Part shown: in pieces, positions 1 to 37,689 of the stretch | Layout of the letters: every line of letters begins with the position of its first letter | How positions within the stretch are numbered: the first letter of the stretch is position 1 | NCBI GenBank assembly: GCA_947631645.1 | Contig: CANRMD010000015.1 | Coordinates: 1 to 37,689, forward strand | DNA: 37,689 nucleotides | From: Candidatus Gastranaerophilales bacterium | Lineage (GTDB): Bacteria > Cyanobacteriota > Vampirovibrionia > Gastranaerophilales > Gastranaerophilaceae | Direction of reading: 5' to 3' | Notes under the pieces: model-generated | Database searches by the model: none | Told to the model about the DNA's origin: nothing | The model's input: only the letters and a program-made list of their open reading frames with translations | Program-made: the position numbers and the translations under genes

Positions 1-971
1 AAAACATGTATTCTTGAAAGATTTATATTTTTTAGATTATTATACGTTATTTCAAAATCTTTGACAGTTTCATCAGGGAAACCGACAATAATATCACTTC
101 CTATAAAAGCTCTATCAAATTTATTATTTATATATTCAACAAGTTCTTTAATTTGCGAAACTGAATAATGCCTGTTCATAGATTTTAAGGTTTTATCACA
201 AACTGACTGCAAAGAAAGATGAAAATGCGGACAGAATTTTTCTGATTTTGAAAGAAATTCTATAAACTCAAAACTCAACTCTAACGGGTTTAAAGAGCCA
301 AGTCTGTAGCGTCTTATTTTAGTTTTTTCAATTTCTTTAAGCAAATTAATAAGATTTGATTCAGGGGTCAAATCATACCCCCACTGACCGATATGAATAC
401 CTGTTAAAACTGTTTCATAATAGCCCTCATCTGCAAATAAATTAATTTGTTCAATAATATTTTCAACTGAATTTGAACGGTTTTTACCCCTTGCAAACGG
501 TATCGTACAATAACTGCATCTGTTGTTGCAGCCATCTTGAATTTTAACTGATGCTCTTGTCCTATGAGTTTGGCGGAGTTTTTCATATCTGAATTTTTCA
601 TGAGAAAAAATATCCGATACAACATACTTTTCATCAGAAGAAAGTATTTGCAGAATATCATTTTTTTCATAATTTCCCAGAACAAAATCGGCAATATTAT
701 TTTTTATAATACTTTCTTTTTGAAGCTGAGCCATACACCCCGTTAAAACTGTTTTAATTTTTGGGTTTTCCCTCTTTGCATGTCTTAAATATGATAAATT
801 TTTGCTGTCTGCAACTTGCGTAACCGAACAAGAATTTAAAATATAATAATCAGCATCAATAATATTATTAACTTCAATGAAACCGCCATTTGTAAGTATT
901 TCAGCAATTAAAGCCGACTCTACCTGATTTGTTTTGCAACCTAAAGTTTTAATAATAAATTTATTGAGCAT
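1..971 (-). CDS. mtaB: tRNA threonylcarbamoyladenosine methylthiotransferase MtaB, 5' part (gene runs off the window)
   Basis: Radical-SAM methylthiotransferase that converts t6A37 to ms2t6A37 in ANN-decoding tRNAs. Translating the minus strand from the ATG at 971 gives an open frame to base 1 with no stop, so the C-terminal part (including any TRAM domain) lies outside the window. The N-terminal MTTase domain begins with KTLGCKTNQVES and has further Cys at NSCSV and TGCMAQ, the ligands of the auxiliary [4Fe-4S] cluster. The radical-SAM motif CNNRCSYC is followed by TIPFARG. The KTLGCKxNQxE opening fits MtaB better than MiaB or RimO; this family choice is from memory of family signatures. The start lies 2 bases after the stop of the upstream EAL gene, so the two are probably co-transcribed. 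Confidence 0.88.
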   Translation of the reverse strand, partial: MLNKFIIKTLGCKTNQVESALIAEILTNGGFIEVNNIIDADYYILNSCSVTQVADSKNLSYLRHAKRENPKIKTVLTGCMAQLQKESIIKNNIADFVLGNYEKNDILQILSSDEKYVVSDIFSHEKFRYEKLRQTHRTRASVKIQDGCNNRCSYCTIPFARGKNRSNSVENIIEQINLFADEGYYETVLTGIHIGQWGYDLTPESNLINLLKEIEKTKIRRYRLGSLNPLELSFEFIEFLSKSEKFCPHFHLSLQSVCDKTLKSMNRHYSVSQIKELVEYINNKFDRAFIGSDIIVGFPDETVKDFEITYNNLKNINLSRIHV

Positions 972-973
972 AA

Positions 974-3262
974 CTAATGATTTTTTATATCAACTCCATC
1001 AGACAAAAACATTTGACAAAAAGTTTCAACATCGACAGGCCTACCGAAATAAAAACCTTGAGCTAATTTACAACCTAAGTTTTTCAAAAATATAAGCTGC
1101 TCTTCCATCTCTATCCCTTCAGCAAGAGTAGTCATATTTAACTGATTAGCCATATCAATAATTGATTTTAAAATTATTCCGCCTCTTTCATCATTAACGG
1201 CATCAACAATAAACCCTCTGTCAATTTTCAAAACATCAAAAGGCAAATGTCGTAATATATTTAATGATGAATACCCCGTACCAAAATCATCCATAGATAA
1301 AATAAAGCCATGTGATTTTAAATTAGATAATACATCTCTGAACCTTTTTTCATCATTAAAACAAGCCGATTCCGTCAGTTCTAATTCAATATATTCGGGA
1401 GGAACGTCATATTTTTGCGTTAATAATACCAATTCACTTATAAAAGCATCATTATTTAAATGAAATCTTGAAACATTAACGGATATAGGAAACATTTGCT
1501 TCCCCTCGTTTTTACGTTTTGCTAAAAATTCAAAAGTTTGAGACCAAATACATTTATCTAATTCAACAATAAAGCCGTTTTCTTCAAATAAAGGAATAAA
1601 GTTATTTGGTGGAATAATACCTTTATCGGGATGTATCCATCTGACTAAAGCTTCTGCTCCTTTTAGAGTTCGTGTTTCAATATCAAATTTTGGCTGCAGA
1701 TACATTTTAAATTGCCCTGATTCAAGTGCTGAATACATCTCATCTTCTATAGCTTTATTTAAAAGTATTTGTGCTCTTAAATTATCATCATAAAATTTAT
1801 AGCGGATATTAACATTACCCTTAACATTTTGCTTAGCAATATTTGCTCTCTCACACATAATATCAACAGGAACTGTCTTATCGGATATAAGATATATTCC
1901 AAATTCAAATGATAATTTTGCCTTTCTTAAAATATCAAAATTTTCGGAAACTTGTTCCATTTTATTTTCATTATATACTTTTACATCTTCCAATATATTA
2001 TTAATAAACTTGCTTACAATAAAATCTTGATTTTCATATTCATAAAGAACTACAAATTTAGAGGCGTAATCTCTTACACAAATACTTCCTTCTGAAAGAT
2101 TATTACATATTATTTCATATACATCTTTAATTATTTTATTTGTATGTTCACTGCCATATAATTCATTAATAGATTTAAAATGGGCAATATCAATAAAAAT
2201 AAGTGCATAAGCATTGTTGTTATCATGTAATATTTCATTAGCATCAACTAAAAATTTATTTTTATTTCCGCCTCCTGTTATTTGATCAGTAAAAACCATA
2301 TCATATATCATTCGTTCATTTTGTTTGAATAAGATATTACTGTAGTAATACATAGCAAATAATAACAAACTTATTAATAAAACTATAAGAGTTATCCCGC
2401 CCAGTAATTTATCAACATGTAATAACAAAACATAGAGCGGAATAATTGTAAAAACAATTCTGTTTTGGTTATCAATTACAGAATATGCGGCAACATATTT
2501 TCTGTTTTTATACTTAAATAAAAAAGAACCGTTTTGTTTAGATTTCAAGTTATTTTTTACTTTTTCAAGAGTAGTACCAATATATTTATTATCAAATTCA
2601 AAAAAGTTATTGAATTTAAATTCATATTTTTGAGTTTTCACAATAAAGTTTCCGTCAGAATCAATAATATATGAATATCCTTTTTTATCATAATTATTGA
2701 GTAAAAGAATTTTAATATATTTATCAGCAAAAACTTCTGAAGAAATAATACCTATATACTTATTATCCTTATTATAGACAGGAGCTCTAAACTCATTAAC
2801 ATATCCTGATGGAACATGCTGATTTTTAACCGTAGCAAAGAATTCAGATTTATATAAAGAAATATCATCTGCATTTTTTGATTTTACAGTTGTTAAACCT
2901 TTATCACGTTCATATTTTATTTTAATTCCGTCTTTATATGCAAAAATCAAAGAATAATAATCATAATCCGTAATATATTTTTCCAAAAATTCTCCGATTT
3001 CTTTTTCATTATAGTTTACAGCATAATTTGTTAATTTTGCAGATAACAGTTCCATCTCTTTAATAGAACTGTTAATTCTCCCTCTAAGATTAGAAGCTGT
3101 TTGTAGAACACTTTGTTCCAAATATTTTTGAGCAGAAATAAATTCATTTGATATTACATAATTTACAAAAAAGATAGCCACAACTACCAAAAGCAGCATT
3201 ATACACTTTGTTATATTGTATAATGTTACATATTTAATATCTTTTTTTACTTTTTTATTCAA
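974..3262 (-). CDS. Membrane EAL-domain c-di-GMP phosphodiesterase with dCache-like sensor and degenerate GGDEF
   Basis: 762 residues. TM1 is at about 15-37, an extracytoplasmic sensor region (dCache-like) at about 38-275, TM2 at about 286-312, a GGDEF-like domain at about 325-485 and an EAL domain at about 505-755. The GGDEF signature is replaced by YASKF (399-403), so cyclase activity is unlikely and the domain may be a GTP sensor or scaffold. The EAL domain looks intact: GAEALVRW (EAL at 537-539), ELTES, DDFGTGYSS, LKIDRGF and LAEGIE are all present. The predicted role is c-di-GMP hydrolysis controlled by an extracellular ligand. The start codon is TTG; the first in-frame ATG is 21 codons later, inside the first membrane segment, so TTG is preferred. 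An AGGAAG lies about 11 bases upstream. It sits upstream of mtaB with a 2-base gap. Confidence 0.9.
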   Translation of the reverse strand: MNKKVKKDIKYVTLYNITKCIMLLLVVVAIFFVNYVISNEFISAQKYLEQSVLQTASNLRGRINSSIKEMELLSAKLTNYAVNYNEKEIGEFLEKYITDYDYYSLIFAYKDGIKIKYERDKGLTTVKSKNADDISLYKSEFFATVKNQHVPSGYVNEFRAPVYNKDNKYIGIISSEVFADKYIKILLLNNYDKKGYSYIIDSDGNFIVKTQKYEFKFNNFFEFDNKYIGTTLEKVKNNLKSKQNGSFLFKYKNRKYVAAYSVIDNQNRIVFTIIPLYVLLLHVDKLLGGITLIVLLISLLLFAMYYYSNILFKQNERMIYDMVFTDQITGGGNKNKFLVDANEILHDNNNAYALIFIDIAHFKSINELYGSEHTNKIIKDVYEIICNNLSEGSICVRDYASKFVVLYEYENQDFIVSKFINNILEDVKVYNENKMEQVSENFDILRKAKLSFEFGIYLISDKTVPVDIMCERANIAKQNVKGNVNIRYKFYDDNLRAQILLNKAIEDEMYSALESGQFKMYLQPKFDIETRTLKGAEALVRWIHPDKGIIPPNNFIPLFEENGFIVELDKCIWSQTFEFLAKRKNEGKQMFPISVNVSRFHLNNDAFISELVLLTQKYDVPPEYIELELTESACFNDEKRFRDVLSNLKSHGFILSMDDFGTGYSSLNILRHLPFDVLKIDRGFIVDAVNDERGGIILKSIIDMANQLNMTTLAEGIEMEEQLIFLKNLGCKLAQGFYFGRPVDVETFCQMFLSDGVDIKNH

Positions 3263-3637
3263 TTAAATAAAGCTTCCTACCAATAATAAGAACATAACAT
3301 AAGTTAAATTTAATACATATTACGGTATAAGGCAAGAAAATAAAAAAAATGTTTGCAAAGTTTGCAAACATCAAATAAACACGAGGATATTAAGAGAGAG
3401 AGTAAAAAATTTGTTTATTAATCATTTTGCCTTATATGGCAGATTAATTCATCTACTCTTAACAGAGCCTTGCGTTTTTTTATTTAGTTGTGTGTATCAT
3501 CTACTCTTATATAAAGTTTTTTTTTTCAAAAAAATTGCTTAAAAAAAACAATTATTTTAACAAAATTTAATATTAATAAATTTTATGAAAAAAAACTGCT
3601 TTACAAGATAATAAATACGTGCAACAATAACACTGAT
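3263..3637. promoter_or_regulatory. Structured divergent intergenic region between the EAL gene and the glutamate synthase operon
   Basis: About 375 bases without a protein-coding gene. It should contain the promoters for the divergent EAL gene (minus) and glutamate synthase operon (plus). Visible structure: a perfect 23-bp palindrome at 3349-3371; a 10-base inverted repeat TATAAGGCAA (3326-3335) with TTGCCTTATA (3427-3436); a 13-base direct repeat TCATCTACTCTTA at 3449-3461 and 3497-3509, each followed by a T run (3475-3481 and 3517-3526); and an element TAAGAGAGA (3391-3399) able to pair with either repeat copy. I do not recognise a known riboswitch class. Confidence 0.5.
3349..3371. repeat. 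Perfect 23-bp palindrome, operator-like
   Basis: Arms of 11 bases, ATGTTTGCAAA and TTTGCAAACAT, flank a single central G. The near-zero spacer and lack of a T run favour a dimeric repressor or activator site rather than a terminator. It lies between the divergent EAL gene and glutamate synthase operon. The TTTGCAAA core resembles the palindrome upstream of acpP (37656-37675). Confidence 0.6.
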
Positions 3638-4744
3638 ATGTGTAGAATTGGTGCAATTAAATCAAAAAAATATTTACACCCGTCGATTGCATTAAAACTG
3701 ATGCGTTCCCAACAGAAAGGGCACGATAATTCGGGTTTTGCCTTTGTAATGCAAGATTTGGGCGGTATTTTTGCAGCACATAAAGATTTACCTTTGTTAT
3801 CTATGTCCGCAACAGTAGAAGGGACAAGAAGAGCTGAAGATATACTTCATAACTTAGGTTTTACCCGTGTACTTCAATGGTCACCCGAGATTAATAATCA
3901 AAAGGGATTGAAAATTGAACCGATGCCTAATTACATATTTGAAACTTTTCAATACCCCAAAAGCCACAAATATGCTACAAAAGAAGAAAAAGAAGAACTT
4001 TTAATCGACACTGCACTACTTTTAAGGAAAGAATTGGAAAAAGATAATGCAGGCTTTATATTTTCTTTTTGGCCCGATACTTTAACTCTAAAAGAAATCG
4101 GAAGTCCTAAGGATATAGGCACATATTTCGGTTTATGGGAAGAAAATGAAGATTTGTGTGCAAAAGTTATAACGGCACAATGCAGACAAAATACAAATTA
4201 TGATATCGTAAGATATGCCGCTCATCCTTTCTTTTTGGAAGGATATACAATTCTTGCAAACGGCGAAAATACTTTTTTTGAGAAAAACAGAGATTACCAG
4301 CAATCTTTATACAAAGGTTACATTGGGTTTGAATCGGATTCACAATGCTTTTTATATACACTCCACTATGTAAATAAAATATTAAAATGGCCTATTCAAT
4401 ACTATAAGCACACAATAACACCATTACCTTTTGAAGAAATAGAATCAAGACCTGACAGAGATGTATTATTAAGAATAAAAGCATCTTTAAGCCATCTTGA
4501 AATAAACGGGCCTAACACAATTTTAGGAGTTTTACCCGACGGTAAAATGCTTTGTGTTTGTGATTCAAAAAAGTTAAGACCTGTTGTCATCGGTCAAGAT
4601 GAAGACACGGTTATTATGACATCAGAAGTAACAGGTATAAACGATATAATGCCCAATAGAGATATTTCTAAAGATATTTACCCTAACGAAAAAGAAACAA
4701 TAATAGTGACAAATGATTTAACGGTGGAAAGATGGCAACAATAA
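3638..4744 (+). CDS. Split glutamate synthase, class II glutaminase domain subunit
   Basis: 368 residues. Supplies ammonia from glutamine to the FMN synthase subunit encoded next. The protein begins MCRIGAI, so Cys2 becomes the N-terminal nucleophile after Met removal, as in Ntn (GATase type 2) amidotransferases. NSGFAF near 32-37 and ANGENTF near 210 correspond to conserved glutaminase regions. The short stand-alone form matches the archaeal/Thermotoga-type split glutamate synthase, not the ~1500-residue bacterial GltB. The Met-Cys requirement fixes the start even though no Shine-Dalgarno is visible upstream. The 3' end overlaps the next gene by 13 bases, implying translational coupling. Function is well supported by the three-gene order; subunit nomenclature is not uniform, so no symbol is given. 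Confidence 0.88.
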   Translation: MCRIGAIKSKKYLHPSIALKLMRSQQKGHDNSGFAFVMQDLGGIFAAHKDLPLLSMSATVEGTRRAEDILHNLGFTRVLQWSPEINNQKGLKIEPMPNYIFETFQYPKSHKYATKEEKEELLIDTALLLRKELEKDNAGFIFSFWPDTLTLKEIGSPKDIGTYFGLWEENEDLCAKVITAQCRQNTNYDIVRYAAHPFFLEGYTILANGENTFFEKNRDYQQSLYKGYIGFESDSQCFLYTLHYVNKILKWPIQYYKHTITPLPFEEIESRPDRDVLLRIKASLSHLEINGPNTILGVLPDGKMLCVCDSKKLRPVVIGQDEDTVIMTSEVTGINDIMPNRDISKDIYPNEKETIIVTNDLTVERWQQ

Positions 4745-6360
4745 GCATAAATCAATTACATATGGATGATTTACCTTGGATAATTGAATACGATGAAACG
4801 AAGTGTATTCAATGCGGAAAATGCAGTGCCTCTTGTTCATTTAATGCAATAAAACCCGTCGTAGAAAAACGAAGAAAACCGTCAAACGGCTTGCAAAAAC
4901 CTGCATTTGAAAATATTCTTGTAATAAAACAAAATGTTTCATTTGAAAACCACTGCCGAGGATGCGGAATGTGCTCAAGGGTATGCCCAAACGGTGCAAT
5001 AAAGGCAATAAGAAACCCCAATGACAGATATTCGGTCAGATACAGAGCCGCAAAAGGTGATTCACTAAAAAAAGGCGGTCGTTCAAATTTGAATACAGAA
5101 GGAAGAACTCTTGATAAAATAAAAATCGGCAGAATTTCTCAAATGACAGACCCGTCTTTAGATGCCGCACGACATAAATTTGAATTAAGAACACCTTTCG
5201 GAAGAATTTTATCTGCGGATAAACTCTCATTTGAAAATAAAGACGGAAAAATGCAACTATCCTCTCAGTTGCCTCCAAACAGATGGATATATCCAATAAT
5301 AATGGGCGATATGTCAATCGGAGCAATATCATGGAGAATGTGGGAAGCTATGGCTGTAGCTACTGCATACTTAAATGAAGTTATGGGAATCCCCGTAAGA
5401 ATGTGCACAGGAGAGGGAGGTATTCCCGTAAGACTATTAAAGTCAAAGTATGTTAAATATATGATATTGCAAATAGCTTCAGGGCACTTTGGCTGGAACA
5501 GAATAATTCAAGCCATGCCTGATATGGTTGAAGACCCTGCCGGTATATTAATAAAAATAGGGCAAGGGGCAAAACCCGGTGACGGCGGATTATTGATGGC
5601 AAGTAAAGTTGCAAAATACGTACAGGAAATCAGAGGTGTTCCCAGAGCCGATTTATTAAGTCCTCCGACCCATCAGGGATTATACTCAATTGAAGAAAGC
5701 GTTCAAAAGATGTTTTTATCAATGAATGCCGCATTTAATTTCAAAGTTCCCGTTGCTATAAAAGTTGCAGCTTCTGTTACAAGCGTTTCAGTATATAATA
5801 ATTTATTACGCGATCCATATAATATTGTAGGAGGATTTTTCATTGACGGGTTAGCCGCTGGTACGGGAGCCGCACATGAAATATCATTAAATCACACAGG
5901 ACACCCTATAACTTCAAAATTAAGAGATTGTTACCTTGCAGCCGTTCATCAGGGCAGACAAGGGGAAATTCCGTTATTTGCCGGAGGAGGTTTAGGACAG
6001 ACCGGAAGTTTTGCCGCTGATGCTTTTAAACTTATATGTTTAGGTGCGAACGGAGTATTTACGGGAAGACTTTTACTTGAAATAGCCGGCTGTATCGGTA
6101 ATGACACAGGAAAATGTAACGCATGTAATACAGGTCTTTGCCCGGCGGGACTCGCAACTCAGGATGTTTGTCTTACAAAAAGACTTGATATAGATGTTGC
6201 CGCTCAAAATATAGTTAACTACTTTTTAGCGACCGATATGGAGTTAAAAAAGCTTATGGGACCTGTCGGAAATTCAACCTTACCGATAGGACGTTCAGAC
6301 GCTCTTATTACCGTTGATAAACATGTTGCAAACAGACTCGATATTCAGTATGTATGTTAA
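4732..6360 (+). CDS. gltB: Split glutamate synthase, FMN synthase domain subunit with N-terminal 2x[4Fe-4S] ferredoxin
   Basis: 542 residues. Catalyses reductive transfer of ammonia to 2-oxoglutarate on FMN. The N-terminus carries two ferredoxin motifs, CIQCGKCSASC and CRGCGMCSRVCP, in the first ~85 residues. The rest is the TIM-barrel FMN domain: GDMSIGAISWRMWEAM, TGEGGIPVRL, IKIGQGAKPGDGG, SPPTHQGLYSIEE, GGFFIDGLAAGTGAAHE and AGGGLGQTG. Near the C-terminus KCNACNTGLCPAGLATQ supplies Cys for the Fe-S cluster next to FMN. The ferredoxin modules suggest that electrons arrive from ferredoxin or an unlinked reductase, since no GltD-like NADPH subunit is encoded nearby. Middle gene of the operon; it starts inside the end of the glutaminase gene. 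Confidence 0.92.
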   Translation: MATISINQLHMDDLPWIIEYDETKCIQCGKCSASCSFNAIKPVVEKRRKPSNGLQKPAFENILVIKQNVSFENHCRGCGMCSRVCPNGAIKAIRNPNDRYSVRYRAAKGDSLKKGGRSNLNTEGRTLDKIKIGRISQMTDPSLDAARHKFELRTPFGRILSADKLSFENKDGKMQLSSQLPPNRWIYPIIMGDMSIGAISWRMWEAMAVATAYLNEVMGIPVRMCTGEGGIPVRLLKSKYVKYMILQIASGHFGWNRIIQAMPDMVEDPAGILIKIGQGAKPGDGGLLMASKVAKYVQEIRGVPRADLLSPPTHQGLYSIEESVQKMFLSMNAAFNFKVPVAIKVAASVTSVSVYNNLLRDPYNIVGGFFIDGLAAGTGAAHEISLNHTGHPITSKLRDCYLAAVHQGRQGEIPLFAGGGLGQTGSFAADAFKLICLGANGVFTGRLLLEIAGCIGNDTGKCNACNTGLCPAGLATQDVCLTKRLDIDVAAQNIVNYFLATDMELKKLMGPVGNSTLPIGRSDALITVDKHVANRLDIQYVC

Positions 6361-6375
6361 TTCGGAATTATTAGT

Positions 6376-7452
6376 ATGACAAAAGAAGAAATTTATATAA
6401 AAACATTAGAAGACAATAAAAGGATGTCCACTCAAGAACTCCTCCAATTAATAACTTCAAAAATAAACGAGGGATACACAAATTTTAAAATTGACGGGTG
6501 CGGACAACATAATATAGGCGGTTCCAGCTGGGCAAAAGACAGAAATGAAGAATTAACATTCAGAATAACTAACCCCGGGCAAAGAGCGGGAGCTATGGCA
6601 TTAGCCGGAACAAACATATATATAGACGGTTCTGCTCCTGCTGATGTAGGTTGGCTAAATTCAGGGGCAAAAATAGTTGTAAACGGAGATTGCGGAGATA
6701 CGGCCGCACATTGTGCAGCTGGCGGCAAAATATATGTTTCGGGCAGAGTAGGTACCCGCTCGGGTGCCCTTATGAAACATGACCCGAAATTTGAGTCGCC
6801 TGAATTTTGGGTTCTGAAAAATACAGGGTCTTTTGGCTTTGAATTTATGGGAGGCGGTATTGCCGTTATATGCGGTTATGATTGTGATAATATCAACTCT
6901 GTTTTAGGAAACCGTTCGTGTGTAGGTATGGTAGGAGGAACTATTTACGTTCGCGGAAAAATCGAAGATATTGCTGACTGTGTTGATATTCAATCTCTTT
7001 GCGATGATGATATTAATTTCCTTTCATCAGGACTAAAAGAATTCTTAAAAGAAATTAATCAAAATAATTTATATAATGAATTAACCATATGGAACGAATG
7101 GAAAAAAATTGTTCCGCTTCCCGATAATAAAAAAGAAAAAAATATTTCCGTTGCACAATTCAGAAAAACCGCTTGGGTTGAAAACGGCATATTCGGTGAT
7201 TTTATTCAGGATGATTACAAAGTATATAATTTAGCCGCAACGGGAGAAGGAAGAATAAGAATTCCTGCTTGGGAAAATAATAATTGTATCGATTGCAAAA
7301 TTTGTTTAAATAATTGCCCGCAAAATGCAATAGGTAATGAAAATAAAATATATTTCTCCGACAGTGAAAAATGTATTGGCTGCGGCATTTGTGAGGCTGT
7401 TTGTCCTAAAAAATGCTGGGAAATGATTTCTAACAGAAAAGAAATTTCATAA
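6376..7452 (+). CDS. Split glutamate synthase, GXGXG domain subunit with C-terminal 2x[4Fe-4S] ferredoxin
   Basis: 358 residues. Corresponds to the C-terminal beta-helix (GXGXG, alpha domain) of GltB, a structural domain that holds the glutaminase and synthase domains together. Glycine-rich turns repeat through 35-190, for example GCGQHNIGGSSW, NPGQRAGAMALAG, GDCGDTAAHCAAGGKIYV and MGGGIAVI. Two [4Fe-4S] motifs follow at about 305-350: CIDCKICLNNCP and CIGCGICEAVCPK. The fused ferredoxin, together with the one in the preceding subunit, could give an intermolecular electron path. It starts 15 bases after the previous stop and is the last gene of the operon. No strong terminator follows, only short inverted repeats. 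Confidence 0.88.
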   Translation: MTKEEIYIKTLEDNKRMSTQELLQLITSKINEGYTNFKIDGCGQHNIGGSSWAKDRNEELTFRITNPGQRAGAMALAGTNIYIDGSAPADVGWLNSGAKIVVNGDCGDTAAHCAAGGKIYVSGRVGTRSGALMKHDPKFESPEFWVLKNTGSFGFEFMGGGIAVICGYDCDNINSVLGNRSCVGMVGGTIYVRGKIEDIADCVDIQSLCDDDINFLSSGLKEFLKEINQNNLYNELTIWNEWKKIVPLPDNKKEKNISVAQFRKTAWVENGIFGDFIQDDYKVYNLAATGEGRIRIPAWENNNCIDCKICLNNCPQNAIGNENKIYFSDSEKCIGCGICEAVCPKKCWEMISNRKEIS

Positions 7453-7465
7453 TTGCTTTGTAAAT

Positions 7466-7479
7466 TTTTGTTAACAAAA
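7466..7479. repeat. 14-bp perfect palindrome upstream of the annexin-like gene
   Basis: TTTTGTTAACAAAA is self-complementary and lies about 90 bases upstream of the annexin-like start and just after the glutamate synthase operon. It is too short and AT-rich for a convincing terminator and could be a regulator site. Chance occurrence in AT-rich DNA is possible. Confidence 0.3.
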
Positions 7480-7564
7480 TTAATATAAATAATAAAAAAA
7501 CTAAAGTTTTAATAATCCGTACCGATAATTATACATGTGTGTACAACAATGGAGTGCTGAAAGT

Positions 7565-8896
7565 ATGGATATTCAACAAAAAATTAATGATTACATAAAT
7601 AACGGAGGGCAGTATACAAGAGAACAAATTGAAAACGCCATACGTAATATTGCACCAGAACATTATGAGGGAGCAAATGTTTCTGTATTCAATGTTGACT
7701 CCGGAAGTATATCTCAAAGCGATTTTAGAACTGCAATGTCACAAATTGCAGGAAGTGATGTTTCTGCCGATGCAGATATTATTTTTGATTTATTTAATAG
7801 TGATGATGATGATAAATTAACACTGCAAGAATTAGGCAGTTTAGCAAATCTTAACAGGCAAGGACACTTTCAAATAGAAAGTTTTAGTGCATTTAATACC
7901 TTTGTTGGTTTTATTAGATCAGACGAAAAAACTTCAACAGATAATAATACAAATACTTCAACGTCATCAACAAATGATATCAGTTGGCAATTCTCTGATG
8001 AAGTAAATGAAAAACGTAAACTTATTGAGGAAACAATAGGTGACGGAAGCGGTAAATATAAATCACCGGAAGATGTAATATCTTATTTACTTGCATCAGG
8101 TACAATAGATGATAAAATGGCTGATGCCCTGAGGGCTGCATATACTACTTATTCAAAAGAAGATGAAACCACAATTGCATCTCACTTAAAATTAATGAGA
8201 GAAAGTAATCCGGATGCAACAAGAGCTGATGCTATTGCCGAATTAGAAGCTGAAGGTGCTATATCTGAACCTATAAGCGATGCATCAACACCATTATCTG
8301 AAACAAAAGTAAATAATCAAGTAAATGTTGATGTAGATAAATATGTTGAACTTTTACATGATGCAATGGACGGTTTGGGAACAGATGAAAATACGTTGGA
8401 AAACATCCTTATCAACTCTTTAGGTAAATTCTCTGATGCGGATTTTGTTGCAATAGTTAGTGCTTATGAAAACAAATACGGTATGGGTGCCGGCAAAAAA
8501 GGACTTGTAACCCAGATTGAAAGTGAGACATCAGGAGATTTGCAAGTAAGATTAACACGTGCTCTTGGTTTAAGACTTGCGGCAGCTGCTAATAACGGAG
8601 TTAGTGGTGCGGCAGATATATTGGCTTACGAAGCATACAGCGGTACTGCCGGTCAAAACTGTACTGCTAACGATTTCCTTGAAGCTATTTTTGCTGGTAC
8701 AGAAACTGGCGGTTTAACAGATGAGGCTGTTGCTAAATTATCAAAAGCTTATCAGTCATTATTCGGACACAAACTGCAAGATGATATTAAAGCTGACTAC
8801 GGCGGTTTCTTAAACTGGAGAAATTGGCTGCCGGGTAAACATAACGCTTCCGGTGAGGGTCAAGCTATGATTGACAGACTAAATTTATGTGAATAA
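7565..8896 (+). CDS. EF-hand and annexin-like repeat protein
   Basis: 443 residues from the ATG at 7565, chosen because GGAG lies 10 bases upstream; an in-frame ATG at 7535 (10 residues more) has no Shine-Dalgarno. No signal peptide or membrane segment is visible. An EF-hand-type loop NSDDDDKLTLQE is at 78-89. A Ser/Thr/Asn-rich linker follows near 120-140. Residues 270-340 resemble an annexin repeat: AMDGLGTDENTLENIL, then FVAIVSAYENKYG, LVTQIESETSGDLQVRL. The annexin type II calcium motif GxGT is present (280-283), with an acidic residue before SG, but two insertions make the spacing about 9 longer than the classical 38. A second weaker repeat is at 380-427 (KLSKAYQSLFGHKLQDDIK). In annexins such repeats bind acidic phospholipid with calcium. 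It stands alone and ends at a bidirectional terminator. Assignment is by motif recognition, not search. Confidence 0.62.
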   Translation: MDIQQKINDYINNGGQYTREQIENAIRNIAPEHYEGANVSVFNVDSGSISQSDFRTAMSQIAGSDVSADADIIFDLFNSDDDDKLTLQELGSLANLNRQGHFQIESFSAFNTFVGFIRSDEKTSTDNNTNTSTSSTNDISWQFSDEVNEKRKLIEETIGDGSGKYKSPEDVISYLLASGTIDDKMADALRAAYTTYSKEDETTIASHLKLMRESNPDATRADAIAELEAEGAISEPISDASTPLSETKVNNQVNVDVDKYVELLHDAMDGLGTDENTLENILINSLGKFSDADFVAIVSAYENKYGMGAGKKGLVTQIESETSGDLQVRLTRALGLRLAAAANNGVSGAADILAYEAYSGTAGQNCTANDFLEAIFAGTETGGLTDEAVAKLSKAYQSLFGHKLQDDIKADYGGFLNWRNWLPGKHNASGEGQAMIDRLNLCE

Positions 8897-8902
8897 AAAA
8901 TA

Positions 8903-8930
8903 AAAAAGAGCTCAAATTTGAGCTCTTTTT
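8903..8930. terminator. Bidirectional intrinsic terminator
   Basis: Perfect inverted repeat with 14-base arms (8903-8916 and 8917-8930), core GAGCTC, A run on the left and T run on the right. It lies between the convergent annexin-like and GT-C-like genes. The stop codon of the minus-strand gene overlaps its right edge. Confidence 0.88.
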
Positions 8931-10455
8931 AGTATATATTTGTTTCAAATAAATTTTTATTATAGTAATCATCATCTATAGAAGGATATAAATATTCTTT
9001 TTTAACTTTATCTTTAGTGACAAAAACTCCGTTTAAATTGTTTTCAAAGACAAGTACCCAATCAGGGTTCTCAGCCATTTTTTTATATACGGGATATTTT
9101 TTTTCTAATATCATTACATCAGTTTTATAATCTCTAATAATTTTATACCAGTCATTTTTCAGTAAATGAAAATTTTTTAATTGAAGTAATAAATCAGGGT
9201 TATAAACTTCTTCATATCTGCCATCCATCACAATTAAATTATCGGGATACAATTTATATGCAGCATAACTTCCCCAATCAAAATTAATAAATAAATTCCC
9301 TTTTATTTTATTTATTTTTATAAATTCAACAGCGTATCTGGGATACTTTGTTTCTGTAATTCTTATTGGCTTATTTGTCGAAATTAAATACGGGAATGAA
9401 ATCATAAATAAAAAAAAGTATACAGCAACTTCTTTAAAAAAGACAACTGATTTTAAATTCTCTTCATTTTTAATTTTTATTTTTGAAATTAAATAATTAA
9501 ATAAAGAATAAAATTCATCATATAAAAGAGTTCCAACCGTAAAAACAAAAAATGTTTGATGCCTTATATGAAATACGGAAAGATAAGTCATCCCAATAAT
9601 AATAAGTATTTTAGTTTTATCAGCTTTATCATAATTTATTTTTTCCTTAATTAAATAAATAATTTGAACAGCAAGCATAAAAATTAAATATACTTTAAAC
9701 TTTATATATTGTCCAAAATACATTCTGCTAAAAGGGCTTAACCACTCCGTAATATAACTTCTGTTCATTAATGCCGCATTAAAAAGAAATTTAACATAAT
9801 TAATTCCGTAGGGATTAATAAATAATGCCGCAAAACAACCAATGAACGTATATATATATTCTTTGAACGGTTTTTTATTAAGGAATTCTCCCAAACAATA
9901 TATGCCAATTAATCCAAGACCTGATATACAGCCTCCATGGATATTACACCATAACACCATAATAAAAGGAAGTAATATCAGTATTTTTTTATTTTTAAGT
10001 CTTGCTCTTTCAAGTACATATAAAAATATTGCAAAAAAAAGACATGTAAATAACAAACACCTTATAACAGAACCGACCGATTTATTTACGACCAAAAACA
10101 TAAATACAAAATATAAAATATTATAAGGAACGGTCGACTTTGGGTTTCTCAATTCAACAGTTTTATAACATACGAAGATAGTTAACGCACATAATAACCC
10201 TCTTAAAATTATCAACCCTGAAGCCCCAAAATGTTTTAACACAAAATAAAAAATTGCACTTGCACCCCACTCATGGTCATACCAGAAATGAGTCGGAGTA
10301 TATGATAAAAAATCAGATGTTAATATTGAATGTTTTTCTACAATATGATAACCGGCTATAAGTCTTGCCCATATATCATTGTCAGGAATATTGTAACTAC
10401 AGCAAAAACCTATACAAAATATAAATAAAAGAACAATAAATAATATCTTCTTCAT
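8929..10455 (-). CDS. Polytopic membrane protein, GT-C glycosyltransferase-like
   Basis: 508 residues with about nine or ten hydrophobic segments in the first ~370 residues and a ~120-residue soluble C-terminal part. The first luminal loop has PDNDIWARLIAGYHIVEK followed by SDFLSYTPTHFWYDHEWGAS. The DxD/DxW-type acidic loop and Asp-His-Glu cluster resemble GT-C transferases that use polyprenyl-phosphate sugars (Pfam PMT_2-like), placing the active site outside the membrane. No signal peptide is needed beyond the first membrane segment. It begins 1 base after the stop of the secreted-protein gene upstream, so the two form an operon and may act on the same envelope component. Substrate cannot be inferred. 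A general polytopic membrane protein remains the conservative call. Confidence 0.65.
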   Translation of the reverse strand: MKKILFIVLLFIFCIGFCCSYNIPDNDIWARLIAGYHIVEKHSILTSDFLSYTPTHFWYDHEWGASAIFYFVLKHFGASGLIILRGLLCALTIFVCYKTVELRNPKSTVPYNILYFVFMFLVVNKSVGSVIRCLLFTCLFFAIFLYVLERARLKNKKILILLPFIMVLWCNIHGGCISGLGLIGIYCLGEFLNKKPFKEYIYTFIGCFAALFINPYGINYVKFLFNAALMNRSYITEWLSPFSRMYFGQYIKFKVYLIFMLAVQIIYLIKEKINYDKADKTKILIIIGMTYLSVFHIRHQTFFVFTVGTLLYDEFYSLFNYLISKIKIKNEENLKSVVFFKEVAVYFFLFMISFPYLISTNKPIRITETKYPRYAVEFIKINKIKGNLFINFDWGSYAAYKLYPDNLIVMDGRYEEVYNPDLLLQLKNFHLLKNDWYKIIRDYKTDVMILEKKYPVYKKMAENPDWVLVFENNLNGVFVTKDKVKKEYLYPSIDDDYYNKNLFETNIY

Positions 10456-10456
10456 T

Positions 10457-11035
10457 TTATTTATCTGATTTTTCTTTAAGCTTTAAAATTACAATACCAT
10501 CTTTTTCTATAATAAAATCTTTACCCTTTTCAACATATGGAAGAGGAGTACTTTGATAAAGATTTTCACCGGCAGAAGCCAGTCTTGATTTATTATCAGA
10601 TGGTTTTAACAGCCCCTTTGAAACAGCAACAGCCTGCGAAAAACCGGGAACTTTTAGAACATGCCCTGCCAAACCGACTCCAATATTTTCTACAACATTT
10701 TCCATATCTTTTGGAGTTGATACTCTCATTGTACCTTTTATATTCATAGAGTCACTGTTTATATATTCAACTAAAAAATATCCGTCCCTCTTTCCTCTTT
10801 TCGGTTTATTATATTTTAAAATTTTTAAATTTATTTTATCTCCGCCTTTAATTATAACACCTTGCGAAATTTCAGAATCTTGAAGTGACATTAATTCTAT
10901 AGTTTCTCCCTTATGAAGTGTTTCATAAGACATATCTTCCAATACAACTGCAGGTACTTTATGCGGAATTATTTCCGCAAATGCAAATGCCGGAACAAAT
11001 ATTATTAAAAATAAGGTTAAAAGTATTTTTTGCAT
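10457..11035 (-). CDS. Secreted protein of unknown function
   Basis: 192 residues with a clear signal peptide (KILLTLFLIIFVPAFAFA, cleavage after about residue 20). The mature part is beta-rich in look: ELMSLQDSEISQGVIIKGG, then KINLKILKYNKPKRGKRDG, then a glycine/hydrophobic stretch near 115-140 and a C-terminal IVILKLKEK. The pattern of default-off interface loop, G-rich strand and late hydrophobic helix is reminiscent of the C-terminal domain of the SLH protein at 25835-27868, but identity is too low to assert homology by eye. Start is supported by AGGAGAT at proper spacing. First gene of a two-gene unit with the GT-C-like protein. Confidence 0.65.
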   Translation of the reverse strand: MQKILLTLFLIIFVPAFAFAEIIPHKVPAVVLEDMSYETLHKGETIELMSLQDSEISQGVIIKGGDKINLKILKYNKPKRGKRDGYFLVEYINSDSMNIKGTMRVSTPKDMENVVENIGVGLAGHVLKVPGFSQAVAVSKGLLKPSDNKSRLASAGENLYQSTPLPYVEKGKDFIIEKDGIVILKLKEKSDK

Positions 11036-11120
11036 AAATTATCTCCTTTATTTTATTATACCTTTATTTTTTAGCTTAAAAATAATATTAATATTAATTA
11101 ACATTTAAGCAATATTTTTA

Positions 11121-11134
11121 AAAGTATATACTTT
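11121..11134. repeat. 14-bp palindrome upstream of a small ORF
   Basis: AAAGTATATACTTT is self-complementary and lies 23 bases upstream of the 22-codon ORF at 11158, adjacent to a TATATATATAAG stretch that could be a -10 region. It could be an operator or chance. Confidence 0.3.
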
Positions 11135-11157
11135 ATATATATAAGAGAGGAAAAAAT

Positions 11158-11226
11158 ATGAAAGCTTTACTAAATTTTATAAACAGACGTAAAAAATTTA
11201 ATACAATGATACTTTTAAACATTTAG
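11158..11226 (+). CDS. Possible small protein, 22 residues
   Basis: ATG at 11158 is preceded by GAGAGG seven bases upstream, one of the better ribosome-binding sites in the window, and by a TATA-rich possible promoter. The peptide is MKALLNFINRRKKFNTMILL plus NI: basic in the middle with hydrophobic ends, so it could be membrane-associated. It ends 4 bases into the 3' end of the oppositely oriented permease gene. There is no homology evidence. Support is only the ribosome-binding site and the otherwise empty intergenic space. Confidence 0.3.
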   Translation: MKALLNFINRRKKFNTMILLNI

Positions 11227-12500
11227 TACGGATAAATAATAAAAAATATAACGGATAAAACAAACATAATCCATGAGATTGTGTTTGTTTTGTTTTTATT
11301 GCCCGTAAAAAGTTGTATTAACGGGTAAAAAATAAAAGCCGAAACAATACCTGCACCTATATTATAAGAAAAAATCATAACAGCAATGGTAAGAAAAGCC
11401 GGAGCGAATTCTGAGATATCTTTAAAATCAAGTTTATTAATCATGGAGCACATAAGAATACCAACATATAAAAGAGCCGGAGCATACGCATAAGGCGGTA
11501 TTATTAGAATAAAAGGAGTAAACAATAAACCTAAAAGGAAAAGAATGCCGACAACGATTGCGGTTAATCCTGTTTTACCTCCCGCAGAAATTCCTGTCAT
11601 TGAATCAATATATGCACCGGGAGTAGTAGTTCCAAGAATTGGGGCTAATATTACGGATAAAGAATCCGCAATCATTGATTTTTTATCTTTATCGTCATTG
11701 CCCGATGTATAAGACAAAGCAATAAGAGCTCCCGAAGTATCTATATTTATCAATATAAAAAGAACAAATAATACGGGAATAAAGTTTTTATTAATAATTG
11801 ATGTTATATCAAACTGCAGAAAAGACGTTGTAATTGATGAGGGTATTGAAATTATATGCGAAGGCAAATTTATATCTTTAAAAACAATACCTAAAAAAGT
11901 TGTTAATAATATAGCAATAATTACAGCACCTTTTATATTGCGTTTAACCAAAATTACTATCAATAAAAAACAAAATATTCCTAATATAACAGGCAGACTA
12001 ATAATATCTCCCAATTGAAGCGGTATTGCCTTTGATGAAAATTTAATTATTCCAATATCTCTAAGAGCAATAAAAATAAAAAACAATCCGAGCCCGACAC
12101 AAAATGATAATTTAATATTTTCGGGAATTTGTTTAATTATATAAATTCGCAGATTAGTAATACTCATAATAAGCAAGATAATACCGCATATAAAAATAGT
12201 ACTTAATACTGATTTAACAGAGTAACCCATTGTCATAACCAAAGTATAAGCAATAAAAGCAGTTTCTCCTAAAAATGGGGCAACAGCATAGGGTTTATTA
12301 GCAATAAATGCCATTAAGAAACTGCCTATAAAAACCATCAGCCCCGTAACAGTAACTGATGAAGCTATATTCATGCCCGATGCTTCCAATAATTTAGGAC
12401 TTAAAACAAAAAGATATGACATCGTAAAAAATGTTGTCAGCCCCGCTATAATTTCGGTTTTTATATTTGTATTATTTTCTTTTAACTTGAATATATCCAT
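11223..12500 (-). CDS. NCS2/AzgA-type purine (adenine/guanine/hypoxanthine) permease
   Basis: 425 residues, about 12-14 membrane segments, normal length for COG2252 permeases. Opening TEIIAGLTTFFTMSYLFVLSP is typical of the family. Later signatures are NIDTSGALIAL (usual DTxGT region), ILGTTTPGAYIDSMTGISAG and GGKTGLTAIVVGILFLL. The motif after TM2 reads PYAVAPFLGETAFIAYT where AzgA-type proteins usually have an APGMGxNAFFxYT-like sequence, so substrate specificity may be altered. The start codon overlaps the stop of the upstream substrate-binding protein as TAATG, implying translational coupling. Predicted proton-coupled nucleobase uptake at the inner membrane. Confidence 0.85.
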   Translation of the reverse strand: MDIFKLKENNTNIKTEIIAGLTTFFTMSYLFVLSPKLLEASGMNIASSVTVTGLMVFIGSFLMAFIANKPYAVAPFLGETAFIAYTLVMTMGYSVKSVLSTIFICGIILLIMSITNLRIYIIKQIPENIKLSFCVGLGLFFIFIALRDIGIIKFSSKAIPLQLGDIISLPVILGIFCFLLIVILVKRNIKGAVIIAILLTTFLGIVFKDINLPSHIISIPSSITTSFLQFDITSIINKNFIPVLFVLFILINIDTSGALIALSYTSGNDDKDKKSMIADSLSVILAPILGTTTPGAYIDSMTGISAGGKTGLTAIVVGILFLLGLLFTPFILIIPPYAYAPALLYVGILMCSMINKLDFKDISEFAPAFLTIAVMIFSYNIGAGIVSAFIFYPLIQLFTGNKNKTNTISWIMFVLSVIFFIIYPY

Positions 12501-13720
12501 TACAAAAGACTTTCTAATTCTTTTAATGTTTTTTTATCGAACACATCATTAAAAGATAAATCAGACTCTAAAAAATTTTGTGATTTTTCTCTAAGTATAT
12601 CATTAACAGAAGAATAATTTTGATTAACCGGAGTCGGCTTTGAAATTTTGAGCATATCAGAATATACTGACATATTTTTAGGCTTTAATTCATCTTTATT
12701 CAATATAAATTCATTAAAAGAATCAACTCGTGCGGGAATAATCAAACCACTATTTGTAAATTCATCTGCTGCTTTTTTTGAGGACAAGTATGAAATAAAT
12801 TTAATTGCATTTGTTTTATTTTTTGAATTTTTTGAAACAGCCCACCCTGAAGCATCAGAATACAATTTAGCACCGTCACATGCGGGAAATTGAATAATAT
12901 CCCAATCAAACTTCAGAGTTTGCCTAAACTTCGGCACCATCCATCTGCCTCCCAAGTACATTGCAAGCTGTGAGTTTATAAACATTTGTGCTGTAGTTTT
13001 ACTTCCTATTTTTGAACTTGAAGGAGCAATTTTATATTTGTATACAAAATCTTTATACAGGTTAAAAGCTTTAACGCTCTTATCTGAAGTTATTATAATA
13101 TTTTTTTTATCATCAGATAAAGCACCTGATGAATTAGATGCAAGATAATAAAGCCAATATAGCGGGTCTTTTTCGAAATTTATTCCCCAATGAGCTTTAT
13201 CAGTTAATTTTAAAGCTAAATCTTTCAACTCATAAATATTTTTTATTTTTTTTGGAACGATTACACCTTTTTCCTTAAAGATATCCTTATTATAATAAAT
13301 AACCAAGTTTGAAATATCTCTCGGTACTGCATAAATATTTCCGTCATCATCACTCAAAATCTCTAATGACTCTTTAATAAAATCTTTTTTATTCAAATAC
13401 GGAGTAAGGTTCTCCAATAACCCGGCATCAATATACATAGGTAAATATTGATTATTAATAAAAATTACATCAGGAGCTAAGTTTGAAGCAAATAACAAAT
13501 GTATTTTTTGATAATAATTTTGAGGTATATGAATAAAATCAACTTTTACATCCGGATTATCTTGTTCAAAATCACTGATAACCCCTTTTAATATTTCAAC
13601 TTCACTCTGAGAACCCCACGATGAAAACTTTATAATGTTTTTTTCATTTTTTACTCCGCAAAAATTTATTGCAAGCAAAAAAAAGCAAAAAAAGACAACG
13701 ATTAAAATTATTCTTTTCAT
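12500..13720 (-). CDS. ABC-type sugar substrate-binding protein (family 1 SBP), orphan
   Basis: 406 residues with a hydrophobic N-terminal segment (RIILIVVFFCFFLLAINFC). The Cys at about 21 sits where a lipoprotein Cys would be, but AINFC is a poor lipobox. The mature protein follows the UgpB/MalE pattern: IIKFSSWGSQSEVEILKGVI, FEQDNPDVKVDFIHIP, FASNLAPDVIFINNQYLPMY, then YAVPRDISNLVIYYNKDIFK, MFINSQLAMYLGGRW and ASGWAVSKNSKNKTNAIKFI. This binds a solute (usually a carbohydrate) for an ABC importer, yet no permease or ATPase of that class is adjacent. It instead overlaps a purine permease gene. It begins 12 bases after the gene upstream, without an obvious Shine-Dalgarno. Confidence 0.85.
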   Translation of the reverse strand: MKRIILIVVFFCFFLLAINFCGVKNEKNIIKFSSWGSQSEVEILKGVISDFEQDNPDVKVDFIHIPQNYYQKIHLLFASNLAPDVIFINNQYLPMYIDAGLLENLTPYLNKKDFIKESLEILSDDDGNIYAVPRDISNLVIYYNKDIFKEKGVIVPKKIKNIYELKDLALKLTDKAHWGINFEKDPLYWLYYLASNSSGALSDDKKNIIITSDKSVKAFNLYKDFVYKYKIAPSSSKIGSKTTAQMFINSQLAMYLGGRWMVPKFRQTLKFDWDIIQFPACDGAKLYSDASGWAVSKNSKNKTNAIKFISYLSSKKAADEFTNSGLIIPARVDSFNEFILNKDELKPKNMSVYSDMLKISKPTPVNQNYSSVNDILREKSQNFLESDLSFNDVFDKKTLKELESLL

Positions 13721-13732
13721 ACAAATATTATA

Positions 13733-14884
13733 TTATAAAACAGCTAATTCTTGAACGGCAGAATCAGATATTTCTACCATAGCCTTATAAGAATCCATTC
13801 TTACAATATAAACATCTTTATCAATATTTCTGTCATAAAATCTTGCTTGCAAATTTATTTGAGATAAGTCATTAAATTTTTTAAGTAAAAAGACATTGTC
13901 ATTCACAAACCCAAACAAACCGAAAGCATCTTCAACAGTAGTCAAATAAAAACCTTTATTTGGAGCAAGATTAAGAACAGAAAGCAGTTCGGGTTCATTT
14001 TTTGCTTGTTCTTTTTCCTTTTTATTAATATCTTCCACTGCAGGCAAAACAAATTCAGAACCGTCTTCAATGAAATTTCTGTTTATTGGATTAGTTTGTT
14101 TACTATTTTTTTCTTTAACGTTAGAAGCCGTTTTTGCCATAACAGATTTGTAATCAGAAATTGAAATTTTTCCGTCTTTACCTCCAAGTATATCAAAACA
14201 ACTAAAAGATTTTGCATCAGAAGCTTTTAAATTATTTCGAAGTGGAAGTTTTGGTATTGACATAGCCGAATCTGCATCTTTAGGCACGGAAAGAGAGTTA
14301 TTATCATCATAATTAATATATCCGGCCGGATAAGCTGTATAACTTTGAGTATCTTTATATGTCTTTGACTTCATAACTATTTTTAAAAGAATAAATATCC
14401 CTGAAAAAATTAACAACAAAGCAAAAAATGTTGTTAAGTTAAAGAATGAATGCGAAGAATTATAATCACTAAATTTATCCATAGTACTTGATAAGATTTT
14501 TATTGAATAATCAGGAGCAACATCAACAGATAATCTTATATAACTGGATTTTACCTCATCTTTTAAGAACGGCTTTTGTTCAACGGAAACTTTAATCTTT
14601 GATTTATCTCTGCTATTTTTATATATAACAGCGGTTTTTCTTTTGCTCATTGCCGTATCGGGAATAAACACATAATATGAACCTGTATCTTTTTGTTGAA
14701 CAAAAGCATTATTATCATATTTCGCATCAAAAAAGATATTTATTCCAAAAACATTATCATCAAGCCTATCAACTATAATTTTGGAAAGAGTATTCACTTC
14801 CGAAGAATCAGCAAAAGCCTGAAGTGAAAATAAAATAAACATAAAACAAAATACAAATAACTTTAATATAATATTATTTCTCAT
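13733..14884 (-). CDS. Membrane-anchored protein of unknown function with EF-hand-like loop
   Basis: 383 residues. A signal peptide ends at QAFA (about 25), an extracytoplasmic domain spans about 26-145, one membrane segment is at about 146-171, and a cytoplasmic part of about 210 residues follows. The exported part contains a beta-rich stretch (VFGINIFFDAKYDNN) resembling AMIN-like domains only loosely. The cytoplasmic part has a linker, then FDILGGKDGKISISDYKSVM at 230-249, an EF-hand or dockerin-like acidic loop with G where an Asp would be expected, and a C-terminal domain at about 295-383 (FYLTTVEDAFGLFGFVND). First gene of the minus-strand unit leading to the SBP and permease, so it may sense or couple to that uptake system. 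Not recognised as a known family. Confidence 0.6.
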   Translation of the reverse strand: MRNNIILKLFVFCFMFILFSLQAFADSSEVNTLSKIIVDRLDDNVFGINIFFDAKYDNNAFVQQKDTGSYYVFIPDTAMSKRKTAVIYKNSRDKSKIKVSVEQKPFLKDEVKSSYIRLSVDVAPDYSIKILSSTMDKFSDYNSSHSFFNLTTFFALLLIFSGIFILLKIVMKSKTYKDTQSYTAYPAGYINYDDNNSLSVPKDADSAMSIPKLPLRNNLKASDAKSFSCFDILGGKDGKISISDYKSVMAKTASNVKEKNSKQTNPINRNFIEDGSEFVLPAVEDINKKEKEQAKNEPELLSVLNLAPNKGFYLTTVEDAFGLFGFVNDNVFLLKKFNDLSQINLQARFYDRNIDKDVYIVRMDSYKAMVEISDSAVQELAVL

Positions 14885-15072
14885 TTTTTACTTTCAACGG
14901 TTAGTATAATTTAAATTGTCGACATGTACATTAAAACATTAAAATATATTTTTTGTCATCTAAACAATATTATTTTCATTTCTTAATGAAACATATCTTA
15001 ATTTTTAATAAAAAAAATATGTTGAAATATAAAAAAAAGATTGTTATTATATAAAAAAAGATTGATAAAATA

Positions 15073-15987
15073 ATGGAATTAACACAAGAACAGCTAAATA
15101 AACTATTTGAACTTGCTTCAATACAAAAATCAGCAGAAAAAGGAACTATAACATCTAATGATATAAGTGAAGCACTAATTAACATTGAAAGAAAATTATA
15201 TTCATTTTCAACAGAATTAAAAGTAGATTCACTTGAAGATAAAAGAATACTTATTGCAGATGATTTAGAATTATCCATATATCAGCTCAGTACTGTATTA
15301 AAGAGAATAGGTATAACACCGACCGTTGCAAGAAATAAAAATGAGGCAATTTCTGATTTGCAGAAAATGCATTATGATTGCATAATTATAGATTTATTTA
15401 TGCCTGACAGTTCTGACGGTATTGAAATTATAAAAGAAGCAGTTAACAAAAGATCCCAAATTGAAGAATATTGTAAAATTGTAGTTATTTCGGGTACTGA
15501 TGACAACTCATTAATTGACCGCTGCTATGAACTCGGAATTGATTTTTACATAAAGAAAGACAAAGATTGGCATTCGAAGCTGTTAAAATATCTAAGTACA
15601 TCATTCCAATCAGATAAAAACATTGCTTATACAAGATATATAATAAATAATAATATTGTATCTTATTTGATAAAAAGATTTAATGAACAAAAAGTATATG
15701 ATTCTCTTATTAAAAACGTCAATGCGTCAATGTATACGGGAATAAAGCATGTAATATTCGATTTAAAAGAAATTACAACATTTGATGCAGATAATGTATC
15801 TGTTTTTGCACAAGTATACAAAATATGTGCTGATAATAAAGGTATATTTATATTAATTAACCCGTCAGAAGATATAAAAGAAGCACTGGCATTTGCATAT
15901 TTGGATGCAGCTATTGAATATACAGACTCAGTAGAAGAGGCCGTAAAAATAATAGAAAAAGCAGAAGCTAATTCTCAATCAAATTAA
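15073..15987 (+). CDS. Response-regulator receiver domain fused to a STAS domain
   Basis: 304 residues. An N-terminal helical segment (1-55) precedes a REC domain at about 57-168 with the acidic pair D63-D64 in LIADDLE, phospho-acceptor D107 in IIIDLFMPD, S140/T142 in VISGTDD and K161 in YIKKD. The C-terminal ~100 residues look like a STAS (anti-sigma antagonist) domain: HVIFDLKEITTFDADNVSVF, GIFILINPSEDIKEALAF, and TDSVEEAVKII at the end. The Ser or Thr normally phosphorylated in SpoIIAA-like proteins (DSSG) is not evident; the sequence there is DADN (238-241). A likely role is phosphorylation-controlled partner switching. No kinase or sigma factor lies nearby. Its last 20 bases overlap the 3' end of rpiB on the other strand. 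Confidence 0.8.
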   Translation: MELTQEQLNKLFELASIQKSAEKGTITSNDISEALINIERKLYSFSTELKVDSLEDKRILIADDLELSIYQLSTVLKRIGITPTVARNKNEAISDLQKMHYDCIIIDLFMPDSSDGIEIIKEAVNKRSQIEEYCKIVVISGTDDNSLIDRCYELGIDFYIKKDKDWHSKLLKYLSTSFQSDKNIAYTRYIINNNIVSYLIKRFNEQKVYDSLIKNVNASMYTGIKHVIFDLKEITTFDADNVSVFAQVYKICADNKGIFILINPSEDIKEALAFAYLDAAIEYTDSVEEAVKIIEKAEANSQSN

Positions 15988-16405
15988 TACGTTTTAAATG
16001 TCTTTGTGCTTCAAATTCGGTTTCAAGCCATATTTTACAGATATCTTTGGCTAAATACTCGCCTACAATCCTTTGTCCAAGGCAAAGTACGTTTGCATCA
16101 TTATGCAGCCTTGAAAATTTTGCCGAAGTAGTATCAGAGCAAACCACAGCTCTTATACCTTTAACTTTATTTGCACAAATACACATACCGACTCCGCTTC
16201 CGCAGAAAAAAATACCGCGGTAAAATTCTCCGTTTGCAACCTTTAATGCAGCTTCATGAGCTATTAAAGGATAATCAACCGAATCTGTATTAAAAACCCC
16301 AAAATCATAAATTTCATAATTCAATTCTTTTAAAAAATCTTTAATTTTTTGTTTTAAATCAAAACCCGCATGATCTGATGCTAAAATAATTTTTTCTAAT
16401 GCCAT
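15968..16405 (-). CDS. rpiB: Ribose-5-phosphate isomerase B
   Basis: 145 residues from ATG at 16405, where AAGGAGTTAATT precedes the start; a longer frame from 16432 lacks a ribosome-binding site. Interconverts ribose-5-phosphate and ribulose-5-phosphate in the pentose phosphate pathway. RpiB/LacAB signatures: ILASDHAGFDLKQKI at the start, FGVFNTDSVDYPLIA, then GIFFCGSGVGMCICANKVKG, with the catalytic Cys in FCGSGxG, then RAVVCSDTTSAKFSRLHNDA and NVLCLGQRIVG. Normal length for the family. Convergent with the REC-STAS gene, whose 3' end it overlaps by 20 bases. Confidence 0.95.
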   Translation of the reverse strand: MALEKIILASDHAGFDLKQKIKDFLKELNYEIYDFGVFNTDSVDYPLIAHEAALKVANGEFYRGIFFCGSGVGMCICANKVKGIRAVVCSDTTSAKFSRLHNDANVLCLGQRIVGEYLAKDICKIWLETEFEAQRHLKRINLIEN

Positions 16406-16537
16406 AATTAACTCCTTAAATAATATTAACATTAAATATATTAAATTAACATTTGTTACAAAAATTAAATATTTTTCGTAAAAAGTAGCATGTTTTTTGA
16501 TAATTGAGCGTTTATATAGATAAGGGTCAGAAGTACT

Positions 16538-17296
16538 ATGTCTAATATTTCAGGAAATCAGCCTATATATAATACACAAACGGGAACACCGTTATATAGC
16601 TATGCTAATAATCCGATGCCGCAACAGCAGACGGTAACAGTAAGCAGTCCAAATATGTCAAGCATATACCAATACCCGCAAACATCCGTATATAATGATC
16701 CTAATAAACAAGCAGCATCAGGGGTAAATATATACATTTATAATCCTTCAGCAATTGGAGGTCCTACATCACCGATAGTTCAGCCTCAACCCGCTGCAGT
16801 AAATGCTGCACCGATTACAAACCCCGTTCCGTCAGAACAAATTAAACCCCCTGTATCAAATAATATCTCTACAGATAGAACAAAAAATATTGTAGAACTT
16901 TCTGATGAATATATAAAAAATCTTGAATCTTATATCAGAAGCAATGATGAAAATATAAGAAAAAACGGTATAGTTGATTTAATACAAAGATTTGAAGAAG
17001 ATAATTCAAGATATGATGACCCCGCATTAACCGCATTATTAAACATTGCCCTGCAAGATCCGTCTTCAAGTAACAGAAGATTGGCAATGAGTGTAATATC
17101 CGGCGGTAATGCTCATGGTGATACAAAAACTATTGAGCTTTTGACAAATTTACAAAATTCGGATAAAGATTTTGGTCAAGAAGCTATAAATGCTAATAAA
17201 GCATTATTAAAAACAGGACAATCCAGATTAACAGTTCCGGATTATTCAAACCCAATACGTAAAGATGACGATGACAAAGACCCATCGGATATGTAA
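16538..17296 (+). CDS. Unknown protein with Pro/Gln/Asn-rich N-terminus and HEAT-like C-terminal region
   Basis: 252 residues, no signal peptide or membrane segment. Residues 1-110 are low complexity, rich in Pro, Gln, Asn, Ser and Tyr (for example NNPMPQQQTVTVSSPN and VQPQPAAVNAAP), probably disordered. Residues 118-230 are helical and repeat-like (ELSDEYIKNLESYIRS, ALTALLNIALQDPSSSNRRL), suggestive of HEAT-type solenoid repeats that bind partners. The end is acidic and charged (RKDDDDKDPSDM). The start has only a weak AGGG 11 bases upstream. The next gene follows after 26 bases and is probably co-transcribed. I do not recognise the family. Confidence 0.6.
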   Translation: MSNISGNQPIYNTQTGTPLYSYANNPMPQQQTVTVSSPNMSSIYQYPQTSVYNDPNKQAASGVNIYIYNPSAIGGPTSPIVQPQPAAVNAAPITNPVPSEQIKPPVSNNISTDRTKNIVELSDEYIKNLESYIRSNDENIRKNGIVDLIQRFEEDNSRYDDPALTALLNIALQDPSSSNRRLAMSVISGGNAHGDTKTIELLTNLQNSDKDFGQEAINANKALLKTGQSRLTVPDYSNPIRKDDDDKDPSDM

Positions 17297-17322
17297 TAAG
17301 AAAAGGACAAGTAAGGTAAAAA

Positions 17323-17826
17323 ATGACAATTATTTCAAAACTTCAATCGGCACTGCCTAAAGTGGGAGCTGCGGCAAAAACACTTGGAGGTAAACCGCTC
17401 GGAATTGCATCAAAAGTTTTAGGTGCAGCTACTGTTGTCGGGGTTATATATGACGCACATATTAACGGTCGTGAAAAAGCCATATCAACCGATGAAATAA
17501 ACACGGCAGACCGATACTTTAATCAATACAACAAATATATGACAATGGATAAACCAAGTGCAACCCTTTCTAAATTAAAGAAATGGTGGTTTAACACCGA
17601 GAAAAACTTTGGTTATTATCATATAGTTGACCAAACAAAAGGTTATACTTCTCAATTTATAAAAACAATCGGCGAGAACTTACCTTTAATCGGACTTAGT
17701 GCTTTAGCATTGAAGTGTAAAAACATAGGTAAAGTTGCGGGCGTTTTATTAGCTGCCAACGGCATAAAAACAATTTTATACGATGTAATGGGTATTGGCA
17801 CTACTAAAAAACAAAGACATTATTAA
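17323..17826 (+). CDS. Small hydrophobic-ended protein of unknown function
   Basis: 167 residues. Alanine/glycine-rich hydrophobic stretches at about 10-45 (GIASKVLGAATVVGVIYDAH) and 120-155 (LPLIGLSALALKCKNIGKVA, VLLAANGIKTILYDV) flank a polar central region with KKWWFNTEKNFGYY. The two hydrophobic parts could insert in a membrane or pack as amphipathic helices. No known domain is recognised. AAGG lies just upstream of the ATG. It shares the transcript of the preceding Pro/Gln-rich protein and ends at a strong terminator. Confidence 0.6.
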   Translation: MTIISKLQSALPKVGAAAKTLGGKPLGIASKVLGAATVVGVIYDAHINGREKAISTDEINTADRYFNQYNKYMTMDKPSATLSKLKKWWFNTEKNFGYYHIVDQTKGYTSQFIKTIGENLPLIGLSALALKCKNIGKVAGVLLAANGIKTILYDVMGIGTTKKQRHY

Positions 17827-17840
17827 AAATATTATTAAAT

Positions 17841-17879
17841 AAAGAAGAGCATTTAAAATTAAATCAAATGCTCTTCTTT
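17841..17879 (+). terminator. Intrinsic terminator
   Basis: 14-base arms AAAGAAGAGCATTT (17841-17854) and AAATGCTCTTCTTT (17866-17879), 11-base loop, then T-rich DNA. It closes the two-gene unit starting at 16538. Confidence 0.88.
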
Positions 17880-18016
17880 TACTTAAAATACTCCGATTAT
17901 ATAATACAAATGGCTAGTATGAAATTAGACAACAGGTTAATTCATAATTAATTTTGATTGATTTAATATAAAACAGTTAAAAAGGGACTGAAATATAATC
18001 AGAGAGGATGGCCGAG

Positions 18017-18700
18017 ATGGCAGAAGTTTTACAAAAAAATGAAATTGTAAGTGTAATTATTGTAGAAGATTACAAATTAACACGAGTCGGACTTAAATCA
18101 ACATTAAATGAATATGACCATATTAATGTTATAGGCGAAGCAGAAGATGCCCAAGAAGGTATAAATATCATACAAAAATTAAAGCCAGATGTTGTATTAA
18201 TGGATTTGGGTTTACCGGGGATGAACGGACTTGAAGCCACAATGAAATTAAAAGAAGTTGCACCTGAAACAAAAGTAATAATTTTAACCTCACATGAAAG
18301 AGGAGAAGAAGTTATAGCAGCACTTGGATCGGGAGCACACGCATATTGTCTTAAAGATATTTCCCCCGAAACTTTATCAGAAGTTATAAGAAATGTGGCA
18401 GACGGTGCTTGCTGGGTTGATCCGGCCGTATCTACTTTTGCTCTTAATTTTTTCCCAAAACCAGAAAATATTTCACTTATTCAATCAAATGAAGTTCAAG
18501 ACGCAAGAGCACAGTTAACCGAACGCGAACTTGAAGTTTTAAAGCATTTGGTTAAAGGCAAAAGTAACACTGAAATAGCAAAAGAACTTATAGTAAGTGT
18601 ACATACAGCAAAAGCTCACGTTTGCAGTATTTTACAAAAATTGTGTGTAGATGACAGAGTTCAAGCTGCTGTTAAAGCCATAAAGGAAAACATTATATAA
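18017..18700 (+). CDS. NarL/FixJ-type response regulator with LuxR HTH
   Basis: 227 residues from the ATG at 18017, which has AGAGAGG nine bases upstream; an in-frame ATG at 18008 abuts that motif and is less likely. The REC domain begins VSVIIVEDYKLTRVGLKSTL with the acidic pair in VED, the phospho-acceptor Asp in VVLMDLGLPGMNG, Thr in IILTSHE and Lys in YCLKDIS. A linker leads to a LuxR-type HTH: LTERELEVLKHLVKGKSNTE, IAKELIVSVHTAKAHV. It should be a phosphorylation-controlled DNA-binding transcription factor. No sensor kinase is encoded in the window, so its signal is unknown. It is monocistronic, between two terminators. Confidence 0.9.
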   Translation: MAEVLQKNEIVSVIIVEDYKLTRVGLKSTLNEYDHINVIGEAEDAQEGINIIQKLKPDVVLMDLGLPGMNGLEATMKLKEVAPETKVIILTSHERGEEVIAALGSGAHAYCLKDISPETLSEVIRNVADGACWVDPAVSTFALNFFPKPENISLIQSNEVQDARAQLTERELEVLKHLVKGKSNTEIAKELIVSVHTAKAHVCSILQKLCVDDRVQAAVKAIKENII

Positions 18701-18719
18701 CTATTCTTAAAAATATAAC

Positions 18720-18749
18720 AAATCAGACTGATATATGTCAGTCTGATTT
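18720..18749 (+). terminator. Intrinsic terminator
   Basis: Arms AAATCAGACTGA (18720-18731) and TCAGTCTGATTT (18738-18749) with a 6-base loop, followed by TTATT. It lies 19 bases after the response-regulator stop. Confidence 0.88.
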
Positions 18750-18786
18750 TATTATGTTAAACTAATAATATTATTAAAGGTGAAAT

Positions 18787-19662
18787 ATGGAAACTGTTTT
18801 ATCCGTTATAATGAGCACATATAACAGAGAAAATATGGTTTTAGAAACGATTGAGTCCGTTCTTAACCAAACATTTCGCGATTTTGAATTTATAATAATA
18901 GACGATAATTCAACAGATAATACATCTTCAATAATAAAGAACATAAAAGACTCAAGAATAAAGCTTATACAAAATACTCATAACTGCGGATGCACAATTA
19001 ATTACCGATTAGCACACAATATCTCAAAAGGAAAGTATATTGCACATACTGATGATGACGACATATCTTTTCCCGACCGATTTGAAAAGCAAATCAATTT
19101 TATGGAAAATAATCCTCAAATTGCATTATCAGGAACATTTATAGAAACCTTTGGTGAAAACCGACGCCCCGATTGGGTATTTTATACTGACCCAAAAATT
19201 ATTGATTTTGTTTGCAACCTGTATAATCCAATTTGCCACTCATCAATAATATATAGAAAAACTTTTATGGATGAAAATTCAATAAATTACGACCCTCTAA
19301 AAAAATGTGCACAAGATTATGATTTTTATAAACAAATACTTTTAAAAGGCGGACTTATAGGAAATATAGACGAAATACTCGTTAAATATCGCATGCACAA
19401 AAACAGATTGACAGATATTAAAGAAACTCAAGACATTCAAATATATAACGCCGAAATAACAAGAAAAGAATTACTTCATCGATATTTTAATGATACTGAA
19501 ACAGAAGATTTTCTAAAACTTATAAAGGGTTTTCCGTATAATGAATATGATAAAATAACAGTAACGGAAGGAATAAATAAACTGGGAGAAAAAATACCAA
19601 ACTGTGATACCATAATAAAACAGTTAAAAGAAGATATAATAAACAACAGATTTACATTTTAA
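18787..19662 (+). CDS. Family 2 glycosyltransferase
   Basis: 291 residues with a GT-A fold. The N-terminus has SVIMSTYNRENMVLETIESV, LNQTFRDFEFIIIDDNSTDN (nucleotide-sugar binding) and IAHTDDDDISFPDRFEKQ, which contains the DxD metal-binding motif. Acceptor-side residues follow, including CHSSIIYRK and DYDFYKQIL near 165-200. It transfers a sugar from an NDP-sugar at the cytoplasmic membrane face, typically in surface polysaccharide or glycoprotein synthesis. No other polysaccharide genes flank it, so its pathway is unknown. The start is supported by AAAGGTGAAAT. It lies alone between a terminator and tRNA-Ser. Confidence 0.9.
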   Translation: METVLSVIMSTYNRENMVLETIESVLNQTFRDFEFIIIDDNSTDNTSSIIKNIKDSRIKLIQNTHNCGCTINYRLAHNISKGKYIAHTDDDDISFPDRFEKQINFMENNPQIALSGTFIETFGENRRPDWVFYTDPKIIDFVCNLYNPICHSSIIYRKTFMDENSINYDPLKKCAQDYDFYKQILLKGGLIGNIDEILVKYRMHKNRLTDIKETQDIQIYNAEITRKELLHRYFNDTETEDFLKLIKGFPYNEYDKITVTEGINKLGEKIPNCDTIIKQLKEDIINNRFTF

Positions 19663-19707
19663 TACTTTACAACCGGATATTTTTTTATTAATATAAAAAT
19701 AAGTTTC

Positions 19708-19797
19708 GGAGGAGTGCCGGAGCGGTTGATCGGAGCGGTCTTGAAAACCGTCGTACGTGCGAGCGTACCGTGGGTTCGAATCCCACCTCCTCCTCCA
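19708..19797 (+). tRNA. tRNA-Ser (anticodon UGA)
   Basis: Acceptor stem GGAGGAG (19708-19714) pairs with CTCCTCC (19787-19793). D stem CCG/CGG, anticodon stem GCGGT/ACCGT with loop CTTGAAA (anticodon TGA at 19742-19744), a long variable arm typical of serine tRNAs, and T arm GTGGG-TTCGAAT-CCCAC (19770-19786). CCA is encoded (19795-19797). The discriminator base is T (19794), whereas bacterial serine tRNAs usually have G. Confidence 0.95.
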
Positions 19798-19800
19798 TTT

Positions 19801-19824
19801 AAAAGCCACCAAAAGGTGGCTTTT
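19801..19824 (+). terminator. Intrinsic terminator after tRNA-Ser
   Basis: AAAAGCCACC (19801-19810), loop AAAA, GGTGGCTTTT (19815-19824), then TTG. It begins 3 bases after the encoded CCA. Confidence 0.9.
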
Positions 19825-19958
19825 GTTGTGTTAAAATGTTTTTAAACAAATTTATTTAAGAAAAATTTTAATTTAAACATCAATTAATTTATAATAAATT
19901 CGTAAAAAATAACTATCGATGAAACAAGTATTATTCAATTTTTCTCCGCAACATTTTC

Positions 19959-20522
19959 TTAACTTAAAAATTCCATCTGAGAATGACGCTGAGCCGAATC
20001 AATCAAAACATGATATCTTTTTTGAGGAATATACCACTCACCGAGTTTAGTCTGAGAAAATTTTGCACGTTTCATATCAACAGGAATTTCTTCAGGGCGA
20101 AAAGCTGTATAAACGGTATCATCAAATCTGTTAAATGCATTGTATGCGATATAAGCCAATAACGGTTCTGCACCGTTTACATAATTTTTACTTACACCAA
20201 TTTCTTCTATAAGGGTGCTTAATCCGGGGTTTTTATCAGAGGTTCTGAAGCGATGAGAAGTTTGTGCACAAGAAATAACTTCCTTTGTTTTATCATTTTG
20301 AAGCATATAAAATTCTCTTGAATATGATGGGCTGTCAAATTCTTTTGCCATATCATCATACATACATCTTCCGACTTTTGAATACTCCACATCTTGCAAA
20401 TCGTTTTTATCTTTAGCATCCATTTTATACAATGTAGCTTCAACTTTTCCCCTATTTTCAGTTTTTTTTATTGTACATTTCATTATCGGAGTTCTGCCGA
20501 ATGAAACAGCTGAAATTTTCAT
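19959..20522 (-). CDS. Unknown protein with N-terminal VSFGR tag
   Basis: 187 residues, cytoplasmic in appearance, no signal peptide. The protein opens MKISAVSFGRTPIMKC; a similar SFG/SFK motif is found near the N-terminus of the 189-residue protein at 22426 and of the GH13 enzyme at 22996. The centre has FYMLQNDKTKEVISCAQTSH and GAEPLLAYIAYNAFNRF, a strand-then-helix pattern reminiscent of GNAT folds, but the acetyl-CoA loop is not clear. GAGGAAT lies 10 bases before the start. It is monocistronic and divergent from the serpin-like gene. Function unknown. Confidence 0.65.
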   Translation of the reverse strand: MKISAVSFGRTPIMKCTIKKTENRGKVEATLYKMDAKDKNDLQDVEYSKVGRCMYDDMAKEFDSPSYSREFYMLQNDKTKEVISCAQTSHRFRTSDKNPGLSTLIEEIGVSKNYVNGAEPLLAYIAYNAFNRFDDTVYTAFRPEEIPVDMKRAKFSQTKLGEWYIPQKRYHVLIDSAQRHSQMEFLS

Positions 20523-20547
20523 AATTTTAATTCCTCTTTTATTACTG

Positions 20548-20553
20548 TATAAT
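20548..20553 (+). promoter_or_regulatory. Possible -10 box for the serpin-like gene
   Basis: TATAAT 37 bases upstream of the ATG at 20591 in the divergent intergenic gap. No good TTGACA-type -35 is present at 16-18 bases, so this is tentative. Confidence 0.35.
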
Positions 20554-20590
20554 AAAACATGTAATAGATATTTTTGCTAAAGGGAAAATT

Positions 20591-21628
20591 ATGAAACTAA
20601 AAAAATTATTAACTCTTATATTAATAATGTTATTTTCAACTTGCTGTATAATGCTGTCGGGTTTTACTTTTTTTAAGAAAACTCAAAAAAATAACAGCGT
20701 TGTTCAAGCTGTAGAAAACAACCAAAACAAAGTTTGGTGCGTAACTTTCCAGCTTGTATGGAATGAGGTTATGGATAAATATACACAAGGTAATCCCATT
20801 ATTCTTATAGGCGGTAATCCTCCCATAGCGGATGAATTAAACAAAAAACTTTATACAAAAGATATTTTAAGCGAAAATTCTTATTACATAAAAAATGGCC
20901 GTATGACTCATAAACTGAAAAAAGAAATAGAAAAAGAAATTTGGAAAAAATTCAAAGAGAAATCGGACATTTTAGATATGCTAACTTGGGGAAATAAAGA
21001 CAGCTACCTATTTTATTCGATGTTAAAAAAAGATTTTAATTTTCTTCAAGTTTTTGACCGATACGCTTCTGACTCATTTAACGGATCAAAGGAAAAAGTT
21101 AAATACTTTGGAATAAAGAAAAAATCAGACAAAAAACTTGATAAAAATATTATGGTTTTATTCTATAAATCAGAAGATGAATACGCCGTTAAACTTAATA
21201 CAAAAGAGAATGAAGACGTTATATTACTCAGAACTGCTAATGATGATAATTTTGAAAATTTATACAAATATATCCAAGATAATATGATGTTTGATGAGTT
21301 CGGCAAAGAAGATATACTAAAAGTACCTGATATTAACGTTGATGAACTAATTTCATATAAAGAATTAAGCGGAAAAAGAATTGAAAATACAAACATAATA
21401 ATAACCGATGCACTTCAAACAATAAAATTCAAAATGGATAATAAAGGCGGAACTTTAAAAAGCGAAGCGGCAATAGCAGTAATGAAAACGGCTCTTGCCC
21501 CCGAACCAAAAACTCCAAGATACTTCCTTTTTGATAAACCTTTTGTTTTATTCCTAAAAGAATCAGACAAAGATAAACCATACTACGCAATGAAAGTAAC
21601 AGATACAACTTATCTTGTAAAAGAATAA
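20591..21628 (+). CDS. Exported serpin-like protein
   Basis: 345 residues. The N-terminal ~25 residues are hydrophobic after a KLKK start (KKLLTLILIMLFSTCCIMLS), a signal peptide or lipoprotein-type leader. The C-terminal third matches the serpin layout: a proximal-hinge-like stretch MDNKGGTLKSEAAIAVMK (282-299), an exposed-loop-like segment rich in Ala and Pro (300-310), then FLFDKPFVLFL (312-322). That last stretch satisfies, position by position, the serpin signature pattern as I remember it. The N-terminal two thirds (WCVTFQLVWNEVMDKY, YLFYSMLKKDFNFLQVF) are divergent and lack the usual NxFxSPxSI shutter start. Serpins trap proteases by loop insertion; whether this one can is inference. 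AAAGGG lies before the start, and a small secreted protein follows after 3 bases. Confidence 0.6.
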   Translation: MKLKKLLTLILIMLFSTCCIMLSGFTFFKKTQKNNSVVQAVENNQNKVWCVTFQLVWNEVMDKYTQGNPIILIGGNPPIADELNKKLYTKDILSENSYYIKNGRMTHKLKKEIEKEIWKKFKEKSDILDMLTWGNKDSYLFYSMLKKDFNFLQVFDRYASDSFNGSKEKVKYFGIKKKSDKKLDKNIMVLFYKSEDEYAVKLNTKENEDVILLRTANDDNFENLYKYIQDNMMFDEFGKEDILKVPDINVDELISYKELSGKRIENTNIIITDALQTIKFKMDNKGGTLKSEAAIAVMKTALAPEPKTPRYFLFDKPFVLFLKESDKDKPYYAMKVTDTTYLVKE

Positions 21629-21631
21629 AAT

Positions 21632-21991
21632 ATGATAAAAAACATTATAAAAATTCTAATAATACTTTTAATAAGTGCCCAAAGTTCATTTGCTCAATAC
21701 AATATGTCAACACCATTAGAGGGAAACTCGATAGCAAATGATGCACTTCAATTTGCCGTTTTAAAACAACTTTATAAAGACATATCACCCAAAGCTCCCG
21801 CATGCTTTGATTATAAAGTTAAAAATACACAAATAATTCATTTTCCCTATGACGTAAAAAAGAAAAATGGGAAATACATAAAAGGTTATTGGAAAGAACT
21901 TTGGACAGTAGATTGCTGCGGCAAGAAAATTCAGGTTCCGATTACTTTTTACATAAGCAAAAAGAAAACAACTTATAACATAGAATTATAA
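21632..21991 (+). CDS. Small secreted protein paired with the serpin-like protein
   Basis: 119 residues with a signal peptide (IIKILIILLISAQSSFAQ, cleavage after about 21). The mature ~98-residue part has three Cys (KAPACFDYK and TVDCCGKK) and a beta-rich end: YWKELWTVDCCGKKIQVPIT then FYISKKKTTYNIEL. The WTVxxCGKxxxVPITF pattern is one I associate with small secreted bacterial proteins of unknown function. It starts 3 bases after the serpin-like stop with little Shine-Dalgarno, so it is probably translationally coupled and may be exported with that protein. Confidence 0.65.
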   Translation: MIKNIIKILIILLISAQSSFAQYNMSTPLEGNSIANDALQFAVLKQLYKDISPKAPACFDYKVKNTQIIHFPYDVKKKNGKYIKGYWKELWTVDCCGKKIQVPITFYISKKKTTYNIEL

Positions 21992-22008
21992 AAATACTCA
22001 ACAGGCTG

Positions 22009-22050
22009 ATACTTTTTTTTACCTCATATGAAAGTATAAAAAAGGTAAAA
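22009..22050 (+). promoter_or_regulatory. Leader with two overlapping inverted repeats before the ferritin-like gene
   Basis: ATACTTT (22009-22015) can pair with AAAGTAT (22031-22037), while TTTTACCT (22017-22024) can pair with AGGTAAAA (22043-22050). The two pairings interleave, so they are mutually exclusive or form a pseudoknot. The second ends a few bases before the AAGGAGG ribosome-binding site. The function as a switch is inference. Confidence 0.35.
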
Positions 22051-22065
22051 TAAAAAGGAGGAATT

Positions 22066-22371
22066 ATGCCTGAATTTTCACAGCCTTTTATGGGAAATAC
22101 TTATGAACGTAAATTAACCGAACCAGAAGTTGTAAGAGCAATAAGATTCAGTATTGCATCAGAATTTGAAGCTATACAGCTGTATGAACAGTTAAGAGAT
22201 TCAATAGACAACGAAGAAGCAAAAAAGATGTTAACGGAAGTTTCGGGTGATGAAAAAGAACATGTGGGAAACTTTTTAAGATTACTCAAAATACTGGCTC
22301 CGGATGAAGAAAATTACTACAAAGAAGGCTGGGAAGAGGCCGAAGAAGTAATGGGGCTTAAAAATAAATAA
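22066..22371 (+). CDS. Ferritin-like (encapsulated-ferritin/rubrerythrin-type) half-bundle protein
   Basis: 101 residues. A two-helix half-ferritin with one set of iron ligands: IRFSIASEFEAIQLYEQLRD (Glu and Tyr), then VSGDEKEHVGNFLRLL with the ExxH motif. Such short proteins form an iron site by dimerisation, as in encapsulated ferritins. The N-terminus MPEFSQPFMGNTYERKLTEP and the tail APDEENYYKEGWEEAEEVM resemble stand-alone members from anaerobes that I recall. Predicted role is iron oxidation/storage or peroxide defence. No encapsulin shell gene is in the window. It has a very strong ribosome-binding site (AAGGAGGAATT), suggesting high expression. Confidence 0.8.
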   Translation: MPEFSQPFMGNTYERKLTEPEVVRAIRFSIASEFEAIQLYEQLRDSIDNEEAKKMLTEVSGDEKEHVGNFLRLLKILAPDEENYYKEGWEEAEEVMGLKNK

Positions 22372-22425
22372 TATGGCAAAAAAATATTTTACGGGAGTTA
22401 TAATCAATAAAAAAAGAGGTAAATT

Positions 22426-22995
22426 ATGGCTCAAATAAATCCTGTATCATTTAAAGGTTATGTTCCCGTAAAATTTTATGCAAAAAACCCTGCTAACGGA
22501 AAATATTCAAGAGTTATCAAACATGAAAATCTTAGGAAATGTCAAGGTTTTGTTGTAAGGAACCTTAACGGCACCGCAAAAGCAAATAGAAATAATGAAT
22601 TTGTTGACTTTTACAGGTCACATGATAAAGATTACAGAGAATACCCTTTTGTAATGTCTGTATACGATGAAGAAAAAGCACGAGAGCCAATTGTATATAT
22701 GATTACCGGTAATGATGCCGACCGAGCAAAAGAACTTGCAAAACCCGTAGGTATTGCAAAAGGTGAAAGCATAGAACGCATAGGCAATTCAAAGTCATTT
22801 GAAGCAAGATATGCCGCAAAAAATTATTTTCAAAATATGAAATACTTTTTGAAAAACAGCTGCAGAAGACTTAAAAACGAAAACCGAGAAGATTTAACTT
22901 TAAGAGTTTTCTTTGACCCCGAATATACAAAGAAAGAACAAAAACTTAAAGGTTTTAAATATGTAGGTTGCGATTTTGTAGCGGAAAATGCTTAA
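22426..22995 (+). CDS. Unknown protein with N-terminal VSFKG tag
   Basis: 189 residues, no signal peptide. It opens MAQINPVSFKGYVPVKFYAK, sharing the V/P-S-F-G/K motif with two other proteins in this part of the window. The rest is charged: FVDFYRSHDKDYREYPFVMS and EPIVYMITGNDADRAKELAK in the middle, a basic helix YFLKNSCRRLKNENREDL near 148-165, and a beta-like end LRVFFDPEYTKKEQKLKGFK. AGAGG lies before the start. Its stop is immediately adjacent to the stop of the convergent GH13 gene with no terminator between. Function unknown. Confidence 0.65.
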   Translation: MAQINPVSFKGYVPVKFYAKNPANGKYSRVIKHENLRKCQGFVVRNLNGTAKANRNNEFVDFYRSHDKDYREYPFVMSVYDEEKAREPIVYMITGNDADRAKELAKPVGIAKGESIERIGNSKSFEARYAAKNYFQNMKYFLKNSCRRLKNENREDLTLRVFFDPEYTKKEQKLKGFKYVGCDFVAENA

Positions 22996-25329
22996 TTAAC
23001 CTACTTTTTTAAATATAATTGTTGATTCATTCGATAAACTTATCGGCGAATTATTATAACCGTCACTGTATATAGGCTGTGAATTTATGAACTCACCGCT
23101 GCCGTCATAGCGTTTATTATCAGTATTTAAAAGTTCTACCCATTTACCCTGAGGGAATTTAATATAATAGCTTTCAGCGTGCTCACTCGGGTAATTGAAA
23201 TTTTTAAAATTAGTTACGGTAAATGTTTCATCACCTGATTCCTCATCAACAGCATGAGTTGCAAATACTTGAGAAATTTCATGTTTAACCGTATTATCAG
23301 GGATTAAAGTACCTTTGTATAAAGAAGGATGCTCAATATTTAACTTGTTTAAATCAGTAACAAGAGCTTTAAAGCCTCTCATTTTTGCTTTTGCTTGGGG
23401 TGAATATTCGATATTACCCAATTTAGAGTCCATAAATGCAGGTCTTCCGGTATCATAGCCCTTTTCTCTGTGCAAATATTCTTCATTCTTTACCGATTCA
23501 AATTCTCTAAAAAATCTGAACGGAGTTAAATCAGCAGACTCATCACCTTGGAATACCATTTTTTGTCCGGGAATTGAGAATATTCTTGCCATTGCCATTT
23601 TGTTACGTTCATAACTGTCGTTAAACATAGCTTTTACTGATTTATATGTAATTCCCGATTCGGGTTTAATTCCTAACGGCACCAATATATCTTTAACAAA
23701 TGCTTTTCTTATATTATTTTTCCACTGTCTTGAAGTTGCATGCGATGTGTCATATTTATCAAGCTGACCCGTTTGATACATCATAGCAAGACTTTCTGCA
23801 GCAAATTGTGCATCTCTGTTAACGTTTTCCGTATTAATCATATTTTCGTTTAAATGAAGCATAGGCACCATTAATTTTGCAATAAGTCTTGTACCTTCAT
23901 GGTTACCTATTTCATCGTGGCTCATAACATATTTAACTCTGTCTTGAGCACAATAACAAGCTTTTTCAAGATTATCCATATCAACTGCTTGATACATAGC
24001 AGCTTCCAGTGCATGGTAGAAATTAAAATCCCACTCACTGTCATAACCTAAACGACCGAGAGAAGTACGGTCATCAGATATATTTTCAATAGCCCCGACG
24101 TGAGTTTTTTCATCTTGACCTTGTGCTGATTCAAAAGGTTTTAAAGGATTAACAACACGTTTATCATGCGGTTCATCATAATTATCCCAAAAATCACCGT
24201 TATCATTAACACTTACAGAACTTCTTGCATCTTCTGCTATTAAGAAAGCATCAGGTTTATGATAATTAATTTCAGCAGCAATCTGTTTCATTGTATAGTC
24301 AGAGCCCATAAACTTAGTCATATCCAACCTTAAACCGTCACAATGATAATTATCCAGCCAATTCATTGCCGCATTAACAATAAAGTCACGGACATAACGG
24401 GAGTTTTTACCCTCATAATTAAAAGAGTCGCCAAAATTATTAGGACTGCCTAAATATGGTCCTGTTTTTGCTAATGATGAACCGTCAGGACCAACATGGT
24501 TAGGAACCATATCCATTATTACATTTAATCCCAAGCCATGTGCATAATCAATTAATTCTTTTAACTGATCGGGGCCGCCCAAATGTTCAGCCGGAGCCAT
24601 TTTATCAACTCCGTCATAACCCCAGTTAAATGAATATGTATTTTCTACAGGCATTAATTCTATTGCATTAAAGCCCATTTTTGCAACATCTCTCATCTTT
24701 GATTTTGCGGCATCAAAAGTTCCTTTTTTTGTCAATGTTGCAGTATTAAATTCATATATTCTTGCCGATTTAACGGAGCTTAATCCGTTTTCTTTACTTG
24801 CAAGCCTTGAAATTCTATTTGGATTAGACTTAAACCATTCATCATCATTCCAATTGTATAATGAATGATCATAGATAACAGATTCGCCGAGTAATTTTTC
24901 TTGTCTGAATGAATACGGATCTTTTACAACTTCTTTTTCACCGTTTGCTTTATATATTACATAAGAATATTTGTCACCGTGGGCAACTTCTCCTGATGGA
25001 ATTTTCTTTTCAGTTTCAAAAATTCCGTTGCCTTTATTTTTAAGTTCATAGGTTTTTTTTGAGTTTTTATCATCTTTTTTTGTAACAACAACTTCTACTT
25101 TTTTAGCATCGGGGAAAGTAAAAAGTTTAAAAGAAACTTCCTTTGTTTTAGGGTCAATAACAGCTCCCCAGCTCTTATGTTCGCTCCAGCTTCTGCCGAA
25201 TGATGGTTTATAATAAACATTTGATATATCATTTATTTGCGGTTTTATTTTTTCAGGTGTTATTACTTCCTGTTCTTTAATATTTTTATTCACCCCAATG
25301 TTGGGTACACCGTTATTATTTATTTTCAT
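22996..25329 (-). CDS. GH13 alpha-glucan enzyme (branching enzyme / malto-oligosyltrehalose hydrolase-like)
   Basis: 777 residues. An N-terminal extension (1-50) carries PSFGRSW at 42-48, then a CBM48/E-set beta domain at about 52-145, the catalytic (beta/alpha)8 barrel at about 185-660 and a C-terminal beta domain. Catalytic residues are all visible: nucleophile D336 in DGLRLDMT, acid/base E366 in LIAEDA, and D472 in VMSHDEIGNH. NWGYDGVDKMAPAEHLGGPD, VIMDMVPNHVGPDG and GDSFNYEGKNSRYVRDFIVN are the pattern of GlgB and TreZ enzymes. There is no signal peptide, so it probably acts on cytoplasmic glycogen-like glucan. Branching versus trehalohydrolase specificity cannot be decided by eye. AGGAG precedes the start. 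No other glycogen genes are nearby. Confidence 0.85.
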   Translation of the reverse strand: MKINNNGVPNIGVNKNIKEQEVITPEKIKPQINDISNVYYKPSFGRSWSEHKSWGAVIDPKTKEVSFKLFTFPDAKKVEVVVTKKDDKNSKKTYELKNKGNGIFETEKKIPSGEVAHGDKYSYVIYKANGEKEVVKDPYSFRQEKLLGESVIYDHSLYNWNDDEWFKSNPNRISRLASKENGLSSVKSARIYEFNTATLTKKGTFDAAKSKMRDVAKMGFNAIELMPVENTYSFNWGYDGVDKMAPAEHLGGPDQLKELIDYAHGLGLNVIMDMVPNHVGPDGSSLAKTGPYLGSPNNFGDSFNYEGKNSRYVRDFIVNAAMNWLDNYHCDGLRLDMTKFMGSDYTMKQIAAEINYHKPDAFLIAEDARSSVSVNDNGDFWDNYDEPHDKRVVNPLKPFESAQGQDEKTHVGAIENISDDRTSLGRLGYDSEWDFNFYHALEAAMYQAVDMDNLEKACYCAQDRVKYVMSHDEIGNHEGTRLIAKLMVPMLHLNENMINTENVNRDAQFAAESLAMMYQTGQLDKYDTSHATSRQWKNNIRKAFVKDILVPLGIKPESGITYKSVKAMFNDSYERNKMAMARIFSIPGQKMVFQGDESADLTPFRFFREFESVKNEEYLHREKGYDTGRPAFMDSKLGNIEYSPQAKAKMRGFKALVTDLNKLNIEHPSLYKGTLIPDNTVKHEISQVFATHAVDEESGDETFTVTNFKNFNYPSEHAESYYIKFPQGKWVELLNTDNKRYDGSGEFINSQPIYSDGYNNSPISLSNESTIIFKKVG

Positions 25330-25834
25330 AAAGAAACTCCTAAAGACCGCTTATATTTTTAAAAGCAAAATTAAAAAAATATTGACCGTTTCAGAGTCAA
25401 ATTGTATCAAAAATTAACACATTTATAAGCATTTCAGACAGATTTTTGCATTTTATCAATATCTTTTATATTTGCAAGAAAAATATCCTCTAAAATTTTA
25501 ATTTCATCAGGATCAATCAAGAAATTCAAAAGACAATATTCATTTAAGTTCATTCAAATATACCAAAAACTCCACAATTTTATTTTAGCAATACGAAAAA
25601 AATTCACATCAACTTTGAATATGAATAAAAAATCAAAAAGCCGATTAAATGAATGAGAAAAAAAGAATTCAAATTATAAAGGATAAAATAATAGTCCTTA
25701 ATTATTAACAAAAAAGGCAATGAATACATAGGGCAATACATATCATAATTCAAAGATAGAAAATAAAAAATAAAAAGTAAATATAAAAAAGGAATGTTTG
25801 CCTGTAACATTTCTTTTATGAACAAGGAGGAAAA
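25330..25834. other. 505-base gap between divergent genes, mostly AT-rich
   Basis: Separates the start of the GH13 gene (minus) from the start of the SLH gene (plus) and should hold both promoters. It contains one possible 39-codon ORF (25434-25553, minus) and a low-complexity AT-rich stretch at 25560-25800. I see no strong terminator, repeat array or RNA gene. Confidence 0.5.
25434..25553 (-). CDS. Possible small acidic protein, 39 residues
   Basis: A minus-strand ORF in an otherwise gene-free gap. The peptide starts MNLNEYCLLNFLIDPDEIKI and continues LEDIFLANIKDIDKMQKSV: amphipathic, acidic, plausible as a small helical protein. There is no clear Shine-Dalgarno before the ATG. It would be read toward the GH13 gene, ending about 100 bases before that start, so a leader-peptide role is conceivable. 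Chance ORF is a real alternative. Confidence 0.25.
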   Translation of the reverse strand: MNLNEYCLLNFLIDPDEIKILEDIFLANIKDIDKMQKSV

Positions 25835-27868
25835 ATGAGATTAAACAAAATGACACTTGCCGCCGTAGTAACACTCGGGGTACTGGCAAGTACAAATGCA
25901 GGTTTTACACAAGAAACAGCAACCGAAACGTCAAATGAACTTTTGGCAGCTTGCCCTTTGTCTGGATGCCCTACTCCTGTGACACCGCAAACCGCAACTT
26001 GTCCGAGATGTCATAATGATATAGATAGTTGTTCTTGTCAAGACCAACAACCGACATGTGACCCTTGCGAAGCGAAAAAAGATTGCGACTCTTGCAACAA
26101 AGTATCAGATGATTGCAATGCTTGTCCGCCAATAGCACAATGTCCCGCACCATCAGTTCCGACATGTGCAGTATGCCCGCAAACAAATGACGGTAAAAAA
26201 TTCGAACAACAAGTATATGCATACCCTAATGCAATATACGGACACAATCAAATAGTAGGTGAAAGAAACAACGGATTATACCTCGGGGATGATTCAATGA
26301 CATCATTTAAAGGTGTACCTGTAGCAGAAGCACCATCTGCAAGAACAATAGGCTGCGGATGTGATGACGGAAGTATGACAGGTGCTGCTGCTCCTATGCC
26401 TTGCTTAAATGATGCCCCATATATGCACGGTATTCCCGTTGACAGAAACCCGCAAAATATTGACGGAGCAGGATGCCCTGTTCAAATTCACACAAACACA
26501 AGCTTAGAAGCTATAAAAAAAACAATGGAACCTTTTGAATATTCAGCAATGACGGGCGGTGCCGCACCGGTTGTAAGTGCTTTTGAAGATGTTCCTGACG
26601 GTTTTTGGGCAAGTTGTGATATAAACAAATTAACTGAAAACAATATTATAGCCGGCTATCCCGACAGAACTTTTAAACCCAATTTACCCGTATCAAGAGC
26701 AGAAATGGCTTCTTTAGTAGTAAAAGGTTATAATTTAAATGATGATGTTACATGCCCGAATGCAATGTTTACTGATGTTCCAAGTAACCACTGGGCAAAT
26801 AAAACAATTGCAAAAGCTGTAGCAAACGGTTTAATGAGCGGATATCCTAATAATACATTCAGACCCGATGATTCAATATCACGTGCGGAAGCATTTGCAA
26901 TAATGGCAAAAGGTATAAATTGTCCTATGGACGATTGTAAAGCTGATGAAGTATTAAGTAAATACTGTGACGGTGATACTGTACCTGATTGGGCTAAAAT
27001 TCCCGTTGCGAAAGTATTAGAAACAGGCGGTTTATCAGACTTCCCTCAACCGAACCAAATATCACCAAACAAAGATGCAAGCCGTGCTGAAATCGCATCT
27101 ATGTTAGAAACCGTAAGAGTTGCTTTAGGCTATAGCAAAGACGACAAAATATCTTCAACAGATTGCGGCTGTACACCTAAAAAAGCTTATTACCACAGTG
27201 AAGAAGTAGTTACTATTCCGACATTACAACTTACTTTCAGCGATGAAATAAGTGCAAAATCAGCTAATATCGGCGACAGATTTTCTGCAATTACTATTGA
27301 TTCAGTAACTATTGACGGATTAGAATTCCCCGCAGGTTCTAAAGTATACGGTAAAGTTCTTGAAGTTGTAAGACCGACAAAACATTGCCAAGGTGCTTTA
27401 AAATTATCATTTGATACAATCAAAAACGGTAAATGCAAAGCCCAATTACCTAACCAAATTCTAACAGCTCAGGTTAATAAAGTAAAAAGTCCTAACCCTG
27501 TAGCAAGATTAGTAGAATTCCCATTCACATGGGTAGGCGGTTTACTTGGTGATGCAGGAAGAACCGTAGGCGGTGCAATAGTCAGTGCTTCTAACGCAGT
27601 TGAACAAGTAGTTTCAGGTGTTGGCGTAGGTACCGGCGAAATATTCCAAGGTCAATTCAAAGCAGCAGGAAGAAGCTATGTTGACGTAGGTAAAGCTATC
27701 GTTACAGCCCCTGTTGATTTAACAAGAACTGCATTATCGGGAACTATGGGCTTATTCCAAGTAACAGGCGATGAAGTCTCTTATTTGGTTGACCCAAAAG
27801 GTATGAGAATATCTTCCGTTAACCCGAAAGAAAAAGTTACTATTGCTTTTGGATGCCAGCAACAATAA
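25835..27868 (+). CDS. SLH-domain surface protein with Cys-rich N-terminal region
   Basis: 677 residues with a signal peptide (1-22, LAAVVTLGVLASTNAG). Residues 40-114 hold 15 cysteines in CxxC and CxC spacings (CPRCHNDIDSCSCQ, CDPCEAKKDCDSC), followed by a Gly/Pro-rich linker to about 245. Three SLH motifs follow: 249-300 (FEDVPDGFWASCDINKL, GYPDRTFKP), 311-365 (FTDVPSNHWANKTIAKAV, GYPNNTFRPDDSISRAE) and about 372-430. SLH domains hold proteins to pyruvylated or amidated cell-wall polymers. The C-terminal domain (452-675) is beta-rich with a Gly/Ala stretch (VGGLLGDAGRTVGGAIVSAS) and no porin barrel, unlike cyanobacterial OprB-type SLH porins. It has a strong ribosome-binding site (AAGGAGGAAAA) and is followed by a strong terminator, so it is probably abundant and monocistronic. 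Confidence 0.85.
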   Translation: MRLNKMTLAAVVTLGVLASTNAGFTQETATETSNELLAACPLSGCPTPVTPQTATCPRCHNDIDSCSCQDQQPTCDPCEAKKDCDSCNKVSDDCNACPPIAQCPAPSVPTCAVCPQTNDGKKFEQQVYAYPNAIYGHNQIVGERNNGLYLGDDSMTSFKGVPVAEAPSARTIGCGCDDGSMTGAAAPMPCLNDAPYMHGIPVDRNPQNIDGAGCPVQIHTNTSLEAIKKTMEPFEYSAMTGGAAPVVSAFEDVPDGFWASCDINKLTENNIIAGYPDRTFKPNLPVSRAEMASLVVKGYNLNDDVTCPNAMFTDVPSNHWANKTIAKAVANGLMSGYPNNTFRPDDSISRAEAFAIMAKGINCPMDDCKADEVLSKYCDGDTVPDWAKIPVAKVLETGGLSDFPQPNQISPNKDASRAEIASMLETVRVALGYSKDDKISSTDCGCTPKKAYYHSEEVVTIPTLQLTFSDEISAKSANIGDRFSAITIDSVTIDGLEFPAGSKVYGKVLEVVRPTKHCQGALKLSFDTIKNGKCKAQLPNQILTAQVNKVKSPNPVARLVEFPFTWVGGLLGDAGRTVGGAIVSASNAVEQVVSGVGVGTGEIFQGQFKAAGRSYVDVGKAIVTAPVDLTRTALSGTMGLFQVTGDEVSYLVDPKGMRISSVNPKEKVTIAFGCQQQ

Positions 27869-27892
27869 TTCATTTTACTTCTCTAGAGGTGC

Positions 27893-27922
27893 AAAAGCTC
27901 CCGCGAATACTCGGGAGCTTTT
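27893..27922 (+). terminator. Intrinsic terminator of the SLH gene
   Basis: Arms AAAAGCTCCCG (27893-27903) and CGGGAGCTTTT (27912-27922), 8-base loop, followed by TTGTTTTTTT. Confidence 0.93.
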
Positions 27923-27986
27923 TGTTTTTTTATTTTTTATTCGTTGTATATTTACTATCTTATAAAAATAACCAAAAAAAAAGGGA

Positions 27987-28451
27987 TTAACCAAAAATGT
28001 CATTCCGGAAAAAATACATCAATATAACAACAGGTAATATAAAAATAAGTATACAATAGATTAAAGCATCAACAGCCCAACGCTTTTGAATTTTATGAAA
28101 ATCTTGTATACTTTTCCACTTTTTATTTTGCCACGCCCATTTATTTCCGTTAATTCCGCTATAAATAAAATAACAGAGAAGAAAGATATAAAATGATATT
28201 CTTAATATTATATCCACCCAAAAGGGCATATATTTTACATGTAATAAAAGATTAAATATAAAAACAACTATACAACACGGTAAAAAAGGGATATATGTCT
28301 TATTTGAAATCCCCCAAATAATATTAAATATAGCAGCACCCCAGTTAAAATTTTTTGCAACGATATCGGGGACTATACAACTTGAACCTTGACCCGAATT
28401 GTTTAAAGAAGTTCCTTTTTTCTGCACTTGAAAATCTTTTTTTTCTTCCAT
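27987..28451 (-). CDS. Small polytopic membrane protein (DUF2628-like)
   Basis: 154 residues from the ATG at 28451, preceded by GAAAG; a longer frame from 28487 has no ribosome-binding site. A polar N-terminus with a Cys is followed by NFNWGAAIFNIIWGISNKTY, two or three hydrophobic segments, then GNKWAWQNKKWKSIQDFHKI QKRW between membrane segments, and a final hydrophobic segment. The combination of FNWGAxxxxxIWxxxN and the Trp-rich amphipathic stretch resembles DUF2628-type membrane proteins as I recall them. Role unknown. Divergent from the zinc-ribbon pair. Confidence 0.65.
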   Translation of the reverse strand: MEEKKDFQVQKKGTSLNNSGQGSSCIVPDIVAKNFNWGAAIFNIIWGISNKTYIPFLPCCIVVFIFNLLLHVKYMPFWVDIILRISFYIFLLCYFIYSGINGNKWAWQNKKWKSIQDFHKIQKRWAVDALIYCILIFILPVVILMYFFRNDIFG

Positions 28452-28539
28452 ATTTCTTTCAAAGTTATAACTTAACAATAATAACATTATTTACAAGAAA
28501 TTTACAGAAGTGTAAAATTAATAAAAAAGGAACTTATTA

Positions 28540-29172
28540 ATGGCAGATAAAGCTGATAACAATCTTGATTTAAACTGTCCCGCCTGCGGTAAACCAATGA
28601 AAAAAGTATATTTACCGAAAATTGATATACATTTAGATGTATGTACAAACGGTTGCGGCGGTATTTATTTTGATACCAGAGAATTTAAAAAAGTTGATGA
28701 ACAACACGAAGATATAACAGTCCTTACAGAAATTTTAGACAACAAAGAATTTAAAAAAGTTGATGAAAATAAAACAAGAATATGCCCTGTTTGCAATAAC
28801 ATAATGGTTAAAAATTTTTCAAGTGCAAAGCATCAAATCCAAGTTGATGACTGTTATCATTGCGGAGGGAAATTCCTTGACCACTTAGAACTTGAAAGAA
28901 TAAGAGCGGAATACCTGACAGAACATGAAAGAGCTCAAGATGTAATAAAAGAATATAATGATAAGTACGGTCATATACAACTTGATTTAAGAGAAAAATT
29001 TGTTCCTCCCGAAAACATAGACGATGAAGAAGAGTTCATTCCCGATTATGAACCAAACGTTATTGAATACAGCCCTATTAATTTAGAAAATGAAATATAT
29101 GAAGAAAAACCAAGAATTACGTTAAATTCTATTATTCAATATATATTGTTTAATATATATTCAAAAAAGTAG
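28540..29172 (+). CDS. Zinc-ribbon (zf-TFIIB type) protein, copy 1
   Basis: 210 residues with two zf-TFIIB-type zinc ribbons. The first has LNCPACGKPMKKVYL and CTNGCGGIYFDTREF; the second CPVCNNIMVKNF and CYHCGGKFLDHLELERI. Each pairs CPxC with Cx2-3CGGxxxD. The acidic C-terminal half (EEEFIPDYEPNVIEYSPINL) differs from copy 2 and lacks a membrane segment. About two thirds of the first 125 residues match copy 2, so this is a tandem duplication. Zinc ribbons of this class bind zinc and partner proteins or nucleic acid; the specific role is unknown. GGAA precedes the start, and the second copy follows 36 bases after the stop. Confidence 0.75.
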   Translation: MADKADNNLDLNCPACGKPMKKVYLPKIDIHLDVCTNGCGGIYFDTREFKKVDEQHEDITVLTEILDNKEFKKVDENKTRICPVCNNIMVKNFSSAKHQIQVDDCYHCGGKFLDHLELERIRAEYLTEHERAQDVIKEYNDKYGHIQLDLREKFVPPENIDDEEEFIPDYEPNVIEYSPINLENEIYEEKPRITLNSIIQYILFNIYSKK

Positions 29173-29208
29173 TATAATAAAATAAAGTAACCGAAAGAGG
29201 AAAGAAAT

Positions 29209-29784
29209 ATGGCAGATAATGACAAAATAATTAAATGTCCGGCATGCGGATGTGAGATGGAAAAAATATTTATGCCTAAAGCCGGTGTTAATCTTGATGT
29301 GTGCACAAATGGCTGCGGAGGTATATATTTTGATAACAGAGAATTTAAAGAATTTGATGAACCTCATGAAGATATATCACCGTTAATTGAGTTATTAAAA
29401 GATAAAGAATTTAAATCTGTTGATGAAAATGAAACAAGATATTGTCCTGTTTGCGGTAGTGCTATGATGAAAAATTATGCAAGTGCGGAAAAAGATGTTC
29501 AAGTTGATGAATGTTATTCTTGCGGAGGCAAATTTCTTGATTATGGAGAAATTAAAAAAATTCGTTCGATAAATTCACCTTATAATATAGAGAAAACTAA
29601 AGATATTTTTAAAGATTTGTACGAAAATGCCGGATTGGAATTGATTGAAGAGAAAAAAAGACGCAATCAAAAATCCAAAACAATTAAATACACAGTTAGA
29701 ATATTGTTTGCCATTTTAATAATTGTGTTAGCATTGTTATTTTTAATCAAATTAGGTTATATAAATAAACTTTTTAATTTTTAA
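29209..29784 (+). CDS. Zinc-ribbon (zf-TFIIB type) protein, copy 2, with C-terminal membrane anchor
   Basis: 191 residues. Same two-ribbon core as the preceding gene: IKCPACGCEMEKIFMPKAG, CTNGCGGIYFDNREF, then CPVCGSAMMKNY and CYSCGGKFLDYGEI. After residue ~125 it diverges, and it ends in a basic stretch plus a single membrane segment at about 163-186 (RILFAILIIVLALLFLIKLG). This would anchor the ribbons to the cytoplasmic face of the membrane. GAGGAAAG precedes the ATG. Together with copy 1 it forms a recent duplicate pair with different tails, probably one transcript ending at the terminator at 29806. Confidence 0.75.
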   Translation: MADNDKIIKCPACGCEMEKIFMPKAGVNLDVCTNGCGGIYFDNREFKEFDEPHEDISPLIELLKDKEFKSVDENETRYCPVCGSAMMKNYASAEKDVQVDECYSCGGKFLDYGEIKKIRSINSPYNIEKTKDIFKDLYENAGLELIEEKKRRNQKSKTIKYTVRILFAILIIVLALLFLIKLGYINKLFNF

Positions 29785-29805
29785 AAATAAATATCAGACA
29801 ATAAA

Positions 29806-29830
29806 AAACCCCTCAATACATGAGGGGTTT
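29806..29830. terminator. Bidirectional intrinsic terminator
   Basis: AAACCCCTCA (29806-29815), loop ATACA, TGAGGGGTTT (29821-29830), with A run before and TATTTT after. It serves the zinc-ribbon pair (plus) and yebC (minus). Confidence 0.9.
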
Positions 29831-29833
29831 ATT

Positions 29834-30586
29834 TTATATATCAAGTTTTTCCATCATTTCATCTGATATATCAAAGTTAGAATAAACATTTTGAACATCA
29901 TCATGTTCTTCAAGTTTTTCCATTAATCTCAAAATATTTGTTGCAACTTTTTCATCTGTTACTTCAATAGAGTTTTCGGCGATTCTTGTTAATTGAGCAG
30001 ATTTACCCTTAAACCCGTTTTTTTCTAAAGTTTCAACACAAGCTTGGAAATCTTCGGGAGTTGTAATAACTTTATAAACATCGTCTTCATCCGTAACATC
30101 TTGAGCATTTGCTTCAATAGCAGCTTCAAAGAGCTTATCAAAGTCGGTGGTTTCTTTATCAAACTCAATAGAACCGACTTGTTTAAACATCCAGCCCACG
30201 CAGCCTGTTTCACCAAGATTACCGCCGAATTTAGAGAAAAAGCTCCTTATATCTCCCGCAGTACGATTGCGGTTATCAGTCATAGCTTCAATAAAGATTG
30301 CACTTCCGCCGGCTGCGTATCCCTCATAAGTCAATTCTTCCATATTATCGGCACCTGATGAACCCGCACCTTTTTCAATTGCTCTTTTTATATTGTCATT
30401 AGGAAGTCCTGCCGCTTTTGCTCTATCTATAGCCGTTCTCAAACGGAAGTTACCCGCAGGATCAGGCCCGCCTAATTTTGCAGCTACTATAATTTCTCTT
30501 GAAAACTTTTGAAATGTTACACCTCTTGCTGCATCCACCGCAGCTTTTTTGTGTTTAATTGTTGACCACTTTGAGTGTCCTGACAT
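29834..30586 (-). CDS. yebC: YebC/PmpR (TACO1) family protein
   Basis: 250 residues, normal length. It opens with the family signature MSGHSKWSTIKHKKAAVDAA and RGVTFQKFSREIIVAAKLGG, then LRTAIDRAKAAGLPNDNIKR and YEGYAAGGSAIFIEAMTDN. Members were long annotated as transcriptional regulators; more recent work, as I recall it, links the family to translation, including relief of ribosome stalling at proline-rich stretches. AAAGG lies before the start. It is divergent from the TPR gene and its 3' end abuts a bidirectional terminator. Confidence 0.96.
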   Translation of the reverse strand: MSGHSKWSTIKHKKAAVDAARGVTFQKFSREIIVAAKLGGPDPAGNFRLRTAIDRAKAAGLPNDNIKRAIEKGAGSSGADNMEELTYEGYAAGGSAIFIEAMTDNRNRTAGDIRSFFSKFGGNLGETGCVGWMFKQVGSIEFDKETTDFDKLFEAAIEANAQDVTDEDDVYKVITTPEDFQACVETLEKNGFKGKSAQLTRIAENSIEVTDEKVATNILRLMEKLEEHDDVQNVYSNFDISDEMMEKLDI

Positions 30587-30638
30587 ATATTTACCTTTCT
30601 TCTATTGTTATATTTTTCTTTTATTGTAATATAAAATT

Positions 30639-31412
30639 ATGGAAAATGAAACAAACAACAACTTAGCCCAAGCTCTTAAATACTTTAAATCGGAAGAATA
30701 CGAAAAGGCTGCCGAGGAGTTTTTAAAGGTTTTGGAAGAGGATAAAAACAACCCTAATATTTTAAATAATATCGGGCTTTGTTATTCTAAGCTTGCTAAA
30801 GATGATTTAGCTATCGAATATTTTATAAAAACTCTTTCCATTAACCCCAAGTCGGTTCAAACTTATATTAACTTATCTGATGTTTATTTCAGAAATAAAA
30901 ATATTATTGATGCAATCAATCTGCTTGAAAACGGCGTTACTTTAATGCCGAAAGAAATAGCTCTAAAACATTATTTATCAAGATTTTATCTTGAAGATTG
31001 CAGATATGATTTAGCAATGGACCAATTGTTTGAAATTCTTGATATTGATGAAAATAATACCGATGCATACTGGGATTTAGGTAATATTCAATTTGAACTC
31101 GGCGATTATGACAGTGCTGTTGAAAACTATGAAAATGTTCTTGAAAAAATAACAGACAATGCAGTTTTATACTATCAAACAGCTATCGCATACGAAGCTA
31201 ACGACAATATTGATAAAGCTATATCCAATCATTTAAAAGCAATATCCGCTAACGAAAATTTTCACCCATCATATAAAAAACTGGGCATTTTATTTATGGC
31301 ACGAGGCGACAACGAAAGTGCCATTGAATATTTTCAGGATTACCTCAATTTTGACTTACCGGAAGATGAAAAGAAAAGTATTAATGAAATAATTACAAGA
31401 ATTAGTAATTAA
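30639..31412 (+). CDS. Tetratricopeptide repeat protein
   Basis: 257 residues, almost entirely TPR repeats, about six to seven units: ALKYFKSEEYEKAAEEFLKV, PNILNNIGLCYSKLAKDDLA, SVQTYINLSDVYFRNKNIID, DAYWDLGNIQFELGDYDSAV, NAVLYYQTAIAYEANDNIDK and FHPSYKKLGILFMARGDNES. No signal peptide or other domain, so it is a cytoplasmic scaffold for protein contacts. No Shine-Dalgarno is seen; TATAAA lies close upstream of the ATG, so a leaderless transcript is possible. The next gene (glutaredoxin) follows after 79 bases. Confidence 0.92.
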   Translation: MENETNNNLAQALKYFKSEEYEKAAEEFLKVLEEDKNNPNILNNIGLCYSKLAKDDLAIEYFIKTLSINPKSVQTYINLSDVYFRNKNIIDAINLLENGVTLMPKEIALKHYLSRFYLEDCRYDLAMDQLFEILDIDENNTDAYWDLGNIQFELGDYDSAVENYENVLEKITDNAVLYYQTAIAYEANDNIDKAISNHLKAISANENFHPSYKKLGILFMARGDNESAIEYFQDYLNFDLPEDEKKSINEIITRISN

Positions 31413-31491
31413 TTATACTCTTTTGTGTAATAAATTCGGCATATTATTACCCGATAATTTTAAAAGTTATTATTAAAACGAGGGAAATAAT

Positions 31492-31758
31492 ATGAAAGAA
31501 GTTGTAATGTATTCCGTTGATTATTGTCCGTATTGTAAAAAAGCAGAACTTTTGCTGAACGATAAAGGAGTACCTTTTAAAAAAATTGATATAACTTCAA
31601 ACGAAGAAGAATACCGCAAAAAGCTGGGAGAAATGTACGGAATAGAGGGGAAAGTTACCGTTCCGCAAATTATAATCGGGAATAAACGCATAGGCGGATA
31701 CGATGTTTTAAACAAACTCAATCTTGCCGGAGAGTTAGATGAATTATTGGAATCTTAG
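31492..31758 (+). CDS. grxC: Glutaredoxin, dithiol type
   Basis: 88 residues, typical size. Active site CPYC in VVMYSVDYCPYCKKAELLL (residues 12-15), cis-Pro in VTVPQIIIGNKRIGG, and the GGYDVL glutathione-binding end. It reduces disulfides or glutathionylated proteins; in anaerobes the reductant may differ from glutathione. GAGGG precedes the start. Only 8 bases separate it from the Hcp-like gene downstream, so the two are very likely co-transcribed. Confidence 0.93.
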   Translation: MKEVVMYSVDYCPYCKKAELLLNDKGVPFKKIDITSNEEEYRKKLGEMYGIEGKVTVPQIIIGNKRIGGYDVLNKLNLAGELDELLES

Positions 31759-31766
31759 GTTATATT

Positions 31767-33359
31767 ATGAATAAATTTTTAAATTACTATAATTCTCTTT
31801 GTTACGGAGCTAATTCGCCTTCCGTATTTTCTTTTGACCCGTTTTTTATTGCAATGAAAGAGCTTCTTATTTCAGAACTTGAACAAGTTGTTTACTATAT
31901 TGAAAAATTAAAAACGCTTGATATTGATATGAAAGAATACACTGATAAAGTAATTGATTTTATATCGGTGTTAATCGTAAATTTAGATTTTAACAAAGAA
32001 AGTTTTTTTGTAATTACAAAAGACCTTTATAAAAACAAAAAGTCACTTGAAGAATTATACAAAAAAGAATGTCAAAAATTATCATTAGAACCTGAACTTC
32101 TTAATAGTTATCCTGAAAAAGATTTATCAAATAAAGAATCAATATTAAAAGCTTTAAATGAATGTGAAAAAAACACCGACATAAACAAAGAAAACTTAAC
32201 TTTAAACAAAAAAAATCTATATGAAATTATGATAAATCTTGTCTTAAAAGCTTGCAATAATTTAATAGACTTAAAAAACTACGGAATAAACTTGGAAGAA
32301 GCAAAAAATCAAGTTCTAAAACTGATAAATACAACTAATTTTCCGTCATTAAACGAAGAAGAACAAAAGAACATAATAAAAGATTTTTCCAAATGCAATT
32401 ATCATATAATGAAAACCTTATATGAAACCATAATAGAAAAATACGGGCCGATTATAAAAACACAGGTTAATATAGGTACAAAAAAAGGCAAAGCAATCTT
32501 AGTTTCAGGCTGCAGTTTTTTAGACTTGGAAAAAATATTAAAGCAAGTAAAAGGAACAGAAATAAATGTTTACACACACCATGAAATGCTTAGTGCTTTT
32601 CAATATGAAAAATTGAGAAATTCCCCAAACTTAACAGCCCACTATCAAAAAAGTACAAACAATTTTCCTCTGGATTTTTCTACATTCCCGGGTCCAATTT
32701 ATATTTCAAAAAACGCCACTCCTAAAATAGACATAATTCGCGGTCAAATATACACTTCAGCAAAATATCCTTACTTCGGTATTGCAAAAATTGAAAATGA
32801 TGATTTTTCTCCATTGATAAAATATGCACTATCTTGTGAGGGGTTTAAGGAAGATAAAGAATTGCAGAATTTAAATATAGGATATGATTTACACGAAATT
32901 GAAGAAAAGACTCAAAACATAATCAATAATTTAAATAATACAAAAATAAAGAAACTTACAATTATAGGTGTAATTGACCGTCTTAGCCCGATAAACGAAT
33001 ATATAAAAACTTTTTATGACGAATGCAGTAATGACAACTTTATAATTTCTTTTGCACAAGAAACCAAAAGAGAAAATTTTTGGCAAGTAAACTCATACTA
33101 TGATTTTGCTGTAGTATATAAAATAATTGAAAAATTATCAGAAAAAATAACAAATCTAAGTGATATTTTAAGCATTTATCTGACAGACTGCAATTCAAGT
33201 ACAATATCACATATTTTTAACTTAATTCATTTAAATATAAAAAAGATATTTTTAGGCCCTTGCTGTCCTAATATAATAAACCCCTCATTAATTGACGGAC
33301 TAAAAGAACTCTATAATATTAAACCTTTAACTACTCCAAAAGAAGATATGAACATATAA
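31767..33359 (+). CDS. Hybrid cluster protein (Hcp)-like protein lacking the metal-cluster ligands
   Basis: 530 residues, about the length of Hcp (prismane protein, hydroxylamine/NO reductase). Clear Hcp-type stretches: GKAILVSGCSFLDLEKILKQ (241-260), INVYTHHEMLSAFQYEKL (266-283), FSTFPGPIYISKN (304-316), DDFSPLIKYAL (345-355), and at the end HLNIKKIFLGPCCPNIINPS and IKPLTTPKEDM. Compared with Hcp from memory, the N-terminal Cys motif is absent and Hcp ligand positions read otherwise: H in SGHDL is C249, Cys in TTNC is A317, Cys in GGCDG lies in GVIDR (401-405), and the WYEQK Glu/Lys is YLTDC (471-475). Only E273 (THHEM) is clearly kept. It is probably a cluster-less pseudoenzyme; the role is unknown. 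The start has weak Shine-Dalgarno, 8 bases after glutaredoxin. Confidence 0.7.
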   Translation: MNKFLNYYNSLCYGANSPSVFSFDPFFIAMKELLISELEQVVYYIEKLKTLDIDMKEYTDKVIDFISVLIVNLDFNKESFFVITKDLYKNKKSLEELYKKECQKLSLEPELLNSYPEKDLSNKESILKALNECEKNTDINKENLTLNKKNLYEIMINLVLKACNNLIDLKNYGINLEEAKNQVLKLINTTNFPSLNEEEQKNIIKDFSKCNYHIMKTLYETIIEKYGPIIKTQVNIGTKKGKAILVSGCSFLDLEKILKQVKGTEINVYTHHEMLSAFQYEKLRNSPNLTAHYQKSTNNFPLDFSTFPGPIYISKNATPKIDIIRGQIYTSAKYPYFGIAKIENDDFSPLIKYALSCEGFKEDKELQNLNIGYDLHEIEEKTQNIINNLNNTKIKKLTIIGVIDRLSPINEYIKTFYDECSNDNFIISFAQETKRENFWQVNSYYDFAVVYKIIEKLSEKITNLSDILSIYLTDCNSSTISHIFNLIHLNIKKIFLGPCCPNIINPSLIDGLKELYNIKPLTTPKEDMNI

Positions 33360-33360
33360 A

Positions 33361-33390
33361 AAAGGAGGAAGATATAAATCTTCCTCCTTT
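33361..33390. terminator. Bidirectional intrinsic terminator
   Basis: AAAGGAGGAAGAT (33361-33373), loop ATAA, ATCTTCCTCCTTT (33378-33390), T run on the right and A run on the left. It lies between the Hcp-like gene (plus) and the paralogue at 33409 (minus). Confidence 0.9.
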
Positions 33391-33408
33391 TTATTTGGTT
33401 ATTATTTT

Positions 33409-34497
33409 TTATATACTTTCTGTTGCCCCTAGAATTTCTAATACTTCTATTACATTATCATATCCGTATTGTGAAACCAATTGATCTAATGATATTTTAC
33501 CTTCAGCGATTTTGTTTGCTATTGCTCTTGGTGCTCCTTTTAATTTACTTGCAACTTTTGCCAATCCTTCTTTATTTAAGTTTGATTTTATTGTATTGAA
33601 TAAGTTTGTTGCTTTTGTTTTTACTGCTTCTTTTACAACTGGTTTTATTTCGTTAACTATTTCTTTAGCCATTGCTTTATTTGTTGCTTTTACTTCATTT
33701 AAGAATTGCTTAGCTGCTGCTATATCATCTGCATTTCCTGATTTTCTTGCTTCTTTCAACATTTGTCTAGCTTGAGCAATATCTGTTTCATTGTAAACTG
33801 ATTTTATTTCATTGTATGTAGCCTTTGCATTTGTAAATGCATTTGTTGCTGCTGCTTTAATTGCACTTGCTCTGTTTGCTGTTGATGATACCATATCTGT
33901 TGCTAAAGCTTTTCCTTTTGCAAATATTGATGCACCTTTATCTAAGCTTGCCATTGCATTTGCAGTTGATGTCTTCATTACTGCATTGTAGCTTGCTTTT
34001 GCTCCGGATATTGATAAGCCTGTTGTTAATGCTCCTCCGCCAACTTGCTGCCATGCTTCTTTTGCTTCAGCATCAGTATCAGCTGTCGCTGCATTATATA
34101 CACCCTTACCGATTTGTACGGCCCCTGAAACAGCTCCAATTCCGCATGCTACTAAACCAACTGCAGGAAAGGCTACACACACAGCTGCTGTTGCTGCTGT
34201 CAACAATGTTTTACCAAGTGAGAATTTTCCGTCTTTGCCTGTAAAACATCCTTTTACCATATTAACTGCTGTTTTACCGACACCTTTTAGTGTATTGCCT
34301 ATTGCACTCCAAAATCCGATTTTACCATCATCTTTACCGTCTGTACATGTTTCACCTGATGCTGATACTGCATATCCGTTTGTGTTAAATAAGTCTCCGT
34401 TTTCACTTTGATATATTGTACTTTGTCCTACTTTGCCTTGTAATTTTTGTAATTGTTGATACATTGTGACTGAATTGATTCCGTTAACTGCTGTCAT
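33409..34497 (-). CDS. EF-hand-like, Ala/Gly-rich protein of unknown function, paralogue A
   Basis: 362 residues from the ATG at 34497, chosen because AGGAT precedes it and the paralogue can only start there; an upstream in-frame ATG at 34512 contains that ribosome-binding site. It opens MTAVNGINSVTMYQQLQKLQ with no signal peptide. An acidic loop TCTDGKDDGKIGF is near 50-62. A hydrophobic Gly/Ala-rich region (about 95-135) could insert in a membrane. A repeat shared with paralogue B follows: DTDAEAKEAWQQVGGGALTT. The rest is long, basic, Ala/Lys-rich helix (175-300), and the end, KISLDQLVSQYGYDNVIEVL, differs from B. It resembles no family I know. Its own promoter region closely matches that of B. 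Confidence 0.65.
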   Translation of the reverse strand: MTAVNGINSVTMYQQLQKLQGKVGQSTIYQSENGDLFNTNGYAVSASGETCTDGKDDGKIGFWSAIGNTLKGVGKTAVNMVKGCFTGKDGKFSLGKTLLTAATAAVCVAFPAVGLVACGIGAVSGAVQIGKGVYNAATADTDAEAKEAWQQVGGGALTTGLSISGAKASYNAVMKTSTANAMASLDKGASIFAKGKALATDMVSSTANRASAIKAAATNAFTNAKATYNEIKSVYNETDIAQARQMLKEARKSGNADDIAAAKQFLNEVKATNKAMAKEIVNEIKPVVKEAVKTKATNLFNTIKSNLNKEGLAKVASKLKGAPRAIANKIAEGKISLDQLVSQYGYDNVIEVLEILGATESI

Positions 34498-34776
34498 ATA
34501 ATTAATCCTCATATTTACTAATACATTTTAATAAAGTATTTTTGAAATTAATTATTGACTTTTTTTGCTGTTTTATTAAGAATTATTAAGAAAAAAACAT
34601 ATATAATGTATATTTTATATATAATTAATAATATTAAATTATATTTTATAATATATATTCTAATTATATTGATTTTGTCTTGAGTTAAAGAAATTAATTT
34701 AAAATATAACAAACATAAATAAAAAGAAAGGGTCCTGTTAAGAACCCTTTTTTTGTTTATTATTATTTTATAATAT
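34498..34776 (-). other. Gap between paralogues: duplicated upstream region, AT-rich filler and terminator of paralogue B
   Basis: 279 bases without a credible gene. 34498-34567 matches closely the region before paralogue B (35863-35937), including GTCAATAATTA and ATACTTTATTAA on the minus strand. 34570-34720 is extremely AT-rich with no clear signal. 34727-34750 is the terminator of paralogue B. Confidence 0.55.
34727..34750 (-). terminator. Intrinsic terminator of paralogue B
   Basis: AAAGGGT (34727-34733) pairs with ACCCTTT (34744-34750) across a 10-base loop. Reading the minus strand, it is followed by CTTTTTATTT. It lies 27 bases after the stop of the gene at 34777. Confidence 0.75.
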
Positions 34777-35862
34777 CTATACACTACAGTGTGATGGTTT
34801 CATACTAGTTGCTTGTTTCATTATCTCCAAAAGCATAGCTTGTGCATTAGAAGATAAATTCTTAAATATGGTAGAATCAGGATGAGCTATCTTTGCTATT
34901 TGATAGAATGTTTTTGTATTGAATCCCTCATTTTCTAATTGAGTTAATAAAGATTGTGCTTTTACTACATTAGGATCAATTGCTGTTGCCGATGTAATAT
35001 TTGCTGCATCATCTACTGAATTTACTACTTGAGCTAATGCTTTACTTGTAGGGTTTGATGAAACAGGAGTAGTTGATTCTGCTGCTGATGGCGGCAATTT
35101 TTTAACATCAGAGCTTGTAACCTTAAAACGCGTTTCATCAACAATGGGTGCTTTTTCACTAGTTGCATTAGCAGAAGTTGATGTTTTAGTCTCGATAGTT
35201 GCTAACTCTGTAGACTTAGCTGCAAATTTTGAACTTACAAAACCGCTAATTTTTGAACCTGCATTTATAAAAGAAGTTTTTACAGAACCGGGAGCTGCTT
35301 TAAAACAAGCTTTAGTAGCTTGAAGGGCAGTCATGTTTTCAGCACCTTCAATATGTGCTGCCTTTGCCGCACTCTTTGCACCGGCAACAGAAGCAGCTAC
35401 TGCAAATGTACCACTACCAACTCCCTGCCATGCATCTTTTGCTTCGGCATCTGTTGTTGCCGTTGCAGCTTTATATAGTCCGGTGCCTATTTGAATTGTA
35501 CCCATAGTTGCACCGGCTGCAACAAAGATTGGAGCAGCTGCACCACCAGTTAATGCTATAATGCCTGCACCTGCCGCAATTGTAAGTGCACCCACTAAAA
35601 AGTTTTTAGGAGATTTAAACATATTAGTAATTGGAGAAACAAGACCTTTTCCAAAGTTCTTTAACCCCTCCATAAAAGTTAATTTACCATCATCTTTACC
35701 GTCTGTACAAGTTTCACCTGATGCTGCTGATACTGCATATCCGTTTCCGTTAAATATAGTTCCATCTTCAGCTTGGTATAATGTATTTGCTGCATTTGAA
35801 TTTGTTTGTAATCTTTGCAATTCATACAATGTTATTGAATTAATTCCGTTAACTGCTGTCAT
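34777..35862 (-). CDS. EF-hand-like, Ala/Gly-rich protein of unknown function, paralogue B
   Basis: 361 residues. It opens MTAVNGINSITLYELQRLQT, close to paralogue A. An acidic loop CTDGKDDGKLTFMEGLKN near 50-67 fits an EF-hand loop with Glu at position 12 (DGKDDGKLTFME). A hydrophobic Gly/Ala-rich region is at about 85-125, followed by GTIQIGTGLYKAATATTDAE and AKDAWQGVGSGTFAVAASVA, shared with A. The C-terminal half is Ser/Thr/Pro-rich and differs from A, with a small helical end (SLLTQLENEGFNTKTFYQIA, KIAHPDSTIFKNL). No signal peptide; if secreted, it uses another route. AGGAT precedes the start. Shared N-termini and swapped tails suggest a modular family. Confidence 0.65.
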   Translation of the reverse strand: MTAVNGINSITLYELQRLQTNSNAANTLYQAEDGTIFNGNGYAVSAASGETCTDGKDDGKLTFMEGLKNFGKGLVSPITNMFKSPKNFLVGALTIAAGAGIIALTGGAAAPIFVAAGATMGTIQIGTGLYKAATATTDAEAKDAWQGVGSGTFAVAASVAGAKSAAKAAHIEGAENMTALQATKACFKAAPGSVKTSFINAGSKISGFVSSKFAAKSTELATIETKTSTSANATSEKAPIVDETRFKVTSSDVKKLPPSAAESTTPVSSNPTSKALAQVVNSVDDAANITSATAIDPNVVKAQSLLTQLENEGFNTKTFYQIAKIAHPDSTIFKNLSSNAQAMLLEIMKQATSMKPSHCSV

Positions 35863-35954
35863 ATAATTATCCTCATATTTACTAATATGTATTAATAAAG
35901 TATTTTTAAAAATAATTATTGACTTTTTTTACCATTTCGTTAAGTTTTGTAAAC

Positions 35955-35994
35955 ATTAAATATGCAAATATTATATAATATTTGCATATTTAAT
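35955..35994. repeat. Perfect 40-bp palindrome between fabF and paralogue B
   Basis: Two 20-base arms (35955-35974 and 35975-35994) with no spacer, AT-rich, with ATGCAAATA and TATTTGCAT in the arms. It lies 16 bases after the fabF stop (minus strand) and upstream of paralogue B. No T run follows on the fabF strand, so it is a poor intrinsic terminator and may be a cruciform or regulator site, or an RNA hairpin protecting the fabF 3' end. Confidence 0.6.
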
Positions 35995-36010
35995 AGGTTT
36001 TACTTATATT

Positions 36011-37273
36011 TTACTGTATATACTTTTTATATATTAATACCGCATTATGTCCGCCAAAACCAAAAGAATTAGTCAACGCTACATCTACATTTACTTTTTC
36101 AGCTTTATTAGGTACATAATTTAAATCAGCAACTTCTTCATCAAGATTATCAAGGTTTATAGTGGGAGGCACTATTCCGTCATTGATAGCGTGAATACAA
36201 ATAACCGATTCGGCAGCACCTGAGGCACCAAGCATATGGCCTGTTTCTGATTTTGTTGAACTTACTCTTAAATTCGGATTGGTCTTTCTGTCGCCAAAAA
36301 CCCTTTCAATAGCTTTTGTTTCAGCGATATCTCCAAGGTGAGTGCTTGTACCGTGAGTATTTATATACTGAACATCACTTGGTTTTATACCTGCGTCTTT
36401 TAGAGCAAACTCCATTGCTTTTGCCGCACTTGAACCGTCAGGACAAGGAGCAACAACATCATGAGCATCACCTGTCTGACCAAAGCCAACGACTTCCGCC
36501 AAAATTTTTGCTCCGCGTTTTTTTGCATGTTCAAGTTCTTCTAATATCAGAACTCCCGCACCTTCTGCCATTACAAAACCGTCTCTGTCTTTATCATATG
36601 GTCTTGAAGCTTTTGTAGGTTCATCATTTCTTTTGGAAAGTGTTTTTGCCGCAGTAAATGCACCTAAGCCGATTGTACAAATTGCAGCTTCGCTTCCTCC
36701 GGCTATAACCGCATCGGCTTCATCATATTGAATTGCTCTAAATGCATCACCTATACAATGTGCCGCTGTTGCACACGCTGTTACTACAGCCTTATTAACA
36801 CCTTTTGCTCCCATTTCAATTGAAATTTTACCCGCACCCATGTCACATATCAACATTGGTATAGTAAACGGGGAGCATTTGGTCGGCCCCTTACTAAGCA
36901 TATCTGCGTAGCTTTTTTCTATTGTATGGAAACCGCCTGCTGCCGAACCCACAATACAACCGAATCTGTAAGGGTCTATACCCGAATTTTTTATTCCCGA
37001 AGCTTCTACAGCTTCTCTCGCTGCCACAATGGCATATTGCAAGAACTTATCCAATCTTCTTGCTTCTTTAGGCTCAAAATAGTCAATAGGATTAAAAACC
37101 GATTCTTTTATTTCACCGCCGATTAAAACAGTGTGTCCGCTCATATCTCCCATATTCTCAATTCTTGATACGGCACTTTTGCCGTTTACTACGCCATCCC
37201 ATAACTTTTCTGAGCCGACTCCGTAGGGTGATACCACACCCATGCCGGTTACTACTACACGTCTTTTTACCAT
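36011..37273 (-). CDS. fabF: Beta-ketoacyl-ACP synthase II
   Basis: 420 residues, standard length. Condenses malonyl-ACP with acyl-ACP in fatty acid elongation. It opens RRVVVTGMGVVSPYGVGSEK. Catalytic Cys167 is in VVTACATAAHCIGDA, and the two catalytic His are in INTHGTSTHLGD and SETGHMLGASGA; FGFGGHNAVLI is near the end. The start has AGGTG upstream. It lies 87 bases downstream of acpP in the usual acpP-fabF order, with a hairpin in the gap. Confidence 0.97.
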   Translation of the reverse strand: MVKRRVVVTGMGVVSPYGVGSEKLWDGVVNGKSAVSRIENMGDMSGHTVLIGGEIKESVFNPIDYFEPKEARRLDKFLQYAIVAAREAVEASGIKNSGIDPYRFGCIVGSAAGGFHTIEKSYADMLSKGPTKCSPFTIPMLICDMGAGKISIEMGAKGVNKAVVTACATAAHCIGDAFRAIQYDEADAVIAGGSEAAICTIGLGAFTAAKTLSKRNDEPTKASRPYDKDRDGFVMAEGAGVLILEELEHAKKRGAKILAEVVGFGQTGDAHDVVAPCPDGSSAAKAMEFALKDAGIKPSDVQYINTHGTSTHLGDIAETKAIERVFGDRKTNPNLRVSSTKSETGHMLGASGAAESVICIHAINDGIVPPTINLDNLDEEVADLNYVPNKAEKVNVDVALTNSFGFGGHNAVLIYKKYIQ

Positions 37274-37298
37274 TTTTTCACCTATTTGTTAACTAAAA

Positions 37299-37336
37299 TA
37301 ATGAGGAGAACTTGCATACTCAAGAACCCCTCATTA
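37299..37336 (-). other. Intergenic hairpin between acpP and fabF
   Basis: TAATGAGG (37299-37306) pairs with CCTCATTA (37329-37336) across 22 bases. There is no T run beyond it on the transcribed strand, so read-through into fabF is expected. It may be an RNA processing or stability element that lets acpP be expressed above fabF. Confidence 0.45.
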
Positions 37337-37360
37337 AACCTAATTTGATTTATCGGGCAA

Positions 37361-37594
37361 TTATGAATTTGCTTCGATATAGTTTACTGCATCTTGTACT
37401 GTTGCTATTTTTTCTGCTTCTTCGTCAGGAATTTCGCATCCGAATTCTTCTTCAAATGCCATAACTAATTCAACTGTATCTAATGAATCAGCACCTAAGT
37501 CAGCAGTAAAACTAGCTTCAGGAGTAACAGCACTTTCATCAACGCTTAATTGCTCTACTACTACTTTTTTTACTCTCTCAAGAACATCACTCAT
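37361..37594 (-). CDS. acpP: Acyl carrier protein
   Basis: 77 residues, very acidic, typical AcpP. The phosphopantetheine attachment Ser is in [19 protein letters not shown]; the N-terminus [17 protein letters not shown] and the C-terminus [12 protein letters not shown] are canonical. It carries growing acyl chains for FabF and partners. GAGG lies upstream of the ATG. It is the first gene of the acpP-fabF unit in the window and has its own promoter (37641-37668). Confidence 0.98.
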
Positions 37595-37640
37595 TTTTTT
37601 TTCCTCATTTTAACTAATACTTATTTTATTTACTGAAATT

Positions 37641-37668
37641 ATTATACTATTTACATACAAATTTGCAA
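37641..37668 (-). promoter_or_regulatory. acpP promoter
   Basis: On the minus strand a perfect -10 TATAAT (37641-37646) is preceded by TTGCAA (37663-37668) at 16-base spacing. The -10 is about 50 bases before the acpP start. The -35 is the centre of a perfect palindrome, see the next entry. Confidence 0.6.
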
Positions 37669-37675
37669 ATTTGTA
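37656..37675. promoter_or_regulatory. Operator-like 20-bp palindrome over the acpP -35
   Basis: TACAAATTTGCAAATTTGTA is fully self-complementary and covers the -35 box of the acpP promoter, a position suited to repression by a dimeric regulator. It does not match the FapR or FabR sites as I know them. Confidence 0.55.
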
Positions 37676-37689
37676 AACTAAATAACAAG

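Follow-up and report, generated by a model that had tools for sequence, protein, structure and literature searches.

A family-wide Hcp paralogue in Gastranaerophilales with few hybrid-cluster ligands, newly conserved cysteines and a glutaredoxin-fold gene often next to it

The window analysed here, a stretch of 37,689 nucleotides from a Candidatus Gastranaerophilales genome, carries two adjacent forward-strand genes separated by 8 bases. The first (ORF 31492-31758) encodes an 88-residue glutaredoxin containing a CPYC motif, and the second (ORF 31767-33359) encodes a protein related to hybrid cluster protein (Hcp), a well-studied metalloenzyme, which we call pseudo-Hcp. The features mapped onto this pair are collected in Table 1. 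Hairpins matching the terminator consensus, one of which closes the pair, number two, against 0.6 expected. Elsewhere in the window, the proteins encoded at 33409-34512 (-) and 34777-35862 (-) are 47% identical over 165 residues at the N-terminal end, with a shared part that includes NGYAVSA(A)SGETCTDGKDDGK; Pfam has no match for either. ORFs of similar size (clusters c20 and c27), compared by size and position only, lie at the same place in 15 of 25 genus-group loci. Tandem zinc-ribbon proteins are encoded at 28540-29172 and 29209-29784 (+); they are 54% identical over 149 residues, and each contains two Zn_ribbon_TFIIB stretches.

Table 1. Mapped features of the glutaredoxin–pseudo-Hcp gene pair (positions in the window).
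Feature	Position	Strand	Basis
Glutaredoxin of the classical dithiol type, with CPYC, TVPQ and GGYD; opens the pair	31492..31758	+	PF00462, 66.3 bits vs 22.9
Pseudo-Hcp, Hcp fold without hybrid-cluster ligands, 530 aa	31767..33359	+	Pfam Prismane; AlphaFold2 model; fold matches to Hcp
C12 codon, sole cubane-motif Cys kept in the window protein; E. coli C18 in the alignment	31800..31802	+	
C102 codon, conserved Cys ending a domain-1 helix	32070..32072	+	64/70 relatives
C249, formerly the His ligand of the hybrid cluster	32511..32513	+	Alignment column
E273 (THHEM), sole hybrid-cluster ligand identity kept in the window protein	32583..32585	+	
A317, formerly a Cys ligand	32715..32717	+	Cys in 0/70
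I403, formerly the persulfide-Cys ligand	32973..32975	+	Cys in 0/64
C475 codon, new Cys directly preceding the former Glu ligand	33189..33191	+	166/173
N476, formerly a Glu ligand (E. coli E492)	33192..33194	+	Asp 107, Asn 44, Glu 4 of 173
C499 codon, new Cys within the GPxxP loop	33261..33263	+	166/173
C500 codon, candidate swapped fourth ligand	33264..33266	+	Cys covariation with C21
Terminator-like hairpin of 15 perfect pairs, T tracts on each strand, closing the pair	33359..33392	.	Consensus match

The window protein matches the Pfam Prismane family at 89 bits (cut-off 27) and retains the Prismane/CODH domain and the Hcp fold over its whole length, which bears out the preliminary description of an Hcp-like protein that keeps its scaffold. 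Both NCBIfam Hcp equivalogs also match, each far below its cut-off (TIGR01703, 190.6 against 360.8 bits; NF003658, 190.8 against 367 bits). With the window protein, matches were found in 185 of the 192 genomes of the order, some of them through canonical Hcp, and on this spread together with the dN/dS ratios given below we rejected chance or annotation error. Some genomes hold a canonical Hcp as well; in its own genome the window protein is the only Prismane match.

We take the hybrid-cluster ligands, using the positions of D. vulgaris Hcp, to be a set of seven (one His, two Glu and four Cys), and the corresponding columns were read from alignments to E. coli Hcp and canonical family paralogues. 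A published study names matching ligands for M. marburgensis Hcp, and Glu492 for E. coli (PMC10502027). In the window protein the His column holds C249, the four Cys columns hold A317, I403, Q431 and Y444, and the two Glu columns hold E273, which is kept, and N476, leaving one of seven ligands. The earlier reading that nearly all hybrid-cluster ligands are lost is thus right for this protein. Its companion claim, that the N-terminal Cys motif is lost, applies to three of the four cubane cysteines but not to C12. The Glu of THHEM is likewise present as described, but its column is not conserved, with Glu in 35 of 173 relatives and in 12 of 21 within the window's genus, and E273 was therefore rejected as a key residue.

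The relatives show the same erosion. At the position of E. coli C458 every row of the 173-row alignment has a gap, and six ligand columns were therefore scored; 133 of the 173 unique relatives keep none of them, 37 keep one and three keep two. A 64-row alignment has Cys at the C458 column in 6% of rows and at the C433 column in 5%. Duplicates and relatives of less than 400 aa were removed from the sets used here, five degenerate proteins of other families (L089, L101, L102, L104 and L106) were left out of the sets of 70 and 173, and the sets of 70, 78 and 173 share genomes.

With profile A2, a match with an E-value of 1e-60 or lower turns up in 166 of the 170 genomes that represent the window's family. 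Six of these genomes (G066, G147, G180, G219, G232 and G242) are represented by scores only, at E 5e-71 to 2e-88, and their pseudo-Hcp status is uncertain because canonical Hcps of the same class reach E 5.5e-92; the other family matches lie far above the canonical score range or were inspected as sequences. From outside the order came 32 matches in the phylum sample (E 7e-62 to 2e-78, scores only) and 18 in the class sample, three of the latter, inspected as sequences (L241, L242 and L252), having all seven canonical ligands. We infer from these scores, by which most of the outside-order matches were judged, that pseudo-Hcp is restricted to this Gastranaerophilales family. Canonical Hcp is patchy: 37 of 41 genomes of the window's genus have a Prismane match, mostly of the low-scoring kind, and in one genome of good quality (G014) the Pfam search picked up the canonical copy only. 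The bacteria of the family live mostly in the gut: among the best 80 of 262 relatives, many sources are rumen, gut or faeces, and a few, such as L184, L189 and L196, come from other sites. These three loci also carry repeated pseudo-Hcp genes, three in tandem in L184 (3950-5554 and following) and two each in L189 and L196.

Pseudo-Hcps of other genera are just 25-40% identical to the window protein. In the tree, 70 non-redundant members form one clade (SH-aLRT 100) and canonical Hcp forms another (99), with the degenerate Hcps from two further families of this order (L089, L101/L102 and L104/L106) branching between the two. This topology would fit one duplication followed by erosion. The dN/dS ratio is 0.03-0.13 in seven pseudo-Hcp pairs, with dS above 1.3 in six of them; the only pair with dS below 1, L142/L248, has a ratio of 0.033, and two canonical pairs give 0.05. 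Judged by these ratios, pseudo-Hcp is retained by purifying selection. A clade of shorter pseudo-Hcps (474-511 aa; L139, L141, L142, L244, L245, L246, L248, L249 and L251) has an altered C-terminal domain, and its eight loci with enough flank have no adjoining glutaredoxin.

The preliminary description took the metal site to be simply lost, and this is not supported: C12, C475, C499 and a fourth cysteine that swaps position are conserved, and C102, C475 and C499 were absent from that account. Among the 70 non-redundant relatives Cys is found at C12 in 70, at C475 and C499 in 66 each and at C102 in 64. Canonical Hcps (n=33; 30 from the order, two from another order and that of E. coli) have Tyr or Phe at the C475 position and Thr, Ser or Asn at the C499 position in 33 of 33. 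C475 and C499 are present or absent together, with both in 166 of the 173 relatives, neither in seven (L088, L144, L246, L249, L324, L330 and L333) and a single one in none; each was lost four times on a tree built without those columns. C102 was dropped as a core novel cysteine because some canonical Hcps have Cys at or near that position; its segment is absent from 21 of the 33.

At the N-terminus, C12 of the window protein falls outside the column of the other N-terminal cysteines in the 173-row alignment (in the 70-row alignment they share one column) and conservation there was therefore counted by spacing, leaving out L332, the N-terminus of which is cut by the contig. A Cys lies 6 to 9 residues ahead of the C21 column in 172 of 172 relatives, as CX5C, which makes up the latter half of the cubane motif in D. 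vulgaris, in 141 and as CX7C in two. C21, the second Cys of CX5C, is absent from 29 of the 172 (L073, L080 and 27 that align with the group of the window protein), and all 29 have a Cys adjoining C499, at position 500 or 498, against 0 of 143 relatives with C21. Over 70 rows the same swap shows as 23/23 against 0/47, with no additional Cys up to three residues from C499. For the overlapping set of 78 loci, 26 of 27 proteins without C21 have a Cys directly beside C499 (again 498 or 500), as do 0 of 51 with it; the exception, L175, has neither C21 nor a Cys within three residues of C499, and three of the 51 have a Cys two residues from C499 on the N-terminal side. On the tree the swap amounts to two changes at each site, with one of the two C21 losses on well-supported branches, and two independent C21 losses and four pair losses are too few for sign tests to reach significance.

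In the AlphaFold2 model, C475 and C499 come right after consecutive strands of the C-terminal domain (468-472 and 493-496). The study of M. marburgensis Hcp describes loops around Glu434 and Trp461 that move by 5.3-5.8 Å when the [4Fe-4S] domain is disordered (PMC10502027). Alignment to this protein pairs C475 with M433, N476 with Glu434, C499 with I457, four residues ahead of Trp461, and I503 with Trp461, and thus places both new cysteines in loops that pack on the cubane domain, the site of C12. A shared centre is therefore plausible. The models leave the N-terminal loop unordered: pLDDT is below 50 for residues 1-11 and 13-22 in the window protein and for residues 1-21 in a CX5C relative.

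The glutaredoxin of the pair carries CxxC, TVP and GG motifs, which we take to be typical of glutaredoxins; it scores below the TIGR02181 Grx3 cut-off (83.1 against 90) and is the only strong glutaredoxin match in its own genome, where the next best reaches 24.7 bits. The association that the preliminary description drew from the 8-base spacing has held up across genomes, since 118 of the 169 loci with enough flank (173 loci in total) have a glutaredoxin-fold gene immediately upstream in the same orientation, leaving 51 without an adjoining glutaredoxin. Of these neighbours 30 are classical, as in the window, 87 are stand-alone GST_N_3-like proteins (QVPF, YESDDII) and one is of another type. 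The classical type, in the window's genus, has a TPR gene ahead and a beta-ketoacyl synthase gene on the opposite strand one or two genes downstream; the GST_N_3-like type lies mostly by wecB-like, rpsG and rpsL genes, where names of neighbours without a Pfam match were assigned from reading the sequences. The stand-alone type is found upstream in many other genera (for example L208 and L218), with CPYC, CPFC or CPYS. A recurrent link between pseudo-Hcp and a glutaredoxin-fold protein, of two subfamilies in different settings, is thus supported.

On sequence comparison, the window gene is the local copy of an Hcp paralogue found across its Gastranaerophilales family. This paralogue has lost the hybrid-cluster ligands but retains the fold, is maintained by selection and conserves a set of cysteines. 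Because the ligands are lost, four cysteines of a new set are conserved and a glutaredoxin-type gene is often adjacent, the old Hcp fold appears to have been remodelled for a different thiol or iron-sulfur function, and the pattern of C12, C475, C499 and a fourth Cys that swaps position speaks for a thiol or metal centre that was rebuilt. The conserved set brings together C12 of the old cubane motif, joined in most relatives by the second Cys of CX5C, and the new C475 and C499 in two loops of the C-terminal domain. The four may converge into a single centre, which would most likely be a Cys4 site for Fe-S (or another metal) where the cubane used to lie, with the fourth ligand shifted in the window's genus from the N-terminal loop to C500. 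Pseudo-Hcp would then act as a thiol-redox or electron-transfer partner of the glutaredoxin-fold protein and probably not as an NO or hydroxylamine reductase. Taken as one explanation, the Cys4 centre, the shift of its fourth ligand and the glutaredoxin partnership form our leading reading, which we hold tentatively. The small number of independent losses, the L175 exception, the three proteins that combine C21 with a Cys two residues before C499, the seven relatives without the C475/C499 pair and the 51 loci without a glutaredoxin count against it, as does the unordered C12 loop in both models, where a cluster-binding loop would be expected to pack. The preliminary description had allowed that cysteine ligands at shifted positions would overturn its reading; such cysteines are present in part, and they point to a different centre from the hybrid cluster. 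For S-nitrosothiol or persulfide chemistry in particular, which that description raised, our data speak neither in favour nor against. A more detailed proposal, that the Hcp fold has become a ferredoxin-driven Fe-S thiol reductase, unrelated to ferredoxin:thioredoxin reductase, in which a rebuilt Cys4 cluster bridging the N-terminal loop and the C-terminal domain would hand low-potential electrons singly to glutaredoxin, is a long shot.

A metal-free dithiol is unlikely on balance, yet a serious competitor. Here C475 and C499 would form a redox-active disulfide at the rim of the emptied pocket, reduced by glutaredoxin, with the N-terminal Cys providing a second pair or a mixed disulfide. Their joint presence or absence (166/7/0 of 173), their predicted placement after consecutive strands and the glutaredoxin-fold neighbours all suit such a disulfide, as do the thiol genes of the ten genomes examined, among which gshA-like genes occur in ten and gshB-like genes in nine, the window's own genome having no gshB match. 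Thioredoxin reductase (38-46% identity) was found in nine of the ten, once as a fragment, with just a weak match in the tenth, G048; a search with E. coli Gor returned matches of only 24-37% identity, and absence of glutathione reductase is not claimable because flavoprotein relatives are present. By itself, however, a dithiol explains neither why the N-terminal Cys is constant nor why, in two lineages, the fourth Cys moved from the N-terminal loop to a place beside C499, and the neighbouring glutaredoxin is monothiol (CPYS) in 12 of 122 adjoining glutaredoxin-fold genes (from loci that overlap in genomes), mostly beside intact pairs. A link between C475/C499 loss and a CPYS glutaredoxin, suggested by L088, was dropped, as ten of the 12 CPYS genes stand beside other loci.

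The glutaredoxin adjacency could instead be a coincidence of genome layout, with pseudo-Hcp doing something unrelated, which we consider rather unlikely. The 51 loci without a glutaredoxin speak for it, and a glutaredoxin-family match occurs somewhere in all 30 genomes examined; yet PF00462 and stand-alone GST_N_3 types both hold the upstream place in different settings, and no glutaredoxin was seen at any of 30 canonical Hcp loci, most of which have only about 1.5 kb of flank. It is improbable that pseudo-Hcp is a cluster-free scaffold, serving as sensor, chaperone or adaptor with structural or unimportant cysteines: the absent hybrid ligands, the unordered N-terminal loop of the AlphaFold models and the four lineages that do without C475/C499 would agree with this, but an N-terminal Cys in 172 of 172 relatives and a paired C475/C499 at 25-40% identity are hard to explain without a thiol role. 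A functional Hcp holding its hybrid cluster on shifted ligands would suit a fold intact along its full length, but with at most two of the six scored ligand columns kept in any of the 173 relatives and the new cysteines in cubane-facing loops it is rejected as extremely improbable.

Pseudo-Hcp, a paralogue found family-wide, is thus more than a scaffold that has lost its cluster: it has a new set of conserved cysteines, and a glutaredoxin-fold gene recurs beside it. In our searches of open-access literature we found no account of a glutaredoxin–pseudo-Hcp pair or of a ligand-free Hcp. A whole bacterial family keeps an Hcp paralogue in which one ligand set has been dropped and another conserved, with the pattern of a ligand swap visible; if our preferred reading of a rebuilt Cys4 centre is true, a complex Fe-S enzyme has been dismantled and its electron-entry site reused. 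The prediction is compact and testable, consisting of four named cysteines and one partner gene, and a Prismane match in these genomes should not simply be taken for a hydroxylamine or NO reductase.

Among known systems, the closest is Hcp itself (prismane, hydroxylamine reductase; classes I-III), the cluster ligands of which are described as conserved among all three classes in the cited study (PMC10502027). Pseudo-Hcp differs from it in keeping one of seven hybrid ligands and one of four cubane cysteines, in its new C475 and C499 and in falling under both NCBIfam Hcp cut-offs. The canonical class was sorted by six intact ligand columns, without use of the His ligand or the cubane cysteines, and these too are intact in 33 of 33 canonical paralogues. 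The degenerate Hcps L089, L101/L102 and L104/L106 resemble pseudo-Hcp in having lost part of the ligands and lie on the same side of a 99%-supported branch from the canonical proteins, but they have no C475; L089, unlike pseudo-Hcp, keeps the four cubane cysteines and three hybrid ligands, and L101/L102 keep CX5C and two hybrid ligands. These five are possibly side branches or intermediates of the erosion. The C-cluster of Ni,Fe carbon monoxide dehydrogenase shares ligand columns with the His and Cys ligands of Hcp, according to that study (PMC10502027). In the window protein the shared columns hold C249, A317, I403, Q431 and Y444, and the C-cluster ligand set is thus not retained. Should an Fe-S centre of pseudo-Hcp reduce glutaredoxin, its functional counterpart would be ferredoxin:thioredoxin reductase, the fold of which is unrelated to Hcp.
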